A stretch of DNA of 64,000 nucleotides from assembly GCA_950295325.1 (NCBI GenBank), contig OX485804.1:54236429-54300428 (forward strand), read 5' to 3'. The DNA comes from Polytrichum commune. Taxonomy: Eukaryota; Streptophyta; Polytrichopsida; Polytrichales; Polytrichaceae. The notes under the pieces were generated by a model. That model had not been told where the DNA came from, did not search any database, and worked only from the letters and a program-made list of their open reading frames with translations. The position numbers and the translations under genes are program-made. Within the stretch, counting starts at the first letter, position 1. Every line of letters begins with the position of its first letter. Positions 1-64,000 of the stretch are shown here, piece by piece.

Positions 1-1790
1 AAGGGCAGAGCAAAGAAGACCGCCACTCAAGCATCTTCCCAAATTCTCACTCGGTCTGCTTCTAAGACCCCGGTTGAGCCACCCACCCTTCCACACAGTC
101 CATCTATCGCTCCCTCCGTTGCTCCCTCTCTTGCCCCTTCTGTTACTCCATCTGCATTTCATCCACAATCTCTTGCCACTCCATCTCATAGTGGCACTTC
201 TCTCCTCTCTTTGCCTCGCAAGAGGAAGGCCGCTCTCTTGGATACCAGTGCCACCTCTTCGGATGCCACTAACACGCTTACCCTCATCGAAAATGTGGAC
301 ATGGTTCAACTAATGCTGGATTCCGAGGTTGCCGGAGGTCCCCTCCCCGCATATACCCGCATCTAAGAGTTCATTGCCAAGGTTTGTATACTTGCCTTCG
401 TCAATTCTCAATTTTTTTTCCTTTGCTTTGTTTATTTCTTTCCTTCTTGTTTTCTCATGAAGTTTCAATTGCAGGTTGGGGCAGGTCGTTCCCGTGTGAA
501 CACCTCGACTACAACTCACAAGGGCCTCGATTTGCTCTTCGCCGACATTCCCGAAAATTTGCCGGTGCCGAACATCTCCACCGATGTTCCTGCTTGGAAC
601 AAGCTCCATGAATCATACTATGAGTGTCTTTTTGCATTTGCGAAATCTAACCTCTATGATCATGGTGTCCTTGTTCTTGCCCATTGTGCGAGTGCCAGTG
701 TTTCTAGGAGTATTTTCGATTGGGCACACACTTATGACTTCTACGTCGCGGAAGATTGGTTTGGAATGAATGATTTAGACCTCCAATCTCCCGTTGTTCC
801 CTCTGGAGTGGTAAGCAAGTCTCCCTCTCTTCCCCTTCCGTATTGCTTATCATTTCAATTTCAATTCAATTTCAATTCCATTTCATTTCAATTCAATTTC
901 ATTTTCATTGTTGCAGACTCGGAAGTTCAACATCAAAGTTCTTGTTCGTGTTAACTCCGTTCTTAGAGTGCGGGAGGAGGCCATACAAGAGTATGGTTAC
1001 AACCTCCAACGAGATGGATGGTTGAATACCTTCACCGATGAGAAGAGCCAGACGATGCGCAGTGATGGGGTACCTTGGCGAGGTGCCCGTGAGAAGCATC
1101 CTATTTTTTTTTCCATCCTTCTCGCTACTCTCACCGACAAGAATGATGTTATTATGGACTGGCAGTGTGGTGTAGGTACGCCTTCTTTTTCAACTTCATC
1201 CTTACTTTGAATTTTCCATTATTTTTCCTTGACTAGTTTTCATACTAACATTTTACCTCTCTTTGCTTTAGGTGGTTCGATTACAGCATGTCGCTCCCTT
1301 GAGCGGCATATTGTGGCCCTTGAGAGTGACCCCGTCATTTTCAATTCACTCCTACTCCCCATGCGCGATCCCCAGCCTGCGCGTATATCTCGCTCAGTTG
1401 CCGCACCGTCTACATCTATCTTTGATCCTCCTCAAAAGATGACCAAGAGGGCATTCGGATTTCTTTGTGCGTAAGTTTGCTTTCTATATTTTGCCATGTT
1501 TGCTTTGATTTCAAATTCTCATTTTCTAGTGTCATCATGTTTCTAATCCTTTTGCTTGGGTGTTTAGAGAGCCAGCGGAGGTCGCAGTCATTCGTCGAGA
1601 CATGTTTTCAAGTCCTCCGAAGCCGTTTGAGCTTCCCCCGTATGCTAGTGCAATGGCGGATTGTTTTGCGAAGGCGGAGTCCCCATCTCCTCCTCGCGTT
1701 CGTCATTTCTCGCGTGGAACACGAAATCTTTTCTTGTTAGAAGCAAATGAGGGTGAGGAGAGTGATAGGGAATGTTCTCCAAGCCCTTAG
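1..1790 (+). CDS. 3' part of a methyltransferase-like gene (copy 1), five exons visible
   Basis: The 5' part lies off the window. Exons inferred from GT-AG signals that keep one frame: 1-381, 475-810, 917-1175, 1272-1470, 1568-1790 (stop TAG). The first exon is Ser/Pro/Thr-rich with a basic PRKRKA patch, probably a linker with a nuclear signal. Exon 2 has LDLLFADIPENL, in the place of motif IV (D/S-P-P-Y/W) of N4/N6 amino-methyltransferases. Exon 3 has PWRGAREKHPIFF and ends in DWQCGVG. Exon 4 continues GGSITACR...RHIVALESD, matching motif I (D-P-F-x-G-x-G) and the following acidic strand. The order IV then I is that of the beta class. Catalytic residues are altered, so activity is doubtful. 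One in-frame TAA (364-366) interrupts exon 1. Two of the four introns sit at the same places as in the gene at 22,736-29,202; the one inside motif I is unique to this copy. Family membership is inferred from motifs and the shared layout. Confidence 0.6.
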
Positions 1791-2680
1791 TTTATCATTT
1801 TGGTTTTGGAGATTATAACTCCGTTTGTTGTTGTTATCCGGCTTTAATAAAAGTTGTGTGTTGGTTTTATTTTTGATATCCGGCGCAAGTTTTATTCTTT
1901 CTTTCCATTATTTCATATTCATATGTCAACCCGCATTGCATTCTTTATTTTTTCTTCATCGTTCGGATCTCTTAACTTCTAGTCACAAAACAATCTAGCT
2001 CTCGGCTCTTAGTGTGAGATCTTAGTTATAGGGGGACCATACTTTCTATTAGTGTGGATGGTTTATTTTATGGTTGTGCACACTAATCACATTGGCCGTC
2101 TTCCAATCCCAATTGCTATATAGCAATTGGAAGTTTTGTTTGGCACGCGAACATAACCTCGTCAAACTTTTTAAATTGAAATTCATGTTGTTCTCAAAGA
2201 GCCGGCACGTCACCTCAAAAATTTCCAAGAGGATTCTAAGGTTGGACTTGGGGGATTTGTCTTTGAGGTCTTTGGCTAAGCTAAGGACTGAATTGGAAGG
2301 CTGTTATGGTGCGACGGAGTTTTATGGCATGTTCTTTGGATCATTTTACCCATATTGGACATGCCCGGCAGATAGGGTGTAGATGGCCCTAAACTAGAGT
2401 ATATAGTTATTTTAACTAACTACCCATTTTTGTAAGTCTTGAGGTTGGCTACATTTTGTTGACCAATAAAATATTTTGTGTATGGTATTTTGATTTCAAT
2501 TTGGTGACGTCAGCCCTAATTTAATATGATACATTTGAAAACATATACTATAAGATGTTTGATAACAAATGCAATCTTCCACGCCTATAGGATCCGTTGG
2601 TTTCTCAAACAATTCTGGGTTATTATGTCCACGGGAATGGGGGTACCTTTCCAAATATAGAATTCAAACTATCTCTAATT
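1791..2680. other. 3' flank of copy 1, no gene seen
   Basis: No supportable coding region. A polyadenylation-like AATAAA occurs near 1845-1850 (TTTAATAAAAG), fitting the 3' end of the upstream gene. Otherwise AT-rich sequence with one perfect palindrome, listed separately. Confidence 0.4.
2109..2130. repeat. Perfect 22-bp palindrome
   Basis: The sequence CCAATTGCTA-TAGCAATTGG with a central TA is its own reverse complement over 22 bp. It lies about 320 bp after the methyltransferase-like gene. Function unknown; it is unrelated in sequence to the palindrome arrays of the large MULE. Confidence 0.6.
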
Positions 2681-2784
2681 CCACGGAAATAGGCACTGCT
2701 TCTCCTAAAATTACCCAACAAAATCTAAATTTTCCGCTCTCCGCTCTCCGCTCTCCGCTCTACGCTCACATACTTGAGTTTCCC
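2680..2784 (+). mobile_element. Possible decayed MULE right end after copy 1
   Basis: A TCCACGG..ATAGG block is followed by ATTACC-like sequence and then four to five tandem 7-mers CCGCTCT/ACGCTCA, ending near CATACTTGAGTTTCCC. The large MULE has the same order at its right end: CCACGGTTATAGG, ATTACC, tandem 7-mers CCGCTCA, then a terminal CTCCCC. The match is weak and position-dependent. If real, the gene at the left edge sits in a second member of the same element family. Confidence 0.35.
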
Positions 2785-4685
2785 GTGTAAATCCAAATAA
2801 TAAGTAACACTTAGTATCATATTTACTGTAGCATACGCCTCAAAATAGGATAAATGACACTATTCCACATGTAACACTAAATACCATAAACGGTGTAATG
2901 GCGTTGGTGAGAATTATACCCTCCGGGTGAACCTAGAGATAGGTACACGCACAACATGGAAGAAACCTGAGAGCCAAAGTTGCAATTATCATCAGGCGTA
3001 TCCTTGAAAGCCGTATTTACCTGTATACGAGCTTGTACCGAGTGTGTCATTTTGCAATAAACTGAAACTCTGTGTGAAAATGAAAGATACCCTTGGTTTT
3101 AAGTAAGAGCTTTCGAGAGAGTACGGATACTGTATATAAGCTCAACTCTGATCGTACACAAGGACATTCAGCGTACATGCTACACTTCACCGAGAGACAG
3201 ACCATAATCATCAGAGGGTTTAGTAACTTTCTCCTCTCATTGTTGAAAGATAAACAGGCCTAATTTGGTTACTTATCTCAAATGGTCACTATTACATAAC
3301 ATTATTAAGTAGCTAGAGGATGGTCCAAAGAAAGAGGTTGTCATTGACAAACTCTGATAATTTATAATACACAGTTTGAGTGTCGAAAAGTGTACATTGT
3401 ACAGTTTGAGTGCTTCCCATAAACATGGAATTCCATAATTAAAAAGGAGAAACTTGTTGGTCCAATACTTGGTGTAACAGAATGCAGATAAGGAGCTTAG
3501 TGATGTTAAGTATTTGTATGGTATGCGGTTAAGTAGAGATCTAAGAATGGACATCAAAATGATATTTATTTCAAATAGATTGGATTATGTTCTTAAAATT
3601 TGCTAATCATTTTATGTTTGATATTCAACTTGATTTGAAGGTGGGGAGGGAGGAGGCTATAAGATTAATTAACAAGAAAAAGAATCTTAAGTTTGATGAT
3701 GAATAGAATACTCATATGAGCTCCAAAAATTATGAGAGGATTGCCTACGAAAGTGATTTGGATTCAATGATCAACTTGTATTGCTCACATGTTCCTCAAA
3801 GGAAGTGGGTGCACAATATAAGATGTGTGTGTTTAAATCCCACTTGCCTTGAGATAATTAAGTATATCCAAAACCAACACTTGACCTAAATCCAACACCT
3901 ACAAATCTTGTATGATAAGAATATGATGACTATGGTGATGTACATCTTCTGAAACCCTGAAATAGGTAATGCTTTTAGGTCGCCTACAAATGAACATTTT
4001 TGCATACAATGCAGAGAGGATGCGTTCTTTGCTGCGTTAGAATCCTCGCAAATAAGAAATGTATGTAAAAACTTAACATTCCTAATACTAGCTCATGTGC
4101 CCAACGATTATTCTGTTGGTTTTACATATACTTACCTTATAGCAAAGCTAGAATTTACTGATGTGAATTTCGGGTACAATGATTAAATACTTTGTTTGGT
4201 CATACTCTCAATTATATACGTATTTGTACATAATACATACCCCAAGAGTGCAATACACTAACCTGCCTGCCAACCTAGTATACTGTGGAGGCAAGGTACT
4301 GATTGTGAGTGGAAGTAATGGTTTAACGTGAATTATTTGCTCCTATACAACTTTACTACTTAAAGTTCACGTCATTGCTATCATCGGATTTAATATAAGT
4401 TGAGATGCTTTAATAGATTCACATCAGTTGTTCCATCAGAAAGTTGACAGTACTAGCAGTGATGTGGAACTCCATCGTTGGATTCACTCACTTCAATATA
4501 TTCCAAGAGAACCAGGTGGGGTATAGGCTCTCTCTGTAAGTACTTCACAATGTTATGCAATTTCCTGACCTTTAGTGCCCTGTAATGGACTGTAAGGCCG
4601 GGAAGGGGGCAAGGTGTTTGTGGGCCTTATGTGGCCACTCTTTCTGAATCGAACAGCTATATTTGATTTGTATGTAACTTGTAGT
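2785..4685. other. AT-rich intergenic DNA, old repeat fragments
   Basis: No supportable gene. A block with CCAACACTTGACCTAAATCC at about 3,868-3,950 recurs as CCAACACCCCACTTAAAATC at about 9,137-9,215, so it belongs to a dispersed repeat, possibly an LTR remnant. The rest shows no clear structure. Confidence 0.4.
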
Positions 4686-4688
4686 TAA

Positions 4689-5028
4689 GGGCTGGTTCAC
4701 ATGGGGTCCCAAGTCCCACTTATAAATAGCAAGTCCCAATTTGGAGGCAAAGTTTCAACTTCTGAGTCTTAATGAACCATTAAAATATGTCTAATTATCT
4801 TTGAAGTTAGATCTTGATTGTTTTATGCAAAAACATTGCGGAAGTTGTATTGAGAGTTGGGTCTAGCTTTCTGTTTGACCTAAGTCTCAATACAAGTCCC
4901 AAGCTTCACTTCCAAAAAGTGATGCCCTGTAGGCATCCATGTCGTACTTGGAGCTTGGGACTTGGGACCCCATGGCTGAGATTGCATGGATTGACCTCAA
5001 GTCACTTGTGAAATCGTGTGAACCGGCC
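4689..5028. mobile_element. Short TIR element (MITE)
   Basis: Left GGGCTGGTTCACATG and right GTGTGAACCGGCC are inverted. Inside them GGGGTCCCAAGTCCC (about 4,703-4,717) is repeated inverted as GGGACTTGGGACCCC (about 4,957-4,971). No coding capacity. I could not define a target duplication, so superfamily and exact ends are uncertain. Confidence 0.45.
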
Positions 5029-5956
5029 TCCAAAATGGAGCTAAAATAATGTGAATTATGATGAGATTGGGTTGTGTGCTTTATGTTTATAGACATCATT
5101 CTAGGTTCAATGGTTAATGCAATTGGATTTGGGATGGTTAATGTAGATCACTTGACGAGAAAGAAAATCTTCAATTTGGCTTCTTCTGACTTTTAGCATT
5201 TCAACTCTAATTTGGAAAGTTGAATGGCAATCTAAGTTCATGATTCCTAAACGCTAACTACACGAGACAATTCTCAAACTGATCTAGATGTCAAAATTGT
5301 TTGTGGAGTTGGAAGTGATCACAATAAGGATACATACTTTATTGGTCTAAGAAAATCATGTTGGTTTTTTAGTGTGTGGCATCAAAATTGATGTCCCAAG
5401 TTAAATATATTGAAGCACAATAGAACTAGCCATCAGATTGCACAAGCAAATACACATACACAAAAGCATATGAATAATGTTTGGAGTGAGATGATCACTT
5501 CCTTTCCTTATATTGTGCATTCCTTTCAATTCAACACTGTTGGTTCATACTATTTATATGGGATATTTTTACTCCCACTGCCCACAAACCATATGGGTTT
5601 ATTCAACCCATGTTCATTAATATACCTTTAACAATCATAATCATATGACTATAATATAATCTAATGCTCTAAGTTCAACAAATCCATTTTGCGAGTAGTC
5701 AAAACATTGGAATTTCATTGCCTTTAATAGTGATTTTTGTTTCTCTTTTGCAAGTGCCATGTTATTGAATAATATGACTTCACAGAATTTCAAAGAATCA
5801 CCAAATTAGGTTACATTGACCTTTTCTTTACCATGTTGGGACAATATATGGTTCTTCCATCATTCTCTAAGCACCCGATGTTTCCATATGGAGTATCTTT
5901 GGTTTATTAAAGGTTGTCCTTCTCCATAAACATCTAGAATTGGTTTCATTCTTTCA

Positions 5957-6334
5957 TTACAATTTTCGTGGGACGGAGGTGTTGAAGAACACTATTTGCT
6001 TGTTGGTCCTCTTGAAATATAACTTAGTTATCTCCCACATATTGTTCACGCTCCTTAATATCTTTACCATCATCAATCGCATGTTATTTGCAAGATTCGT
6101 CCACCCCAACCACCACGGCTTGGACAACATTTCAAAATTATTCAAAATACTTATACTATCCTTTATGAACACAACATCTCTTATGGGACCACACACATCC
6201 AAATGTACAATCTCCAAAGGCTTAGTTTCTCGTTCCCACCCATCATTGGAAAACAATGTCCTATGTTGCCAAACTACAATGCATTTTTCACAAATCAACG
6301 CAGGTGTGGGACAACCAATTTTGCTATGATTCAT
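5957..6334 (-). pseudogene. Copia integrase zinc-finger region, broken
   Basis: The minus-strand reading contains CEKCIVVWQHRTLFSNDGWE followed by PLEIVHLDVCGPIRD. In Copia polyproteins the equivalent is the end of the GAG-pre-integrase zinc finger (C-x-x-C, then GKQHR) running into the integrase core, which begins L-(V/I)-H-x-D-(V/L)-C-G-P. Downstream sequence is AT-rich and diverged, and the catalytic core is not intact. It lies between the two LTR-like repeats, in the orientation expected from the gag remnant at higher coordinates. Confidence 0.65.
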
Positions 6335-6783
6335 GCCACTTATTATCCTTTACAATGCATGAACACTATTCACATTTAAATACCTAAGCCAACGATGCTA
6401 AAGTTCAAGTGCACCGTTTTTCTTCGATGATTGTGCCAAATTAACTACATCCATTTTATGCACCTTGGTAAAGTTGATTCCATATAAATTTCTTTGTAAT
6501 AGTCCCATTATAATCATCTCTCCATCCATGCCTCCCACAATACATTTATTTTAGTTGAACTGCATTTTAACCCAATTGACAAAAGTTTGCTCACCACGAG
6601 CAAATTATCTTATAACTTGGACACATTAAAGGCATATTTAATGCAAATTCTCTTTGTTTTGCCTTTCGCCATCACATCAACAACAACGGAACCCATTTCA
6701 ATTGCTTTCATACTGCTATTACCTCCTAAATGAACATTGCGTGGAGTAGTTATCGCATATGTCTCAAATGCTCTTATAGAAAC

Positions 6784-7290
6784 TCATATGTTCCATTGTT
6801 CTATAATCCATAATTCTTGTATACATACTCTCCGAATATGCTTCATGTTGTGTTGCAAATATGTAGTCATGAGATTCTTTTGTGTTATTTGCATTCTCTT
6901 TCTCCTTGTTCTTTGCAATGTAACAAAACGTACAATATGGCCTTGTTTACCACAATAGTAGTTCGTCTTCGCATCTTTGTGTGAAGATGAATTGATTACT
7001 TTGCTTTGACACAATATCATTGCGACATCATCACTTGGGATTCCTTCCTCTTGGACATTTCGTGCATCAAATATGCCGTCACGTACTCTATAGTACGTCC
7101 CTTCATTGATATGATCTCCAAAGTGGTGATCAAAATTCATACGAAGATGACAAACTCTCGAACAAAGTTATGCGAACATCATCATTTTTCACATGTACCT
7201 ACAAGCATGCAAGTTGATCGCAAATGCCTTCATCTTGTTGACGTGGTCTAACAAGTCATCACCTTCTTGCATCTTGTACATAAAGAACTT
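6784..7290 (-). pseudogene. Copia gag remnant with CCHC zinc knuckle
   Basis: Minus-strand frames read DDLLDHVNKMKAFA, then VKNDDVRITLFESL, the conserved helical part of plant Copia Gag (UBN2 family), broken by a stop and small shifts. Downstream is TNYYCGKQGHIVRF, the start of a C-x2-C-x4-H-x4-C knuckle that binds RNA, with the last Cys position reading V. Several frame breaks mean no intact Gag is made. Order gag to integrase fits the element's orientation. Confidence 0.6.
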
Positions 7291-7719
7291 ACGCCGAATG
7301 AAGAGAATATTGGACAAGCTCATCTTCTTATGGATGTTACAAAGGACCTTTCATGCCTCCATTGCAACTTTTGATGTGTGTAAGTTGATTGTCCGCCAAA
7401 TTAAGCGCAATGATGGACAATGGCTTTTGGACAAGCCTTTCATTTTCTTTTTACACAGTGGAATCAACGTTGGAATATGGTGTTTTTCTCATATTTGTCC
7501 ACAATGTCCCAAAGGTCCATGAAAGCCAACCATGTCTCCAATTTAAAATTCTAAAGATTAAAGTTCTTTCTATTGAACTTGTCAATGACTCAAGCACCCT
7601 CACTATCAAGTGACGTTATTTTACGCTCAAACGCTGGGAATAAAATCTATAATCATTCAAATCAATATTCTTTTAGCAATTGTATGCACTCAATAGCTTC
7701 ACAAACCTCAATCTACCCC

Positions 7720-8540
7720 TATTACATTAAATGAACCCCTTTTTGAACTCAAAGATACCCTTGCACCTCTATCCGTACAAATGAGGCATTTTTGCCCTAA
7801 AATGTGTCTTTGCACCTCAATTTATTCAAACGAGATCATTCTACTCTAAATTGTATATTTGCACCCTTAATTCACTCAAGTCATATATTCTTAAACTCAA
7901 ATAAGCCCTCTTGCTCTCAAAATGCCTTTGCATCCTCAATTCACTCATATAAGCCGTCTTATTCTCAATTGTGCCTTTGCACTCCCAATTCATTCAAATC
8001 ATATCCTCTAGAATAAAGATATGTCTTCTTCCTCTCAAATTTGCCTCTGCATCCTCATCCACTCATATACCCCCTTTCATTTTTAACTATGCCTTTGCAC
8101 TCTCAATCCACTCAAGTTTGTTCCTCTTGAGCTATCTTGCTCCCAATTACACCTTTTCACTTTCGACCCCTCAAATCAAACTTTCTTCAACTTTAATGTA
8201 CATTTGCACCTTCAAACGACTCAAATTGGACCCTCTACAAATCACTCAAATTAGGCCCTCTTGAACTTAAATGTGTTTTGCATCCTCAATTTACTCAAAT
8301 CATCTTCAATACCCTCACATATATACATTTGCACTTAACCAACTTAAATCAATACTCTATTGCATCAAATATGCATTCAAGGATAACAAACACTTAATGC
8401 AATACTTACACCTCCAAATATGTACTTGTACACCTATAATGCTTCAAACATTTAAACCTCCAAACCCCAATGATGCTCCAAATGTGCACCAATGCACATC
8501 CAACATAAAGCACCCCAAAGACTCCTCCAAGCACTAGAGT
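7720..8540. repeat. Degenerate ~60-bp tandem repeat in Copia 5' leader
   Basis: A T/C-rich unit around TTTGCACCCTCAATTCACTCAA recurs about every 55-65 bp from roughly 7,740 to 8,340, each unit several bases different. Short open frames here are by-products of the repeat. It sits between gag and the presumed 5' LTR of the minus-strand Copia element, so it would be its untranslated leader. Confidence 0.5.
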
Positions 8541-8870
8541 CACTCAAGATCCACTCCTTTACCAACTAGCAATCACTTATCCCACAACTTACGTGAGTGG
8601 GCCATAACATATGGAAGCATAACATAAACTAGAGATCAATTTGCACAAGCAAATGCATACATACAAAGACATATAAACAATGCTTGAAGTGAGATGATCA
8701 CCTCCTGTCCTTGCCTTGTTGTTTATTCCAATTCAACACATTTGGTTCATACAATCTCCACTTTCCACAAACCATATGGGGTTATTCAAACCTTATTCAT
8801 TCATATACCTTTAACAATCACAATCCTATGACTATAAGCAATCTAATGCTCTAACTTCAACAAAATATAG

Positions 8871-10875
8871 TGGTCTCCATAGCTTATCCTATAGTAGGGA
8901 GTATATGAGGTTGCCTTCTTTGGTTGCTATCCAATGATTGCAACATTAGCTACGGAAATTGGTGATAAATAATGTGGGCCACATTAAATAAAATGTATTA
9001 TAGTGATTGTGTTATGAAGAGTGTGAATGAAAACATTATATCTTTGGAGTATAACATCTGAACATGATAAGATCATATTCAATTTTTCCATATCAACAAT
9101 GCATTCATAACTTTTAGAATTCAAGGTAGAGGGTGCTAAAACCAACACCCCACTTAAAATCAACACCTTAAAATCTTGCATAATAAGTGCATATTGATTA
9201 TGACAACGTTCATCATTTGATATTCATGTCCTCTAACAATTTTGGGCAACACTCAATTTTCACTTCAAAATTTTGTATTAATTACAAGGGGGGGGGGGAG
9301 ACTAATTAGTGAACATGGTATTTATTTATGTATTTCTTTATATTTACTTCTAGTTCATACAACTACCACATGTATGCCAAATACCTAAACTTTTTGGTTT
9401 GAGGTTCTGCTGCCTTAAGACTCAGGGTTGAGTTATGAGACTGCCAACTTGGGGTTTGTGGTTTAGATCTAGATGCTAATACTGCTCTAACTTCAATGGC
9501 ATGTCTTGCATAATAAATCTTCTATTTGTGACTTGCATCCCAAAGATAACAAAGTCTTCAGTGACTTTGACAATTACAACTGAAATTAGATTAAATATTC
9601 AATAAAGACCTTGCTATTTCTTGTGCTTTAAATATATTGTACATAGTTTGAGGTTCTATATGTAAACATGTATCATCATTATATATACCATATGTAGATA
9701 TTCACTTTTATTATTTTTAATTGATATTATTCATATATTTGCATACTGTCATTTGGTTATGGAGCATCCATAAATAATCATCTTGAACTTACACAATCTA
9801 CATGTGCTTAGCACATGTCTAAAAATGTTCAGCTCAAAGCTATGTGTTCTTGAAATTATGAATTTTGAACTAAAATATGCTTACACCAAGTTCACCACGT
9901 TGTTTGGCACCAACCACACGGATACTATCATTGAATCAACATCGACAACTTCTTGTTACAAAATACGATTGTATTTTCTAGACTTGTAGCTTCATTTTTT
10001 AACTGAATAAAGAGTGTGTGGTGCTTTGTGAAAAAAGATTGAAACTTTAAGGGTTAATGGGCCTTATTTTTGGACTCGGGATCGGAACAAAGGTTGAAGA
10101 TTGGTGCTTAGAACCACGAGGAATATTATTTTGAGTCAAGATTAACAAGATTTGGTGGGAAAACACTGTTACATTAGCACCACTTCATTTTTCCCTTACT
10201 TTGGAGAAGAACTCTAATCTTAGTGTAAATATTTTAGGGTTTTTAAAAAGTCTCTCCACAAATAAGCTCTCTTAATTTTAATGTTCTTTGGTCTTAACCC
10301 CTTATGTAAACCACCTAAAGTACACTTCATTAATGTTTTACTTACAGGCGTGCTCACATTAGTGACCAAAGGCCGTGACCATTGTATTCTAAATTCTATT
10401 ATTTTGATTGGCAATCCCACCTCTTTTCACAAAGGGTCACCACTAATTAGATTGACTATGTAAGAGAAAGTGACAAGGAAGATTCTATATTTCATGAAAT
10501 GAATAATTATTGGTGGTCACCCAAATTTGCGACCCAACTACCCAAAGACATTGTCTTAATATGAAAAGGACGGTGATCGTTGAGAACAACATTGAAATCA
10601 ATTTTAAATCATTATGTCAAATGTTTCACAAAGTGATTTTTGCAATGGCAATTACTTTTTCGTATTGATGAAAACGGTTGCGATTTTGTTATCCCAAACT
10701 ATTTGTTGGCCATTTCAAGATTATCGGATACTTTCAAGTGAGGTTGAGGCATGTATTCATTTTAACAGGATAGCTATGTGGGAAGGTAATAAAACACGCA
10801 AAACAAAATGGGAACATAGTCCAATATGGTACTTGCCAAATATTTCTAACCTTGGACAACTAACCAACTAATTCA
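8871..10875. other. AT-rich intergenic DNA
   Basis: No supportable gene or structured repeat apart from the block at 9,137-9,215 shared with 3,868-3,950 and a G9 run near 9,290. Confidence 0.4.
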
Positions 10876-10879
10876 ATTA

Positions 10880-11290
10880 ATAGTTTACTAGTTGCTCTCC
10901 GTAACTATATTTGTTCATGATTTGACATGTCAAAAAATGTAGTTAACTACAGTTATGTCTAGTTAACTAAAGTTGAGTGCAACTTGTTCATAGAATTATG
11001 TCGTAGTGTTGTAGTGTCACTAATGTGTTATTTGTGTTGGTGTACATGGAGGTTGTTCCGGAGCCCAAAATTGTGAGTGATTGCATAAAGGCATTTCTTG
11101 ATGATCCTCAAAGGCCTAAGCATATTAAAGACCCTCAACTAAAGCAAATCAAGAGGTGAACTTCTTCGAATATGTAATAATACTTGAAAATTTTCTAGTT
11201 AACTATAGTTGTTCCCTAAAATATATTGAAAAAAAAAATTAACTACAGTTATTTTGGTAATTGTCCAAGGTCTGAAATATTCCAATGCAT
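10880..11290 (+). repeat. Dispersed repeat with TAGTTAACTA motifs (copy 1)
   Basis: This block recurs inverted at about 41,040-41,590. Both copies have flanks rich in TAGTTAACTA(T/C)AGTT and a central block reading ATGGAGGTTG...GATGATCCTCA...CATATTAAAGACC. Here the centre is open for about 38 codons (MEVVPEPKIVSDCIKAFLDD...). The conserved coding-like core with motif-rich flanks suggests a non-autonomous DNA transposon or captured exon. Ends not defined. Confidence 0.5.
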
Positions 11291-13714
11291 GGTGTAGGTC
11301 CTAGATGTGGACCCAAAGAAATGGATAGCCAAATCTTTCCTAGTTTATAGTTGTCTCATTTTCAGTTGTGAAACTTTTACTACGACTAACAGGAGACCGT
11401 GCGGCTAATTCTCATCCTCAAATAATACTGTATCAACAAATCAGAGGAACTTGAACAATGAAACATGCACCTCTGAGAAAATAAAGAAGTGCATGGCGCC
11501 AATAAAATTTGAGAAGGTCCAACATTCACGTAGTCAAACTCCACTAAATATGAGGTCACTTGATTGGGGAGAAGGCGGGATGACTCGAGCAACTGGCAGA
11601 GCTCTGGTGCACAACGGAACTAGAGGTTGGCTTGGATTCTTGATTGAATCTTGAGGATCCTCCAGAAATGTACACACTAGTGTGTACAGTTTGCATCAGA
11701 TTCTTGGGTGCAACACCCAAGGCATGTGTGAACTTTTAATGGGTTTTCGCACTCCTTCCTTGCTCCATTAACTAGTTCGCCACTAGTCACGTCCAAGCCT
11801 TGCAAACACACCTCCCAAGCTAGTCCCTCATCCCTAGATACCTCCTTTGACATATAATCCCCTAAAACGTTCGTTTAAGGCTTGAAAATATGCCCTGGAC
11901 ACTTCCTACCACCTCATGTTTTTGGCCCGATCGACCAACTTCCAAAGGTCGTTTCCACAATATATGCTTGGATCTAGCATCTCTTACCTCCTACCATATA
12001 TGATCCAAAAACTCTACATCACAAGCTATCCATTGCATAATTTCAGTAACACATTCAACACCTTTGTCTTGTCAACACTAAGGACTATGTTAGCTTACAA
12101 GCAGTGATAGGAGAATACCAACAATGAATATACTCTTTAAATCCCTCTTTCAACATTTTACTGCTTGTTTTCCAAGACTGTTATCCGTCCGGACTGCAAT
12201 ACATTTCCAAGATACTACTTGTCCAAATCTAAAACTCACAAACATACACACCTTCTCTAAGAGTCTAAGCTATCTCCGCATATGTGTACTAAGAGAGCCA
12301 AAAGGCTCTAGGGCAATCCTTATATACTTCAAAACAACCACCTACTAGGTGGGTCAACTTGGTAGGTTGCCACCATGTCAAAACACTGCAACTAGCTGTC
12401 CTGATGTGTTTTTGCCCTGTGTCCAGTTCATGACTAGCTGGCAAATTGAGGTCATAAAAAACGGTCAACTAATATAAGACTCGCAATGCCTTTTTAATAA
12501 CTTTGGACCTACAAGTCATTTTTTGACCAACTAAATTACTAACACCAAATAATTATTATTACTCAATAGATTGTTTAGTAGTAAAACAATATAAACCAAC
12601 TAGTGGACATTCTAACAATTAATTGCATTAGGGACATATTTGACGTCAACCAATAAACTAACAATTTTTGCCCTTTTGATAATTTGTGACCAACTAGTTA
12701 GTTTTTGACGGGTTGGTTTACTATGGACATTTATGTTCTAATAACACAGTGCTAAATGCTACCTTAACATGAATGACAGACAAGGTGCACAACGATATAC
12801 AACTTTTCGCATATTGATACTAAGGCAGAGCTCAATAATCTGAAGCAATGGCAAAAGGAATGTAGGATGGCCCTCAGACACAATCTATACAACAAGGTAA
12901 GGTTTTTTTTTGCAACTTATAAGTTTGGAATGGATCCCATGAGCTAGGAACTTAAGTGGAATCAATTGAGTTATGTTGGATCATAGAGTAAATAAGATAA
13001 ATGTAGGAATTAATGTTAGCATGGGGAGATGCAAAATGGGGTGGAGATGAGAGAATACATGTGAGTTAAAATCTTGAATTGGAAGGTAGACTAGATTGGA
13101 TCAAAAGCTGTAAAAAAAAAAGGTGGAAGGTTAGAATAAGAAAGTAAAGAGATCTAGATCGGATCAAGTGAGGTAGCAATGATTGTAGGGGGAGATCAGG
13201 GTAAGGTTGTGAGACAACTTTGGGCATCAACCTAGGAAGTGAGATTAGGCTTAAGAGAACTAACCAAAAAAAAAGGATGTAAAGAGAGCTTTAGATCAAG
13301 GAGAATAGATTAGGGAGAGGAAACAAGAGGAGGTCAAAGGTGAGTGCAGGCAGAAGGATCAAGATTAGGCGAGGGGAGGTGGGAGGAGCGGGGCAAAAGG
13401 ATTTGTTTGCAAAGGTGGTGCTTGATTAGGATGGATGCAGTAAGGGTGAGGGAAGGGAGTCAGGAGAAACATAGGTGGGTGGCAGGAGTGGAGTGGCCGG
13501 GGACATGAATACGGGAGAGCACAACATGGGCGAGGGACAAGGAGCAGAGGGAGAGGAGGTGACAACAAACTCCACGATAGAGGGGAGGCAAGAGTGGATC
13601 AAAGCTGAGAGCTTGCCAAAGTGAGGGAATGGAGGAGGGAGGAGAAGGGAGAGGGAAGGTCAGAGCGTGGAGGCGGAGGGACGGAGGAAGGGGTTGGAGA
13701 GATGGGAGGGAAGG
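11291..13714. other. AT-rich, then purine-rich DNA without a gene
   Basis: No coding region that I can support. From about 12,950 the plus strand becomes G/A-rich (many AGGGGAGG-type tracts), giving long but low-complexity Pro/Leu/Ser-rich open frames on the minus strand that look like composition artefacts. Confidence 0.4.
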
Positions 13715-13722
13715 GTTGGGGG

Positions 13723-14471
13723 CAGGGTTGTCTATTGTGTCGTGACGGAGGCTAATCCCGACATAATGTCGTGGCGTCACGACATGTATCTGTCACGACA
13801 TTATGCCGGATGCCGTCTTTATCCTGACGAACTTGAATTTTACCGTATTTTTTTGTGTAATTACATTACCCCAATCAAGACACGTAGGATTTACGATGTC
13901 CACGTATGGTGCCATGTCAGCAAAGTAGAGGTAAAGTGGGAAAAAAATTACTAGCGCCCGTCCCCCCCCCCCCCGTTCCCCCCGCTCCCTACGTTCCCCT
14001 CCCCCATCCGGCACCCCATCCAGCCCTCATCCAGCCTCCATCCACCCCCCCCATCCGAACCCCAATCCAGCCCCCATCCGGCCCCCATCCGGCCTCCATC
14101 CGGCGTTCCCCCCGTCCGCATCCGTTCCCGCCCCCGTTCCCATCCCCGTCCGCTCCGTTCCCATCCCCGTCCGCTCCGTTCCCCTCCCCCCCACACCCTC
14201 ATTTGTCATATTTTACTACTTTGATTTTAACATAATGATAAACACAAAGGCAAAATGATTTACCTGGCAAGGGAAATATGCACATCCACGTCGGATTTTT
14301 CTGCCACATTGGATGCCACCTTGGCAAGAAGGTAAGTATTTTACCCACCCTACTAGCTTCCCCCTAGTATGACCCTACGTGGACCCTATTATGTCGTGAC
14401 GGAGGGGTCCGCCCCGACACGACACGTCATGACGTCATGACGATGGCAGGACGTCGCGATAGACAACCCTG
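13723..14471. mobile_element. hAT-type non-autonomous element, 749 bp
   Basis: The ends are inverted repeats starting CAGGGTTGTCTAT(T/C)G(T/C)G. The flanks are an 8-bp target duplication with one mismatch: GTTGGGGG at 13,715-13,722 and GTTGGGGA at 14,472-14,479. CAGGG ends with 8-bp duplications are typical of hAT elements. Just inside both ends are repeated GTCGTGACGG/GTCACGAC motifs, likely transposase sites. The middle (about 13,960-14,200) is C-rich with repeats of CCATCCGGCC and has no coding value. Confidence 0.75.
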
Positions 14472-14479
14472 GTTGGGGA

Positions 14480-17454
14480 GTAAACTGGAGAGGAAATGAG
14501 GGACAGAGGAAGAGAGAGGAATATGGAGAGTGGAGTATGGAAGAAATGATTGGAGCGATGGGAAAAGAGCGTGGGAAACTAGGTAGGGGAATGATGACCG
14601 GGGGTCAGACGTAGAGGGGAAAGGGTTGGGCAAGGAGTGCAAGGAGAAATGAAGCAGAATAGAAAGATAGAGTGCAGATGGGGGGAGGGGGTTGTTGCAA
14701 CCTTTGCTAGTGCCCCTTGACTATCTTGACCATTTCCCAATTTTATCAATGAGCACTAACCCTTCACATTCCACCATGGAAATGGTTAGCTCCCTATACT
14801 ACGGAGATGTAGTAGTAAATTTTGAATTTTTTGGTTCATTTCTAAAAAAAGTGGAAACAAAGTATTTATTCACCTAGTTATTGCCTAAAAGGACTAGTGG
14901 AAATGGGCAATAGTTTTGTGAGATCGGAAAGAGTTATTAGTAAGGGCAATAGTATGTTTGCAGCTGAGATAGTTACGAGAACTCGGCCGGCTCTCGGGGG
15001 ATATTAAGGAGTTGAGAATTCATAATTAGCTCTCGAAGAAATGAGCAAGGCTGGGAGAGCCGAGAGGGAGAGAGAGATATACTTTGATATTATAACTTTC
15101 TACAATTGCTTACAATTTGTTTTTCCTTTGAATGTCTTTGTTGAAATTGAGACTCAAATTGAGGTGATTCCAAGGTGAATGGACTGGATTAGATTGGAAC
15201 TTGAGTTAATTATGTACCTTGCTTTTTATATCGGAATACTTGCTTGAGGCAATATAGTTGAGAGGTGGACTTTTCTGTAATAAAAGGATAAATCCGGAGT
15301 TGCATTTCAAGTCTATTGTCTGGTGTTTATGAGTTGTCGTAGTAATCCACTTTGCTGGAAATCAATATTTGAATTGATTTGTGAGAATTATAATATTGTC
15401 AAGCATGTATGAGTTGCCTTGTCTAAATTTAATTTGAGGCTATGGCCTAGTCTGAATTGATTTCGTAATGCAAATTGGATTTTGTTTTGTATCAGGGATA
15501 ATACAAGAGCTTTGGTTGATTGAATTTACTATAATTATGACGTTATGGATAATTTTCATGCTCGCAATTGCTGGTCACATGATCTAAAGTATTTGTCAAT
15601 CTATTGTGAGTGATTGCGAGGCCATCGTATGTGAGGGAGATGGTCGGGTAAAATAGACTCGAATTTTGATAATAATTTCCGAGAATTAAACCCGAGAGTT
15701 CGGATTGGTCAGTTTATTGTCTTGTGCACTGAGAGTAATTTATATGATTTGATAGTCTACCCGAGGAAGAAATGGAATCCAAGAGTGATTGGGAAGCAAG
15801 AATTTGGAGGTACTCTAAGTATGGATTTATAGACAATTGATTGTTTTGTTGAATTGTGATCGGTTAATGATTAATGTTTCTACGTATGCAACTTAAGCAA
15901 ATTATCATTCTCAATTCTGAAATGATTTGTTCTTGCATTAATCGAATTCGAAGTCAATAGAACGAATCAACCTCGTACAAAACAATTTAACTCCTGAAGG
16001 TCATGGATTCAAAGCAAAGAGGTTGGATTTGTGGTTGCATTGAATTGTTTGACTGAGCAAATAAGTAGGACTATGGTCGTTGTAGTGTAAATGGAGAAAT
16101 TGTTTCTTTCTAACCTCTAATGGAAGGTGAAGCGTCAATGTGTGGAAACTATTGATTGTGAAGGGTTAACCGGTAGCGGGAGAAGATAAAAGGATGTGCT
16201 GCTTTTGAAATTGGTAAATATTGCTTGACAATTGAAATCTTAAATAGATTAAGAATAATGATTTTGGGCAAGCTTAGCTTGTAGTGTGTTAGTTGGGGTT
16301 GAATAGAGTTAGTTGTGTTACTCAAAGTATTAAGTTGAAAAGGATTAAAAAAAAGAGGGGCTTGAATCAATGTTTTATTGTTCGTTTAGGGTGTGGTGCT
16401 TGTGTTAAAATGGTTAGGAGCCTTTTTCCAGTAGATTAGGTTCTGGATTTTCGGGGGCCAGGAGGGGGGTGCCGAAGTCGATCGGCAGGGGGCTCATTTT
16501 TTTCCCTCTCTTTGTAATGTGTGCCGAAAGGTTGGAGAGCGGAGCCCTAGATACCGGGTTAGGATTGGTGATACATGTCGCCACAGGCAATGTGAATGCC
16601 ACAGCCGGGTTTTGGGAATCAGGGGAGTACAGGTAGATCATAATTGGGTGTGGGTTGAAGGGATTCGGAGGTTCACTGGAATTGAGGCAGGCTATGGAGA
16701 AGGGCTCAACAGCGGATGGATCTACCGCACAGTGAATGAAAGGGCGAAGGAGTAGAGAGGAGAACACGCCGAAATCGGCAAGGAGCAAGGCCACATTGCT
16801 AAAAAAGGTCCGGAGGCTGCTATAGCTGGGTGCACTCGAGGAAAGGGGTGTCAAGAACAGGAGCTAGATCCAAACTGGGTAATCTACAAGTTGCGAAGGA
16901 GGTGAAGCCTCGGCCGTGCAGACGGGCAAATACCTGGTTTCGGGCGGCAGGGATTTTTGTGCAGGTCCGACCAGCTCTTTTGTTTTGGAAGTCGACCTTT
17001 ACCAGGCGAGCATGCCGGGGACTAGAGCAGTGCACACAGGCTGTGGCTTGCGCCCACAATGTGACTATGAAAATCCACAGCTTGTTCGGGAGTTGAGTCC
17101 AGGAGGGAGAGATCGATACAGATAACGCCGAGGAGGTTGTGGGTAACAACTGCAAGAGTGTTGGCTGGTTCAAGCGCTTCAACTGAGGCAGAGGGAGTTG
17201 GCTTCCTCGGAGAAGGGGACAGCTCAGAGCCAATGAAGGGGAGGAGGTGCCACATGGCATTCTCAGGTTGCCGAGGCCAATCGTGAACCACAAGGAGTGA
17301 CCGAACCAGAAGCCTCTCGGCAGCTGGTGCCACAGTGCATCGAAACATGGGACTTGCTGGTTTTAACACAGGGACAAGTAAGGCATTTGGAGTGGATTGG
17401 TGGGGGTTCATGGGGGCTTCCATTAGGTAGGAGGTTAGGGGTTTGGTTCGTTGC
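14480..17454. other. Non-coding DNA left of the MULE, part of a split older repeat
   Basis: No supportable gene. 14.9-16.4 kb is AT-rich without structure. 16.4-17.45 kb is GC-richer with minus-strand open frames up to 157 aa that match no family I know. The MULE inserted at 17,464, and its right flank after 29,408 continues a repeat also found at about 38.5-39.1 kb. This stretch is therefore probably the left half of that older element. Confidence 0.35.
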
Positions 17455-17463
17455 ATTACTAGG

Positions 17464-17551
17464 GGAGGGAAGCTATCTTATGAGCGATGAGCAGTGAGCG
17501 GTGAGCGGTGAGCAGTAACACATGAGCAATGAGCAGTAACATATGAGCAAT
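17464..17551 (+). repeat. MULE left TIR with 7-mer repeats
   Basis: After GCTATCTTATGAGC come head-to-tail units GAGCGAT, GAGCAGT, GAGCGGT, GAGCGGT, GAGCAGT, then two looser units separated by AACAYATGAGCAATGA. The right end has the complementary arrangement. Such subterminal tandem motifs usually bind the transposase. Confidence 0.75.
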
Positions 17552-17698
17552 GATTCCAAATTTAGTAAAGACACACGGGTTTAGGGTACACAACCAAAAT
17601 TTTGACAAATTAATTGCATATTTTCAATTGTAAATTGCCAATATTTTAAATGAAGCACAAGTGAAAGGGCCCTATTTCCATAGATCATTTAAAACACT

Positions 17699-17885
17699 TT
17701 CAATTCATTGCTGATTTTTATTATAATAATCCAAACCAATACATGTCATTTATTGACATCCTTATACATGTAGTTACAACCAACACTTGCACAACTACTC
17801 ACATTCCACAACACCATCAAGCTCAAGTAGGTGCATAACCTCATTATACGTACATGTAGGTGCCATAATTGTGAGCCACTCAAAC
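17699..17885 (-). pseudogene. Duplicated terminal exon of the MULE transposase
   Basis: On the minus strand this reads APTCTYNEVMHLLELDGVVE followed by a stop. The transposase itself ends APTYTYNEVMRLLELAGIVE before CE and its stop. The similarity continues downstream through TGCTGATTTTTATTATAA at 17.7 kb and 18.28 kb, so about 190 bp of gene end was duplicated at a spacing near 577 bp. The SWIM finger is not in the copy. It is a non-functional tail lying after the real stop codon. Confidence 0.7.
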
Positions 17886-17964
17886 TGCTCACGGGTTGAA
17901 TTAAGGCCCAAAATCTACAAATGAAAGGAAATTAGATATTAGAAATAGTCAATATGTAGGTAAC

Positions 17965-18185
17965 TACTAGGTTTTGAGACATCCGCCTGTGGATGCGAGT
18001 TGTGTAAGAGACTGGTATTAGGTCTGTATCAACCCGGGTTCGAATCCGGTTGGTTACATTGACTGGTGCTATCCCAAATTGAGCTAGTGATAAAGCAGGA
18101 ATAATTTATAGGCGGATACCAAGAAGACGTTACTACGCGGATGTGCGTAGAATCTTCTCAATTATTTTTTATTTTTAGAAACTTG
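17965..18185 (+). repeat. Possible tRNA-derived SINE remnant
   Basis: GGTTCGAATCC at 18,037-18,047 is a perfect pol III B box, with a poor A-box-like GGATGCGAGT about 38 bp upstream and a T/A-rich tail near 18,165-18,180. No cloverleaf acceptor stem can be formed, so it is not a tRNA gene. It lies between the two copies of the transposase 3' end. Confidence 0.3.
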
Positions 18186-18370
18186 TTATTATTTATCCAT
18201 GTCAATCAATCAAACCGCTCACGGTTGGGTCGTAGTCTAAATAGAAATGAAGTTATTGAATCATTTGAAATACTTCCAGCCCATTGCTGATTTTTATTAT
18301 AAAAATCCAAACAAAAACATGTCATATTTTGACATTCAAATATATGGTACTTAATAGACCATTTGCAATA

Positions 18371-21300
18371 CTACTCACACTCTACAATACCAGCAAGTTC
18401 AAGTAGTCGCATGACCTCGTTATAGGTATATGTAGGTGCATGAATGAATTTGTCACTCTCGTAATCCACCTTGCACAAAAATCTAAACACATAATAAAGA
18501 TGTTTACAATACACCCATTTTCCTTTCTTTTCCAATGCATGAGAGGACATTTTCGTGAAATCCGGGCATGTGCAATGCGGGATGTCGCCAATTGTGACAT
18601 GGTAGGTGATATCCTGCTTGGAGACAATGTTGATTATCACTCCAAAGCCCGGATATGGAATGGCAGTGACCCCAACCACATAGTAACCCTCCATGAGCCC
18701 GGCGCTCTCCCATTTGTTTTTGTGATCCGCTAGCGGTGCTGTTGGATTACGACGCACTGTCTTTCCAAACCTGAATGTAGGGTGGGCGTCCGGGTTTGGT
18801 GGCATAGAAAAATGCGAGCGAAGGATGGGGAGAGTTGCGATTGTTGAAAGCCTACGACGAGGGGACAATGCCTCCCTCTGCTGTAGTTGAAATCCAGCAT
18901 CTTCAAGTGCCAAAACCTCCTCTCGCGATAGATTGGTACCTATCTTCACCGGCCATGTGTTGGGTACTATAGGCCAGTCCAACACATATTTCTTCTTACT
19001 GCCACTCACACAACGTTTGATGTCGTCAGGGCAAAACCAAAATTCATACTCCACATTGTTGGGAGAGCGAAATTCCTTCCTGAGCCCTTTGTATGTTGGA
19101 GCAGGTAATCCATGTTTCCCAGTCCCGACTTTGGCATTGCACATAGTCCCTATGATGGCCTGCAGTGCCCAACATCGTTTGGCTGAGTTGGGTGGTAATC
19201 TTGCAATGTGCCACTTGGAAGCAAGACAATCTGTCTCTAACACGGATGTAGTATGAGCCACACCATGAATTGTAGAACTCAACGATTCCTCTATGCGTTG
19301 ACGAGTTGCTCGGGTGTTCGGACGAGGAATGGAATAGTTCACTTTGTCGGGTCGATGAAAGTCACAATCAACACTCGGTGGTAGGTTGAGTTTGCGTTTG
19401 GTGGAACCAAAGAGCTCTGACCCTTCCAATGCACAATCTCTAGTGTTGACGTCTTCTGCCCCTGGATAAGACTTCATGGCATCGGCCAACATTTTTGGAT
19501 CTCCACACCTGGCAGCCGCTTTGAGTTTCAAGGATGCCGAATCAGGACCTTTACCATCAGACCCCCCTTTCAACCATGTCCGGTAATTTGCAATTTGCAT
19601 GAAGGCACGGATCATGTCGTCCACTATAGCTTCATATAAACAAGTCATCTTGTTGCCGGACTGTTGGAGCCATTTGTTGTGTACAGTTACTGCAAGGTTG
19701 CATGTTGGCATTTCTGCACGCTCTTCTATTGTCATATCCTATGAACAACACACAAATACAAGGATAAGACAAACATAAGATAGATTATATATCTAGGTTT
19801 GGGTCGTTCAACCCAAAATGGCTGCCACGTTTGGGTCGAACGACCCAAACTGCCTACAAGGTTTGGATCGAACAACCCAAACTGCCTACAAGGTTTGGGT
19901 CGATTGACCCAAACTGTTTGTTGTTTGTTATGTACAGTCTCTGCAAGGTTGCATATTGGCATTCCCGCACGCTCTTTTATTGTCATATCCTATGAACAAC
20001 ACAGAAAGACAAAAATAAGAAAAACATAGGATATATTACATTGAATAATGAAGTTTGATATGTATTTACAAGTAGCATATGGCCACCCCATTGTCTGTAA
20101 CGAAAGTGCCAAAATCCCAACCACTCTGAAAGGCCAAGGATGCCTTCTTCGGAGGCAGCTCCAGATGACAACCACCAAGAACGAATAACATGGTACTTGG
20201 TCTCAGCGTCGTCCATTGTTTTCGCGTCTTTGTAATCCTTGCATATTTGTTTGTGTTGAAATTGCAAGGATGGTTTGATATACTTTTGGGTCGCCTTATC
20301 CAAGCTTGCGGACCAATAGAAAAGACATGTACGCTCACGTGCAACCATGGGTAGACTTGGATCACCATCCCCGTAAATCGCCCTCACCGCATTCCAATTA
20401 GCTTGAGCACTATCAGCCATAAACCCTTTGAAGTTTACGTTTGGTACATCATTATCTGCCATGACAGCATTCAAATTTTCCCAAAAGAGAATTTGCGCTG
20501 CACCATCTTCAGATTGCATGTCACAACACGCAATAGTCAATACTTTACAGTATCGACTGTCGTACACATGGCAAGCCATGGTCGTCCAGTCCTTCAAACG
20601 TTTGACATGGTCAAACATAATCCATGAATTCTCCATATCCCCACTGACTTGCATCCTCTTCACAAGCTCCACACCACTACCTGGAAGGTCTACAAACATC
20701 TTGAAAACAAACACTTTGTCCTTTGACTGCCCTGGGAACCGACTACCATGGACGAATTTGAAAGCAGAGTGGTCTTTGAGCGCCATAATACTATCCATAG
20801 TTCCCATTCTACTACGCAAAAAACGCTTTAATCCAGATACAAAGTTACGACAATTTGGAGAGGCAAGAGTGCTGAATTTGTCCATGACGACCTCTAGGGA
20901 TGAACCAACCAAGTGATGGCCTTCGACATTTGCGGGAGATTTGAGAAGGTAATCGGCCAAAAATTGTTTGCTCGCCGCCATAACTATGGCTGAATTTTTT
21001 GCTGTGGGTGTTTTCAATACTTCATTTGCAACGCATTGGTATGCCATGTCCAATGATTCACGGCATGTGCCATTGGCCACAGGGTGATCATGTACACCAA
21101 GATGAATGCAAGCCCTGGACATTCCAACGGATGTGGAGTGAATGTATATGATTCGAGCATTACACAAAGTAATGCACACAGGTGTGGAACGACATACCTT
21201 ACACTCGACAGTGGACTTAGTAGGGGGAACAACACCCACAGCAAATGGGATAGGAGTTGAACCGGCCCATTCAGTGTTGTTCCGGAGGCCCCCATTGCGA

Positions 21301-22213
21301 TTCATGCAATCACAGTAGTCATTATGACATTGGAGATGACCAGCACAAGTAGAGCGCCGGAAGGACAGTCCAAAGTCATTTTGGATATTCGTGGTTTTGG
21401 TGGTGCACCAAGGGTGACCGTCGCACATCTTGTCCATGCCGTCCATTGAGCGGCCATATGTACTTGGAGCTTTGAGTGCCACAGGAGGCAAGAGAAATAA
21501 AACATCACCATTAAAAGAAGATGGTAAGGGCCGGTTCACTTGACTTCACGAACATCTATACTGTCAAAATCAGTGGATGCAAGATCGGACTTTGATCTTT
21601 TTCTTGACTTTGTCAGCTTCAAGGCATCAACCATAGTCAACCCTGTAGATGAAGGTGAAGGGTGTAGTGGAGGACGTTGAGAAGGTGAGATTTGGGGAAC
21701 CACCTTCTTGTACATAAGACCGCAAGGGAATTTGGCTACATGTATAGGAAGTTGGGAAGGAATAAAATGAACACTTCTAAATGGAAATGGCGATGTGTTT
21801 GAAAGATCAACAGATGCACAAATGTCATCTTCTGAATCTGATAGCACAAATACACTATTATCAAGGGGTTCCACCTTAACAGGTGTGATAGAGGGAATTT
21901 GAACTGTGGATGTATCGGATTCGTTTGTCAAAATGATAGTTGAAGCTTGCATTTGAGACTCAGAAAGTCCTATCACCCTAAATGAACCAGGTCCTAAGAT
22001 CCACATAAAACCAACATCAGTTATATTTTTTGGAACCAAAATTGTTTCATACACCTCTCCATCTGCAGAATACATCTCATGCTCTAAATACATGGTTCCT
22101 ATCTGGAAGTTGAATCTCAAACTAAGTAAATCCTCTGAAACACTCACATGACCATCATCTTGGAGTGGCAAGATGAAGGGAACAAAAGATCCATGAGCTC
22201 TAATGGTAGCCAT
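18371..22213 (-). CDS. MULE transposase with SWIM zinc finger, three exons
   Basis: Exons 22,213-21,562, 21,469-20,070 and 19,738-18,371 are in one frame across GT-AG introns of 92 and 331 bp, giving about 1,139 aa. Residues 1-217 are a low-complexity N-terminus with a SUMO-site-like VKVE (112-115), a SIM-like VFVL-SDSEDD (121-130) and a basic KSRKRSK (202-208). Exon 2 starts with a Cys/His-rich zinc segment ending IHLGVHDHPV. The nuclease core follows, with candidate acidic residues in HVYDSRY, FMADSAQANW and a later Glu. Exon 3 holds NLAVTVHNKW and the SWIM motif C-T-C-P...Y-C-K-H-L, the usual C-x-C-xn-C-x-H of MULE transposases, which bind the TIRs and cut DNA in the nucleus. No stop interrupts the frame. 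The first intron is the least certain. The second intron contains a duplicated exon start and four palindromes. Confidence 0.75.
19798..19914. repeat. Four palindromes at 32-bp spacing in a transposase intron
   Basis: Units start at 19,798, 19,830, 19,862 and 19,894, exactly 32 bp apart. Each is a TTTGGGTCG-N2-CGACCCAAA-type palindrome with one or two changes, separated by spacers like CTGCCTACAAGG. The same motif and period form the 15-unit array at 24,651-25,118 in the other gene of the element. Confidence 0.9.
19923..19988 (-). pseudogene. Duplicate of the start of transposase exon 3
   Basis: On the minus strand, after an acceptor-like TTGTTCATAG, it reads DMTIKERAGMPICNLAETVH then NK. 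The exon used at 19,738 reads DMTIEERAEMPTCNLAVTVH then NK. The intron sequence just upstream is duplicated too (spacing about 248 bp). The copy runs into the palindromes without a visible donor, so it is probably a relic, or an alternative exon. It keeps Glu in NLAET, where the open-frame exon has Val. Confidence 0.7.
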
Positions 22214-22735
22214 AGAAAATCAAAAGACCATATGAACAACACATCACAAAAATATTGGGTGAATATTGCTTTTGTATAGAGTTGCGTGAGGAAATGAATG
22301 GAAATGAGAACGTGTGATACAATAATGGATGGAGATGAAAGCGTGTGATACATAGCATCTAATAATACAGAAGTGGACATAATACAATAATAGTCAGAGA
22401 CTATTTACGAGCAAGATATACACAAAATGACGTCAAATACTAAAAGGATTGGTAGAAATTTAAAATATATATGTGTGGACTGACGCAGATGTAGAAAGAA
22501 TTAAAATTGGTTGGAAAAATAAATTATTGATCATTATGAATAGAACAAAGTAGGTGTCAGAAAATTTTGGCGGATATAACAAAAATAAACACATAATGAC
22601 AAACGCGTTAAAATATCTCGTTCATTGAACGCCAATTACAACATGTGATCGTAATATACGCCGGATTTTGTGAGATAGATACATTGGAAGAATAAATGAT
22701 AGTACCTAATAGAAAACATATCATAGACACCAACG
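22214..22735. promoter_or_regulatory. Divergent promoter region between the two MULE genes
   Basis: This 522-bp AT-rich spacer separates the start codons of the transposase (minus) and the methyltransferase-like gene (plus), so it must hold both promoters. It contains a short direct repeat (GAAATGAGAACGTGTGATAC and GAGATGAAAGCGTGTGATAC at about 22,290-22,350). No clear TATA box can be assigned to either start. Confidence 0.5.
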
Positions 22736-23076
22736 ATGGTAGACGATGTAGAGAGAACACCCGTGAGGCTGAAGAGAAGACGTAGGAAAGCTTTGTATTT
22801 CACTTCCGAGAAAAAGAGGTTCAGACTCAGTGTGGGAAAGAATGATGCAAAAAAAGAAGGGAAAAAAAACTTATTGAGTACGGTAGAAGAAACTGTGAAG
22901 ACACTGTATTTTGATGCGATGGAGGATGATGAAGGTGCAAAGAGCAAAGAAGATGTAGACGATCGTAAATCAGAATCCGAATTGAAGACGGGTTCAAAGA
23001 AGACGACAAACAAAAAGGTAAGACAGTTCAACGTTCACATACTTTGATAGTGCATAAGTTGTAAGTTAGGACGGAG

Positions 23077-23800
23077 AACCTTGTACGTTCACTCACATCT
23101 CATGTAGTAGCAATTTATAGAGGTTATAAATTAGAGAGGAGAAACCCTATACGTTAATGCACATGATATATAACAGAAATTTAGGAAGGCTAGAAGTCAG
23201 GAGAAGAACGCACAGGGTTTATAAGAGCAACTTAAGAGACGAGAAGTTGGAAGGCGAAACCATGTGCGTTAACGCACAGGGTTTATAAGAGCAACTTAAG
23301 AGGCGAGAAGTTGGGAGGTGAAACCCTGTACGTTAACGCACAGGGTTTATAAGAGCAACTTAGGAGGCAAAAAGTGGGAAGACGAAACCCTGTGCGTTAA
23401 TGAACAGGGTTTATAAGAGCAACTTAGGAAAGCCAAAGTTGGGAGGAGAAACCCTGTGCGTTAACGCACAGGGTTTATAAGCGCAACATAGGAAGGCCAA
23501 AGTTGGGAGGAGAAACCCTGTGCGTTAACGCATAGGGTTTGTAAGAGCAACTTAATAAGGCCAAAAGTTGGGAGGAGAAATCCTGTGCGTTAACGCACAG
23601 GATTTATAAGCGCAACATAGGAAGGCCAAAGTTGGGAGGAGAAACCCTGTGCATTAACGCACAGGGTTTGTAAGCGCAACTTAGGAAGGCCAAAGTTGGG
23701 AGGTAAAACCCTGTGCGTTAACGCACAGGGTTTGTAAGAGCAATTTAGGATGGCCAAAAGTTGGGAGGTAAACCCTGTGCGTTAACGCACAGGGTTTGTA
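23077..23800. repeat. Palindrome array, 64-bp period, in intron 1 of the cargo gene
   Basis: Nine well-kept units share the palindromic core CCTGTGCGTTAACGCACAGG, extended to 28 bp by AAA/TTT-side bases. Centres lie at about 23,270, 23,334, 23,398, 23,462, 23,526, 23,591, 23,655, 23,719 and 23,783, a 64-bp period. Three older units upstream (about 23,088, 23,155, 23,206) are degraded. Between palindromes the linker reads GTAAGAGCAACTTAGGA...GGCCAAAGTTGGGAGG. Confidence 0.9.
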
Positions 23801-24246
23801 AGAGCAATTTAGGATGGCCAAAAGTTGGGAGGTAAAACGACTAGGAGAGCCTAAAATTAAAACAAATATCTATTGTATGAATTTAAATCGATGTTCAGAA
23901 CATAGGAGCAAAAAAACTATTCAAAACGAGGTTAGAATGCAATAAATGACAAATATGACTATTCAAGTACTCATGCAATACGTTATAGGAGCTAGAAAAT
24001 GACACAAAATAGCATAAATGTTTTTTTGCCCCGAAATCCAAAATTTACGAGGTGGCCCAAAACAAGGAAATAGATAGAAGAATGAGAAAAGAAAATCATT
24101 TCAAACCAAAAAAAAATATCAGAAGAATTTGTAGCTACGGATATTTAGATAATATAGCATTTTTTATTTATATTTTTTTATCCCATTAGCATTTTTTCCA
24201 GAGTTTACAAGTTTTGGCAATCTACGAATTCCAGATTCACGTCTCG

Positions 24247-24434
24247 TCCCTGTGCGTTAACGCACAGGGTCTATGTGCTAACGCACAAGGTGTATGCGGT
24301 AACGCATAGTGGCTAGAAAGTTCCCAGCGCAGACCCTGTGCGTTAACGCACAGGGTCTACTTGCCTAGCTAGGCAAAGTTCGGCAAGTAGACCCTGTGCG
24401 TTAACGCACAGGGTCTGCGCTGGGAACTTTCTAG
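24247..24434. repeat. Nested palindrome with 53-bp arms
   Basis: Arms 24,313-24,365 and 24,382-24,434 are perfect inverted copies with a 16-bp loop. Each arm itself contains the CCTGTGCGTTAACGCACAGG palindrome. The loop side holds GCCTAGCTAGGC, also a palindrome. Just left (24,247-24,306) are one perfect and two decayed copies of the same core. In RNA this would fold into a strong hairpin or a cruciform-like cross. Confidence 0.9.
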
Positions 24435-24650
24435 AGGCTATGCGGGGCCACGAAGAGCCATGCTAAATATGGCTGCAGGGACAAGTAGTATAAATTGCCA
24501 CAACCCCAAAGCATTCAATCTTTTTTCTCTCCTCCGTCGGACCTGAGCTCATCGCTGCAAGCTCTCTCATCAACAGGTGCAGTACAAGGTTTGTTTGCAC
24601 TTTCGTGGTGACTGGGTAATTGCGCATAATCAGGCGTAAATTGCGGACAG

Positions 24651-25118
24651 TTTGGGTCGGCCGACCCAAACTGTGAGCATGGTTTGGGTCGATCGACCCA
24701 AACTGTGAGCATGGTTTGGGTCGATCGACCCAAACTGTCTACCTAGTTTGGGTCGAACGACCCAAATTGTGTGCCTAGTTTGTGTCGGCCGACCCAAACT
24801 GTAAGCATGATTTGGGTCGGTCGACCCAAACTGTAAGCATGGTTTGGGTCGGTCGACACAAACTGTCTACCTAGTTTGGGTCGGCCGACCCAAACTGTAA
24901 GCATGGTTTGGGTCGGTCGACACAAACTGTCTACCTAGTTTGGGTCGGTCGACACAAACTGTCTACCTAGTTTGGGTCGGTCGACACAAACTGTCTACCT
25001 AGTTTGGGTCGGCCGACCCAAACTGTAAGCATGGTTTGGGTAGGTCGACCCAAACTGTCTACCTAGTTTGGGTCGGTCGACCCAAACTGTGACCAGGGTT
25101 TGGGTCGTTCGACCCAAA
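24651..25118. repeat. 15-unit palindrome array, exact 32-bp period
   Basis: Units begin at 24,651 and recur every 32 bp to 25,099. Each is a TTTGGGTCG-NN-CGACCCAAA palindrome (centre GGCC-, GATC- or GGTC-type). Linkers alternate between CTGTGAGCATGG, CTGTAAGCATGG and CTGTCTACCTAG types. Several units carry the same CGACAC change, so the array grew by local duplication. It is in intron 1 of the cargo gene, with a four-unit version in the transposase intron. Confidence 0.95.
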
Positions 25119-28100
25119 TCTCGCGTCCAACTTTGTTAGACCTGTAGTTGGACGCACAGGGTCTGGCCTTGTAGTTTTGGAATGAGCGGCCACCCTAATC
25201 GTACAATATTTAAAGGTGCAAATGACTGTGTCTAGAATAATTTTTGTCATTCTTCCTTGTGTTTGTGGTATTCTGTTGTTATTGTTGTTGTTATTGCTGT
25301 TGTTTTTGTAATGTTATTGCTAATGTGTTGCTACTTGTTTTGAAATGTTTATGAAACTTATTTCATTTGTTTTAGGACCAATCAATGGATTTTGAAAGAA
25401 CGACTCCTATTTCTACTGATGATGATTCCACAATGCATTCAACTCAAGATCGTCCATCTCAACAAGTTCATCATCATCAGGACATATCGTCAAATTTTTA
25501 TAATAAGAAAAAGAAAAAAATAAATGAATACCTCGATGATTTTGATTCGGATGAAGATAATGATGGTGACAATAAAACTTATCAAGAGAAAGTGTGGGAG
25601 CTTACGAACAAACGAAAGGTCAATTCCACTTCCACAATTTCTTCAATCCGTGCTGGACGTAATGCTCGCTTGCGTGTACCCTTATGTCGCATGGTTTCTA
25701 TGCCGATTGTGCGTCCTGCTTTGAAGGGTGACATTACTAAATTGGAGGCTGATTTTTTCAATGGTTATCGTGATGGTGACCGTGTGTTTTATATATCGGC
25801 CACCGATTCTAAGGGAAACTTTTAATTCGTGGATAATGAGGTTCGCGCATCTTGGAGCCTAAATTGGGCTCAAGCCAATGCCCTATTTGAATCTCAATTG
25901 GATACAGATTTGTCATTGACGTCATACAAGAACAAGATGTTTTTCATATGGGATGGAAATCACAGATTTCTTGCTTAGAAAAATTATATTGACCGCGTAT
26001 GTACCGAAGATTATGAACGTCATGTTTTTGTGGATTCTATCATTTTGGCGCCCGAGCCTGACGACATTCCAAGTTTGTTGACTGCTATGCATGACATCAA
26101 CAAGTAATGTTCTTACCTATTTTTTTACACTTATTTCTAGTTTATATTTTTTTTTCCAAATTATATTATCATGAATCTAATCAATTTAATGTTTCTTTTA
26201 GGTCAATCGAAAATTCTCACGTATCCACCAATTTGGTGCATACTTTATATCGGATGCAAAGTATTGGCACCATGCCTTTGACTTCCTTCAGAAAGCAACT
26301 GGATCCAAAGAGTTATAAACGATGTGAGGAGAAGTCCGTCGAAACTTGGTATTCTTTTACACGATCAATTTTTTTGAATTACATGTACAGTGTAAGTTCT
26401 TCTACCATTGCTAATATGTGCCTTATGTTTATTCACCTTCATTTTACATTACATCTATATGAACTTATAAATATTGACTTTTGTTTGATTTTTCAGCAAG
26501 AACTTGCTGAGGCTAGCGATATTGCTCTCAACCAGTACAATGAAACTCATCCTCTTGAACGGACATCAGACGGAGTTTCAAAAGCAATGTCCGCAGCTGT
26601 CAACAAAAAACGTGCAATGTTATCTTCTAGTTTTACGAAACAACTAGCGATTGCCAATATCAACCTTACCTCTACTTTTCTTGAAGAAGTTAAGCACATT
26701 GGGGTTCATTTTCGGTGCCTGAAATGCTACAAGAGAAACTTCATCGTGTTGCTATCAGTAATGTGGATGCAGAAGTCAAAGTTAGATGCCTCAAGCTTTG
26801 GAATGACAATAGATTTGATAAAGATGCATTGCATTTCCCGAAATCGCCCCTCTCTAATTCTGCACTTGATGATTGGTTATCAAAGTCTACATATTGGGCA
26901 CAGTTGGAAAAAAATGCTATCGAAGAGCTTCAAAGTATTCTTTCATCTCCTCTTCAGTTGCCTGCAGATGTGCCTACTCTCTCCGAGCATATCCAAACCT
27001 GGAAGTTTGTGGCTTTCAATTCAATATTCTATCGTGAATTCCAAAGCGGAAAAGTTAAAAAACACAACGGTTGGGATGAGCAACCTAATATTGATCTTGC
27101 TATGAAACGTGTATTATACAGGTACAATCTAATCTTATTATTTTTTTGATTTTTTTTATTCCATTTGTCAAATTGTCATGGAATATTTGACTTACAATAT
27201 TTTTGTATGTAGGTATTTTTGATATGTTTTGATTCCACATAAATGCGTTATAGGGGAACCTCGTTTTTTCCCAAATTGGCGTGACACTGGTGCAGGAGAT
27301 TCATGCATGTTCACTACTGATATTTGTTTGGATTGGTCGCTCCCACATTATGAGGATTGTGGTTGGTATCTTGATTGTCCTAAGGATGCATGTCCGTCAA
27401 GTGAGAAGACAATCCGTCAGATAAATGATGCTAAAAATGTGGATCCTCGTGATACTGCAATTTTGCAAGCACAAATTGTGCAGCTTAAACTTAGAGAGCC
27501 AGAACCAAAAGAGACAAAACGTCGTAAGAGGAAACATGTTCCTGAAACCAAAATATAAGATCAATCGGAAATTTTACAACATGAAGAATTGCTTGTTCTT
27601 TCCAATGATTTGGATAAGAATCCACTTGGAGGCGAAAGTTCAAAGTCTGGGTGCAATGTATTGGAATTCCATTACTCGAGCACCTATGACGCTATTCATC
27701 GTGCGCCAACGAATTTTTTGAGAAAAGAGTTATTCATACTGAAGAACTTTCTCACGCTCTCTTTTGCTCGATCTACTGCTGTCAAGAACAAGTCTGAAGG
27801 GGTTGAAGTAGGCCCTCCTGAGTGGATCCAATGGCGGACATTTCTTGAAAACGTAAGTATTATTGTTTTGGTATTTTCTGTAATGTTCTTACTTTCATTT
27901 GGATTTTATTTTGTGTCTTATATTGTGATATGTTGTGGTATTTCAGTTCAAAGACAATCGCGAATTTCATGTCATGGGAAGTCCGACTCCATTTGCCGTT
28001 GACTTGGTTTTTCTGCAATTTCCCGACGGTCTTGACTTCAACCTCTCCAATAGACCTGCTGAAATTCCTCTTTGGAATAAATATGACAAGAACTGGATGG

Positions 28101-29214
28101 TTGCAACAATGTCCTTGTGCAAGTCCATCTTGTCTGATGATGGCGTCCTCATAGTATTTTCTGCTATCGATATGCAAACCAAGAAGGTTTTGAATTCAAC
28201 CTTACACAACGGCAACATGAAAGTTCTTAGGACTTCTATTTGCCTCAATTCGTACATGGTGTTCAAGGATCCGGAGTCTCCAATCTACACCGTAAGTATA
28301 ACATATCACAATTGTTTCTATTTAATTATTTTGGTGTTATTTGCATTGTATATAGTTTTAACACAATTTATATTTTTTTGTAGACTCCGGCATTTATGGC
28401 TCATATCTTGGTAAGGGATTTTACTACCACAAAATCCACGAGACAACCAAACTCCACTTTTTTTGGCACTGGATTGAAAAGCAAAAACTTGCTTTTCAAT
28501 TTTGTGGATGAAAAAAACATGCTTCTTCAAAAATCGGGAAGACCTTGGAGGGGGCCATATCAAAAATCGCCGCGTTTTTTTCAAGATCTTATTGAATTGT
28601 TTACACCATCGAATGGACGCGTTGTTGATTTGACATGTTCCACTGGAGCTTCTATCCTAGCAACACGCGCATGTGGCAGACATCTTCTTGCATTTGAGGG
28701 TGATAATGACATGTTTGAGCACATATTGAAACCGCTTTTGGAAAACGTTTTGAAAGAGGGGTCATCTAAGGAGAATATACAAGATCTCACAAAAGAAGAT
28801 GATAACCTCTCAGATGAGGAGATGCTTGAATTTGAGTGTGAGTAAGTTTTAATACAATAAATTTTTATTCAATTCATTCGTTTCATTCAATTCATTGGTT
28901 CATTTTTATTTCTTCACATTATTTACATGTTTCATCGATTTGATTTCAGGAATACGATTGGAAAGAGGACATGTCTCCCGTTTTGGGCACATAGACAATT
29001 CCTACGAAGTCCAAGCCGTAGCCCGCGTCTCCCATCATATGCCGAGAATGTTGCAATTGCAATGTTGAATCTCGAAGATTCGGATCCAAATGAAGAATCT
29101 TGCTATAGTTCCAAAATCAATTCGCAATGCAAAGGTGCTCGAATATATATAGATGACGAGGCAAAAGATAGTTTCATGTCTAGTGCTACTACTGATGAAT
29201 AAATTTTTGGACTT

Positions 29215-29399
29215 CATGTTGTTTATCCTTCTCAACCCTCTTATTACTAAACCCTAAAATCATCATTTTTAAGGCCACAATTCCACGGTTATAGGATATT
29301 GGTGGCCCTATTACCAAAATTTTCATCTTCCTCACTGCTCATAAGTTACCGCTCATCGCTCACCGCTCATTGCTCACCGCTCATAAGATAGCACTCCCC
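29215..29399 (+). repeat. MULE right subterminal region and TIR
   Basis: The block CCACGGTTATAGGATATTGGTGG...ATTACC is followed by CACTGCTCATAAGTTACC and tandem CCGCTCA-type 7-mers, ending GATAGCACTCCCC. The whole block recurs at 52,925-53,133 and, inverted, at 39,503-39,660, showing that these are ends of the same family. Confidence 0.8.
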
Positions 29400-29408
29400 A
29401 TTACTAGG

Positions 29409-29735
29409 GGGACGGGAGTAGTAGTGGCATCAAGCCAATTGTGAGTTGGCATTAGTTCATTCAAAGTTTAGGATAGCAAGGGTAGGGGGTTCATGATTTA
29501 ATATTGGTGTGTAATGATTGAGGAGCACAAGGTAGTAGAGTATTTATCAATACTTGAACCTTGGGCTACTTAAATAAAGGTTGTGTGCTTGAATACTCGT
29601 GTTGAGAAAGCTTGGATGTCAAGTGTGATAGCCAAGTGAGGTGAATAAAGTGCATGTGAGCTTTAGGCGTCCACCCGGACTACGACGCATAAGGGTGGGG
29701 GTTTATGGTTGACACCACGCTACCGTGACCATCCC
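29409..29735 (+). repeat. Right half of a repeat split by the MULE
   Basis: GAGTATTTATCAATACTTG, then CTTAAATAAAGG...TGTGTGCTTGAA and GGACTACGACGCATAAGGGTGGGGGTTTA are matched in the same order at about 38,505-39,075, where the repeat is itself split by a MITE. The block resembles the end of an LTR (TATTTAT promoter-like, AATAAA-like), but no pair of LTRs was found. Confidence 0.5.
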
Positions 29736-30385
29736 CCTGCCTCCTGCCTGGGCCGCCGCAAAACCGAAAACGAGAGAGAGAAAACCAGGGCGACCCTGCT
29801 GCGGTTCGAGACCCCCCTGGAGGTCACCGGAAATCCAGCAGCCTAATCCTTGTTAACGGCCGACCCCCCCCCCCCCTTTCTAAACTAGCCCTAAGCCTAA
29901 AACAAATACCCCCCATCCCTAATTTGACAAGGTAAACCCAACCTCCAATCCTAAGATAAAAATCCAACGACTCACTTAACTACCCTTGTTTCTTCCCCGC
30001 CCTCTGCTGCCATTCTTTCCAACCAGTAATCACAATCCTCACCGGCTAAGTCACCGCCATCAGAGTGCTTCCTCCATCAATAGAGACCTTTCTCCCGAGC
30101 CTCCAGTGGCCCTCTCCGATTCCCCGGCTTGGTGTCGACCTGCACCTGCTTCCCCGTTCTCCTTCGAACGCCGCACAGCAGCTCGGCCTCCCCTATCTAC
30201 CATCAACTCCCAAATTCCTAAGAAAAATTGTCGAACGCGGGAGGGCTCCGCCCCTGTCGCATCAGCCTCAGTCCTTGCTGGTGTCTGTGTCCCGAAACTA
30301 GAGCCGCCTTCGAACCAGATGCCCCCCCCCCCCCCCCCCACACACAGAAACCTAACTAGAATTCAACTGACCATGCCCACCGGTT
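29736..30385. other. C-rich DNA without a supported gene
   Basis: Open frames here (30.0-30.4 kb) are Pro/Ser/Arg-rich and lie in C-rich sequence with long C runs (near 29,866 and 30,320). I see no domain in them. Confidence 0.35.
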
Positions 30386-30838
30386 GGCTCCCAAAATCCT
30401 AGTGTTTGCAAGCCCAACCGGTTACATGTTGACATCTTTCGGTTTTGCTATATTAATGTGAAGGTATATTCTATAAACTCCTCTAAAGCGATCGATAAAT
30501 CGCCTACAGTCTTGAACTTCAACCGGTTATATCTCAGACTCAACTGGTTCATCTGCAACTAGTGGTCAACTCTCCATGGTTAGTGCCATGGGGATGGTCT
30601 TTCCTTAAGAGCTATGATCAAGGAGAACCGGCATTTAGTTACAAATGAACCGGTTGAGTTTGAGAAATAACCGGTTGAAATTGAAGACTACAAGAAAATT
30701 ACTGATCATTTTAGAAGAATCCATAGAAGAATATACCCCAATTTAATAAAGAAAAACCGAAGGATGTCAACATGTAACCAGTTGAAGTTGCATACACTAG
30801 GATCTCAACCGATTATGCCCAAAACTCTACCCGATCAC
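30386..30838. mobile_element. Fold-back element with AACCGGTT motifs (copy 1)
   Basis: The left arm (CCTAGTGTTTGCAAGCCCAA, CCGGTTACATGTTGACATC...) is repeated inverted at the right end (GATGTCAACATGTAACCAGT...ACACTAGGATCTCAACCGATTATG). Nearly the whole 450 bp is one imperfect palindrome. AACCGGTT, itself a palindrome, occurs in both arms. No coding capacity. Confidence 0.7.
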
Positions 30839-32045
30839 TGCTTAAGAGAGAGAGAGAGAGAGGAGGTTGAGGGGGGGCGTGGGGAAATGGGGTGGAGGGT
30901 GCCACGTCAGAGACGTCCCCTTTTATGTAGGAGCGCGTAATAAGTGGGGCCAGGTGACAGGCGTTGGGTGGTTGACTTGGGGGTTGGGAGGGAGATAGGG
31001 TGAAGGGGACGTTGGAGCAGCAGAATCCTTCCCACGCCTGTCCCTGATGGGCCGACCAACAGCCCTCCTCCTCATGCTCCTCATGCATTCCAGACTCCCC
31101 TCCTCATGTATCTCCTTCTTAATTAGCTGCTGCTGCTAATTAATAAGGATTCATCCATCAAGCCATGTTTCCCAGTGTTTCCCAGTGAACGGGGAGTTTA
31201 TGGGTTGACTCAGATTTTTACCTCTCTTTCCACATATCATTTGGTGGTTGACTATGCTCATCCGGTTGATGCCTAAGCTTATTAACTCAATTCGGTGAAA
31301 AACCTAACGTTTTCTTGGCTTCCCGGTCATTTTCCCTAAGTTTCTATAAACAGTCGGTTACGGAACTGACAAATAAAATAAGAACTCGGTACACGTACTA
31401 AATTTAAGGCAATTTGCACGCTAATTCAACTTTGATCACTACGTATGATGAAAGATCATTTCAAATCATATTTTGGAAGAAATCAGAATTATTCAAGTAT
31501 GAAAACATGAAACACCCTCAATAATACATGAAAACAACAACCAAAAACATCAAATAGGCACTCAAAAATATGAAATCAGCACCCTTAAACATCAAACAAA
31601 AGCTGCAAAACGTTACAAACAACACTTCGCAAAGGGATGGCGATAATAGCTTTGGTGCAGTCTCGCCGCGGCACCATACATGTAAACCCTTAAAGCTAGA
31701 AAGAGACAAATGGAGGATTCAAGGTAAGGTGTGGGAGAACCAGTTATAACCGGAGATACCCTCGGGCAACCCAACTTAGAACCAGTGGGAGATGGTGTGG
31801 GGAAGCTAATATCCGCCCACACTTGAATGGGAACAGATGAAAAACCGTCATCAACTTTACAGAAGCGGTTGATTTCCTGTACACTTAATTTTTCCTTCGG
31901 TTATACAGCCTGAAATACTGAAATTAAACGGGTAATTTATCGATTTCAGTCGGCTGATTTTACATCAAATGTCGGATCTCCCCATTCACTGACCCCACCC
32001 TTTCAACCAATGAGCCGGGAGGACCGACCAGCGATCGGAGACATT
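30839..32045. other. Non-coding DNA with GA microsatellite
   Basis: A short GA microsatellite lies at about 30,845-30,862. The rest shows scattered CGGTT motifs related to the neighbouring fold-back elements and no gene. Confidence 0.35.
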
Positions 32046-32470
32046 TTTGGGTATAATTGGTTGGCATCCAATTAGGATGGACTTAACAAGTGTTTGCAAG
32101 TCCAACCGGTTACATGTTCACATCCTCCGGTTTTTCTATATTAATTCGAGGTGTATTCCATAAATTCCACTAAAGTGATCGGTAGTTCTCCTGAAGTCTT
32201 GATGAACTTAACCAGTTATTTCTCAATTCAACCGGTTCATCTGCAACTACCTGTTGGTTCTCCCCGATCATTGGGACCAGCCGCTGGTTATAGATGAACC
32301 AGTTGAGCTTCAAAAATACCCGGTTCAAATGCAAGCCACCAGGGTAATCACCGACCGTTTTAGAGGAACTTGTGGAATATGCTTCATCTTATTAAAGATC
32401 ACAACATGTAACACCGGTTGGGTTCGGAAACATTAGGGTCTTGACAGATTGTGCCCAAACATCTCCGCAG
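32046..32470. mobile_element. Fold-back element with AACCGGTT motifs (copy 2)
   Basis: Same arms as copy 1: TTTGCAAGTCCAACCGGTTA...GAGGTGTATTCCATAAATTCC on the left, and on the right an inverted arm ending AACATTAGGGTCTTGACAGA then TTGTGCCC. A further isolated right arm follows at about 32,500-32,705. Confidence 0.65.
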
Positions 32471-32499
32471 ACAGTGCTCCAAACCGACTGCTCATTATG

Positions 32500-32705
32500 T
32501 ATGAACCGGTTGAGTTTAAGAAATAACTGGTTGAGGTTCAAGGCTTTGGGATAGTTACCAATCTATTTAGAGCTATCCATGATTATACCTCAAATTAACA
32601 ATGAAAACCTGAAAGATCACAACATGTACAGTGACCAGTTGGACTTTGCAACACTAGAATCTTGACCAATTATGCCCAAAACGTATCCCAAGACACTGCT
32701 CCAAA
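32500..32705. repeat. Solo right arm of the AACCGGTT fold-back element
   Basis: GAACCGGTTGAGTTTAAGAA...AACACTAGAATCTTGACCAA then TTATGCCC matches the right arms of the copies at 30.4 and 57.6 kb, but has no partner arm of its own. Confidence 0.6.
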
Positions 32706-34223
32706 TCAACTTCAACTTTATGAATGCCTAAGCTATTAGTAGATGGCTCCTAAATGGTTACTTTTTTCAAATTACCCCCCCCCTAAAAAAAAACATATGA
32801 ATGCCTAAAATGGTTGGAATCCATGCTTGGAGTCACATCTAACCACATACCAATTAAATATATAGGTGTTCGATGAAGACACATAACCAAATCATGCATG
32901 CCTACCTTATCCCACTTCTCCTAGGATATGAAACAAACAATTAGTGTGAGATGGTTAGCAAATTCAAATCAAGATTGTAGCCACATAAATTTTGGAGCTC
33001 ATAGGAATATCTTATTTGTTATAAGAGTGAAGACTCTAGTGCTCATTAAATGGCCATATAGGACCTCCCCTCCCCCCCCCCCAAATAATAATAATAAAAA
33101 AATAAAATTATGTGGACTATTGCTCTAAGATAGTTGCCATATGTTGAGAACGTGGTCCAGTCCCCTTTAGCCATATGTCCTTTTGGTATCCATTCTTGGA
33201 GCCACACCAAATAAAATACCACTCAAATACATGTTTCCTAATAAGATATTAACCAAAAAAGGTTGTCTATCTTGCTTGATTTTTTCCATGTATAAGATGT
33301 ACCTTAGAGTGTCCCTACCAAGCTCAGTACACGGTGGATAAAAAACACTCCGTTTTTGTAGGAACCAAGACCGCCAAGCCACGGCATCCACCAGGCTCTT
33401 GCACCACACAAAGGCTCTCCGGTGCAAGCACTCCACAATGCAATCCTTGGCATTTTATTTCAGTGATCTCCATACGGCATCGCCATCAACGACATTTCCT
33501 TTCTTTGGACAAATTATTCTATGGCATGTACGGGGGATGATGGCATCACAACAGATGGGAGGACCAACAAGGGCATGAACTTATGCCCAGATGAGGAGGA
33601 GTAATGTTACAAAGGTTTCATGCACATCTCCATAGACTCAAGTAGAGAGACATGGCAAAGAATACCGCATTTTGGTTAGTTGTTGCTTTGCACTACAATC
33701 ATCACAAGCTAGAAGGAGAAGTAGATCGGCCATCAAGGTCCTTAGAGACAAACTTGGGTGAAATAAAGGTTATGATAGCTAAGTTCATTGGTTGTTATTG
33801 GATAATCATAGATCTCGATGAGAGTGGGACGACATAAGATGATGTTGTTTTGAATACCATGGACCTTTACAAGCAAAAATGTGGGATAACCTTTGTTTCT
33901 AAACATTGTTGGGTTTTGCTAAACATTTATCTTCATTTTATAGGAATATTCTTGGCCAAATGGAATGTGGGAGGGTTTGATGTTCCAGCTCCAAGTGTGT
34001 TGCCCGTAGATTGCCATGAAGTTGTCGTTCCCATGGTGCTTTTATTGCCTACAACACCTCATTTGTTGAGACGTGGCATGCTGGTGCAATGTCTTTGAAG
34101 GTGGAGCGCCTAAACCTCAAGGTTAAGGAGCAGGCTTTGCATGCATATGCTAAAGGTACAATCAATTTTTGCTACAACCATTGTGAAGGTGGTAAAACAA
34201 ATTGCTCAACAAATTGATTTTAG
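32706..34223. other. Intergenic DNA with a dispersed ~100-bp repeat
   Basis: Blocks at about 32,812-32,925 and 33,170-33,260 (TCCATGCTTGGAGTCACA..., CACACCAATTAAATA-type) recur at about 49,485-49,580 and 50,105-50,250. Open frames at 33.2-34.1 kb match no family I recognise. Confidence 0.35.
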
Positions 34224-34232
34224 ATTATTTAC

Positions 34233-34641
34233 ACGGGTAGATCACTCCATTGTCAAGTTGAACACCACGTGCGACCAAAAAAAATCTTCTTTTGGTAAGT
34301 TGCACCACCAAAATGGGTCAAAATTTTATCAAATTTTTTTCATGAGTAGATATACATAGTACCTATGACATAGTCAAAAGTGGTAACTAAATTTGATGAT
34401 TTGTTTTTTTCATAACACATACCATTTCTAACTAGAATGACACAGAATTGAACTAAAACAATTACTAAAAAAAAATAAGATGACTAAAAATTTCAAAAAA
34501 ACATACAAAAGATACTATCAATGGTCATGTATATGTAGAAAAAATATCATAAATTTTAAAATTATATATGGCATGTAATATAGGGGTAGCAAACTCTGTC
34601 CGAACGTGGTGTCAACTTGACAATGAAGTGACCTCCCCGTG
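34233..34641. mobile_element. Mutator-type MITE, copy A (409 bp)
   Basis: Ends are inverted: ACGGGTAGATCACTCCATTG and the complement of CAATGAAGTGACCTCCCCGT. Target duplication ATTATTTAC at 34,224-34,232 and 34,642-34,650, a perfect 9 bp. The 9-bp size points to the Mutator superfamily. The interior is AT-rich and non-coding. Confidence 0.8.
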
Positions 34642-34650
34642 ATTATTTAC

Positions 34651-35195
34651 TCAATAGGATAGGTTTATTTCCTATGACATTGCGCGGCAATGTCTGCTAC
34701 TTCAAAGGACACAAGAGCTTGCTAAACTACAAGAGAAGTTGTCGCCGATTCTGCAACAACACTTGCTGCCTCCACAAACCTTGCTCCTCATAGATTTGGT
34801 GCCACCAAGTTCATTGCTACTATTCCTTTGTGTTGCTCATTTGCACACGTACACACATGGGGGTAGGGTTAGGGTTTGGTGACCTTAACAATGTTATTGT
34901 TATTACGAAGGATGACAATTGCACAAAGCTTAATCATGCAGACAACAACCACCTCCTAGACATGCAACATCACCCCATCTTAGAAGCTTCACTACCCCAT
35001 CTTAGCAACAACATCAACTCATCTCCCAACCTGCACCCTTCCCCCATTTCAAGTCAAGACCCATTGATGCCACGTCTGCCTTGGAACCTATTGACATCAA
35101 TATTTTTTTTATCTTAGCCACAATGCCATATGTATTTCAATTGCGATCTTCATGTAGCATCTTTCAATAAAATCTAGGTCCAAGGGTGAATTGGT
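34651..35195. other. No gene seen
   Basis: Only short unsupported open frames; sequence between the MITE and the LINE relic. Confidence 0.35.
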
Positions 35196-36231
35196 GTTGA
35201 CAACTATACATGTTTGCTTTCCATTGGACAACTATCTCAATTGTGAAGAGAACCAGGAAGTGATCCGACCCACTCTTATTAAATGGAATAGGTTAGGACT
35301 AAAGAGGACTCATTTGGATTGGTTGACACATAGAATCTATCTAGCCTACCTAGAATTCTAGTGCCATCCACATGAAAGTTGTCCCAAGAGAAGATAGTAT
35401 ACGAAAAGATCCTCAAGTACCAAAGTGTTTTTGACTTGCTACCATGATGTTTTCTCTTAGAATTTTTTTAAACCCTTTGATCTATGTTTTATATGATTCC
35501 ACCATGTTCCAATCTCCCAATCTCCCTCCGTGACCCACTTACGATTCCGGGGGAGTGCTTCGAACATGGCCTCCCATAGCTCAATTCGTTCATGCACATT
35601 ACTAGAGTCATAGACATTAGCAACCCCAGTGTTAGGCCCTTGCACGCCCATTAATTTGACCATTGTACCCTATCTTTACTCCTCCTTCCATTCTATGCTT
35701 AGTAATTATGGGTCTCATGAGTGTGCAAACCCCCCTCTTCCTACACAAGGTATAATTTTGACGTCCAGAGATGCTTCTGCGACTTTGTAGTAAAAACAAT
35801 AGTTAATGCTAACCCCTAGCTTCACTACTTTCTCTAATCTAATTTTATGTTCTTGTAGAAACATCACATCAATGCCTGGTGTAAAGTTTCTCAAGTACCA
35901 CCCAAGTGATAAAATAGCAAGGCATTATATAAGATAAGAAATTAACACGCATGTATTGATCTTGGTATGTCTTCGGTGCTATTTGGCCTCCACCTAGGGA
36001 TCCATACTTCCCTCTTACATGTTTGTTGGTTTCTCCACCCTTTGTATTTTTTCCGCCTGGTGTAACAAATAAGACCGTTTTCTTGTGTTTATTTTTTACT
36101 TTAATTCTTCTTGAGACTAGTTCCCTTTCTGTAAAAAAAATGTGGGCTTTAGGAACCTTGACACCATTATATGCCTTGTAGTAATTTCCCATTGATATTG
36201 GCATCTTCCTCTTTGTTTTTAGCCTCAACAT
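35196..36231 (-). pseudogene. LINE (L1-like) endonuclease remnant
   Basis: Minus-strand frames give, in order: GIDVMFLQEHKI (the LQE motif of LINE endonucleases), GVANVYDSSNVHERIELWEA and WVTEGDW (NVY...GGDFN region), then RILGRLDRFYVS and GSDHFLVLF (the SDH catalytic motif). This is the apurinic-type endonuclease that nicks target DNA for non-LTR retrotransposition. Several frame changes and stops break it. The upstream part (120-aa frame from 36,231) is a basic linker with VPKAHIFFTERELV. No reverse transcriptase follows, so this is a 5' fragment, or the body is lost. Confidence 0.65.
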
Positions 36232-38500
36232 GTTCTTCTTCCTCTCCTTTATCTCCCTTATTTACCATCTTTTGGCTATCCCATTGGTGACCTCTCGTCT
36301 CTCTTCCTTTTTTTGATGGTTGGAAATTTGTATCAAGGGGAATTGGCTCAACTTAAATGGGGTTTACCTGTTTGTTCACATCAATTTGGTCTCTGGTGAC
36401 ACCACGTGGATGTTGACCATTAGACAACTTCTCTGCTAGCCCTTGGGCAACTACCTTGTAAGTGAGTGGCCTCCTACCACCTCCCAACTCCAACTCTGTA
36501 TCGGCTTCTCCTTGCTCACCTTCCTCAAGCCCTCCTATTCTAATACTCTCTTCGTTCCTTCACAACCTCTCCGCAACATTGCCACTATGTGCACTCTTCT
36601 CTACAACGCTTTCATTCTCTATAGTGTCTCCTTCCATGCTACCATAAGTCTACTCGGTTTTTTGTAGCATGGTCTCTACAACATTTTTTGGTTGGGTTTG
36701 GGCTGCTTAGTTGTATGGGCATCGTTTTGTATCTCCGTGATTGGAGGCTACTGATATTGCATTGTGTGTCTTGTATGGGTTTTTTCCTAATTGTTTGCCA
36801 CTCTTTCCACATGTGGGCATGTTTCCTTAGCTTGGGCATTATGTGTGTGGCTTATGCTTGGCATCTCTTTGAGATCACCATAGCTTGGAAGCTAAGTGGT
36901 ATCGGAGAAGCTTGGATACCTACGTCTTTGTTGATATGTCATTCCTCATCCCTCATAGTGCATGGGTCGTGTATGGGCACGTGTGATTGGGTCATGCATG
37001 GGCACGCGTGATTTTGTAGATATTCAATTTTGTTTTGAACGTCTGCTTTTGGCAACCGGTTCAAATTGTTCCTGAGGTTCAATAATACTTTTCTAGTACT
37101 TTGTGAGCCCAATATGGTGCACACATGTGTTTTTAACCCTTTAAAACTATTAAAGATTAGACTGTGGTGTTTGTTTGAATATGCAAAAATATAAAAAGAG
37201 TGGAGTTTAGTGCTTAGAATTGAAATTGAGTTTAAGATTAGTTTAGGCATTACATTGGATTTCTAGCTCGAGGTTCAATCAGGGATTACATTGTGGGTAT
37301 GGAAGGCTTGGAGTTGCAAGAAGCTATGATTTAAAGTTTTATTTAGCGGGGGGTTAAGGCGTAGACCGCCTTATTGTTTATTCTGGTTAGGATTAGTAGG
37401 CTAGTGCGAGTATTGGTTATTCTAGGGTTAAAGGGTGTTCATTCAAAGGGGGGGGGGGTCCGCACTTGGATAGGGTAACTGCCTGAATTCCGGACCTCCG
37501 GAAGGAGGCCTCCTGTTCAGCAGGAGCCTCTCTCTCTCACACTCTCTCTGGGGATGAAGGCTGGATGCGGCGGAAGACGCACAGGGGAGGTGGCCCCTGG
37601 GGGAGAGGACATAAACGAAGACTGAGTGGAATTGGAAGGAGGAGGGTGCCGGCAGAAAACTGTTGAGAGCGTAGGAAGGGCATCACAGAGTGAGAAGAGA
37701 ATAGAAGAGGATTGGTCTGGAGGGGATCGTTGAAGGAGGGTGGGCAACTGCCGAAAATGACCAGCTGGTGCTGAATGTTGCCTTTCATGAAGGGCCCAAC
37801 ATTGTCGACCACGAGGTAGGAGTGGGTGAGGCATTCTTGGCAATGTAGGAATTGGAATCAGGAAGGGCAGAATGCCGAATGGTGGCGATGAGATGCTGGT
37901 CATATAGCTTGAACCAGTTGCGGAAACCTCGGATTTATTAATCTTGAATCTGCGAGGAGGATTGGGCTAGACTTAGAGAATTTTGAACTCCATTGTTGAG
38001 AGCTGGCTTCGAAATTTTGAGGACCAGACTAAAAATCTCAGCCTCAAGCCTCAACTGGGAGCTGAGTGATTGGCTAATGCCTGTCCAATAAGGAGGGTTG
38101 AGTGGGTGTGACGCCGCAGTGGTGGAGGAGGAGCTGAGGCAAACTGAAGGCAAACTAGGGGTCTGCAGAGCGACCTTGGACACAGGGCAAGCACGAAGGA
38201 CGTGGCGGAAGGGCCTGAGGCCTCCGGCAGACTATAGAGGGGGTAGGCCTCGGTTTCCACCAAGGGCAGGAACTCTCTGCTGGTTTGGGAGGACTCCAGA
38301 GGCTGAGGACCAGGGCTTAAATTTGTAGAACATGGTAGACTAGGTTGGTAATGATGAGCTTGGTTTACAACTGTTGTGAACGACAGTGGCTTTCTCCATG
38401 TAAGCTGGGACTGCTTAAGAACCATTAGGAAGCAATTAGGCCAGTTAATCAAATCATTGCTGTATGTTAGATGGTTGTGGTGAAGAAGGACAACAATTAG
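36232..38500. other. No gene supported; GC-richer block at 37.5-38.4 kb
   Basis: Open frames on the minus strand at 37.5-38.45 kb are Pro/Ser/Leu-rich, like those at 16.4-17.45 kb, and precede the same repeat (38.5-39.1 kb). They are probably internal sequence of the same unknown element family rather than genes. Confidence 0.35.
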
Positions 38501-38504
38501 GGAG

Positions 38505-39075
38505 GAAGGAGAGTATTTATAAATACTTGTGGCCTAATGTCCCCGGGAGGTCACTCCATTGTCAAGTTGAAAACCATGTGCGACGGAAAAAAATCTACTT
38601 TTTCTAAAAAACATCAACAAAATGGGTCAAACTTTTATCAAAAAAATTTTATGAGTACATATACATGGTATCTATTACACAGTAAAATTTGATAACCAAA
38701 TTTGATAATTTTTTTTCTAGCAGAATTGATCTAAAAAAATTGCTAGAAAAAATGGAGATGACTAAAAATTTCAGAAAAATATAAAAAAGATATTATCAAT
38801 GGATATGTACATATAGAAAATATATCATAATTTTAAAAAATATCTATGGCATATAATATAGGGGTAGCAAACTTCCGTTGCACATGGTTTTCAACTTGAC
38901 AATGGAGTGACCTCCCCGGGTCTAATGTTCCTTAAATGAGAATTGTGTGTTCAATATCACCAATGGTGAATCATGTGGACTGTGTTTGAGAGATGGGTAA
39001 AGTTGGACAAGTGTATGAAAGCCCTAAACTCTCATCCGGACTACGACACACAAGGGTGGGGGTTTAGGGCTGACA
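38505..39075 (+). repeat. Second copy of the repeat split by the MULE
   Basis: GAGTATTTATAAATACTTG...TTCCTTAAATGAGAATTGTG...CCGGACTACGACACACAAGG then GTGGGGGTTTA matches 29,535-29,735. Copy B of the Mutator-type MITE interrupts it at 38,541-38,921. Confidence 0.55.
38541..38921. mobile_element. Mutator-type MITE, copy B
   Basis: Nearly perfect TIRs of about 40 bp, starting GGGAGGTCACTCCATTGTCA and running to AACCATGTGC. Target duplication about 9 bp with one mismatch (GCCTAATGT left, GTCTAATGT right). Same family and orientation as copy A; copy C is inverted. Confidence 0.8.
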
Positions 39076-39500
39076 TACTCCATAGGTGTTGCATGTGTAC
39101 CCCTATGGAAGGATCTTGCTTTCAACTACTTTAAACAAGTTGACTCCAAATCTAACTGATGTTTCTCCTATGCCACCCATCTCTGGTTGATCATTGTTGC
39201 CTCCCATTGCAATACCTTGCATGCCCATTCCTCTATTGGTTTTGCCATGGTGGTTCCTCCGTCTAGCTTCCGATTCATTTGCATTGATATTAGACTTCCT
39301 CACCCAGTCTACGTAAGTGAGAGTTGCCACACTTCTTGTCAAATAGAATGGATCTTACTTACACCACCCAACTTCCACACTTATCCTTGCCTTCTTTGCC
39401 AATCATATTAGCTCAGGGCACACCAAAGCTTGTTCTAGATATACCTTCTTACCACATCTCATAGGTAGATGTTCCTATTTCAGTAAGGGTAGAGTACCAT
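39076..39500. other. No gene supported
   Basis: A 79-aa minus-strand open frame (39,342-39,103) has no recognisable domain. Nothing else structured. Confidence 0.3.
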
Positions 39501-39502
39501 GG

Positions 39503-39660
39503 CAGTGGGGGAGTGCTAACATGTGAGTGGTGCGCCGTAACTTGTGAGCAGTGAGGTTGGCAAAATACTTGGAGATACACCCACTAGTATCCTGTAACTG
39601 TGGTATTTTGGCATACATAATACCATCTTTGTTTATGATAATATGAGTGGGAAGTTTACA
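39503..39660 (-). mobile_element. Relic of the MULE right end, inverted
   Basis: GGGGGAGTGCTAACATGTGA then GTGG and CGTAACTTGTGAGCAGTGAG are followed by a diverged complement of the right subterminal block (CTAGTATCCTGTAACTGTGG). It is the reverse complement of the right end at 29,215-29,399. No matching target duplication with the relic at 53.1 kb was found. Confidence 0.6.
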
Positions 39661-41035
39661 CAAAGTGCAATCAACCTAATGAATGCCTTATTTCACTCTT
39701 AAAATCAACAACTGCAAGCTTGGTATGAGAGTTTGGAGATGATTTTCAACATTATTGTTAGATTCAACATTCAAACTCTTTAAAAAAATGCAACCACATT
39801 CCAAGTATCAAGTATGCTCTAGACTATATTTCTAGAATGAATGTAGGTTTGAGAAATGAACTAATGGAGGCACTACGGAAAATTTAGAAACTAAATTTTT
39901 TGGACATAGTTGGAAGTGCAAGAGGAAATTACTCGTCCATATCAATGTCCACAAAGTAATGAACACATTCAATGTAGTTAATGTGAAACTATGCATAGAA
40001 GCTCCATTATGATAACTATAATTATTGTCTTTCATTCCTCCTCGTTGTCACCAACATGCTTAATACACTCCTTCGCCTCAACATCTACGAATTGCATGAT
40101 GCGATGATCATAACCCAACGACGTACTGCAATGTGATGGTGTTGAGTTTGGATCCATAACCTTTAACCACCTTTGCATGTAATGGGATAATTATGCAAGT
40201 GGGAGGGGACATCACATTTTTCATTTAAAAAATAAAAATAAAAACCAAATGGTCATCATTCATTATTGGAGAATAATATGTTGAATGATTTCAAAATCAA
40301 ACAAACATGGAAAAAATGGTGAACTTATGTAATCCATCGGGATTTTATGAAAACTTTCTGAAGAAGCTCCTCATCATCATTGCCATCAAGCCATCACTAT
40401 GACGTGAGGATAGAGTATTGTATGATGGTGCCAAGATGACATCGACTTTGGCAGTGTCTCTCTTGAATGCGATGAAAGTAACGCTTCTACACCAACAAGC
40501 ATGAATAAATGCATGTGCAATCCACATAGACACAAAGATTATAGCTAATGTTTGAATTCCACAGTTATATTTCAAAAAATTCACATGTTTAATCTACGCC
40601 TTTATTAAGAATTGCAAAGACTTCTTTTTCTCCCTTGTCCACTTCTTTATGACACATTTACTTTCATAATTTGCGTTTATGCAATAATATGATTGAAAAA
40701 GGTTGGTAGTCTAATGGAGTTCTCTCTACTACCCATGTTAACTACCCTTTCTAGTCTACATTACCCTAGTACCTATACCTTATTACTACCATGTTACCAA
40801 TGATACTATTCTTGAAGGTTGTATCGGTATTGTCCACCCTCTAATGTTGGTTGAAACTCATAGATGTACGACCTTATAGTTTGACTTACTTACAACCATA
40901 TCTTTGTTCCTGTTATATATCTTATGATATTATCCCTCTTATACCGTCAACATTATAACTAGTGTTGAACTGGTATTGTTTACTTTTAGATACCATTTGG
41001 GTATGTACAATGGGAGTTTCACTTTTTTTTGTTGG
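39661..41035. other. AT-rich intergenic DNA
   Basis: No gene or repeat structure that I can support. Confidence 0.35.
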
Positions 41036-41039
41036 ATAA

Positions 41040-41590
41040 CAGTAGGGTACAACTATTTTAAACCTTGGACAATTGCCAAAATAACTGTATTTAACTAGAT
41101 TTTTTCCAATACATTTTAGGGAACAACTACAGTTAACTAGAAAAATTTAAGACCAAATTCAAGAACAACCATAGTTATCTAGAAAAAATCCAAGTATTAT
41201 TAAATATTCAAAGAACTTTGCCTCTTGATTTGCTTCAGTCCAAGGTCTTTAATATGCTTAGGCTACTGAGGATCATCAAGAAACACCTTTATACAATCAT
41301 TACAATAGATTGGGCTCAATGTTGTGCATCACAATGTTGGGCTCCACACCAATCTCCATGTACACCAGAAACACAAATAACACACTAGTGACACTACAAC
41401 ATTACAATGCAATTCCATGAACATGTTGCGCTCAACTTTAGTTAACTAAATATAACTAGACTTAACTAAAGTTTTTGGCAAACCAAATTTAAAAGAACTA
41501 TAGTTAAGTATATTTTTTGGCAGGTCAAATTGTGAACAACTATAGTTATGAAGGGTGACTAGTTAACTTATAGTCGAATTAATTGGTGAG
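41040..41590 (-). repeat. Dispersed repeat with TAGTTAACTA motifs (copy 2)
   Basis: This is the inverted counterpart of 10,880-11,290. The coding-like core is present on the minus strand (GATGATCCTCAGTAGCC...CATATTAAAGACCTTGGAC), but with a stop where copy 1 is open. Flanks have the same TAGTTAACT(A/T)TAGTT motifs. Confidence 0.5.
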
Positions 41591-42525
41591 TTGTCCAAAG
41601 TCTAAACTATTTGATAGTATTTTTGTTTTCAATACCATTCAGGTATATATACCATGCAAGGACCTTCATACCTAGGTTAAATTGTACCAATATCCATATG
41701 GTTTAGAATGGTGCTAACCCAAATAATAACTCAAGCACACAAAGATTCTCTCACCTTGGCATACCCACCAAATTTCAATATTTGACTGATATTGTTATTT
41801 TGATTCACACATGTAGGCTCTTTGATACCATTATTAATGTTGATTATTGATACCATGTATTCACCTACATACCGGTCCAACATTGGTTATTGTCCTCTAA
41901 CCTATGGTTATGCACTTATGTCCTCATAGATCTACCATATTTACTTCTAGCTTCCTAACCTAGCCTATATTGACCAAGATTACCGCACTATACTACAAAG
42001 GGTGGGTCCCTAGCCAATAGTGATATTGAGGTGTTGACCAACTTAATCCTCTTAAATATAACACTATTTTGGGAGATACTTCTTATTATTAGGGAAAATG
42101 AAGGTAAGACATACATTAGTCTCTTCTCTCCAAGACTTTCTTGGAACTATTGCTTACACAATGACAAGCCGTACTACAACCACAAACAAGTTAAGAATCC
42201 ATTTCAACCCAAATATTAATATTCCAAGAACCAACACTATTTCATTCATTAGCAAGGTTGTACACTGCAAAACTTCACCACTCCCTTGTACCGCCCACTC
42301 ATTTTTACACTTTCTAAGTAGGTACCAAGATATTGTGACCTAAGAGACCCTCAATTCACTATCCTAACCACCACTTCTTATGCAATCATCCTAAGTGTTA
42401 CAAACACCGCTCTTGTGTTAATCCTTAATAAATCTTCTCCTTTGCCAATAGTTGTCATTACCTCCTCAAAAACAACCTAATTCTACCGTTGGCTAATTAC
42501 TTAGTAAAGCAAAAATCTTGCCATG
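41591..42525. other. AT-rich intergenic DNA
   Basis: No gene or clear repeat seen. Confidence 0.35.
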
Positions 42526-42529
42526 GGAG

Positions 42530-43870
42530 CCCACATGGAAGTTTTGACAACACCATTTACAGAGCATTTGAAAAAAAATTAAGACATTTGGAGCTACCTT
42601 CAAGGTTACCCAAATGTTGATATTTACATATTGGGCACAAGCACACAAATTTCATGGTTTTGCAGATTTTAGAATATCACTTCCAAAACCATTTGTAAAC
42701 CATTTGAGAAATACAAACTAAACTGTGAATGAAACTCAAAGGCACCCAAATATTGTAATAGTGATCTCAACATGGAGATAACTAATTTCAAGTTTTTGAA
42801 GGGTTTTCGAAATCACTAGGAAAGACTTGAGGAGCGTTGCAAAGGCCATTTGTAAACCATTTGAGCAAATTGAACCATAATTATGAGAAAAACTTAAAGG
42901 TACCAAGATGTTGATATTAGTCATCTCAACACCAAGATGACTAATTTCAAAATTTTAGAGAGTTTTCAAAATCACTTGGAAACCCTTAGGAAGCGCTACA
43001 AAGGCCATTTTGTACACCAGCTGAGAAAAGTAAAGTCAATTTCAAAGGAAACTTAAAGATATTAAAATGTTGATATTAGATATCTTGGCACCAAGATGAG
43101 TTATTTCAAATTGTTGGAGGGTTTTCAAAATCACTATGAATGGTTTTGGAAGCGTTGCCATGACCATTTGCAAACCATCTGAGAAAAACTCACAAAATTG
43201 TCACATTAACTTAAAATTACCACAATTTTAATATTATTCATCTCGACACCAAGATGGTTAATTTCAAATTTTTTGAAGATTTCTCAAAATTGATGTAATA
43301 TCCCTAAGAAGCATGGAGAGGGTAGATTGTAAGCCATTCAAAAAAACAAAAAAAAAGTGAGAAAAATTTAAAGGTACCCAAATGTTGATATTAGTCATCT
43401 CAGCACCGAGATGACTAACTTCAAATTTTTTGCAACTTGTTTTTCAAATGCACTCTCAAAGGCTTGGAAAACTCTACAAAGGCCAATTCGAGAAATTTGA
43501 AAAAATGAAATCGTCAAAGAAGTTAAAAGATACAATAATAATGATATTTGTCATCTTAGCACCGAAATGTCTAATTTAAAATTCTTGAGGTGTTTTCAAA
43601 ATTGCTTTGAAATCTCGGGGAAGCGCTACAAGGGCAATAATTTCTGGAGAGTTTTCAAAATCAATGTAGAAGGCTTGCAAAGTGTTGGAAGGGCCAACTA
43701 TAAACCATTTGAGAAAATAAAACAAATTTTGAGAGAAACTTGAAGGTACTCAAATGTTGATATTAGTCACCTTGGCACCGAGGTGATTTATTTTGCATTT
43801 TGAAGATTTTTCAAAATCGTTTTGAAAGCCTTGGGAAGTGGTGTGAGGGCCGTTTGTAAATCGTTAAAGG
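42530..43870. repeat. Degenerate tandem array, ~160-bp unit, about eight copies
   Basis: Each unit has the same order: GATGACTAATTTCAAATTTT, GGGTTTTCAAAATCACT, GGAAGCGCTACAAAGGCC, ATTTGTAAACCATTTGAGAA, then AAACTTAAAGGTACC and GTTGATATTAGTCATCTC. The CCATTTGTAAACC landmark falls near 42,690, 42,845, 43,000, 43,160, 43,325, 43,480, 43,690 and 43,845. Units differ by many substitutions and one is partly deleted (about 43,600-43,690). No coding value. Confidence 0.8.
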
Positions 43871-46800
43871 AATAAAAGAAAAAGAACACTGTGACCATAA
43901 ATAATATCCGTTTTCTTTCATTTGAAGTCATTTCTTATATTGTATATCTTGTTTGAAGTTTGAGCATTTGAAAGATGTACACATTACACTAGGGGATGTT
44001 GAACATAATTCTATGTTGGTGGTTGTATTCTAGTGCGGTAACAAAGGAAGGCTTCCACAATCTTTCAATTTTAGAGTACATGTAGATGTACAAATCACAA
44101 TTCCAAAGTTTTTTGAATTGATAGTATTTGTGCTTACCTTACGACTTAAACGATTATTGTTGGTAAAACTGGATTCTATCATTCTCCTAGCTTACATGAC
44201 TCATGTTGCATAGTGAAATTCTCGTGAGCTACATTATATAGATGGAAAGAAAATACTTCAAACATTTCTTAAATTTAAAAGTGAAAGTGAATTGGAGATG
44301 AGTAATTAATTTGTAAGTGAACCTTGGGATGAGATATTTAGTCTTGAAGATATTGGTTTCCAACTCAAGAAATTGGCACAATCCAAACACACATGCTGCA
44401 AAGCAAAGAAACAAATGGGAGGATAGAATGCTTACAACGTATGCCATGATTGGGAAGAAATGCCAATGGGTTATACTACAAATACTTGTATACCATATAT
44501 TCATGTATCTTTATGCAAGGTTGACTACATGATGGCAAACCCTGTCATGTATGCATATATAACTTTGAACTACAACAAGGTCATGTGCATCATATCGGAA
44601 TCATATAGAGTTGCAACTATTATCGAGCACTGATAGTCAATGATATACAATTGAGATGTGATCTTAGTGCATAATTGATATATAATGTTTATGAACTTTC
44701 AATATATGTAGGTAATTGTAGGTAATTTTGAGTTCCATTTACTAACATTCAAGCTACAATAATATATAAAGGCTTCTTCCTAGATGTACAAATACCAAGT
44801 TGATTACATGGTAATAAACCCCTTGACAAGATGTAGTGCATGAATTCCACTGTAATAGGGGTTTCTTTTTAAAACATCAAATGTCCCTTTGCATTTCATT
44901 TATAACCAAATTATTCAAATTTTATGGAATATATTCTTCAAATGAAAACTTGTATCTCATGTTATTGCTCACTACTCACGTGTCATCACTAGCCTCCCTC
45001 TATGACAATGCAATCTCAAATTGGGAAGACATACACATTATGAAGATAACTTTTTGAGTATACAATGAAGAGTTGCAAGCAAGTGATTTTTAATATGGCG
45101 ATCCATCAACAATTCATAATTCTTAAGATACAAAATGAAATGCACTACAATTTTATGTTTTTTCATTGGTGGCATTGTTAACAAAATCCCTAAAATCATT
45201 CAAACTTGATGAAAATTTTCAATTTTCATTGAATGTGAACGAAATTTGGATGAAAAATTGTATAATTACCCAAATGTGGTTCTGTCGCTCCAATGATTGT
45301 AGTTAGTGCTCCTGTTTTAGAAATTTGAAAAAATATATATTACTGTCTTGGAAATCACTGCTTGAAAGTCTACCAAAGTATATACAAATTGGAATATGAT
45401 AAAGATCAAAATGGGCTCAAGTTAGAGCTTATAACCACATCAAATCTCTGAACTCTTCCCAACATCAATGCTACATACACTTTAGAAGCAATTTTTTTTT
45501 TAATGTAAGATGAATACTTGAAAGACACTTGAAAGACAAAAGTATGTTAGACTCGCATTATGTCTCTATATAAAAAATTAATGTGGTCCACACTAATAAT
45601 TGTAAACCAAAGATGTGGCATGACTTGAAATCCCAGGTATGTCATTAGTGCATTTTAAAAACAACGTGCTTCCTAATATAGGGAAGACTAAATTCATTTG
45701 ATATAAAATTTATAAAAGACTTCCACATCATTTAGGGACCATGACAAGTGTAAAATCACATTACAAGTAAGTTAGATAGCCTTTAGATTTTGACCATTCC
45801 ATTTTATTTTTATTAACAATATAGGGGGTTCAAATAAGGATCTTAGGATTTATGTTGGGTAGGCTTAGTTTTGCATGCATACTTCGCGATATTTAGATGA
45901 AAATTGCAACATCATATTCCCAAAAAGGATGGAAATTCTCATTGTTCATCACTAATCTAGTCCTCATCCTACACTCCTGCATTTTCATACTCTCATTTGC
46001 CAACACCTACAGTTTCAATTGCACTTTATCGAGACTTTTTTTGGGTTTTCCTTTAGGGTTTACAATACAAAGGAAGCAAAGAGTAGTATAGAAGTTGACA
46101 TCACATTGTGGCTTGGGGGTAGGTGTTGTGTTTATGAACACATATTCACTCTTGTTGTGTTTCCACCCCAAGCCTTTCTTTTGTGATGTATGATAGTAAT
46201 GTAATATAAAACCCTAAACATGTAGACATGTAAGTAGTTTTTCAATTGTGCTTAATTTTCATCTTGCATTTTTCATTCATGTTATATTCTTGAAATGATT
46301 TGCTTCATGTTGTTATATACGTACGTTGTGTCTTTTTGAAGTGTTGCACTAGTATGGTTTTGCAATGCTATGTATGAATCATGCCTTTTTGTTGCCATGT
46401 TAATTTGTGCCACTTTTCCAATGTGCATCCTTCTAAGCTTTGTTAAATTATAAGGAATAGAGACTACCAAAAATTGCACTAGCATTGAAAATATAACTAA
46501 TGGTAGGGTGGAGTTAAAAAGGCCATTTTGGAGAATTAAATAATTATAGGGAAATTTTATATCATGCCATGGAGGTAAATACCCCTCACCTACATGTGGT
46601 GTACCTGTAGATTGGCCTACCTTTGTTTAATATCAAGTATATGAGGTATTTAATGGCAATTTGGTGTGGCTGTTTTCATAAGTGTTTTTGATTTCGTTTT
46701 AGGGTATTTTGAGTTTCTCTAAGTCTTTAATTGGTTGTTCGTGAATAGCCTCTCTAACACTGGTTGTGATGGTGATGAGAGGGTTGACTTGCTAGTTAAT

Positions 46801-49800
46801 TGTTCTGAGTGTTTGGATGAGTGGATTGTATTTAGCAGTTTTTTCAATGTGTGTAGTATTTGAGAATTTGTTGTGGCAATATGTAAATTCATTGAATTAT
46901 ATGACATTTGGTGGGGTTGGCATTAAGGGGGGGTTGGCCATAAGGCCCACATACCTTATATATAATAGTAGAGAAGGGCCAATAAAAGGAAGGGAGTTAA
47001 GGGAGTTGTATCTTCTCTTCTCCCTCAGCTTTTTGGACTCATGCTTGTGGCTTTTGGTTCCCTCTCCTATGGTTAAGTTTGCGTGTTTTCCCTGCATTTG
47101 GTTTCGCACTGGCCTTTTTAGCTCGTGGTCTTGATCCTTTTGGTCTTGGTCGGATCTCCAGCCAGTCCATTTTGAGTCACGGCTCTTCTTGGGATTTGGA
47201 TGTCCTTGTGATTCTCAATGGAAATTTTAAAGAAATACTTTTTGTTATTGTTGTTGAAACCCAACAAATTGTTATGGAAAACCTCTGTAAAAATAGTTAA
47301 GAATCACATCCATAGGAGATCTAAATCTTGGAGGACTGGTACCACACGTGAGAAGAGCTAAGAAAGTGAAGGGTTGGAACTTCACTCTGTTTTGTGCAAA
47401 CTTATCTATTGTGGATGAAGGGGCTCGTAGATTGTTCATTTTCAAATCTATTCTACTAGAGTAATTTGGAGTCATTGATGTCATTTTGGGGTTGAAGAGT
47501 TGAAATATAGAAATTTCATTTCAAAACTTGAAACAATTGTCTCCATTATTTGCATTTATGACCTAGATGAAACAATCACAATCTGAGCTAGTGACCAAAG
47601 TTGTTTGTGGAATTCAAAGTGCCCACACTAGGCCTTAGCATTACAAACTGTACCATAAAGATTTGGACCAGTTGACCTAAGATAGGTGCACTTGCTGTAT
47701 TTTGTGACCTAATATTATCTCGAGGGGTGAATTCTACATTGTAGTACTTCAACCACGTGGGTGCACATAAGGGATATTGATTGAATGGGTCCAATATATT
47801 GTACACCTAGGAAGGGATATTGTTGAGGGTAAGGTTTATATGTATAAGATCTTCTTTGTATTTTTGTGGTTCAAATATAAATAGTAAATATAGCGGTCTT
47901 CCTGTCCCAACGACCACCACATCACGCCGCTTGGCCAACATCCCAGCGCGACCCTTCCTTCCTCTCAACAAAATTTCCCCCCACCCCAAAGTCAATCAAA
48001 GAAATTAATTCCTAGTTTAATCCACAATGGCCAAATCGAACAAAGCGCTCACAAACACACTACTTATCACTCGTCGTCCCACAATCTCAATCATCATCAT
48101 AGGTCATTCGAGATCATTTTAAACTAGATGGAAGGTTGTGGGAGATGATCTAGATGAATAGCACAAACGAAGGAGATATTATCATTCAAAGAATCCGGAC
48201 TCTAGAGGTACTTCTTAAAGGTGAGGCTATCACATGTCCCTCTTTCAAGGAGGGAGGGCCACTTGTCCAACACGTAACACAAGACATCACTAGGATAGAT
48301 ACGCCTCTTCCCTTTTGCATTTAACCACCCCTCAAGATGTCAACCCCGTTTGAATACCATCTCTCTTCCCCCTTTACTACTTTCCTCTTGCCTCTTATGA
48401 AATTTCCTTCCCTTTTACCATCTCCTCTACATCTCCCTCCCAATACGTATGTCCAAGTGGAGGGGACTCCTCGCCCCGGCCCTCCTTGAGCAAAGAACAT
48501 AGTGAGTACCTAATTGTGACATATTTTAGTTGAGGGCACTCATGAGAAGCAAGTAGTTAGTACTTCAATGAGAGAGCGAGCGGTTCAAATTCTCACATTT
48601 CTTTAATCATTGGGATCATCGAACTTTGTAGTAGTACTCTATAGAGTCGTGACGCCAAGGAAATCATGGGTTAGAAATGCCACCGTGGGTTCGTTCTTGT
48701 ACATTCGTTCTTATACTTTTTTAACTATCATCAAGTTGGAGTGCTATTAGAAAATGTGTTTTCCCATCATTTGTAGGGAGACACACAAAGTGGAGTAATG
48801 ATGAGACACTGATTCATGCGTGTACTCGTAAACGTTAATCTTCAAGTGTTTTTCTTTCGCAAATTTCCGTCAACGTAGGAGGACAAAGTGGGATGAACTC
48901 GGAGAAAGTACTTGTTAATAAACTGCACTTATCTTACATGTCTCTATCTGCTACCATCGTCCCAGTCTCTCTCTCTCTCTCTCTCTCTCACTTTGCCTTC
49001 ACCGCTTTTATGAGCCGAAGTTGCAAGGCCCCCCAAGTACGTTGGTAAACAAATAGTGGCAAAAGCAAGCGGCACACGGCACTACACCCATTTGACAAGG
49101 TTGGTTGGGCCACATGAGTGAGATAATTCCGTGTGTGTTGAGAACAACTACGAGATAGTGGATCCCAATATTTTCCGTGCCTCATTCATTCATTCATATT
49201 ACCTACGGTGTGTGGGTGTTATTCGGTTCATTTTTTGTAACTTCTCCAAATTAGGTTTAGTAATAGAAGTTTGTGTTGCATTGGCAATTCTATGATGAAG
49301 GACCGATGAAAGTCAAATTGAAAATTGGATCTTCCTTGATTTAGTTATGGTTATTGCAAGTGTGTGTTTGTTGAATTGTTGGTTGATTATTTAGGTCCTT
49401 CCGATTGCGTTTGGTATTGACTGTGAAGTAGCAAATAGAATTTAAAGACGTAGTTCAATATCTTTTAACTAGGTGTCTTCACAATGTTTGTTTCTTGATC
49501 TCACCTAACCACACACCAATTAAATATAGGTGTGCGATCAAGAATTCATAGGAAACACCCTTACCTTATCAAGTATAGCTTCGTTTCCATAACTCTGACA
49601 CTACTAAGGTATGTGGGTGTTATGCGTTTACTCTTCTAATTTGGAAATCTAGATTTGATTGGTGTGGTGTTAGGTGGGATTTAAAGAACAAACACCATAA
49701 AAACACATGCTTAAAAGAGATTTGACTGGATCATTAAATTTTGGTCACTACGCCTTACGTAATAATGAACACAATTGGGAGGACCTATGTATTCGGTTTA

Positions 49801-50480
49801 GGAATCAACAAACGTTTAGATCCAATAATTACAACTATAATCCAATAAACATATATTTAAAAAATATATATTGCATGCGTTTTCTAGTGGAACATTGGGG
49901 TTGGTTACAAATTATGCACGTCTGCAAATGTTTCTAATGAAGCAAAGATAAAACCTTAAAGCTTTGGAGCTAATGTGTTAAAGAGATTTATTTATCACCA
50001 AAGGTCATTGACAATGACCTTATTCCATACAGGTCACATAGGTCCCTCCATTTCTGTTGATTATTGATCTTAGAATGGGTCAAAACTTGTGAACCTGTAA
50101 TCCAATCTCTTTTGGACACATGTCCTTTTGATGTTTGCTCTTAGATATACACCTACCACTCACCATTCAAATATAGGTGTCTGATCAAGATAAGTAACCA
50201 AATTAAGGACGCTTACCTTATCTCTTAATATATAATATAGTGTGTCCAACCCTCTCTACTATCTCCTTGACAAGGACACATGTGTCAAAATCACCGTAGT
50301 TTCAAAGCTTGGCTCATATTACACTCTCTACCTCCTTCACCGAGCAACACGGGTTTGGTGTGGAACATTTTGCACATTTAATTGTTATAAAAATGGGAAA
50401 TAACTTCAGTACTAAAATCAAGTAGCCAACACATTGGTCCAACAAGACTTTGGTTTTGAACTTTTGGTAAGATGCCCTCG
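43871..50480. other. Long AT-rich stretch without a supported gene
   Basis: Open frames are short and match nothing I recognise. Within it: a CT microsatellite (about 48,966-48,989) and two copies of the dispersed ~100-bp repeat (49,485-49,580; 50,105-50,250). No transposon ends could be paired. Confidence 0.35.
48966..48989 (+). repeat. CT microsatellite
   Basis: About twelve uninterrupted CT dinucleotides, flanked by CCAGT and CACTTTG. Confidence 0.9.
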
Positions 50481-50486
50481 AAGTCA

Positions 50487-50984
50487 GGGCCACTTCACAC
50501 ACGGGACTGAGAGCCCACGACCATTACACTTCAAGCACTCTCATTGGTGGAAAACGCAGAGCCGGTCCAAGTTCGCTTCACACTACGCTGAGGGACCAAC
50601 AGAGTATGTAAATGCAAGGTGGATGTAAAGTCTACATGGATTCCTACATGGCATCAAATGGCTCATGTTTCATGGTCACTTGGATTATATTCAAAAACCA
50701 TCTCTTGGAGGTAGGTCTAACACAAAACTAAGAGACCATGGCACTCCGAACGTTCACAACCGTTGATTTATTCTATTTTATCATGTGTGAGGACCTGCAT
50801 GAATAGAAATTCATTGAAATAGCATTTGGTTGAGGGCCCGGTAACATATGACTTCACAGTGTACTTGAGAGTCCGTGACCACACTACATGATTTTGGAGG
50901 TGTCTTGGGACAGCCTTTGGACACTTCATTTTGGGCTCCCACAATTTCACGGTCACGGCTCTTGGCTTGTGTGTGAAGTGGCCC
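50487..50984. mobile_element. MITE with GGGCCACTTCACACA ends (498 bp)
   Basis: Left GGGCCACTTCACACACGGGA and right (complement) GGGCCACTTCACACACAAGC are TIRs. Flanking triplets are TCA and TTA, close to the TWA duplications of PIF/Harbinger elements. The same TIR bounds the 3.3-kb Harbinger element at 58,704-62,045, so this is probably its non-autonomous relative. No coding capacity. Confidence 0.6.
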
Positions 50985-51079
50985 TTAGGCCCTAAGGAAG
51001 CAATGACTTTGTGGCACCAACCCCAAGGTCATTTCAACAGCCTATCACTTTTGGAGCCGTCCCCTTACTAAGTTTGCCA

Positions 51080-51463
51080 GCACTACACTAAATATGATAT
51101 TTAGTGTCATATGGTATTTTATGACGTCACAATGGTACTTTTCAGATGACACTTCAATGCATAAGTGAACAAATATTGTCATGGATGATGGATGAGTTCA
51201 TCCATTGGCCAAAACCTTACCTTCTCTTATCAACAACTTATGACGAAATATTGGCATGGATGACTAAAATTTGGATGAAACAACACTTGGTAAGTGACTG
51301 TAATTGCAACAATGTAAATCTATAATCATCCAAGACATTCACAAGGAATGACAGATAATGTTGGGTTAACATTTAGTGTTGGTGACACTACACCGCGGTT
51401 TACAATTAGCATTGAGCAAGACAATTAGAATTGCTAACACTAATTATCATCTTTAGTGTAGTT
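51080..51463. mobile_element. Short TIR element, CACTA-like ends
   Basis: Left CACTACACTAAATATGATAT and right (complement) CAACTACACTAAAGATGATA are inverted; inside are extra TTAGTGT motifs. The ends resemble CACTA elements, but the match to a strict CACTA...TAGTG terminus is imperfect. Non-coding. Confidence 0.45.
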
Positions 51464-52924
51464 GTTTGCTTGGTTGCACCTTACACTAAGTCATGCCTCT
51501 TCTTTGCAAGTCTTCTCAATTGACTGTATCTCCTTTACATATGGGTAACCAATTTTGACTGGGTATTATCGCATTGGTTCTCAATGAGGAGGAGTTCCCA
51601 CACAAGTACGTGCAGATGGACTAGGCAATGAAGGAGGTGTGGGAGGGGCGGCGCCTCGGGGGGTTCACTCCCTCTTATATTTTGCATACACGTGCGTTCG
51701 GGACCTATTTATTGGGGGGGGGGGTTATTTACCTTGCAAAAATAATTATAAGGTGATGGTATTTTACATGTAAACATGTTTCACTAATTTTAAATCCCCT
51801 ATTTTACATGTACATATTTTACAAAATTTATGTACAATGAATATATTGGACCCTATTTTTTATCACACGTTGTTCTACGATTTTCGCCAGTGAACCCCCC
51901 GAGGGTGGCGCTCAACCGAATGAAGATGTGATCTAGCCTGGAGCTCTTACTCAGGGGAATTCAATTTTCAGTAATGAAATTTCAAGAGGTTGTTCGGACA
52001 TTATAGACCACAAATGGCTTTGCTTGGTAACATGTTTCATTCTTATTAAACAATTATAGCACTACATAACTTAGAATAGTAAACATGCACTAATTGGGCT
52101 AATTAGTGTAGTATATGTGAGTCAAGAAAACATACATAAGTTCACATAACACACAAGTTTCTCTAGTTTAGGTGCGCTTAATGTGGTTGTGGTCATCCAA
52201 ATAGCCTGGTCGAGGTTCAAAGATCTTGGAGATTTTTGTGCATTTAGCATGACCCAGGTGGTTGGTTTGCATCCCTGCTTATGTGTTTCTTCATAAGCTT
52301 ATTCCGCTCCTACCTAAATCCGTCCCCTAGGTCACCTTCCCGTGCCCAAATCATTATGCAATCTAAATCCGGTCCACTTTTAAGAATGTAGCTCAAGGGT
52401 TGGTATTGAGTGTGTTGACTACACTGTTTATGGTATTTAGTGTTATGTGCATTCTTTGCAAAGGGCCTAAACTAGATGTCTAGAGGTTTCAAAACGTCAT
52501 GTTTGTTAATTATCAATATGATATGATTCATTAGCATAAATAATTTTATTAAGTGAGAAATCATTTACATTATGACATTTAGCTTAGCACATTGGATATT
52601 GGAGGTAATAGATTTGTGTTTAGTATGCAAGGGGAAGATATTGAGCATACTAACGGCAAGTGTCATGTGTTTGTAATTTAATCTGTAGGAGAAAGATATT
52701 GTTGAGCATACTTTTGCCAACTATCATTGGTGTAGACCATTGTGCAACATAAGCATGCACCTCATACTATGAATGTCAATGATAATCATTATTATCAAGA
52801 TATCATAGGGCATGCAATACAACTATGAAGATTTGTATACGAAAAATATATATGCCCATAGTCGTGTACATATTGTTCTTTTCTCATTGTTCACTACTCA
52901 ATGCTCATTTCTCCCTATGCACAA
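51464..52924. other. Non-coding DNA with a dispersed repeat
   Basis: A block at about 51,945-52,130 (GGACATTATAGACCACAAAT...CTTTGCTTGGTA) recurs in the same orientation at about 56,215-56,390. A G12 run lies near 51,715-51,726. No gene. Confidence 0.45.
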
Positions 52925-53133
52925 TCTAGAATTCAAGTTGTTTATCCTCCCCACTCTCTTTTTAATGAACCTTTAAATTATTATTCTTCATGTCAAAATA
53001 CTACGGTTATAGGATATTAATGGGCTTATTACCAAATATTTTTCCTTCCTCACTGCTCACAAGTTACCGCTCATTACTCACTGCTCACAAGTTACCGCTC
53101 ATTACTCACTGCTCACAAGATAGCACTCCCCAT
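52925..53133 (+). mobile_element. Solo right end of the MULE family
   Basis: GTTTATCC...ACTACGGTTATAGGATATTA...ATTACC then CACTGCTCACAAGTTACCGC, ending GATAGCACTCCCC, matches 29,215-29,399 in order and orientation. The TIR part is longer because a 29-bp unit (CACTGCTCACAAGTTACCGC then TCATTACT) is repeated. It abuts the Gypsy remnant that follows, cutting its minus-strand frame. Confidence 0.75.
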
Positions 53134-54450
53134 GGTGTCACCTTTCTTTGATTTACAATTTTGGTAATAAATGATGAAATTCCTATATAGTTCTCCAACT
53201 GTATTTTTTGCATTAAGGTATCCATAATTATATTCACTCCGGAGCCTCCGTCTTGTAACACACTAAGTATTCTCCAGTTGTTAGCCCATACCAAAATCAT
53301 AGGCATCTCCTTGTCAAAATCCTTTGTGGCCATAAGATATGTTTGAGGGACTTCCCTCAAGTCTTGGTCTCCCATGTGGATTGCTTTTAATTTTTTTCCT
53401 TTTGCAGTAGGGGGCTATCTCCAATAGTTGCCCTGCTGTGATATTAGCTTGAGTAGAGTCTAATACTCTCTTAATGATTTGTCCAACCCTTGATTAGGGT
53501 CTCTCTATCGTCGGTTTCCTTTTAGCCAACGCTTGGTACTCCGTTGCAAGATCTTCTGGCTGTAGTAGATCTTCGCCCACTTCCCGTTGTAGTTCTTGGA
53601 TTTGTTCTGTTACTTGGCGGTGAATCTCCCGCATCTTCTCCCATTCAAAGTCATCCGGTGTCTTTTGCACCTTTTGTGACTTTTGTTCTTTTCACCCCTT
53701 CTTTGGCTCATCCTCACTTTGTTCTTTGCTATCATCATCCGAAATCTCCATAATACCTTGCTCATCTTTATCGTCATCTCTATCACTATTCTTTGAATCT
53801 TTACTCTTTGCTTCTTCATTTTCGTCTCCTTCATCTTCCATATCACTCCGTTTTTTAGAGTTTTCTTTTGCCGCCGCCCTTTGGGCTCTTGCCATTATAC
53901 ACACTTGGTGTCATTGCATTTGCCGACACCGTGGACTTCTTTGAGTAATCATTCATCTCTTGTTGATGCTTCCTAAACAAAGAGCATTCCAGCTTTATAT
54001 GACCATGTTGATGACAATAATAGCACTCATCGGTGTTGCCTTCCCATCACGGTAGGTCAATGTACCCAATTCTCAGCATGGCTTTTTGGTCCATATTGTC
54101 CACCAACTCCCTGAGGTATTCCATTCTCCCGTTATTAATAAATCCTCTGGGGTTGCCTTGATAGGGGTATGCACCATTTGTTGGGTAGTATTAGCTTCGG
54201 TGTAGAAATGCTACATCAAGCCATGGCTCTTGAGATTCCATTAGTTGTATGGATTACTAAACCTAAAATGATGTATATGCTTCAAGCACATCCTAGACAC
54301 TTCTAATCTCATCATAGCAAGTGTCTTTATTCTGTATGGTGTCCATCCCTTCCAACAAACCTTGCCATGAGCTAACAATTTCCAAAGAATGTGCCAAGTT
54401 TTGAGCTCTGGCAAGTTCATGTGTGATTCACAAAATCAATTGTCAAGGTT
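53134..54450 (-). pseudogene. Gypsy-type gag and protease remnant
   Basis: Minus-strand frames in order: CYYCHQHGHIKLEC (C-x2-C-x4-H-x4-C RNA-binding knuckle of Gag), an acidic linker (DMEDEGDENEEAKSK...), QVTEQIQELQREV, TAGQLLEIAPYC, and VLQDGGSGVNIIM. The last resembles the (L/I)-x-D-G-G-S-G-V-N-I active site of plant Ty3/Gypsy-related retropepsins. Stops and shifts break the chain, and the protease is cut off at 53,134 by the MULE right end. No reverse transcriptase is present. Confidence 0.6.
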
Positions 54451-55285
54451 ACTCAGCAGGCTGTAGGTGAGGAAAGTTGCAATGATTCTGCCAACTCTGT
54501 ACTAAGGCTGTGTAGTATACTCAGCCCCATAAGTTACATTGCATGCATCTCTCAGGAGATGTATCTGATTGATCTGGTGGTAAGCTTAAACTTGAAGTAA
54601 GTAATAATGGAAGGCATGCGTAGCCTCCGATTTGTAGTATACATGCATGCATGGGAGGGGTGGGCTTTTCGCAACCAGAACCGTCTTCCAGTCGCAGACA
54701 AAAAACATTGCTCCTCCGTGTATAATAGATATTCAACACTCAATTTGTGCTTCCATCGTTGAGTTTTCAAGAAAGCATTTGGCAACAACCAATCAAAAGA
54801 TATTCTTGTGTTTTGTTTTAGATGAGTGAACCCGTTTTTTAAAGTCAAAGCTGACACATGAGGACTCAGGAGAATCAAGAGGATCAACTTGCTTGCACTA
54901 TAGTTAGGATTCTGGGACCTAGAATGCACTTTTCATTTAAGACATGCAATCATTAAGACATGACCCCTTTAACAAGTGTTAAGTCCAGTTTGTGATAATT
55001 GTAAATTAGACTTGACACATGTAAATGGGGTCATGTCTTAATGTTTGCATGTGTCAAATGGGAAGTGTGTTCTAGGCCCAACAATTCTAGTAATGTTGCA
55101 AGCTTTAGTAGTAGGCACAACAGGAAAGGGGGGGGGGTTACATTGTGGAATGACACCATGTAGATATGGCAGTCGTGGCGCATGATGGTAGCGGGTGCAC
55201 ACATGGATTGTGTCATTTCCCATGACACCAAGGGGGATAATTAAATCCTTTTGTGGTGAGGGTTGTTGTAGGAATTGCCTAACAT
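54451..55285. other. No gene supported
   Basis: Short overlapping open frames without domains. At about 54,935-55,045 GACATGCAATCATTAAGACA...TGACCCC and GGGGTCATGTCTTAATGTTT are inverted copies, a small hairpin-like repeat. Confidence 0.4.
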
Positions 55286-55286
55286 T

Positions 55287-57768
55287 AGTGTCCAGGGAAA
55301 TATTTGGGCATAATTGGTCGAATCCTAGTGTTTCCAAGTCCAACCGGTTACATGTTCTGATCTTTCAGTATTTCTTTACAAATTTGAGGTGTATTCCATA
55401 GATTTCTCTAAAGTAATTGGTATTTTTCTTGCAGTCTTGAACTTTGACATGTTATTTCTTAAAGTCAGCCGGTTCATATGTAACTAGCGGTCAATTTTCC
55501 CGGTTCATTGCCTAATATGTTGGTGACAACTATATTGACACGTCGAGAGCCCAGGTGCACAACTCACGTACTATATGGCCCTCACTATAATGACTTATGA
55601 TATGCATTTTAATCCAATCTTGAGCAATATAGTTTGTTATAATGTAGGAAACTCTTGTAGCCCTTCTAACAAGGAATCCAAAAATATAATTATATATAGA
55701 AAATGAATATTTGAAGCATATAATTGCATTACAAACCTAATTATATAAGTTTTAATATATAGGTACCATAGGCCAAACTACCCAAATTTTTGGGCTTTTT
55801 AGTAAAAAAATTAGGATTTTTTAATTAGAAATAAAACATTGCCAATGAATTCTAATTTTAATTGGAGGCAACTACTCATGTGAATCTTTAAAATTAGACA
55901 ATCTACAAGGTTTAAAACTCAAGTTTTTCAATTCTTTACATACATTGTGGAGTTACTTTTTAACAAATATGCAACCCAACTTTTTCTACATCTCATTTGA
56001 TTTCATCCGGTCTTCACCCAACTTTTTGATTATTTTATTTTTGTATAATTTGATATAATGTTTACAAAATTTGTCTTCTAAGCCGTTTTAATGTTGATGA
56101 CCCTTGCGTACAATATGGGAGTTGTGTACCTGGGCCTAAGAGCTATAACTTACTTGGCATAACTCTATGCTAATTATCTTAATTGATGCGTATGAGTATT
56201 CGGAGTTACACAATGGAATAACATCTAACTCAAGAGTTATACTTTTACTAATGAAAGTTCAACATGTTGTTTGGACATTATAGAACATAAATGACTTTGC
56301 TTGGTAGAATTTTACATTCTCATTGAATAGTTATAGCATTGTGTAACTCTGTATAATAACACACATTAATTGGGATAATCACTGTAGAAAATGATATTTT
56401 TGGTTAACTTTCATAGCAACACATATTTCCAATTGGTAAACCACACTAATAGGTGATACCGGTGTAGATGACACAATTGTGAATTACGAAGACGCCATTT
56501 CAAATATCATAATTAGATTTGTGTTCTAGTGTCATGTATATCAGGGTTTATAGTTTTTGTGAGTTGGCTACTAGTTGGGTGCAAGCACGGTAAAGTGGAC
56601 AACTCCTAATCCCTGCTTAACTTTGAGTGCAAGTGATTCAAAACTATACACTAACTTTGAATTTTGTGAAGGAAAAAATAATACACACATTTCAAAAACA
56701 TATTGATATACAAGGCCGAGCAATTTATGATGATATGAATAATTCCAAGTAAAGTCTACATATTTAGAAGATGGTGCAAATGATGTACGAGTAGGTGATA
56801 TTAAACCCCGGGGAGGGCACTCCATTGTCAAGTTGAAAACCATGTGCAACGGAAGTTTGCTACCCCTATATTATATGCCATAGATAATTTTAAAAATTAT
56901 GATAATTTTTCTATATATACATATCCATTGATAATATCTTTTGTATTATTTTTTGAAAATTTTAGTCATGTCCATTTTTTCTAGTAATTTTTTTAGATCA
57001 ATTCTGCGTCACTCTAGTTAGAAACGGTATGTTTTCTACAAAAAACAAATTATCAATTTTGGTTATCAATTTATACTATGTAATAGATACCATGTATATG
57101 TACTCATAATTTTTTTTGATAAAAGTGTGACCCATTTTGTTGATGCTTTTTAGAAAAAGTAGATTTTTTTCCGTTGCACATGGTTTTCAACTTCACAATG
57201 GAGTGCCCTCCCCAGGTATTAAACAACTATTTAATTTTTTTGAAAATATGATAATATTAAATTAAATCTAATACTTTTTCTAGAATTTGTTTTTGGTAAT
57301 GATGCCCTCAAGTAGATAATGAATTCGAGGAATATGAAAAATTCCAACTTCAAAATATTTAAGGTCAAGAAATCCACGTCCAAAACCAAATTCACTCATT
57401 TGGTTTTGAGCAATGATAGGTTTTTAAGATCTCAACTTGATATTCTACATTTGAGTATTTAACATAACAATAGAAGTCATCATGAAAAAAAATCCCAATT
57501 TAAACAACACTTTTCTACTATTTTTAGGCCTTTTTACCAAAAACTCTATGTTTTAGTATGCTTGCACTTGGTCATGGATGAACTAGTTGAGTTTGAGAGA
57601 TAACCGGTTGAAGTGCAAGACTTTAGGAAAATTACCAATCAATTTAGAAGAATGTATAGAATGTACCTCAAAATAATAAAGAAAAATCCAAAAATGACAA
57701 CATGTAACTGATTGGACTTGGAAACACTAGAAATTTGACTGGTTATGCCTAAAAATCTCCCGGACATT
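55287..57768. mobile_element. AACCGGTT fold-back element (copy 3), arms split by ~2 kb
   Basis: Left arm about 55,287-55,510 (TGTCCAGGGAAATATTTGGG, CATAATTGG..., TCCAACCGGTTACATGTT) and right arm about 57,570-57,768 (complementary, ending TTATGCCTAAAAATCTCCCG then GACATT) are inverted and match the single palindromes at 30.4 and 32.0 kb. The 2 kb between them contains the dispersed repeat (56.2 kb) and MITE copy C, so it is nested insertions. Confidence 0.6.
56807..57216. mobile_element. Mutator-type MITE, copy C (410 bp)
   Basis: TIRs CCCGGGGAGGGCACTCCATT and its complement at the right end. Target duplication TATTAAAC (56,799-56,806 and 57,217-57,224), 9 bp with one mismatch. The interior is the reverse complement of copies A and B. 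Confidence 0.8.
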
Positions 57769-58700
57769 GAAGTTGATGCCTTAACTAACTTCATATAAGT
57801 ATATTTTTAGGAACTTTACATCAAGTGCTCGGGTTGAAAGCATGGTGATTTCATGACTTAAGGATACATGATTGTGTTTGCAGGGACTTAGGTTCAATCC
57901 TCTCTATGCAGTTAACCCTAATGCATGATGTTGGTGACAGATCCTATTGGCAGTGTTCAAGATTGAAGTCTTCAATGCCCTTCAAACGCGATTTGGCCCT
58001 TCAAAATATACCTCTCTCAAAATAGCCCTTCAACATGCAACCCCAACTTGAAAATGAAGACATCACTTGAAGTCCTCAATATAATCTGCCCGCCACAAGA
58101 ACCAACAAGTGTAGGGCATTGTCACTACAAGAAGTGGAGTTTGATGGTTGATTCTTAATTCTCCACATTGTACTAGAAACATGTATCATATAATTCATGC
58201 ACAAGTTTAATATGAGTTTTATACTTCATTTCTATATTCTTGGATTGACGTCTCAGATTTGAACCAGCCCTTCAACTGAAGGGCTGAAATTTGAGAGCCC
58301 TTCAAAATGAAACTCATATGAGGGCTTCAATCTTGAACACTGCCTATTGGCTACAACAGCTTGGCTTTCACCTATTGTTGGTTTTTAAATTCCCTAACTT
58401 TATTTTTGCCAATCACGCCCTAGGGTAAAAGAGGTGGTCTGACCTGCAATCTACCCTTAGTAATAGACCATGTTCAAGATGACATTTTGTTATTCTGGAC
58501 ATATGAGAATTGACACATGTTAGATTGGTTAGAGTGGTGTCATGTTGGTGTCATTCTGATGTCATGTAGACCATCATTTCCTAGTACTGAGGCTATTGTA
58601 TTGGACTAGACCACTTATTGTAGCACCCTAGATTTCTGAGCTAGTGAATATCCTTCAAATAATGGCAAAAGTAGACTCTCACACTGCAAGTCCTAAGCTT
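57769..58700. other. Non-coding DNA
   Basis: At about 57,950-58,060 and 58,255-58,350 segments such as AGTGTTCAAGATTGAAG and CTTCAATCTTGAACACTG with AGCCCTTCAA motifs are inverted, so a further ~400-bp TIR-like element is likely here (about 57,952-58,345). No gene. Confidence 0.4.
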
Positions 58701-58703
58701 TCA

Positions 58704-61700
58704 GGGCCACTTCACACACGAGCCCAAGGGCCATGACATGAAATCATGAGGGTCCTTGACTATCATCCAAAGGCCGTACCATGGATGTTGTGTAGTGACG
58801 GGCCCTCAAACATAAAGTGAAGAGAGAAGGGACCATGTTGAGAGACCACTGCATATTTTATTGGTGGGAATTGAGGGGCAACCCTACCTCACCTAGTTTT
58901 AGCCATCCCATATACCTCTTCGTTTTTTTAATATTTTTCACTCTTTTTTTGAGTTTTACATTGGTAAGGACATAAAGGTGAGCATGATGGAACATCTTGG
59001 AGAGAAGGAGTTCTCTTGTTGCACTGGCTTTACATTGGTGTTTGCACATGATTGTGCAACATGTGCTTGATATGCAAGCATTGGCACTCAATGAAGAATA
59101 AAAAAATGCCTTGATTTTGAGCATTTGCTTTGGGAGCATGAAGATGAGCGATCTTAGTGTGGTGGGCATTTGAGAGAAATATAGGGTTCACTGATAGGTT
59201 ATTATTGGGTTTTTTCATGGAAAAAAATGTTCAATCAAAGAATTTGGGTATGTCATAATACATTCAAGTTTCTTTTGTGAGAGGTTAGATCCGTATTTGT
59301 TAAGGAAGAATACACATATGAGAGAGACGTTTTCAATTGGGAGTAGAGTTGCGATGTCATTACACAGGCTTGGTACTCGAAATATCTTGTATACTATAGG
59401 AGAGGTATATGGGATGGCTAAAAGTGCAATTTCAAAATTAGTGAGAAAATTTTGTAGATTGGTAAAAGTTCATTTGCAACGGACTTTTGTGCAATTTCCA
59501 AGTCTAGCTCGGTTTAGAGTTTTAGCACAAGATTTGAGGCCCTTCATGGGATTCTTCATATTATGGGAGCAATCAATGGATCTCACATTCCAATTCTTAC
59601 ACATGTAATTGTGAAAGAAAAATACTACTATTGAAAATCATTTCATTCGTCTTTACAACAAGATTTAGTTGATATAAAATGTATACATTGGAATTATGAA
59701 TTTGAATGGACCGGAAGCATGCATGATTGGACATTGTTTCAACTAACAAAAGTTGGGAGAATTTATGTTAAAGACAAATTCTTATCTGATAAGTTGATCA
59801 GAGATTGTGCATATCTAGTACGGAGATGAATTTACAACCCATTTATAGATTGTGCACATGGTATAGAAGATTATAAAAAAAATTGGAATTTCATTCAAAA
59901 TTCTACTCACATGTGTATAAATGTGCTTTTAGGATTCTAAAGGATAGAGAATTATGATGAAAATGTTGATATATCATTGCGGCATATGATTGATATAGTT
60001 GGTACATGTATTGTACTGTACAATACGTGTATAATTGGTAAGGAAACATTTGATATGGAATGGATAAAAGAAGTAGAGAGAGAATAAAAAATGTGAATAA
60101 AGAATAAATGATTAAAAGAAATATAAGAATTGAGGATTGAAATAGAAGAGTGAAGTAAAATATATCATTAGTATAAAAATATTGCAAGAAGAACATAAAA
60201 TGCTGACAAAGATACTAAAATTTTCTTAATAAGAAAAATGAAGAGATGAAGATTTATTACTGGAGGCTAAAAAAATGTATGAAACAATAGTCAAATCATT
60301 GTGGCAAATGAAGCTCCAGAATTATTTAAACGTAAAATTCCAGGATATTGTCACTGAATATGATACGAATGAATGATTCTAATTTTTGTATGAAGGCTAT
60401 CATATGAGCATTCATATTTTTGAATGAAATTATTATAGCCTAGAATGATGCAATCAAGCTAGAAAAATTGCTAATTAATTCTTCCAAAATTCCTTCCATT
60501 AGGTCTTGCATTTTATTTTCATTTGATTTTTGTCTTTTGTAGTACTTGAAGGTAAATTATATTGTGTGTCTTGTATAATATGGTGTTCATCATCATTTTG
60601 AGCATTTGTTGACATTTAATTGATAAAATTTGCACAATATACATTCCAAATATCCAACTGCTTGCATTATTGATATTCACATCTATTATAACCTAAAATT
60701 TCATTTAAACGCTTATCATTTTTGTATTACATAAAAAAAACCTTTTTATTTTTTTCAAGCCAACTAAGTTCTCCCTAAATTATATAAACTTGAAATCATA
60801 AGAGCATGAAACTTAATCCATACATTATTTTTGTCCACATACAACTTGTTTTCAATCTAGAATAGAGTATCATTAGATTAAGTACAATATGTCTTAAATT
60901 CTATCAACTTGATGAAAGCAACTTTGTGGTCCAAAGCACCTTTAAGGTCTTAGGTTATAATTAAGAGGTGTGGTATTTGATTCCTGACACACACATAAAT
61001 TGCTAAGTCCTCAATGGGAATAGGGGACCCAAGGCATGCAAGAGGCAAAGACCAAGGCCTTTAAAAAATCACAATATGAATACGATTTGTTTTTGCATTT
61101 TCAACATCAATTATTCAATCAAACTTTTCATACATTGTTTTCTTGCTGATTTTATAAATTCCTCTTCCATCTCACCGCAAATGGCTATGAGGGTTTTAAT
61201 CTCATAATCTTGCCATTTAATAGAGGCTTCCTCTTCACCTTCCTAATCTCCCATTTCAAATTGATCAATTTTTGCCTTCTTCTCTAGTGTTCCTTTCGAT
61301 ATAAAAATTGATACCCTACCTTTAATTTTATTTTTTACCAAAGTCTTTTTTTTTGCTTGATAGTCTTTTTTGCCTCACCTCTCGTAGTCGCATTTTTATT
61401 ACCTTTGATATTTTGCGGCATTTGTGGTCCAATCACATCTACATCCACATCATTAAACAACTAAAATTGTTGAAATTCCTACTTCCCAATGAGGATCTGT
61501 GCAACTCGAATTGTGGTTGACACCATGACAATTAAAAAAAAAATGCCTCCATTATTGGGAACCACTCCCATCTTGCAAGAAACATATCATTGACGGAAAA
61601 AAAATGTCAAAAATATTACAATAAAAAAATTGTCTGATACAATCACACATACTAGCAAACTCCAAACACTTGGACTTGTGGGCTAGTTGGGAGAAGCGTC

Positions 61701-62045
61701 CCTTTGCCTTTTAAAAAAAATAATTTGTCGTGGAAAAGAACTATTAGAAAAAATATTAGAATAACCCTAGCATTCATTGACAATTGGTTCACTGCCATGG
61801 TCTACCAGAATTTGTGTTAGGCCTACTTCTTAGAAGTGGACCTGACACAAATTTTGGGATACCATGCATCTTTATCCACAACGTGCCATATAAGATTCCA
61901 TGTAGACTTTTCATTCACAAACTTTTCTTTGGGCTTTTAGGCCTTCACCTCCTGATGTGAACTTGGACATCTCCGTGTTTTCAACCAATGAGAGCTCTTA
62001 CATTGCAATGGTCATGGGCCTTCAGTCTTGTGGGTGAAGTGGCTG
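58704..62045 (+). mobile_element. PIF/Harbinger-type element (3.3 kb)
   Basis: Left GGGCCACTTCACACACGAGC and right (complement) CAGCCACTTCACCCACAAGA are diverged TIRs shared with the MITE at 50,487-50,984. Inside, on the plus strand, is a broken Harbinger transposase (59,160-59,960). Flanking triplets are TCA and TGA rather than a clean TWA, so the exact ends are uncertain. A MYB-like second gene, usual in these elements, was not found; 60.0-62.0 kb is AT-rich without a clear frame. Confidence 0.5.
59160..59960 (+). pseudogene. PIF/Harbinger transposase, frameshifted
   Basis: Plus-strand frames read, in order: FFCERLDPYLL-RKNTHMRET, VAMSLHRLGTRN then LYTIGEVYGMAKSAISKLVR, HIMGAIDGSHIPI, GSMHDWTLFQ and DCAYLVRR...IYNPF. 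These are the helix-turn-helix N-terminus and the DDE nuclease blocks of Harbinger transposases: the first Asp in AIDGSHIPI, the second in MHDWTLF, and the G/D-x-G/A-Y block. At least one frameshift near 59,545 and stops near 59,629 and 59,827 kill the frame. The same family appears at 63,570-63,890 in minus orientation. Confidence 0.7.
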
Positions 62046-63565
62046 TGAGGCCAAACCCACCACCCTTAAGCGTCCTAGTCCGGATGATGGTTTTGAGAAT
62101 CACATGTGTCATACCAAAGCTCGTAGTAACATGGAATGTACTTTCATCTCAACAAGCTCCCAATTCACTTGAAATCATGATGCTTTATTAATGCTAGTCT
62201 CTTGAATAGGTAGAGCATTGGCCTTCTCAAGGGTCCACCCCGCAGCCTTTGCTACACATGCCCTTGAGGATTTCCCTCTTGAAACCTTGGTCTTGGCCAA
62301 TGTTTTCTCATTAGTGCTCGTGATCTCGTTGAGGCCATGACTTATCGGCTCCATAAGGCACATAAGTCTCTAACACAAGTGTTAAAAAACACTTATATCA
62401 CTTATCATTGCCTCCTCTTCCACAAGTCCCTCACAACCCTTTCCAAGTTCACTTCTTAATGCGGCCCCTAACCCAACTAGCCTAATCTCAATTAGCCTAA
62501 TTCCACTAGCCTAACCCAACTATCAATTATGTCTTAGCCCATGGCTTAAGTATCAGATCAGTTGCCTATCAACTAATTCGACCAACTACTACACTTAACC
62601 TTACTAAGTCCCCTATAAGTCTCTATGAATTCTACTAATTCCACTAACCTTCTACTAATTCCCACACAACTCTAACTCTAAAACTCAATTCTATGAGAGG
62701 AATAACAAGAGGGAGAGAGAGAGAAGGAGAGGGGAAGGGAGAGGGTAAGGAGGCCTTGTATGAACCTCTTCCATTTACCCACACTCCCCTTTCAATACAA
62801 CATGCTCATATGCCCACACACACGTGTGCACCCACACGTGCAAGATGGAAGAGCGCGAAGGAAGAGAGACTGAATAGGAACACAAGTGAGTGAAGAAGGT
62901 GAGAGAAAAAAATATATAGGAGAAGGGAAGGGGTGAGCACCCCTCAAAGCTCAAGATAAGCCCCTCTGTGAGCCCAAAATGGTGCCCACATGTGTTATTA
63001 ACCTTTGAAACCATTAGGAGTTACATTTTGATGTTTTATAATTATTCTCAAAAATATAAGAAGAGTGAGGCTTGGTGTGAAGTTATGTTTAGACCTTAGG
63101 CTTATGTGGTGTAGTTAATTAGAAACTTAGCGGCATGAAGGAAGTTCTTTGGTTAGGTGAGTGTAGCATGTGGTGGACCAAGGGGAGCTCCTTGAGTTTA
63201 AATATTTGAATTAGGATCCATCTTGTTGTCCATGGAGTCGTCCCACGGCCGTCTAAGCAATGTGATTGGACGTTGAAGTCGTCCCGGGACGACTTGGGTT
63301 TACACCAAGGAAAAAATGGCAGAGTGACCACGGAGGTTGAGGTCCACAAAATATATATTTTTAAGCCTACTCTATCCACTGCCATGGTCCAACGGATTTT
63401 CCGTTGGGACAAGCAAAAGAGGTGGTCCGGGAAAAAGAGCAAGGGCCCATGTCAGAAAAATGCCGTTTTAATGATTTTTTTATTTTTTTAATGATTTTTT
63501 TCCCAACTTAATTAATGATTTTCTTCGGCTACAGTTAGAAGGATGTAATACTGTAAATACATATT
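62046..63565. other. Non-coding DNA with GA-rich tract
   Basis: A GA-rich low-complexity tract (about 62,708-62,752) and unsupported open frames. No gene seen. Confidence 0.35.
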
Positions 63566-63569
63566 TCCG

Positions 63570-63890
63570 TTATGGTTGAAAGCACAGTAGAAAAGGCTCG
63601 TTTTTTTTGCAAGAAATTGATCGTTTGTATTTGTTCATTTCGTCACCGTCCAACCGATGCAATGACATTGCTATCCTATCTTGCACCGGCACCGTAACCC
63701 TAAATTGAGTATTTTTTTTTCTCAAATACGGACCTAACCTCTCACACAAAAATCTGAATGTTTTGTGTGTCACTCGAGTTCGCTTTCTAAATTCATTCTC
63801 CGTCCACGAACCCAACAATAAGCGGTCTACGAATCCAATCATCCGTTCTTGACTCCGTATACTCCTCTCTCTATACCCCCATATTCTCAT
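63570..63890 (-). pseudogene. N-terminal fragment of a PIF/Harbinger transposase
   Basis: The minus-strand frame reads FVDRLLLGSWTENEFRKRTR, THKTFRFLCERLGPYLRKKN and VPVQDRIAMSLHRL. This is the N-terminal DNA-binding part of Harbinger transposases and matches the element at 59.2 kb (CERLDPYL...RKN, VAMSLHRL). After LHRL the frame loses similarity, so the DDE core is missing and only the N-terminal third remains. The start of the frame is near 63,890; the upstream region towards 64,000 is unassigned. Confidence 0.65.
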
Positions 63891-64000
63891 AAACCAAGCT
63901 CAAAATTGCTAACTTCTCCCATTCTCCTTGCAAAATCAGCGCTTGAATGTCTACCACATGCTTTACGAGCATGTACAAAAACATGTACAATCCTAAAAGC

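Follow-up and report, generated by a model that had tools for sequence, protein, structure and literature searches.

A two-gene element with terminal inverted repeats in Polytrichum commune pairs palindromic arrays with a cargo gene related to beta-class DNA methyltransferases

Why would a mobile element in the genome of Polytrichum commune carry, divergently from its transposase gene, a second gene that resembles a DNA modification protein of bacterial type? The question is raised by a window of 64 kb (the whole stretch of DNA that was analysed), in which positions 17465-29399 form one element with terminal inverted repeats (TIRs) and two genes, one for a SWIM-type transposase and one for a divergent cargo protein. 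Elsewhere in the assembly, contig C8 (146,561 bp) bears rbcL, then tRNA-Arg(ccg), then a gene taken to be accD, a plastid gene order of bryophyte type. The left TIR (17465..17533, plus strand) is almost identical to the left ends of four other copies (L009, L010, L039 and L040), while the right TIR (29331..29399, minus strand) is placed by the TIR match and by the ends of other copies; 17472-17533 aligns with 29392-29331 at 55 of 62 positions (E 2e-15). A 10-bp target-site duplication, ATTACTAGGG, lies at 17455..17464 on the left and is mirrored at 29400..29409 on the right. Equivalent ends and 10-bp duplications were found for two further copies of the same family, A (L009+L004 and L010+L005), and for two copies of a sister family, B (B13 and B16), so that the duplication is seen in five copies including the window's, with one mismatch in one of the other four. 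A preliminary description of this DNA, made from the letters alone, had proposed a single mobile element with two genes, enclosed by TIRs and a duplication of 9-11 bp, and ends, copies and gene layout bear this out; its right end (29399) was exact, its left end (17464) one base off. At least 40 genomic copies of the methyltransferase exon exist at 98-100% identity (40 scored of 148 candidates), and for at least 23 of the 40 best transposase copies a cargo copy is listed within 12 kb on the opposite strand, a lower bound with cargo copies taken from two lists (the best 40 of 148 and of 149 candidates). These copies argue that the element is more than a chance arrangement.

The transposase gene, read on the minus strand, consists of three open segments: the first from its ATG (21536..22213), a central one with the putative DDE region (19986..21542) and a last one with a SWIM-like finger (18371..19735). 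The first segment shares 71-76% with family B (tblastn) and 35% with C19, and the point where it joins the central segment is provisional; identities to B and C19 are 86% and 54% for the central segment and 91% and 46% (amino acids) for the last. Between A and B, dN/dS is 0.15 in the central segment, and 0.38 (dS 0.86) in the first, an unreliable value as the B fragment shifts frame. MULE transposons have TIRs and target duplications of 8-11 bp, and a C-terminal SWIM zinc finger in the transposase is a trait that they share with some other superfamilies. The finger noted in the preliminary description is present as a visible CxC...CxH pattern, with weak matches to PF04434 below the cut-off (E 0.08 in the window, 0.023 in a trimmed family C piece); none was reported by the Pfam profile search for the longer C19 piece. 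Assignment to the MULE superfamily by profile comparison failed: PF10551, the MULE DDE domain, matches 142 other places in the genome, with no match in the window's transposase segments up to E 5, nor in the family C segment up to E 10 (HMMER filters drop most matches above 0.1), and a shallow hhalign comparison with two local MULE types found nothing. The element is MULE-like in its ends, and the superfamily membership given in the preliminary description is not confirmed by sequence and not proven. An intronless reading of the C19 transposase was dropped, as the long frame probably runs on across an intron.

The cargo gene spans 25385-29202 on the plus strand in seven exons, which in the window copy are bounded by GT-AG splice sites. 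Exon 1 (25385..26103) holds a ParB/Srx-like block with the residues DGNHR, exon 2 (26202..26391) is recognisable in B and C17, and exons 3 (26497..27121) and 4 (27213..27852) follow; exon 5 (27947..28291) covers the methyltransferase motif IV region (VFLQFPDG), exon 6 (28384..28841) the PWRG segment and the motif I region (VVDLTCSTGAS), and exon 7 (28950..29202) the C-terminus. The divergent gene is thus found as first described, with its DGNHR segment and with motif IV followed by PWRG and then by motif I. In the window copy exons 1 and 4 carry two premature stops each and exon 3 is frameshifted by a one-base deletion. All nine copies read, the window's and eight others, are pseudogenes, the best being L004 with a single premature stop, and four splice sites have decayed among the eight. 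C-to-T decay affects the element copies in all sequence contexts, hence the elements probably were methylated. Purifying selection on the cargo is seen in C17 versus C18, the sole measurable pair, with dN/dS 0.119 over 412 codons. A kinase-like reading of an open reading frame upstream in L013 found no Pfam support.

The preliminary description had recognised a methyltransferase-like domain of bacterial type and had proposed profile searches and structure prediction as checks. For this part of the protein the profile matches are significant: the family B copy L014 matches PF01555 at E 1.5e-8 (35.3 bits, cut-off 26.7), mostly through its motif I part, and L013 at 30.6 bits in a match that spans positions 1-216 of the 221 in the profile, with family A alone below the cut-off (E 0.008). 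A profile of the cargo matches PDB 5hfj (E 7e-10) and, near full length, CcrM (6pbd; E 1.2e-5, positions 4-219 of 226). The entries 5hfj/5hek are titled 'Adenine specific DNA methyltransferase (DpnA)' and represent what we take to be M1.HpyAVI. By profile homology, the cargo is shown to descend from a beta-class N6/N4 DNA methyltransferase. Phages yielded only weak tblastn matches to the family B methyltransferase frame (best E 0.1), and no relative was found in four scans of viral contigs.

In beta-class enzymes the catalytic motif IV reads D/N/S-P-P-Y/F/W, and its aromatic residue holds the flipped base. The cargo reads [D/Q]-x-P-[D/E] where the profiles align it to the DPPY of CcrM: the aromatic position is acidic in all six aligned sequences, and family A has Gln in place of the first Asp. 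In motif I, family B alone retains the first Gly; the TG of the motif and the acidic residues after the next strand are kept in 6/6. This bears on the suggestion, made at the outset, that the cargo marks, binds or protects its own DNA: the altered catalytic motif in all six sequences argues for binding, with enzymatic marking less likely, and no sign of marking or protection was seen. An enzyme that actively methylates N6-adenine or N4-cytosine and marks element DNA under the guidance of the ParB-like block, which is how the accessible text of PMC12477816 reads the Ectocarpus protein, would agree with the beta-class ancestry and with the kept parts of motif I. The objection from motif IV is weakened by L013, one of four family B copies and outside the six-sequence alignment, which has a Tyr and lacks the first Pro, probably a single-copy change. 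Given the loss of the aromatic residue in 6/6, the Gln of family A and the first Gly of motif I retained only in B, we regard such an enzyme as unlikely.

The ParB assignment of exon 1 rests on the DGNHR block, which is kept in all four cargoes (mutually 35-44% identical) and recalls the ParB/Srx superfamily, whose fold has a GxHR-type active-site block. The best ParB profile match is weak (phrog_1033, 'ParB-like partition protein', E 0.099); Pfam and PDB profiles gave no significant match, neither did phages (best E 0.6), and viral contigs held no relative. Two AlphaFold runs reached a pLDDT of 36 for the window exon alone and 33 with L034 and gave no usable model. Of the ParB-like reading in the preliminary description, the DGNHR segment is borne out as a conserved block, and the ParB fold is not confirmed by profiles or by the structure prediction.

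Between the two genes lie tandem arrays. Array A1 (23207..23832) is built of 64-bp units with the palindrome AAACCCTGTGCG-TTAA-CGCACAGGGTTT, of which further copies occur at 24230-24417, and array A2 (24649..25118) of 32-bp units with AGTTTGGGTCG-GT-CGACCCAAACT. A short array of a third palindrome, TTTGGGTCG-N2-CGACCCAAA, occupies 19798..19917 between two transposase segments, in a probable intron; nothing in family B aligns with the surrounding 19774-19923. The observed palindrome score was reached by 0 of 2000 shuffles for A1 and A2, 1 for B, 10 for C17 and 0 for L034, giving significant palindromes in four of the five cargo types tested, a different one in each. The units were picked after the palindromes had been seen and are a subset of the elements' TRF arrays. 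The C18 array, downstream of its cargo, has no significant palindrome (290/2000), and neither have eight other arrays in the shuffle tests (nine entries, as one array was entered twice); the second C17 array stands at 46/2000. In C17 the array has coding pieces of the cargo on both sides and is probably intronic. L034, a relative that comes from a metagenome assembly, combines ParB and methyltransferase exons that are both open with a palindromic array ~155 bases upstream. No ParB exon was found in C18 or C19, and the part of C19 scanned holds only short-period arrays.

How closely do the palindromes keep to their cargoes? The genome holds 17 exact B sites, every one of them 6.1-7.1 kb away from one of eight loci that rank among the eleven best chromosomal matches to PF01555, and the four of these eight loci that were read are all family B. 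For the C17 motif, two of six clusters begin within 6 kb of a PF01555 match (50 sites listed). The 20-bp core of A2 has 9,731 exact sites genome-wide and stays constant while its spacing varies from 32 to 78 bp (100 sites listed); it also fills a different element, D616, and is therefore, with at least two element types, not private to the family A cargo. Its CpG positions show no sign of protection from decay, at ~2.0% per position (397 decayed versus 9,731 intact sites) as compared with 1.7-4.8% for cargo CpGs. One non-CpG decayed form (76 sites, ~0.4% per position) is below the CpG rate, a difference that could be due to selection, to homogenisation of the arrays or to a lack of methylation alike.

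The sister family B has the same ends and a transposase core 86-91% identical, but a cargo only 30-38% identical. A blastn comparison of the plus strand, with low-complexity filtering and an E limit of 1e-5, aligns the two families across most of 17465-22261 (84-96%) and again at 29216-29399 (85%), with nothing detectable in the stretch between (22262..29215), which holds arrays and cargo. Synonymous divergence is 0.37-0.47 in the transposase core and about 2 or more, or saturated, in the cargo. In the one pair compared, arrays and cargo change jointly against a near-constant transposase, as if they had been swapped as one cassette.

With a probability of roughly 0.5, we read the cargo as a self-recognising DNA-binding protein, probably an anti-silencing factor, VANC-like in its working and unrelated in sequence. 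A two-gene cut-and-paste element would make a transposase and an accessory protein of ~1,075 residues, in which a ParB/Srx-like block appears joined to a domain of beta-class DNA methyltransferase descent. The protein would bind family-specific palindromes in arrays beside or inside its own gene, probably as a dimer, load onto the element and counter host silencing, upon which transposase and cargo genes could be expressed; a VANC-like role would then be filled by a protein unrelated to VANC. This reading is favoured by the methyltransferase ancestry, the selection on the cargo, the joint change of arrays and cargo, the significant palindromes, the placing of the B sites, the constancy of the A2 palindrome at varied spacing, the layout of L034 and the published parallel with VANC. 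It is weighed against by the decay of A2 CpGs and the probable methylation of the copies, by the sharing with D616, by the C17 motif clusters of which two in six begin near a PF01555 match, by the Tyr of L013, by the C18 array without a significant palindrome and by the lack of a ParB exon in C18 and C19.

It could also be the transposase itself that binds the arrays. In a reading that is rather improbable in our judgement, the cargo would be a transposase partner that acts in the transpososome or in integration, as mudrB does in maize, and the arrays would be transposase or promoter sites. This fits the divergent genes with arrays between their promoters and the finding that 23 or more of 40 transposase copies have a cargo nearby; but the arrays follow the cargo while the core stays 86-91% identical, and the C17 array lies among the coding pieces of the cargo, which argues that the transposase does not track these sites. 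Just as improbably, the arrays are ordinary minisatellites or self-spreading hairpin DNA beside an unrelated cargo that, for example, blocks host repair or RNA silencing, as the abundance of the A2 palindrome in at least two element types and a probable intron and the C18 array might suggest, against which stand the identity of the A2 palindrome on different spacers, the eight arrays without a significant palindrome (though the second C17 array is at 46/2000) and the B palindrome found only beside B-like cargo.

VANC is, to our knowledge, the best-described family of plant transposon proteins that recognise and un-silence their own DNA. Extending the self-recognition reading, it is tempting to speculate, as a tentative idea with odds somewhat against it, that transposons of the plant lineage evolved a second, non-homologous system of this type from bacterial parts, a ParB-like block and a disabled methyltransferase that would recognise parS-like arrays and spread or load to keep the element active, with array and protein traded as a specificity cassette and families differing by cassette rather than by transposase. 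If true, this would be a second solution beside VANC, built from DNA-modification parts and with candidate sites readable from sequence, and it might offer sequence-specific epigenome tools. The published guess on ParB-methyltransferase accessory proteins would then become directly testable, as the cargoes bring candidate sites and sister cassettes as specificity controls.

Profiles align the cargo family with 5hfj/5hek and CcrM across the region that begins with motif IV and ends with motif I, an order common to both; the family differs from these enzymes in its altered DPPY and FxGxG, its added ParB-like and middle parts and its intron-rich gene. The bacterial fusion Bce_0392 likewise joins a ParB-type block to a DNA methylase, and nicking activity of its ParB part is reported, as cited in the accessible part of PMC5512222; the ParB block of the element, in contrast, has no significant phage or viral-contig match. 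The cargo type is already in print: according to the accessible text of PMC12477816, ParB-like plus methyltransferase proteins are known from transposons of brown algae and, by the citations in that text, of green and red algae too. The published case shares the domain pair (the ParB part being tentative here), the strand opposite the transposase and the length (1104 versus ~1075 residues), a likeness by description; its transposon is of the Sola1 superfamily, as opposed to a SWIM-type transposase with a 10-bp duplication, and that text describes neither arrays, altered catalytic residues nor cassette exchange. The earlier statement that no MULE is described with such a cargo may literally hold, the cargo type being known from the algal elements: in the literature accessible to us we found no report of it in a SWIM/MULE-like element, nor of palindromic arrays with it, which does not prove absence. 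The cassette-like difference between A and B, the palindromes differing by cargo type and the cargo dN/dS of 0.12 (one pair) look new.

The VANC proteins of Arabidopsis VANDAL MULEs contain DUF1985/DUF287 and, in the accessible text of PMC5735166, no ParB or methyltransferase parts; the cargo has no Pfam match to either domain at E 5 or better. Their 9-bp motif YAGTATTAY is not a palindrome, and their function is shown by experiment, whereas that of the cargo is inferred. In layout the two systems are alike: VANC, too, is the second gene of a MULE-type element. Its short binding motif sits within tandem repeats of non-coding DNA and differs between families, one such motif occurring in an unrelated element as the A2 palindrome does, and VANA is much more conserved than VANC (PMC5735166), just as the cargo diverges faster than the transposase.

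The region 17465-29399 of the window, which sits in contig C2 of the 408-Mb genome, is a single element bounded by TIRs identical at 55 of 62 positions and by a 10-bp target duplication (ATTACTAGGG). Equivalent ends and 10-bp duplications were found in four further copies (ATTTGCATTC, possibly 11 bp; CATGTTAGTC; TCTGTTACCT; TAAAGATCTA/TAAAGATCCA). The transposase is encoded on the minus strand in three open segments, and the cargo gene on the plus strand in seven exons (25385-29202; about 1,075 codons), which were derived from an alignment of the window copy with eight other copies. The preliminary description had proposed one TIR element enclosing a transposase and a divergent cargo gene, and the ends at 17465 and 29399, the 10-bp duplication and the opposite-strand genes confirm this. 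At least 40 copies each were found of the methyltransferase (MTase) exon (98-100% identity; 40 scored out of 148 candidates), of cargo exon 1 (95-100%; 149 candidates) and of the transposase (97-100%; 1004 candidates). Since at least 23 of the 40 best transposase copies have an opposite-strand cargo copy within 12 kb (among the cargo copies listed), and at least 22 of these same copies have an MTase exon within 25 kb (among the exons listed; at 7.0-8.7 kb in 21 and 19 kb in one), the pair characterizes the family and is not the accident of one insertion.

The window cargo copy carries premature stops and a frameshift, and none of the nine cargo copies read is intact, the mildest case being L004 with a single premature stop. 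Departures from the majority sequence in nine copies (window 25385-29202 and L001-L008) are mostly C-to-T or G-to-A, at similar rates in CG (1.7-4.8%), CHG (1.8-5.5%) and CHH (1.5-4.0%) contexts, compared with 0.04-0.7% for A/T transitions, a pattern that would be expected as the signature of cytosine methylation in all contexts.

In family A (the window element and its close copies, L001-L008 among them), cargo residues 772-951 match N6_N4_Mtase weakly and under the cut-off (E 0.008), and phrog_67, a phage DNA methyltransferase family, at E 2.2e-6. A genome search with PF01555 gave 118 matches at E ≤10, and the seven new loci read from them comprise two divergent cargo kinds, family B (L013-L016) and group C (L017-L019, here C17-C19); the kinds are collinear, with amino-acid identities of about 21-44% over the aligned pieces. 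Family B lies above the Pfam cut-off (35.3 bits, E 1.5e-8), chiefly through the motif I part, and its copy L013 reaches 30.6 bits across nearly the whole PF01555 profile. An A+B+C profile matches PDB 5hfj, which we take to be M1.HpyAVI, at E 7e-10, and with the relative L034 added the profile matches CcrM over almost its full length (E 1.2e-5). The methyltransferase-like domain recognized in the preliminary description is borne out by these searches, and the ancestry of the cargo from DNA methyltransferases is secure. Strong N6_N4_Mtase matches (98.5, 68 and 55.4 bits) also occur on the small contigs C10 and C12, perhaps bacterial contaminants of the assembly.

Less secure is the active site. 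Where CcrM has DPPY at motif IV, each of the six sequences aligned reads [D/Q]-x-P-[D/E], and the first glycine of motif I is missing except in family B. L013, which lies outside this alignment, has tyrosine at the acidic position of motif IV; because its three sister copies have aspartate, we take it for a probable single-copy change that leaves the odds of the readings below unchanged. Where selection is measurable, the cargo gene is under strong purifying selection: C17 and C18 give dS 1.14, dN 0.136 and a ratio of 0.119 over 412 codons, dS being saturated in pairs with C19. A conserved yet altered catalytic site would fit a protein that retains DNA binding, and perhaps cofactor binding, its chemistry lost or changed.

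As to the ParB-like assignment of the N-terminal block, the DGNHR segment is kept in four cargoes that are 35-44% identical, but Pfam, NCBIfam and PDB profile searches gave no significant match to a ParB/Srx fold, and two structure predictions gave no usable model. A hint came from a PHROG ParB family (E 0.099). A family-C element (L027 with L019, C3:47767000-47782600) has transposase and MTase cargo on one strand, and a search for a ParB exon found none. L034 (CADCWO010000058.1), the sole relative among 199 pattern matches, has open ParB and MTase exons; its contig is binned to a cyanobacterial metagenome assembly yet has GT-AG introns, and is for this reason probably eukaryotic.

In A (A1, 23207-23832; A2, 24649-25118) and B the palindromic arrays occupy the space between transposase and cargo genes. 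The C17 array separates coding pieces of the cargo and is probably intronic, and that of L034 is upstream of the gene, at the contig start about 155 bases away; near C18 an array lies downstream of the cargo. As L034 was found via protein similarity alone, its array counts as an independent observation. The consensus units contain CCCTGTGCG-TTAA-CGCACAGGG (A1), TTTGGGTCG-N2-CGACCCAAA (A2), TTTGTGCGC-N2-GCGCACAAA (B), GTGTCTCGG-N2-CCGAGACAC (C17) and GGGTCTCGG-AT-CCGAGACCC (L034). In mononucleotide shuffles of each array unit (2000 per unit), the observed palindrome score was reached 0 times for A1, A2 and L034, once for B and 10 times for C17. A second C17 array gave 46 of 2000; the C18 palindrome was not significant (290/2000), and no significant palindrome was found in another four arrays belonging to these elements (shuffle counts of 159 to 1729 per 2000) or in five rows covering four arrays from other parts of the window. 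A1 and B have the half-site TGTGCG-N4-CGCACA in common, C17 and L034 TCTCGG-N2-CCGAGA.

Genome-wide, exact sites number 543 (A1-type), 9,731 (A2), 17 (B) and 997 (C17), with none for the reversed-pattern control of each. Every one of the 17 B sites is found 6.1-7.1 kb from one of eight PF01555 matches that belong to the 11 best chromosomal ones, and the four of these eight loci that were read are all family B; for C17, two of six clusters among the 50 sites listed start within 6 kb of a PF01555 match. The A2 palindrome is present in more than one element type, on spacers of 32 to 78 bp (among the sites listed) and tandem at various periods. D616, an unlike large element (L022, L023; C1:613600-630500), carries 38 exact A2 sites in several arrays, part of them in a probable intron. 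Its ORFs include one that contains a DGQH block and one that matches an NLI-type phosphatase domain (E 4.5e-15). At L024 (C1:474800-479600) a truncated cargo start, severed from the remaining element, lies beside an A2-type array.

A and B share the left TIR and have similar right ones (79% over 62 bp), and the B transposase is 86% identical to that of A in the central and 91% in the last segment (dS 0.47 and 0.37; dN/dS 0.15 and 0.11), whereas the cargoes share 30-38% identity, with dS about 2 or more, or saturated. At the DNA level, the window element is homologous to one B copy over 17465-22261, apart from an array-bearing gap at 19774-19923, and again over 29216-29399, with no detectable homology between 22261 and 29216; one boundary is close upstream of the transposase start, the other 14 bases past the cargo stop codon. 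The loss being confined to arrays and cargo, these thus changed jointly in this A/B pair while the remainder did not. The simplest account is a swap as one cassette, the alternative being very fast divergence of arrays and cargo both.

A parallel is offered by VANC, the anti-silencing protein of Arabidopsis VANDAL elements, which PMC5735166 describes as the product of an additional, second gene in MULE-type elements; it binds to short motifs that are tandemly repeated in non-coding DNA and diverges far faster than the transposase, and its motifs vary by family, one being also present in an unrelated element. Every one of these traits except binding has a counterpart in the cargo and arrays, although the cargo protein is unrelated and lacks DUF1985/DUF287 by Pfam search. 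VANC thus seems the closest working model, and because of these parallels we propose, at roughly even odds (about 0.5), that the cargo is a self-recognising DNA-binding anti-silencing factor, which would recognise its own element's DNA, bind there and counter silencing. It is rather unlikely that the cargo is an enzyme marking its own element's DNA, as was suggested for an Ectocarpus protein in PMC12477816. The earlier idea that it protects its own DNA gains no support, CpGs of the A2 motif decaying at about the same speed as those of the coding region.

The anti-silencing proposal concerns a cargo of a type already in print: for Ectocarpus Sola1-1 a gene on the strand opposite the transposase, the same orientation as here, is described as joining a ParB-like to a methyltransferase domain, and the domain pair is cited from green and red algal transposons (PMC12477816). 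Within the partial literature covered, our search found no report of such a cargo carried by a SWIM/MULE-like element in a land-plant-like genome, of an altered motif IV in it, of cognate (candidate) palindromic arrays or of their joint exchange with the cargo. By this comparison the cargo type is already known in algal transposons, and its SWIM/MULE-like setting, motif IV, arrays and joint exchange look new.
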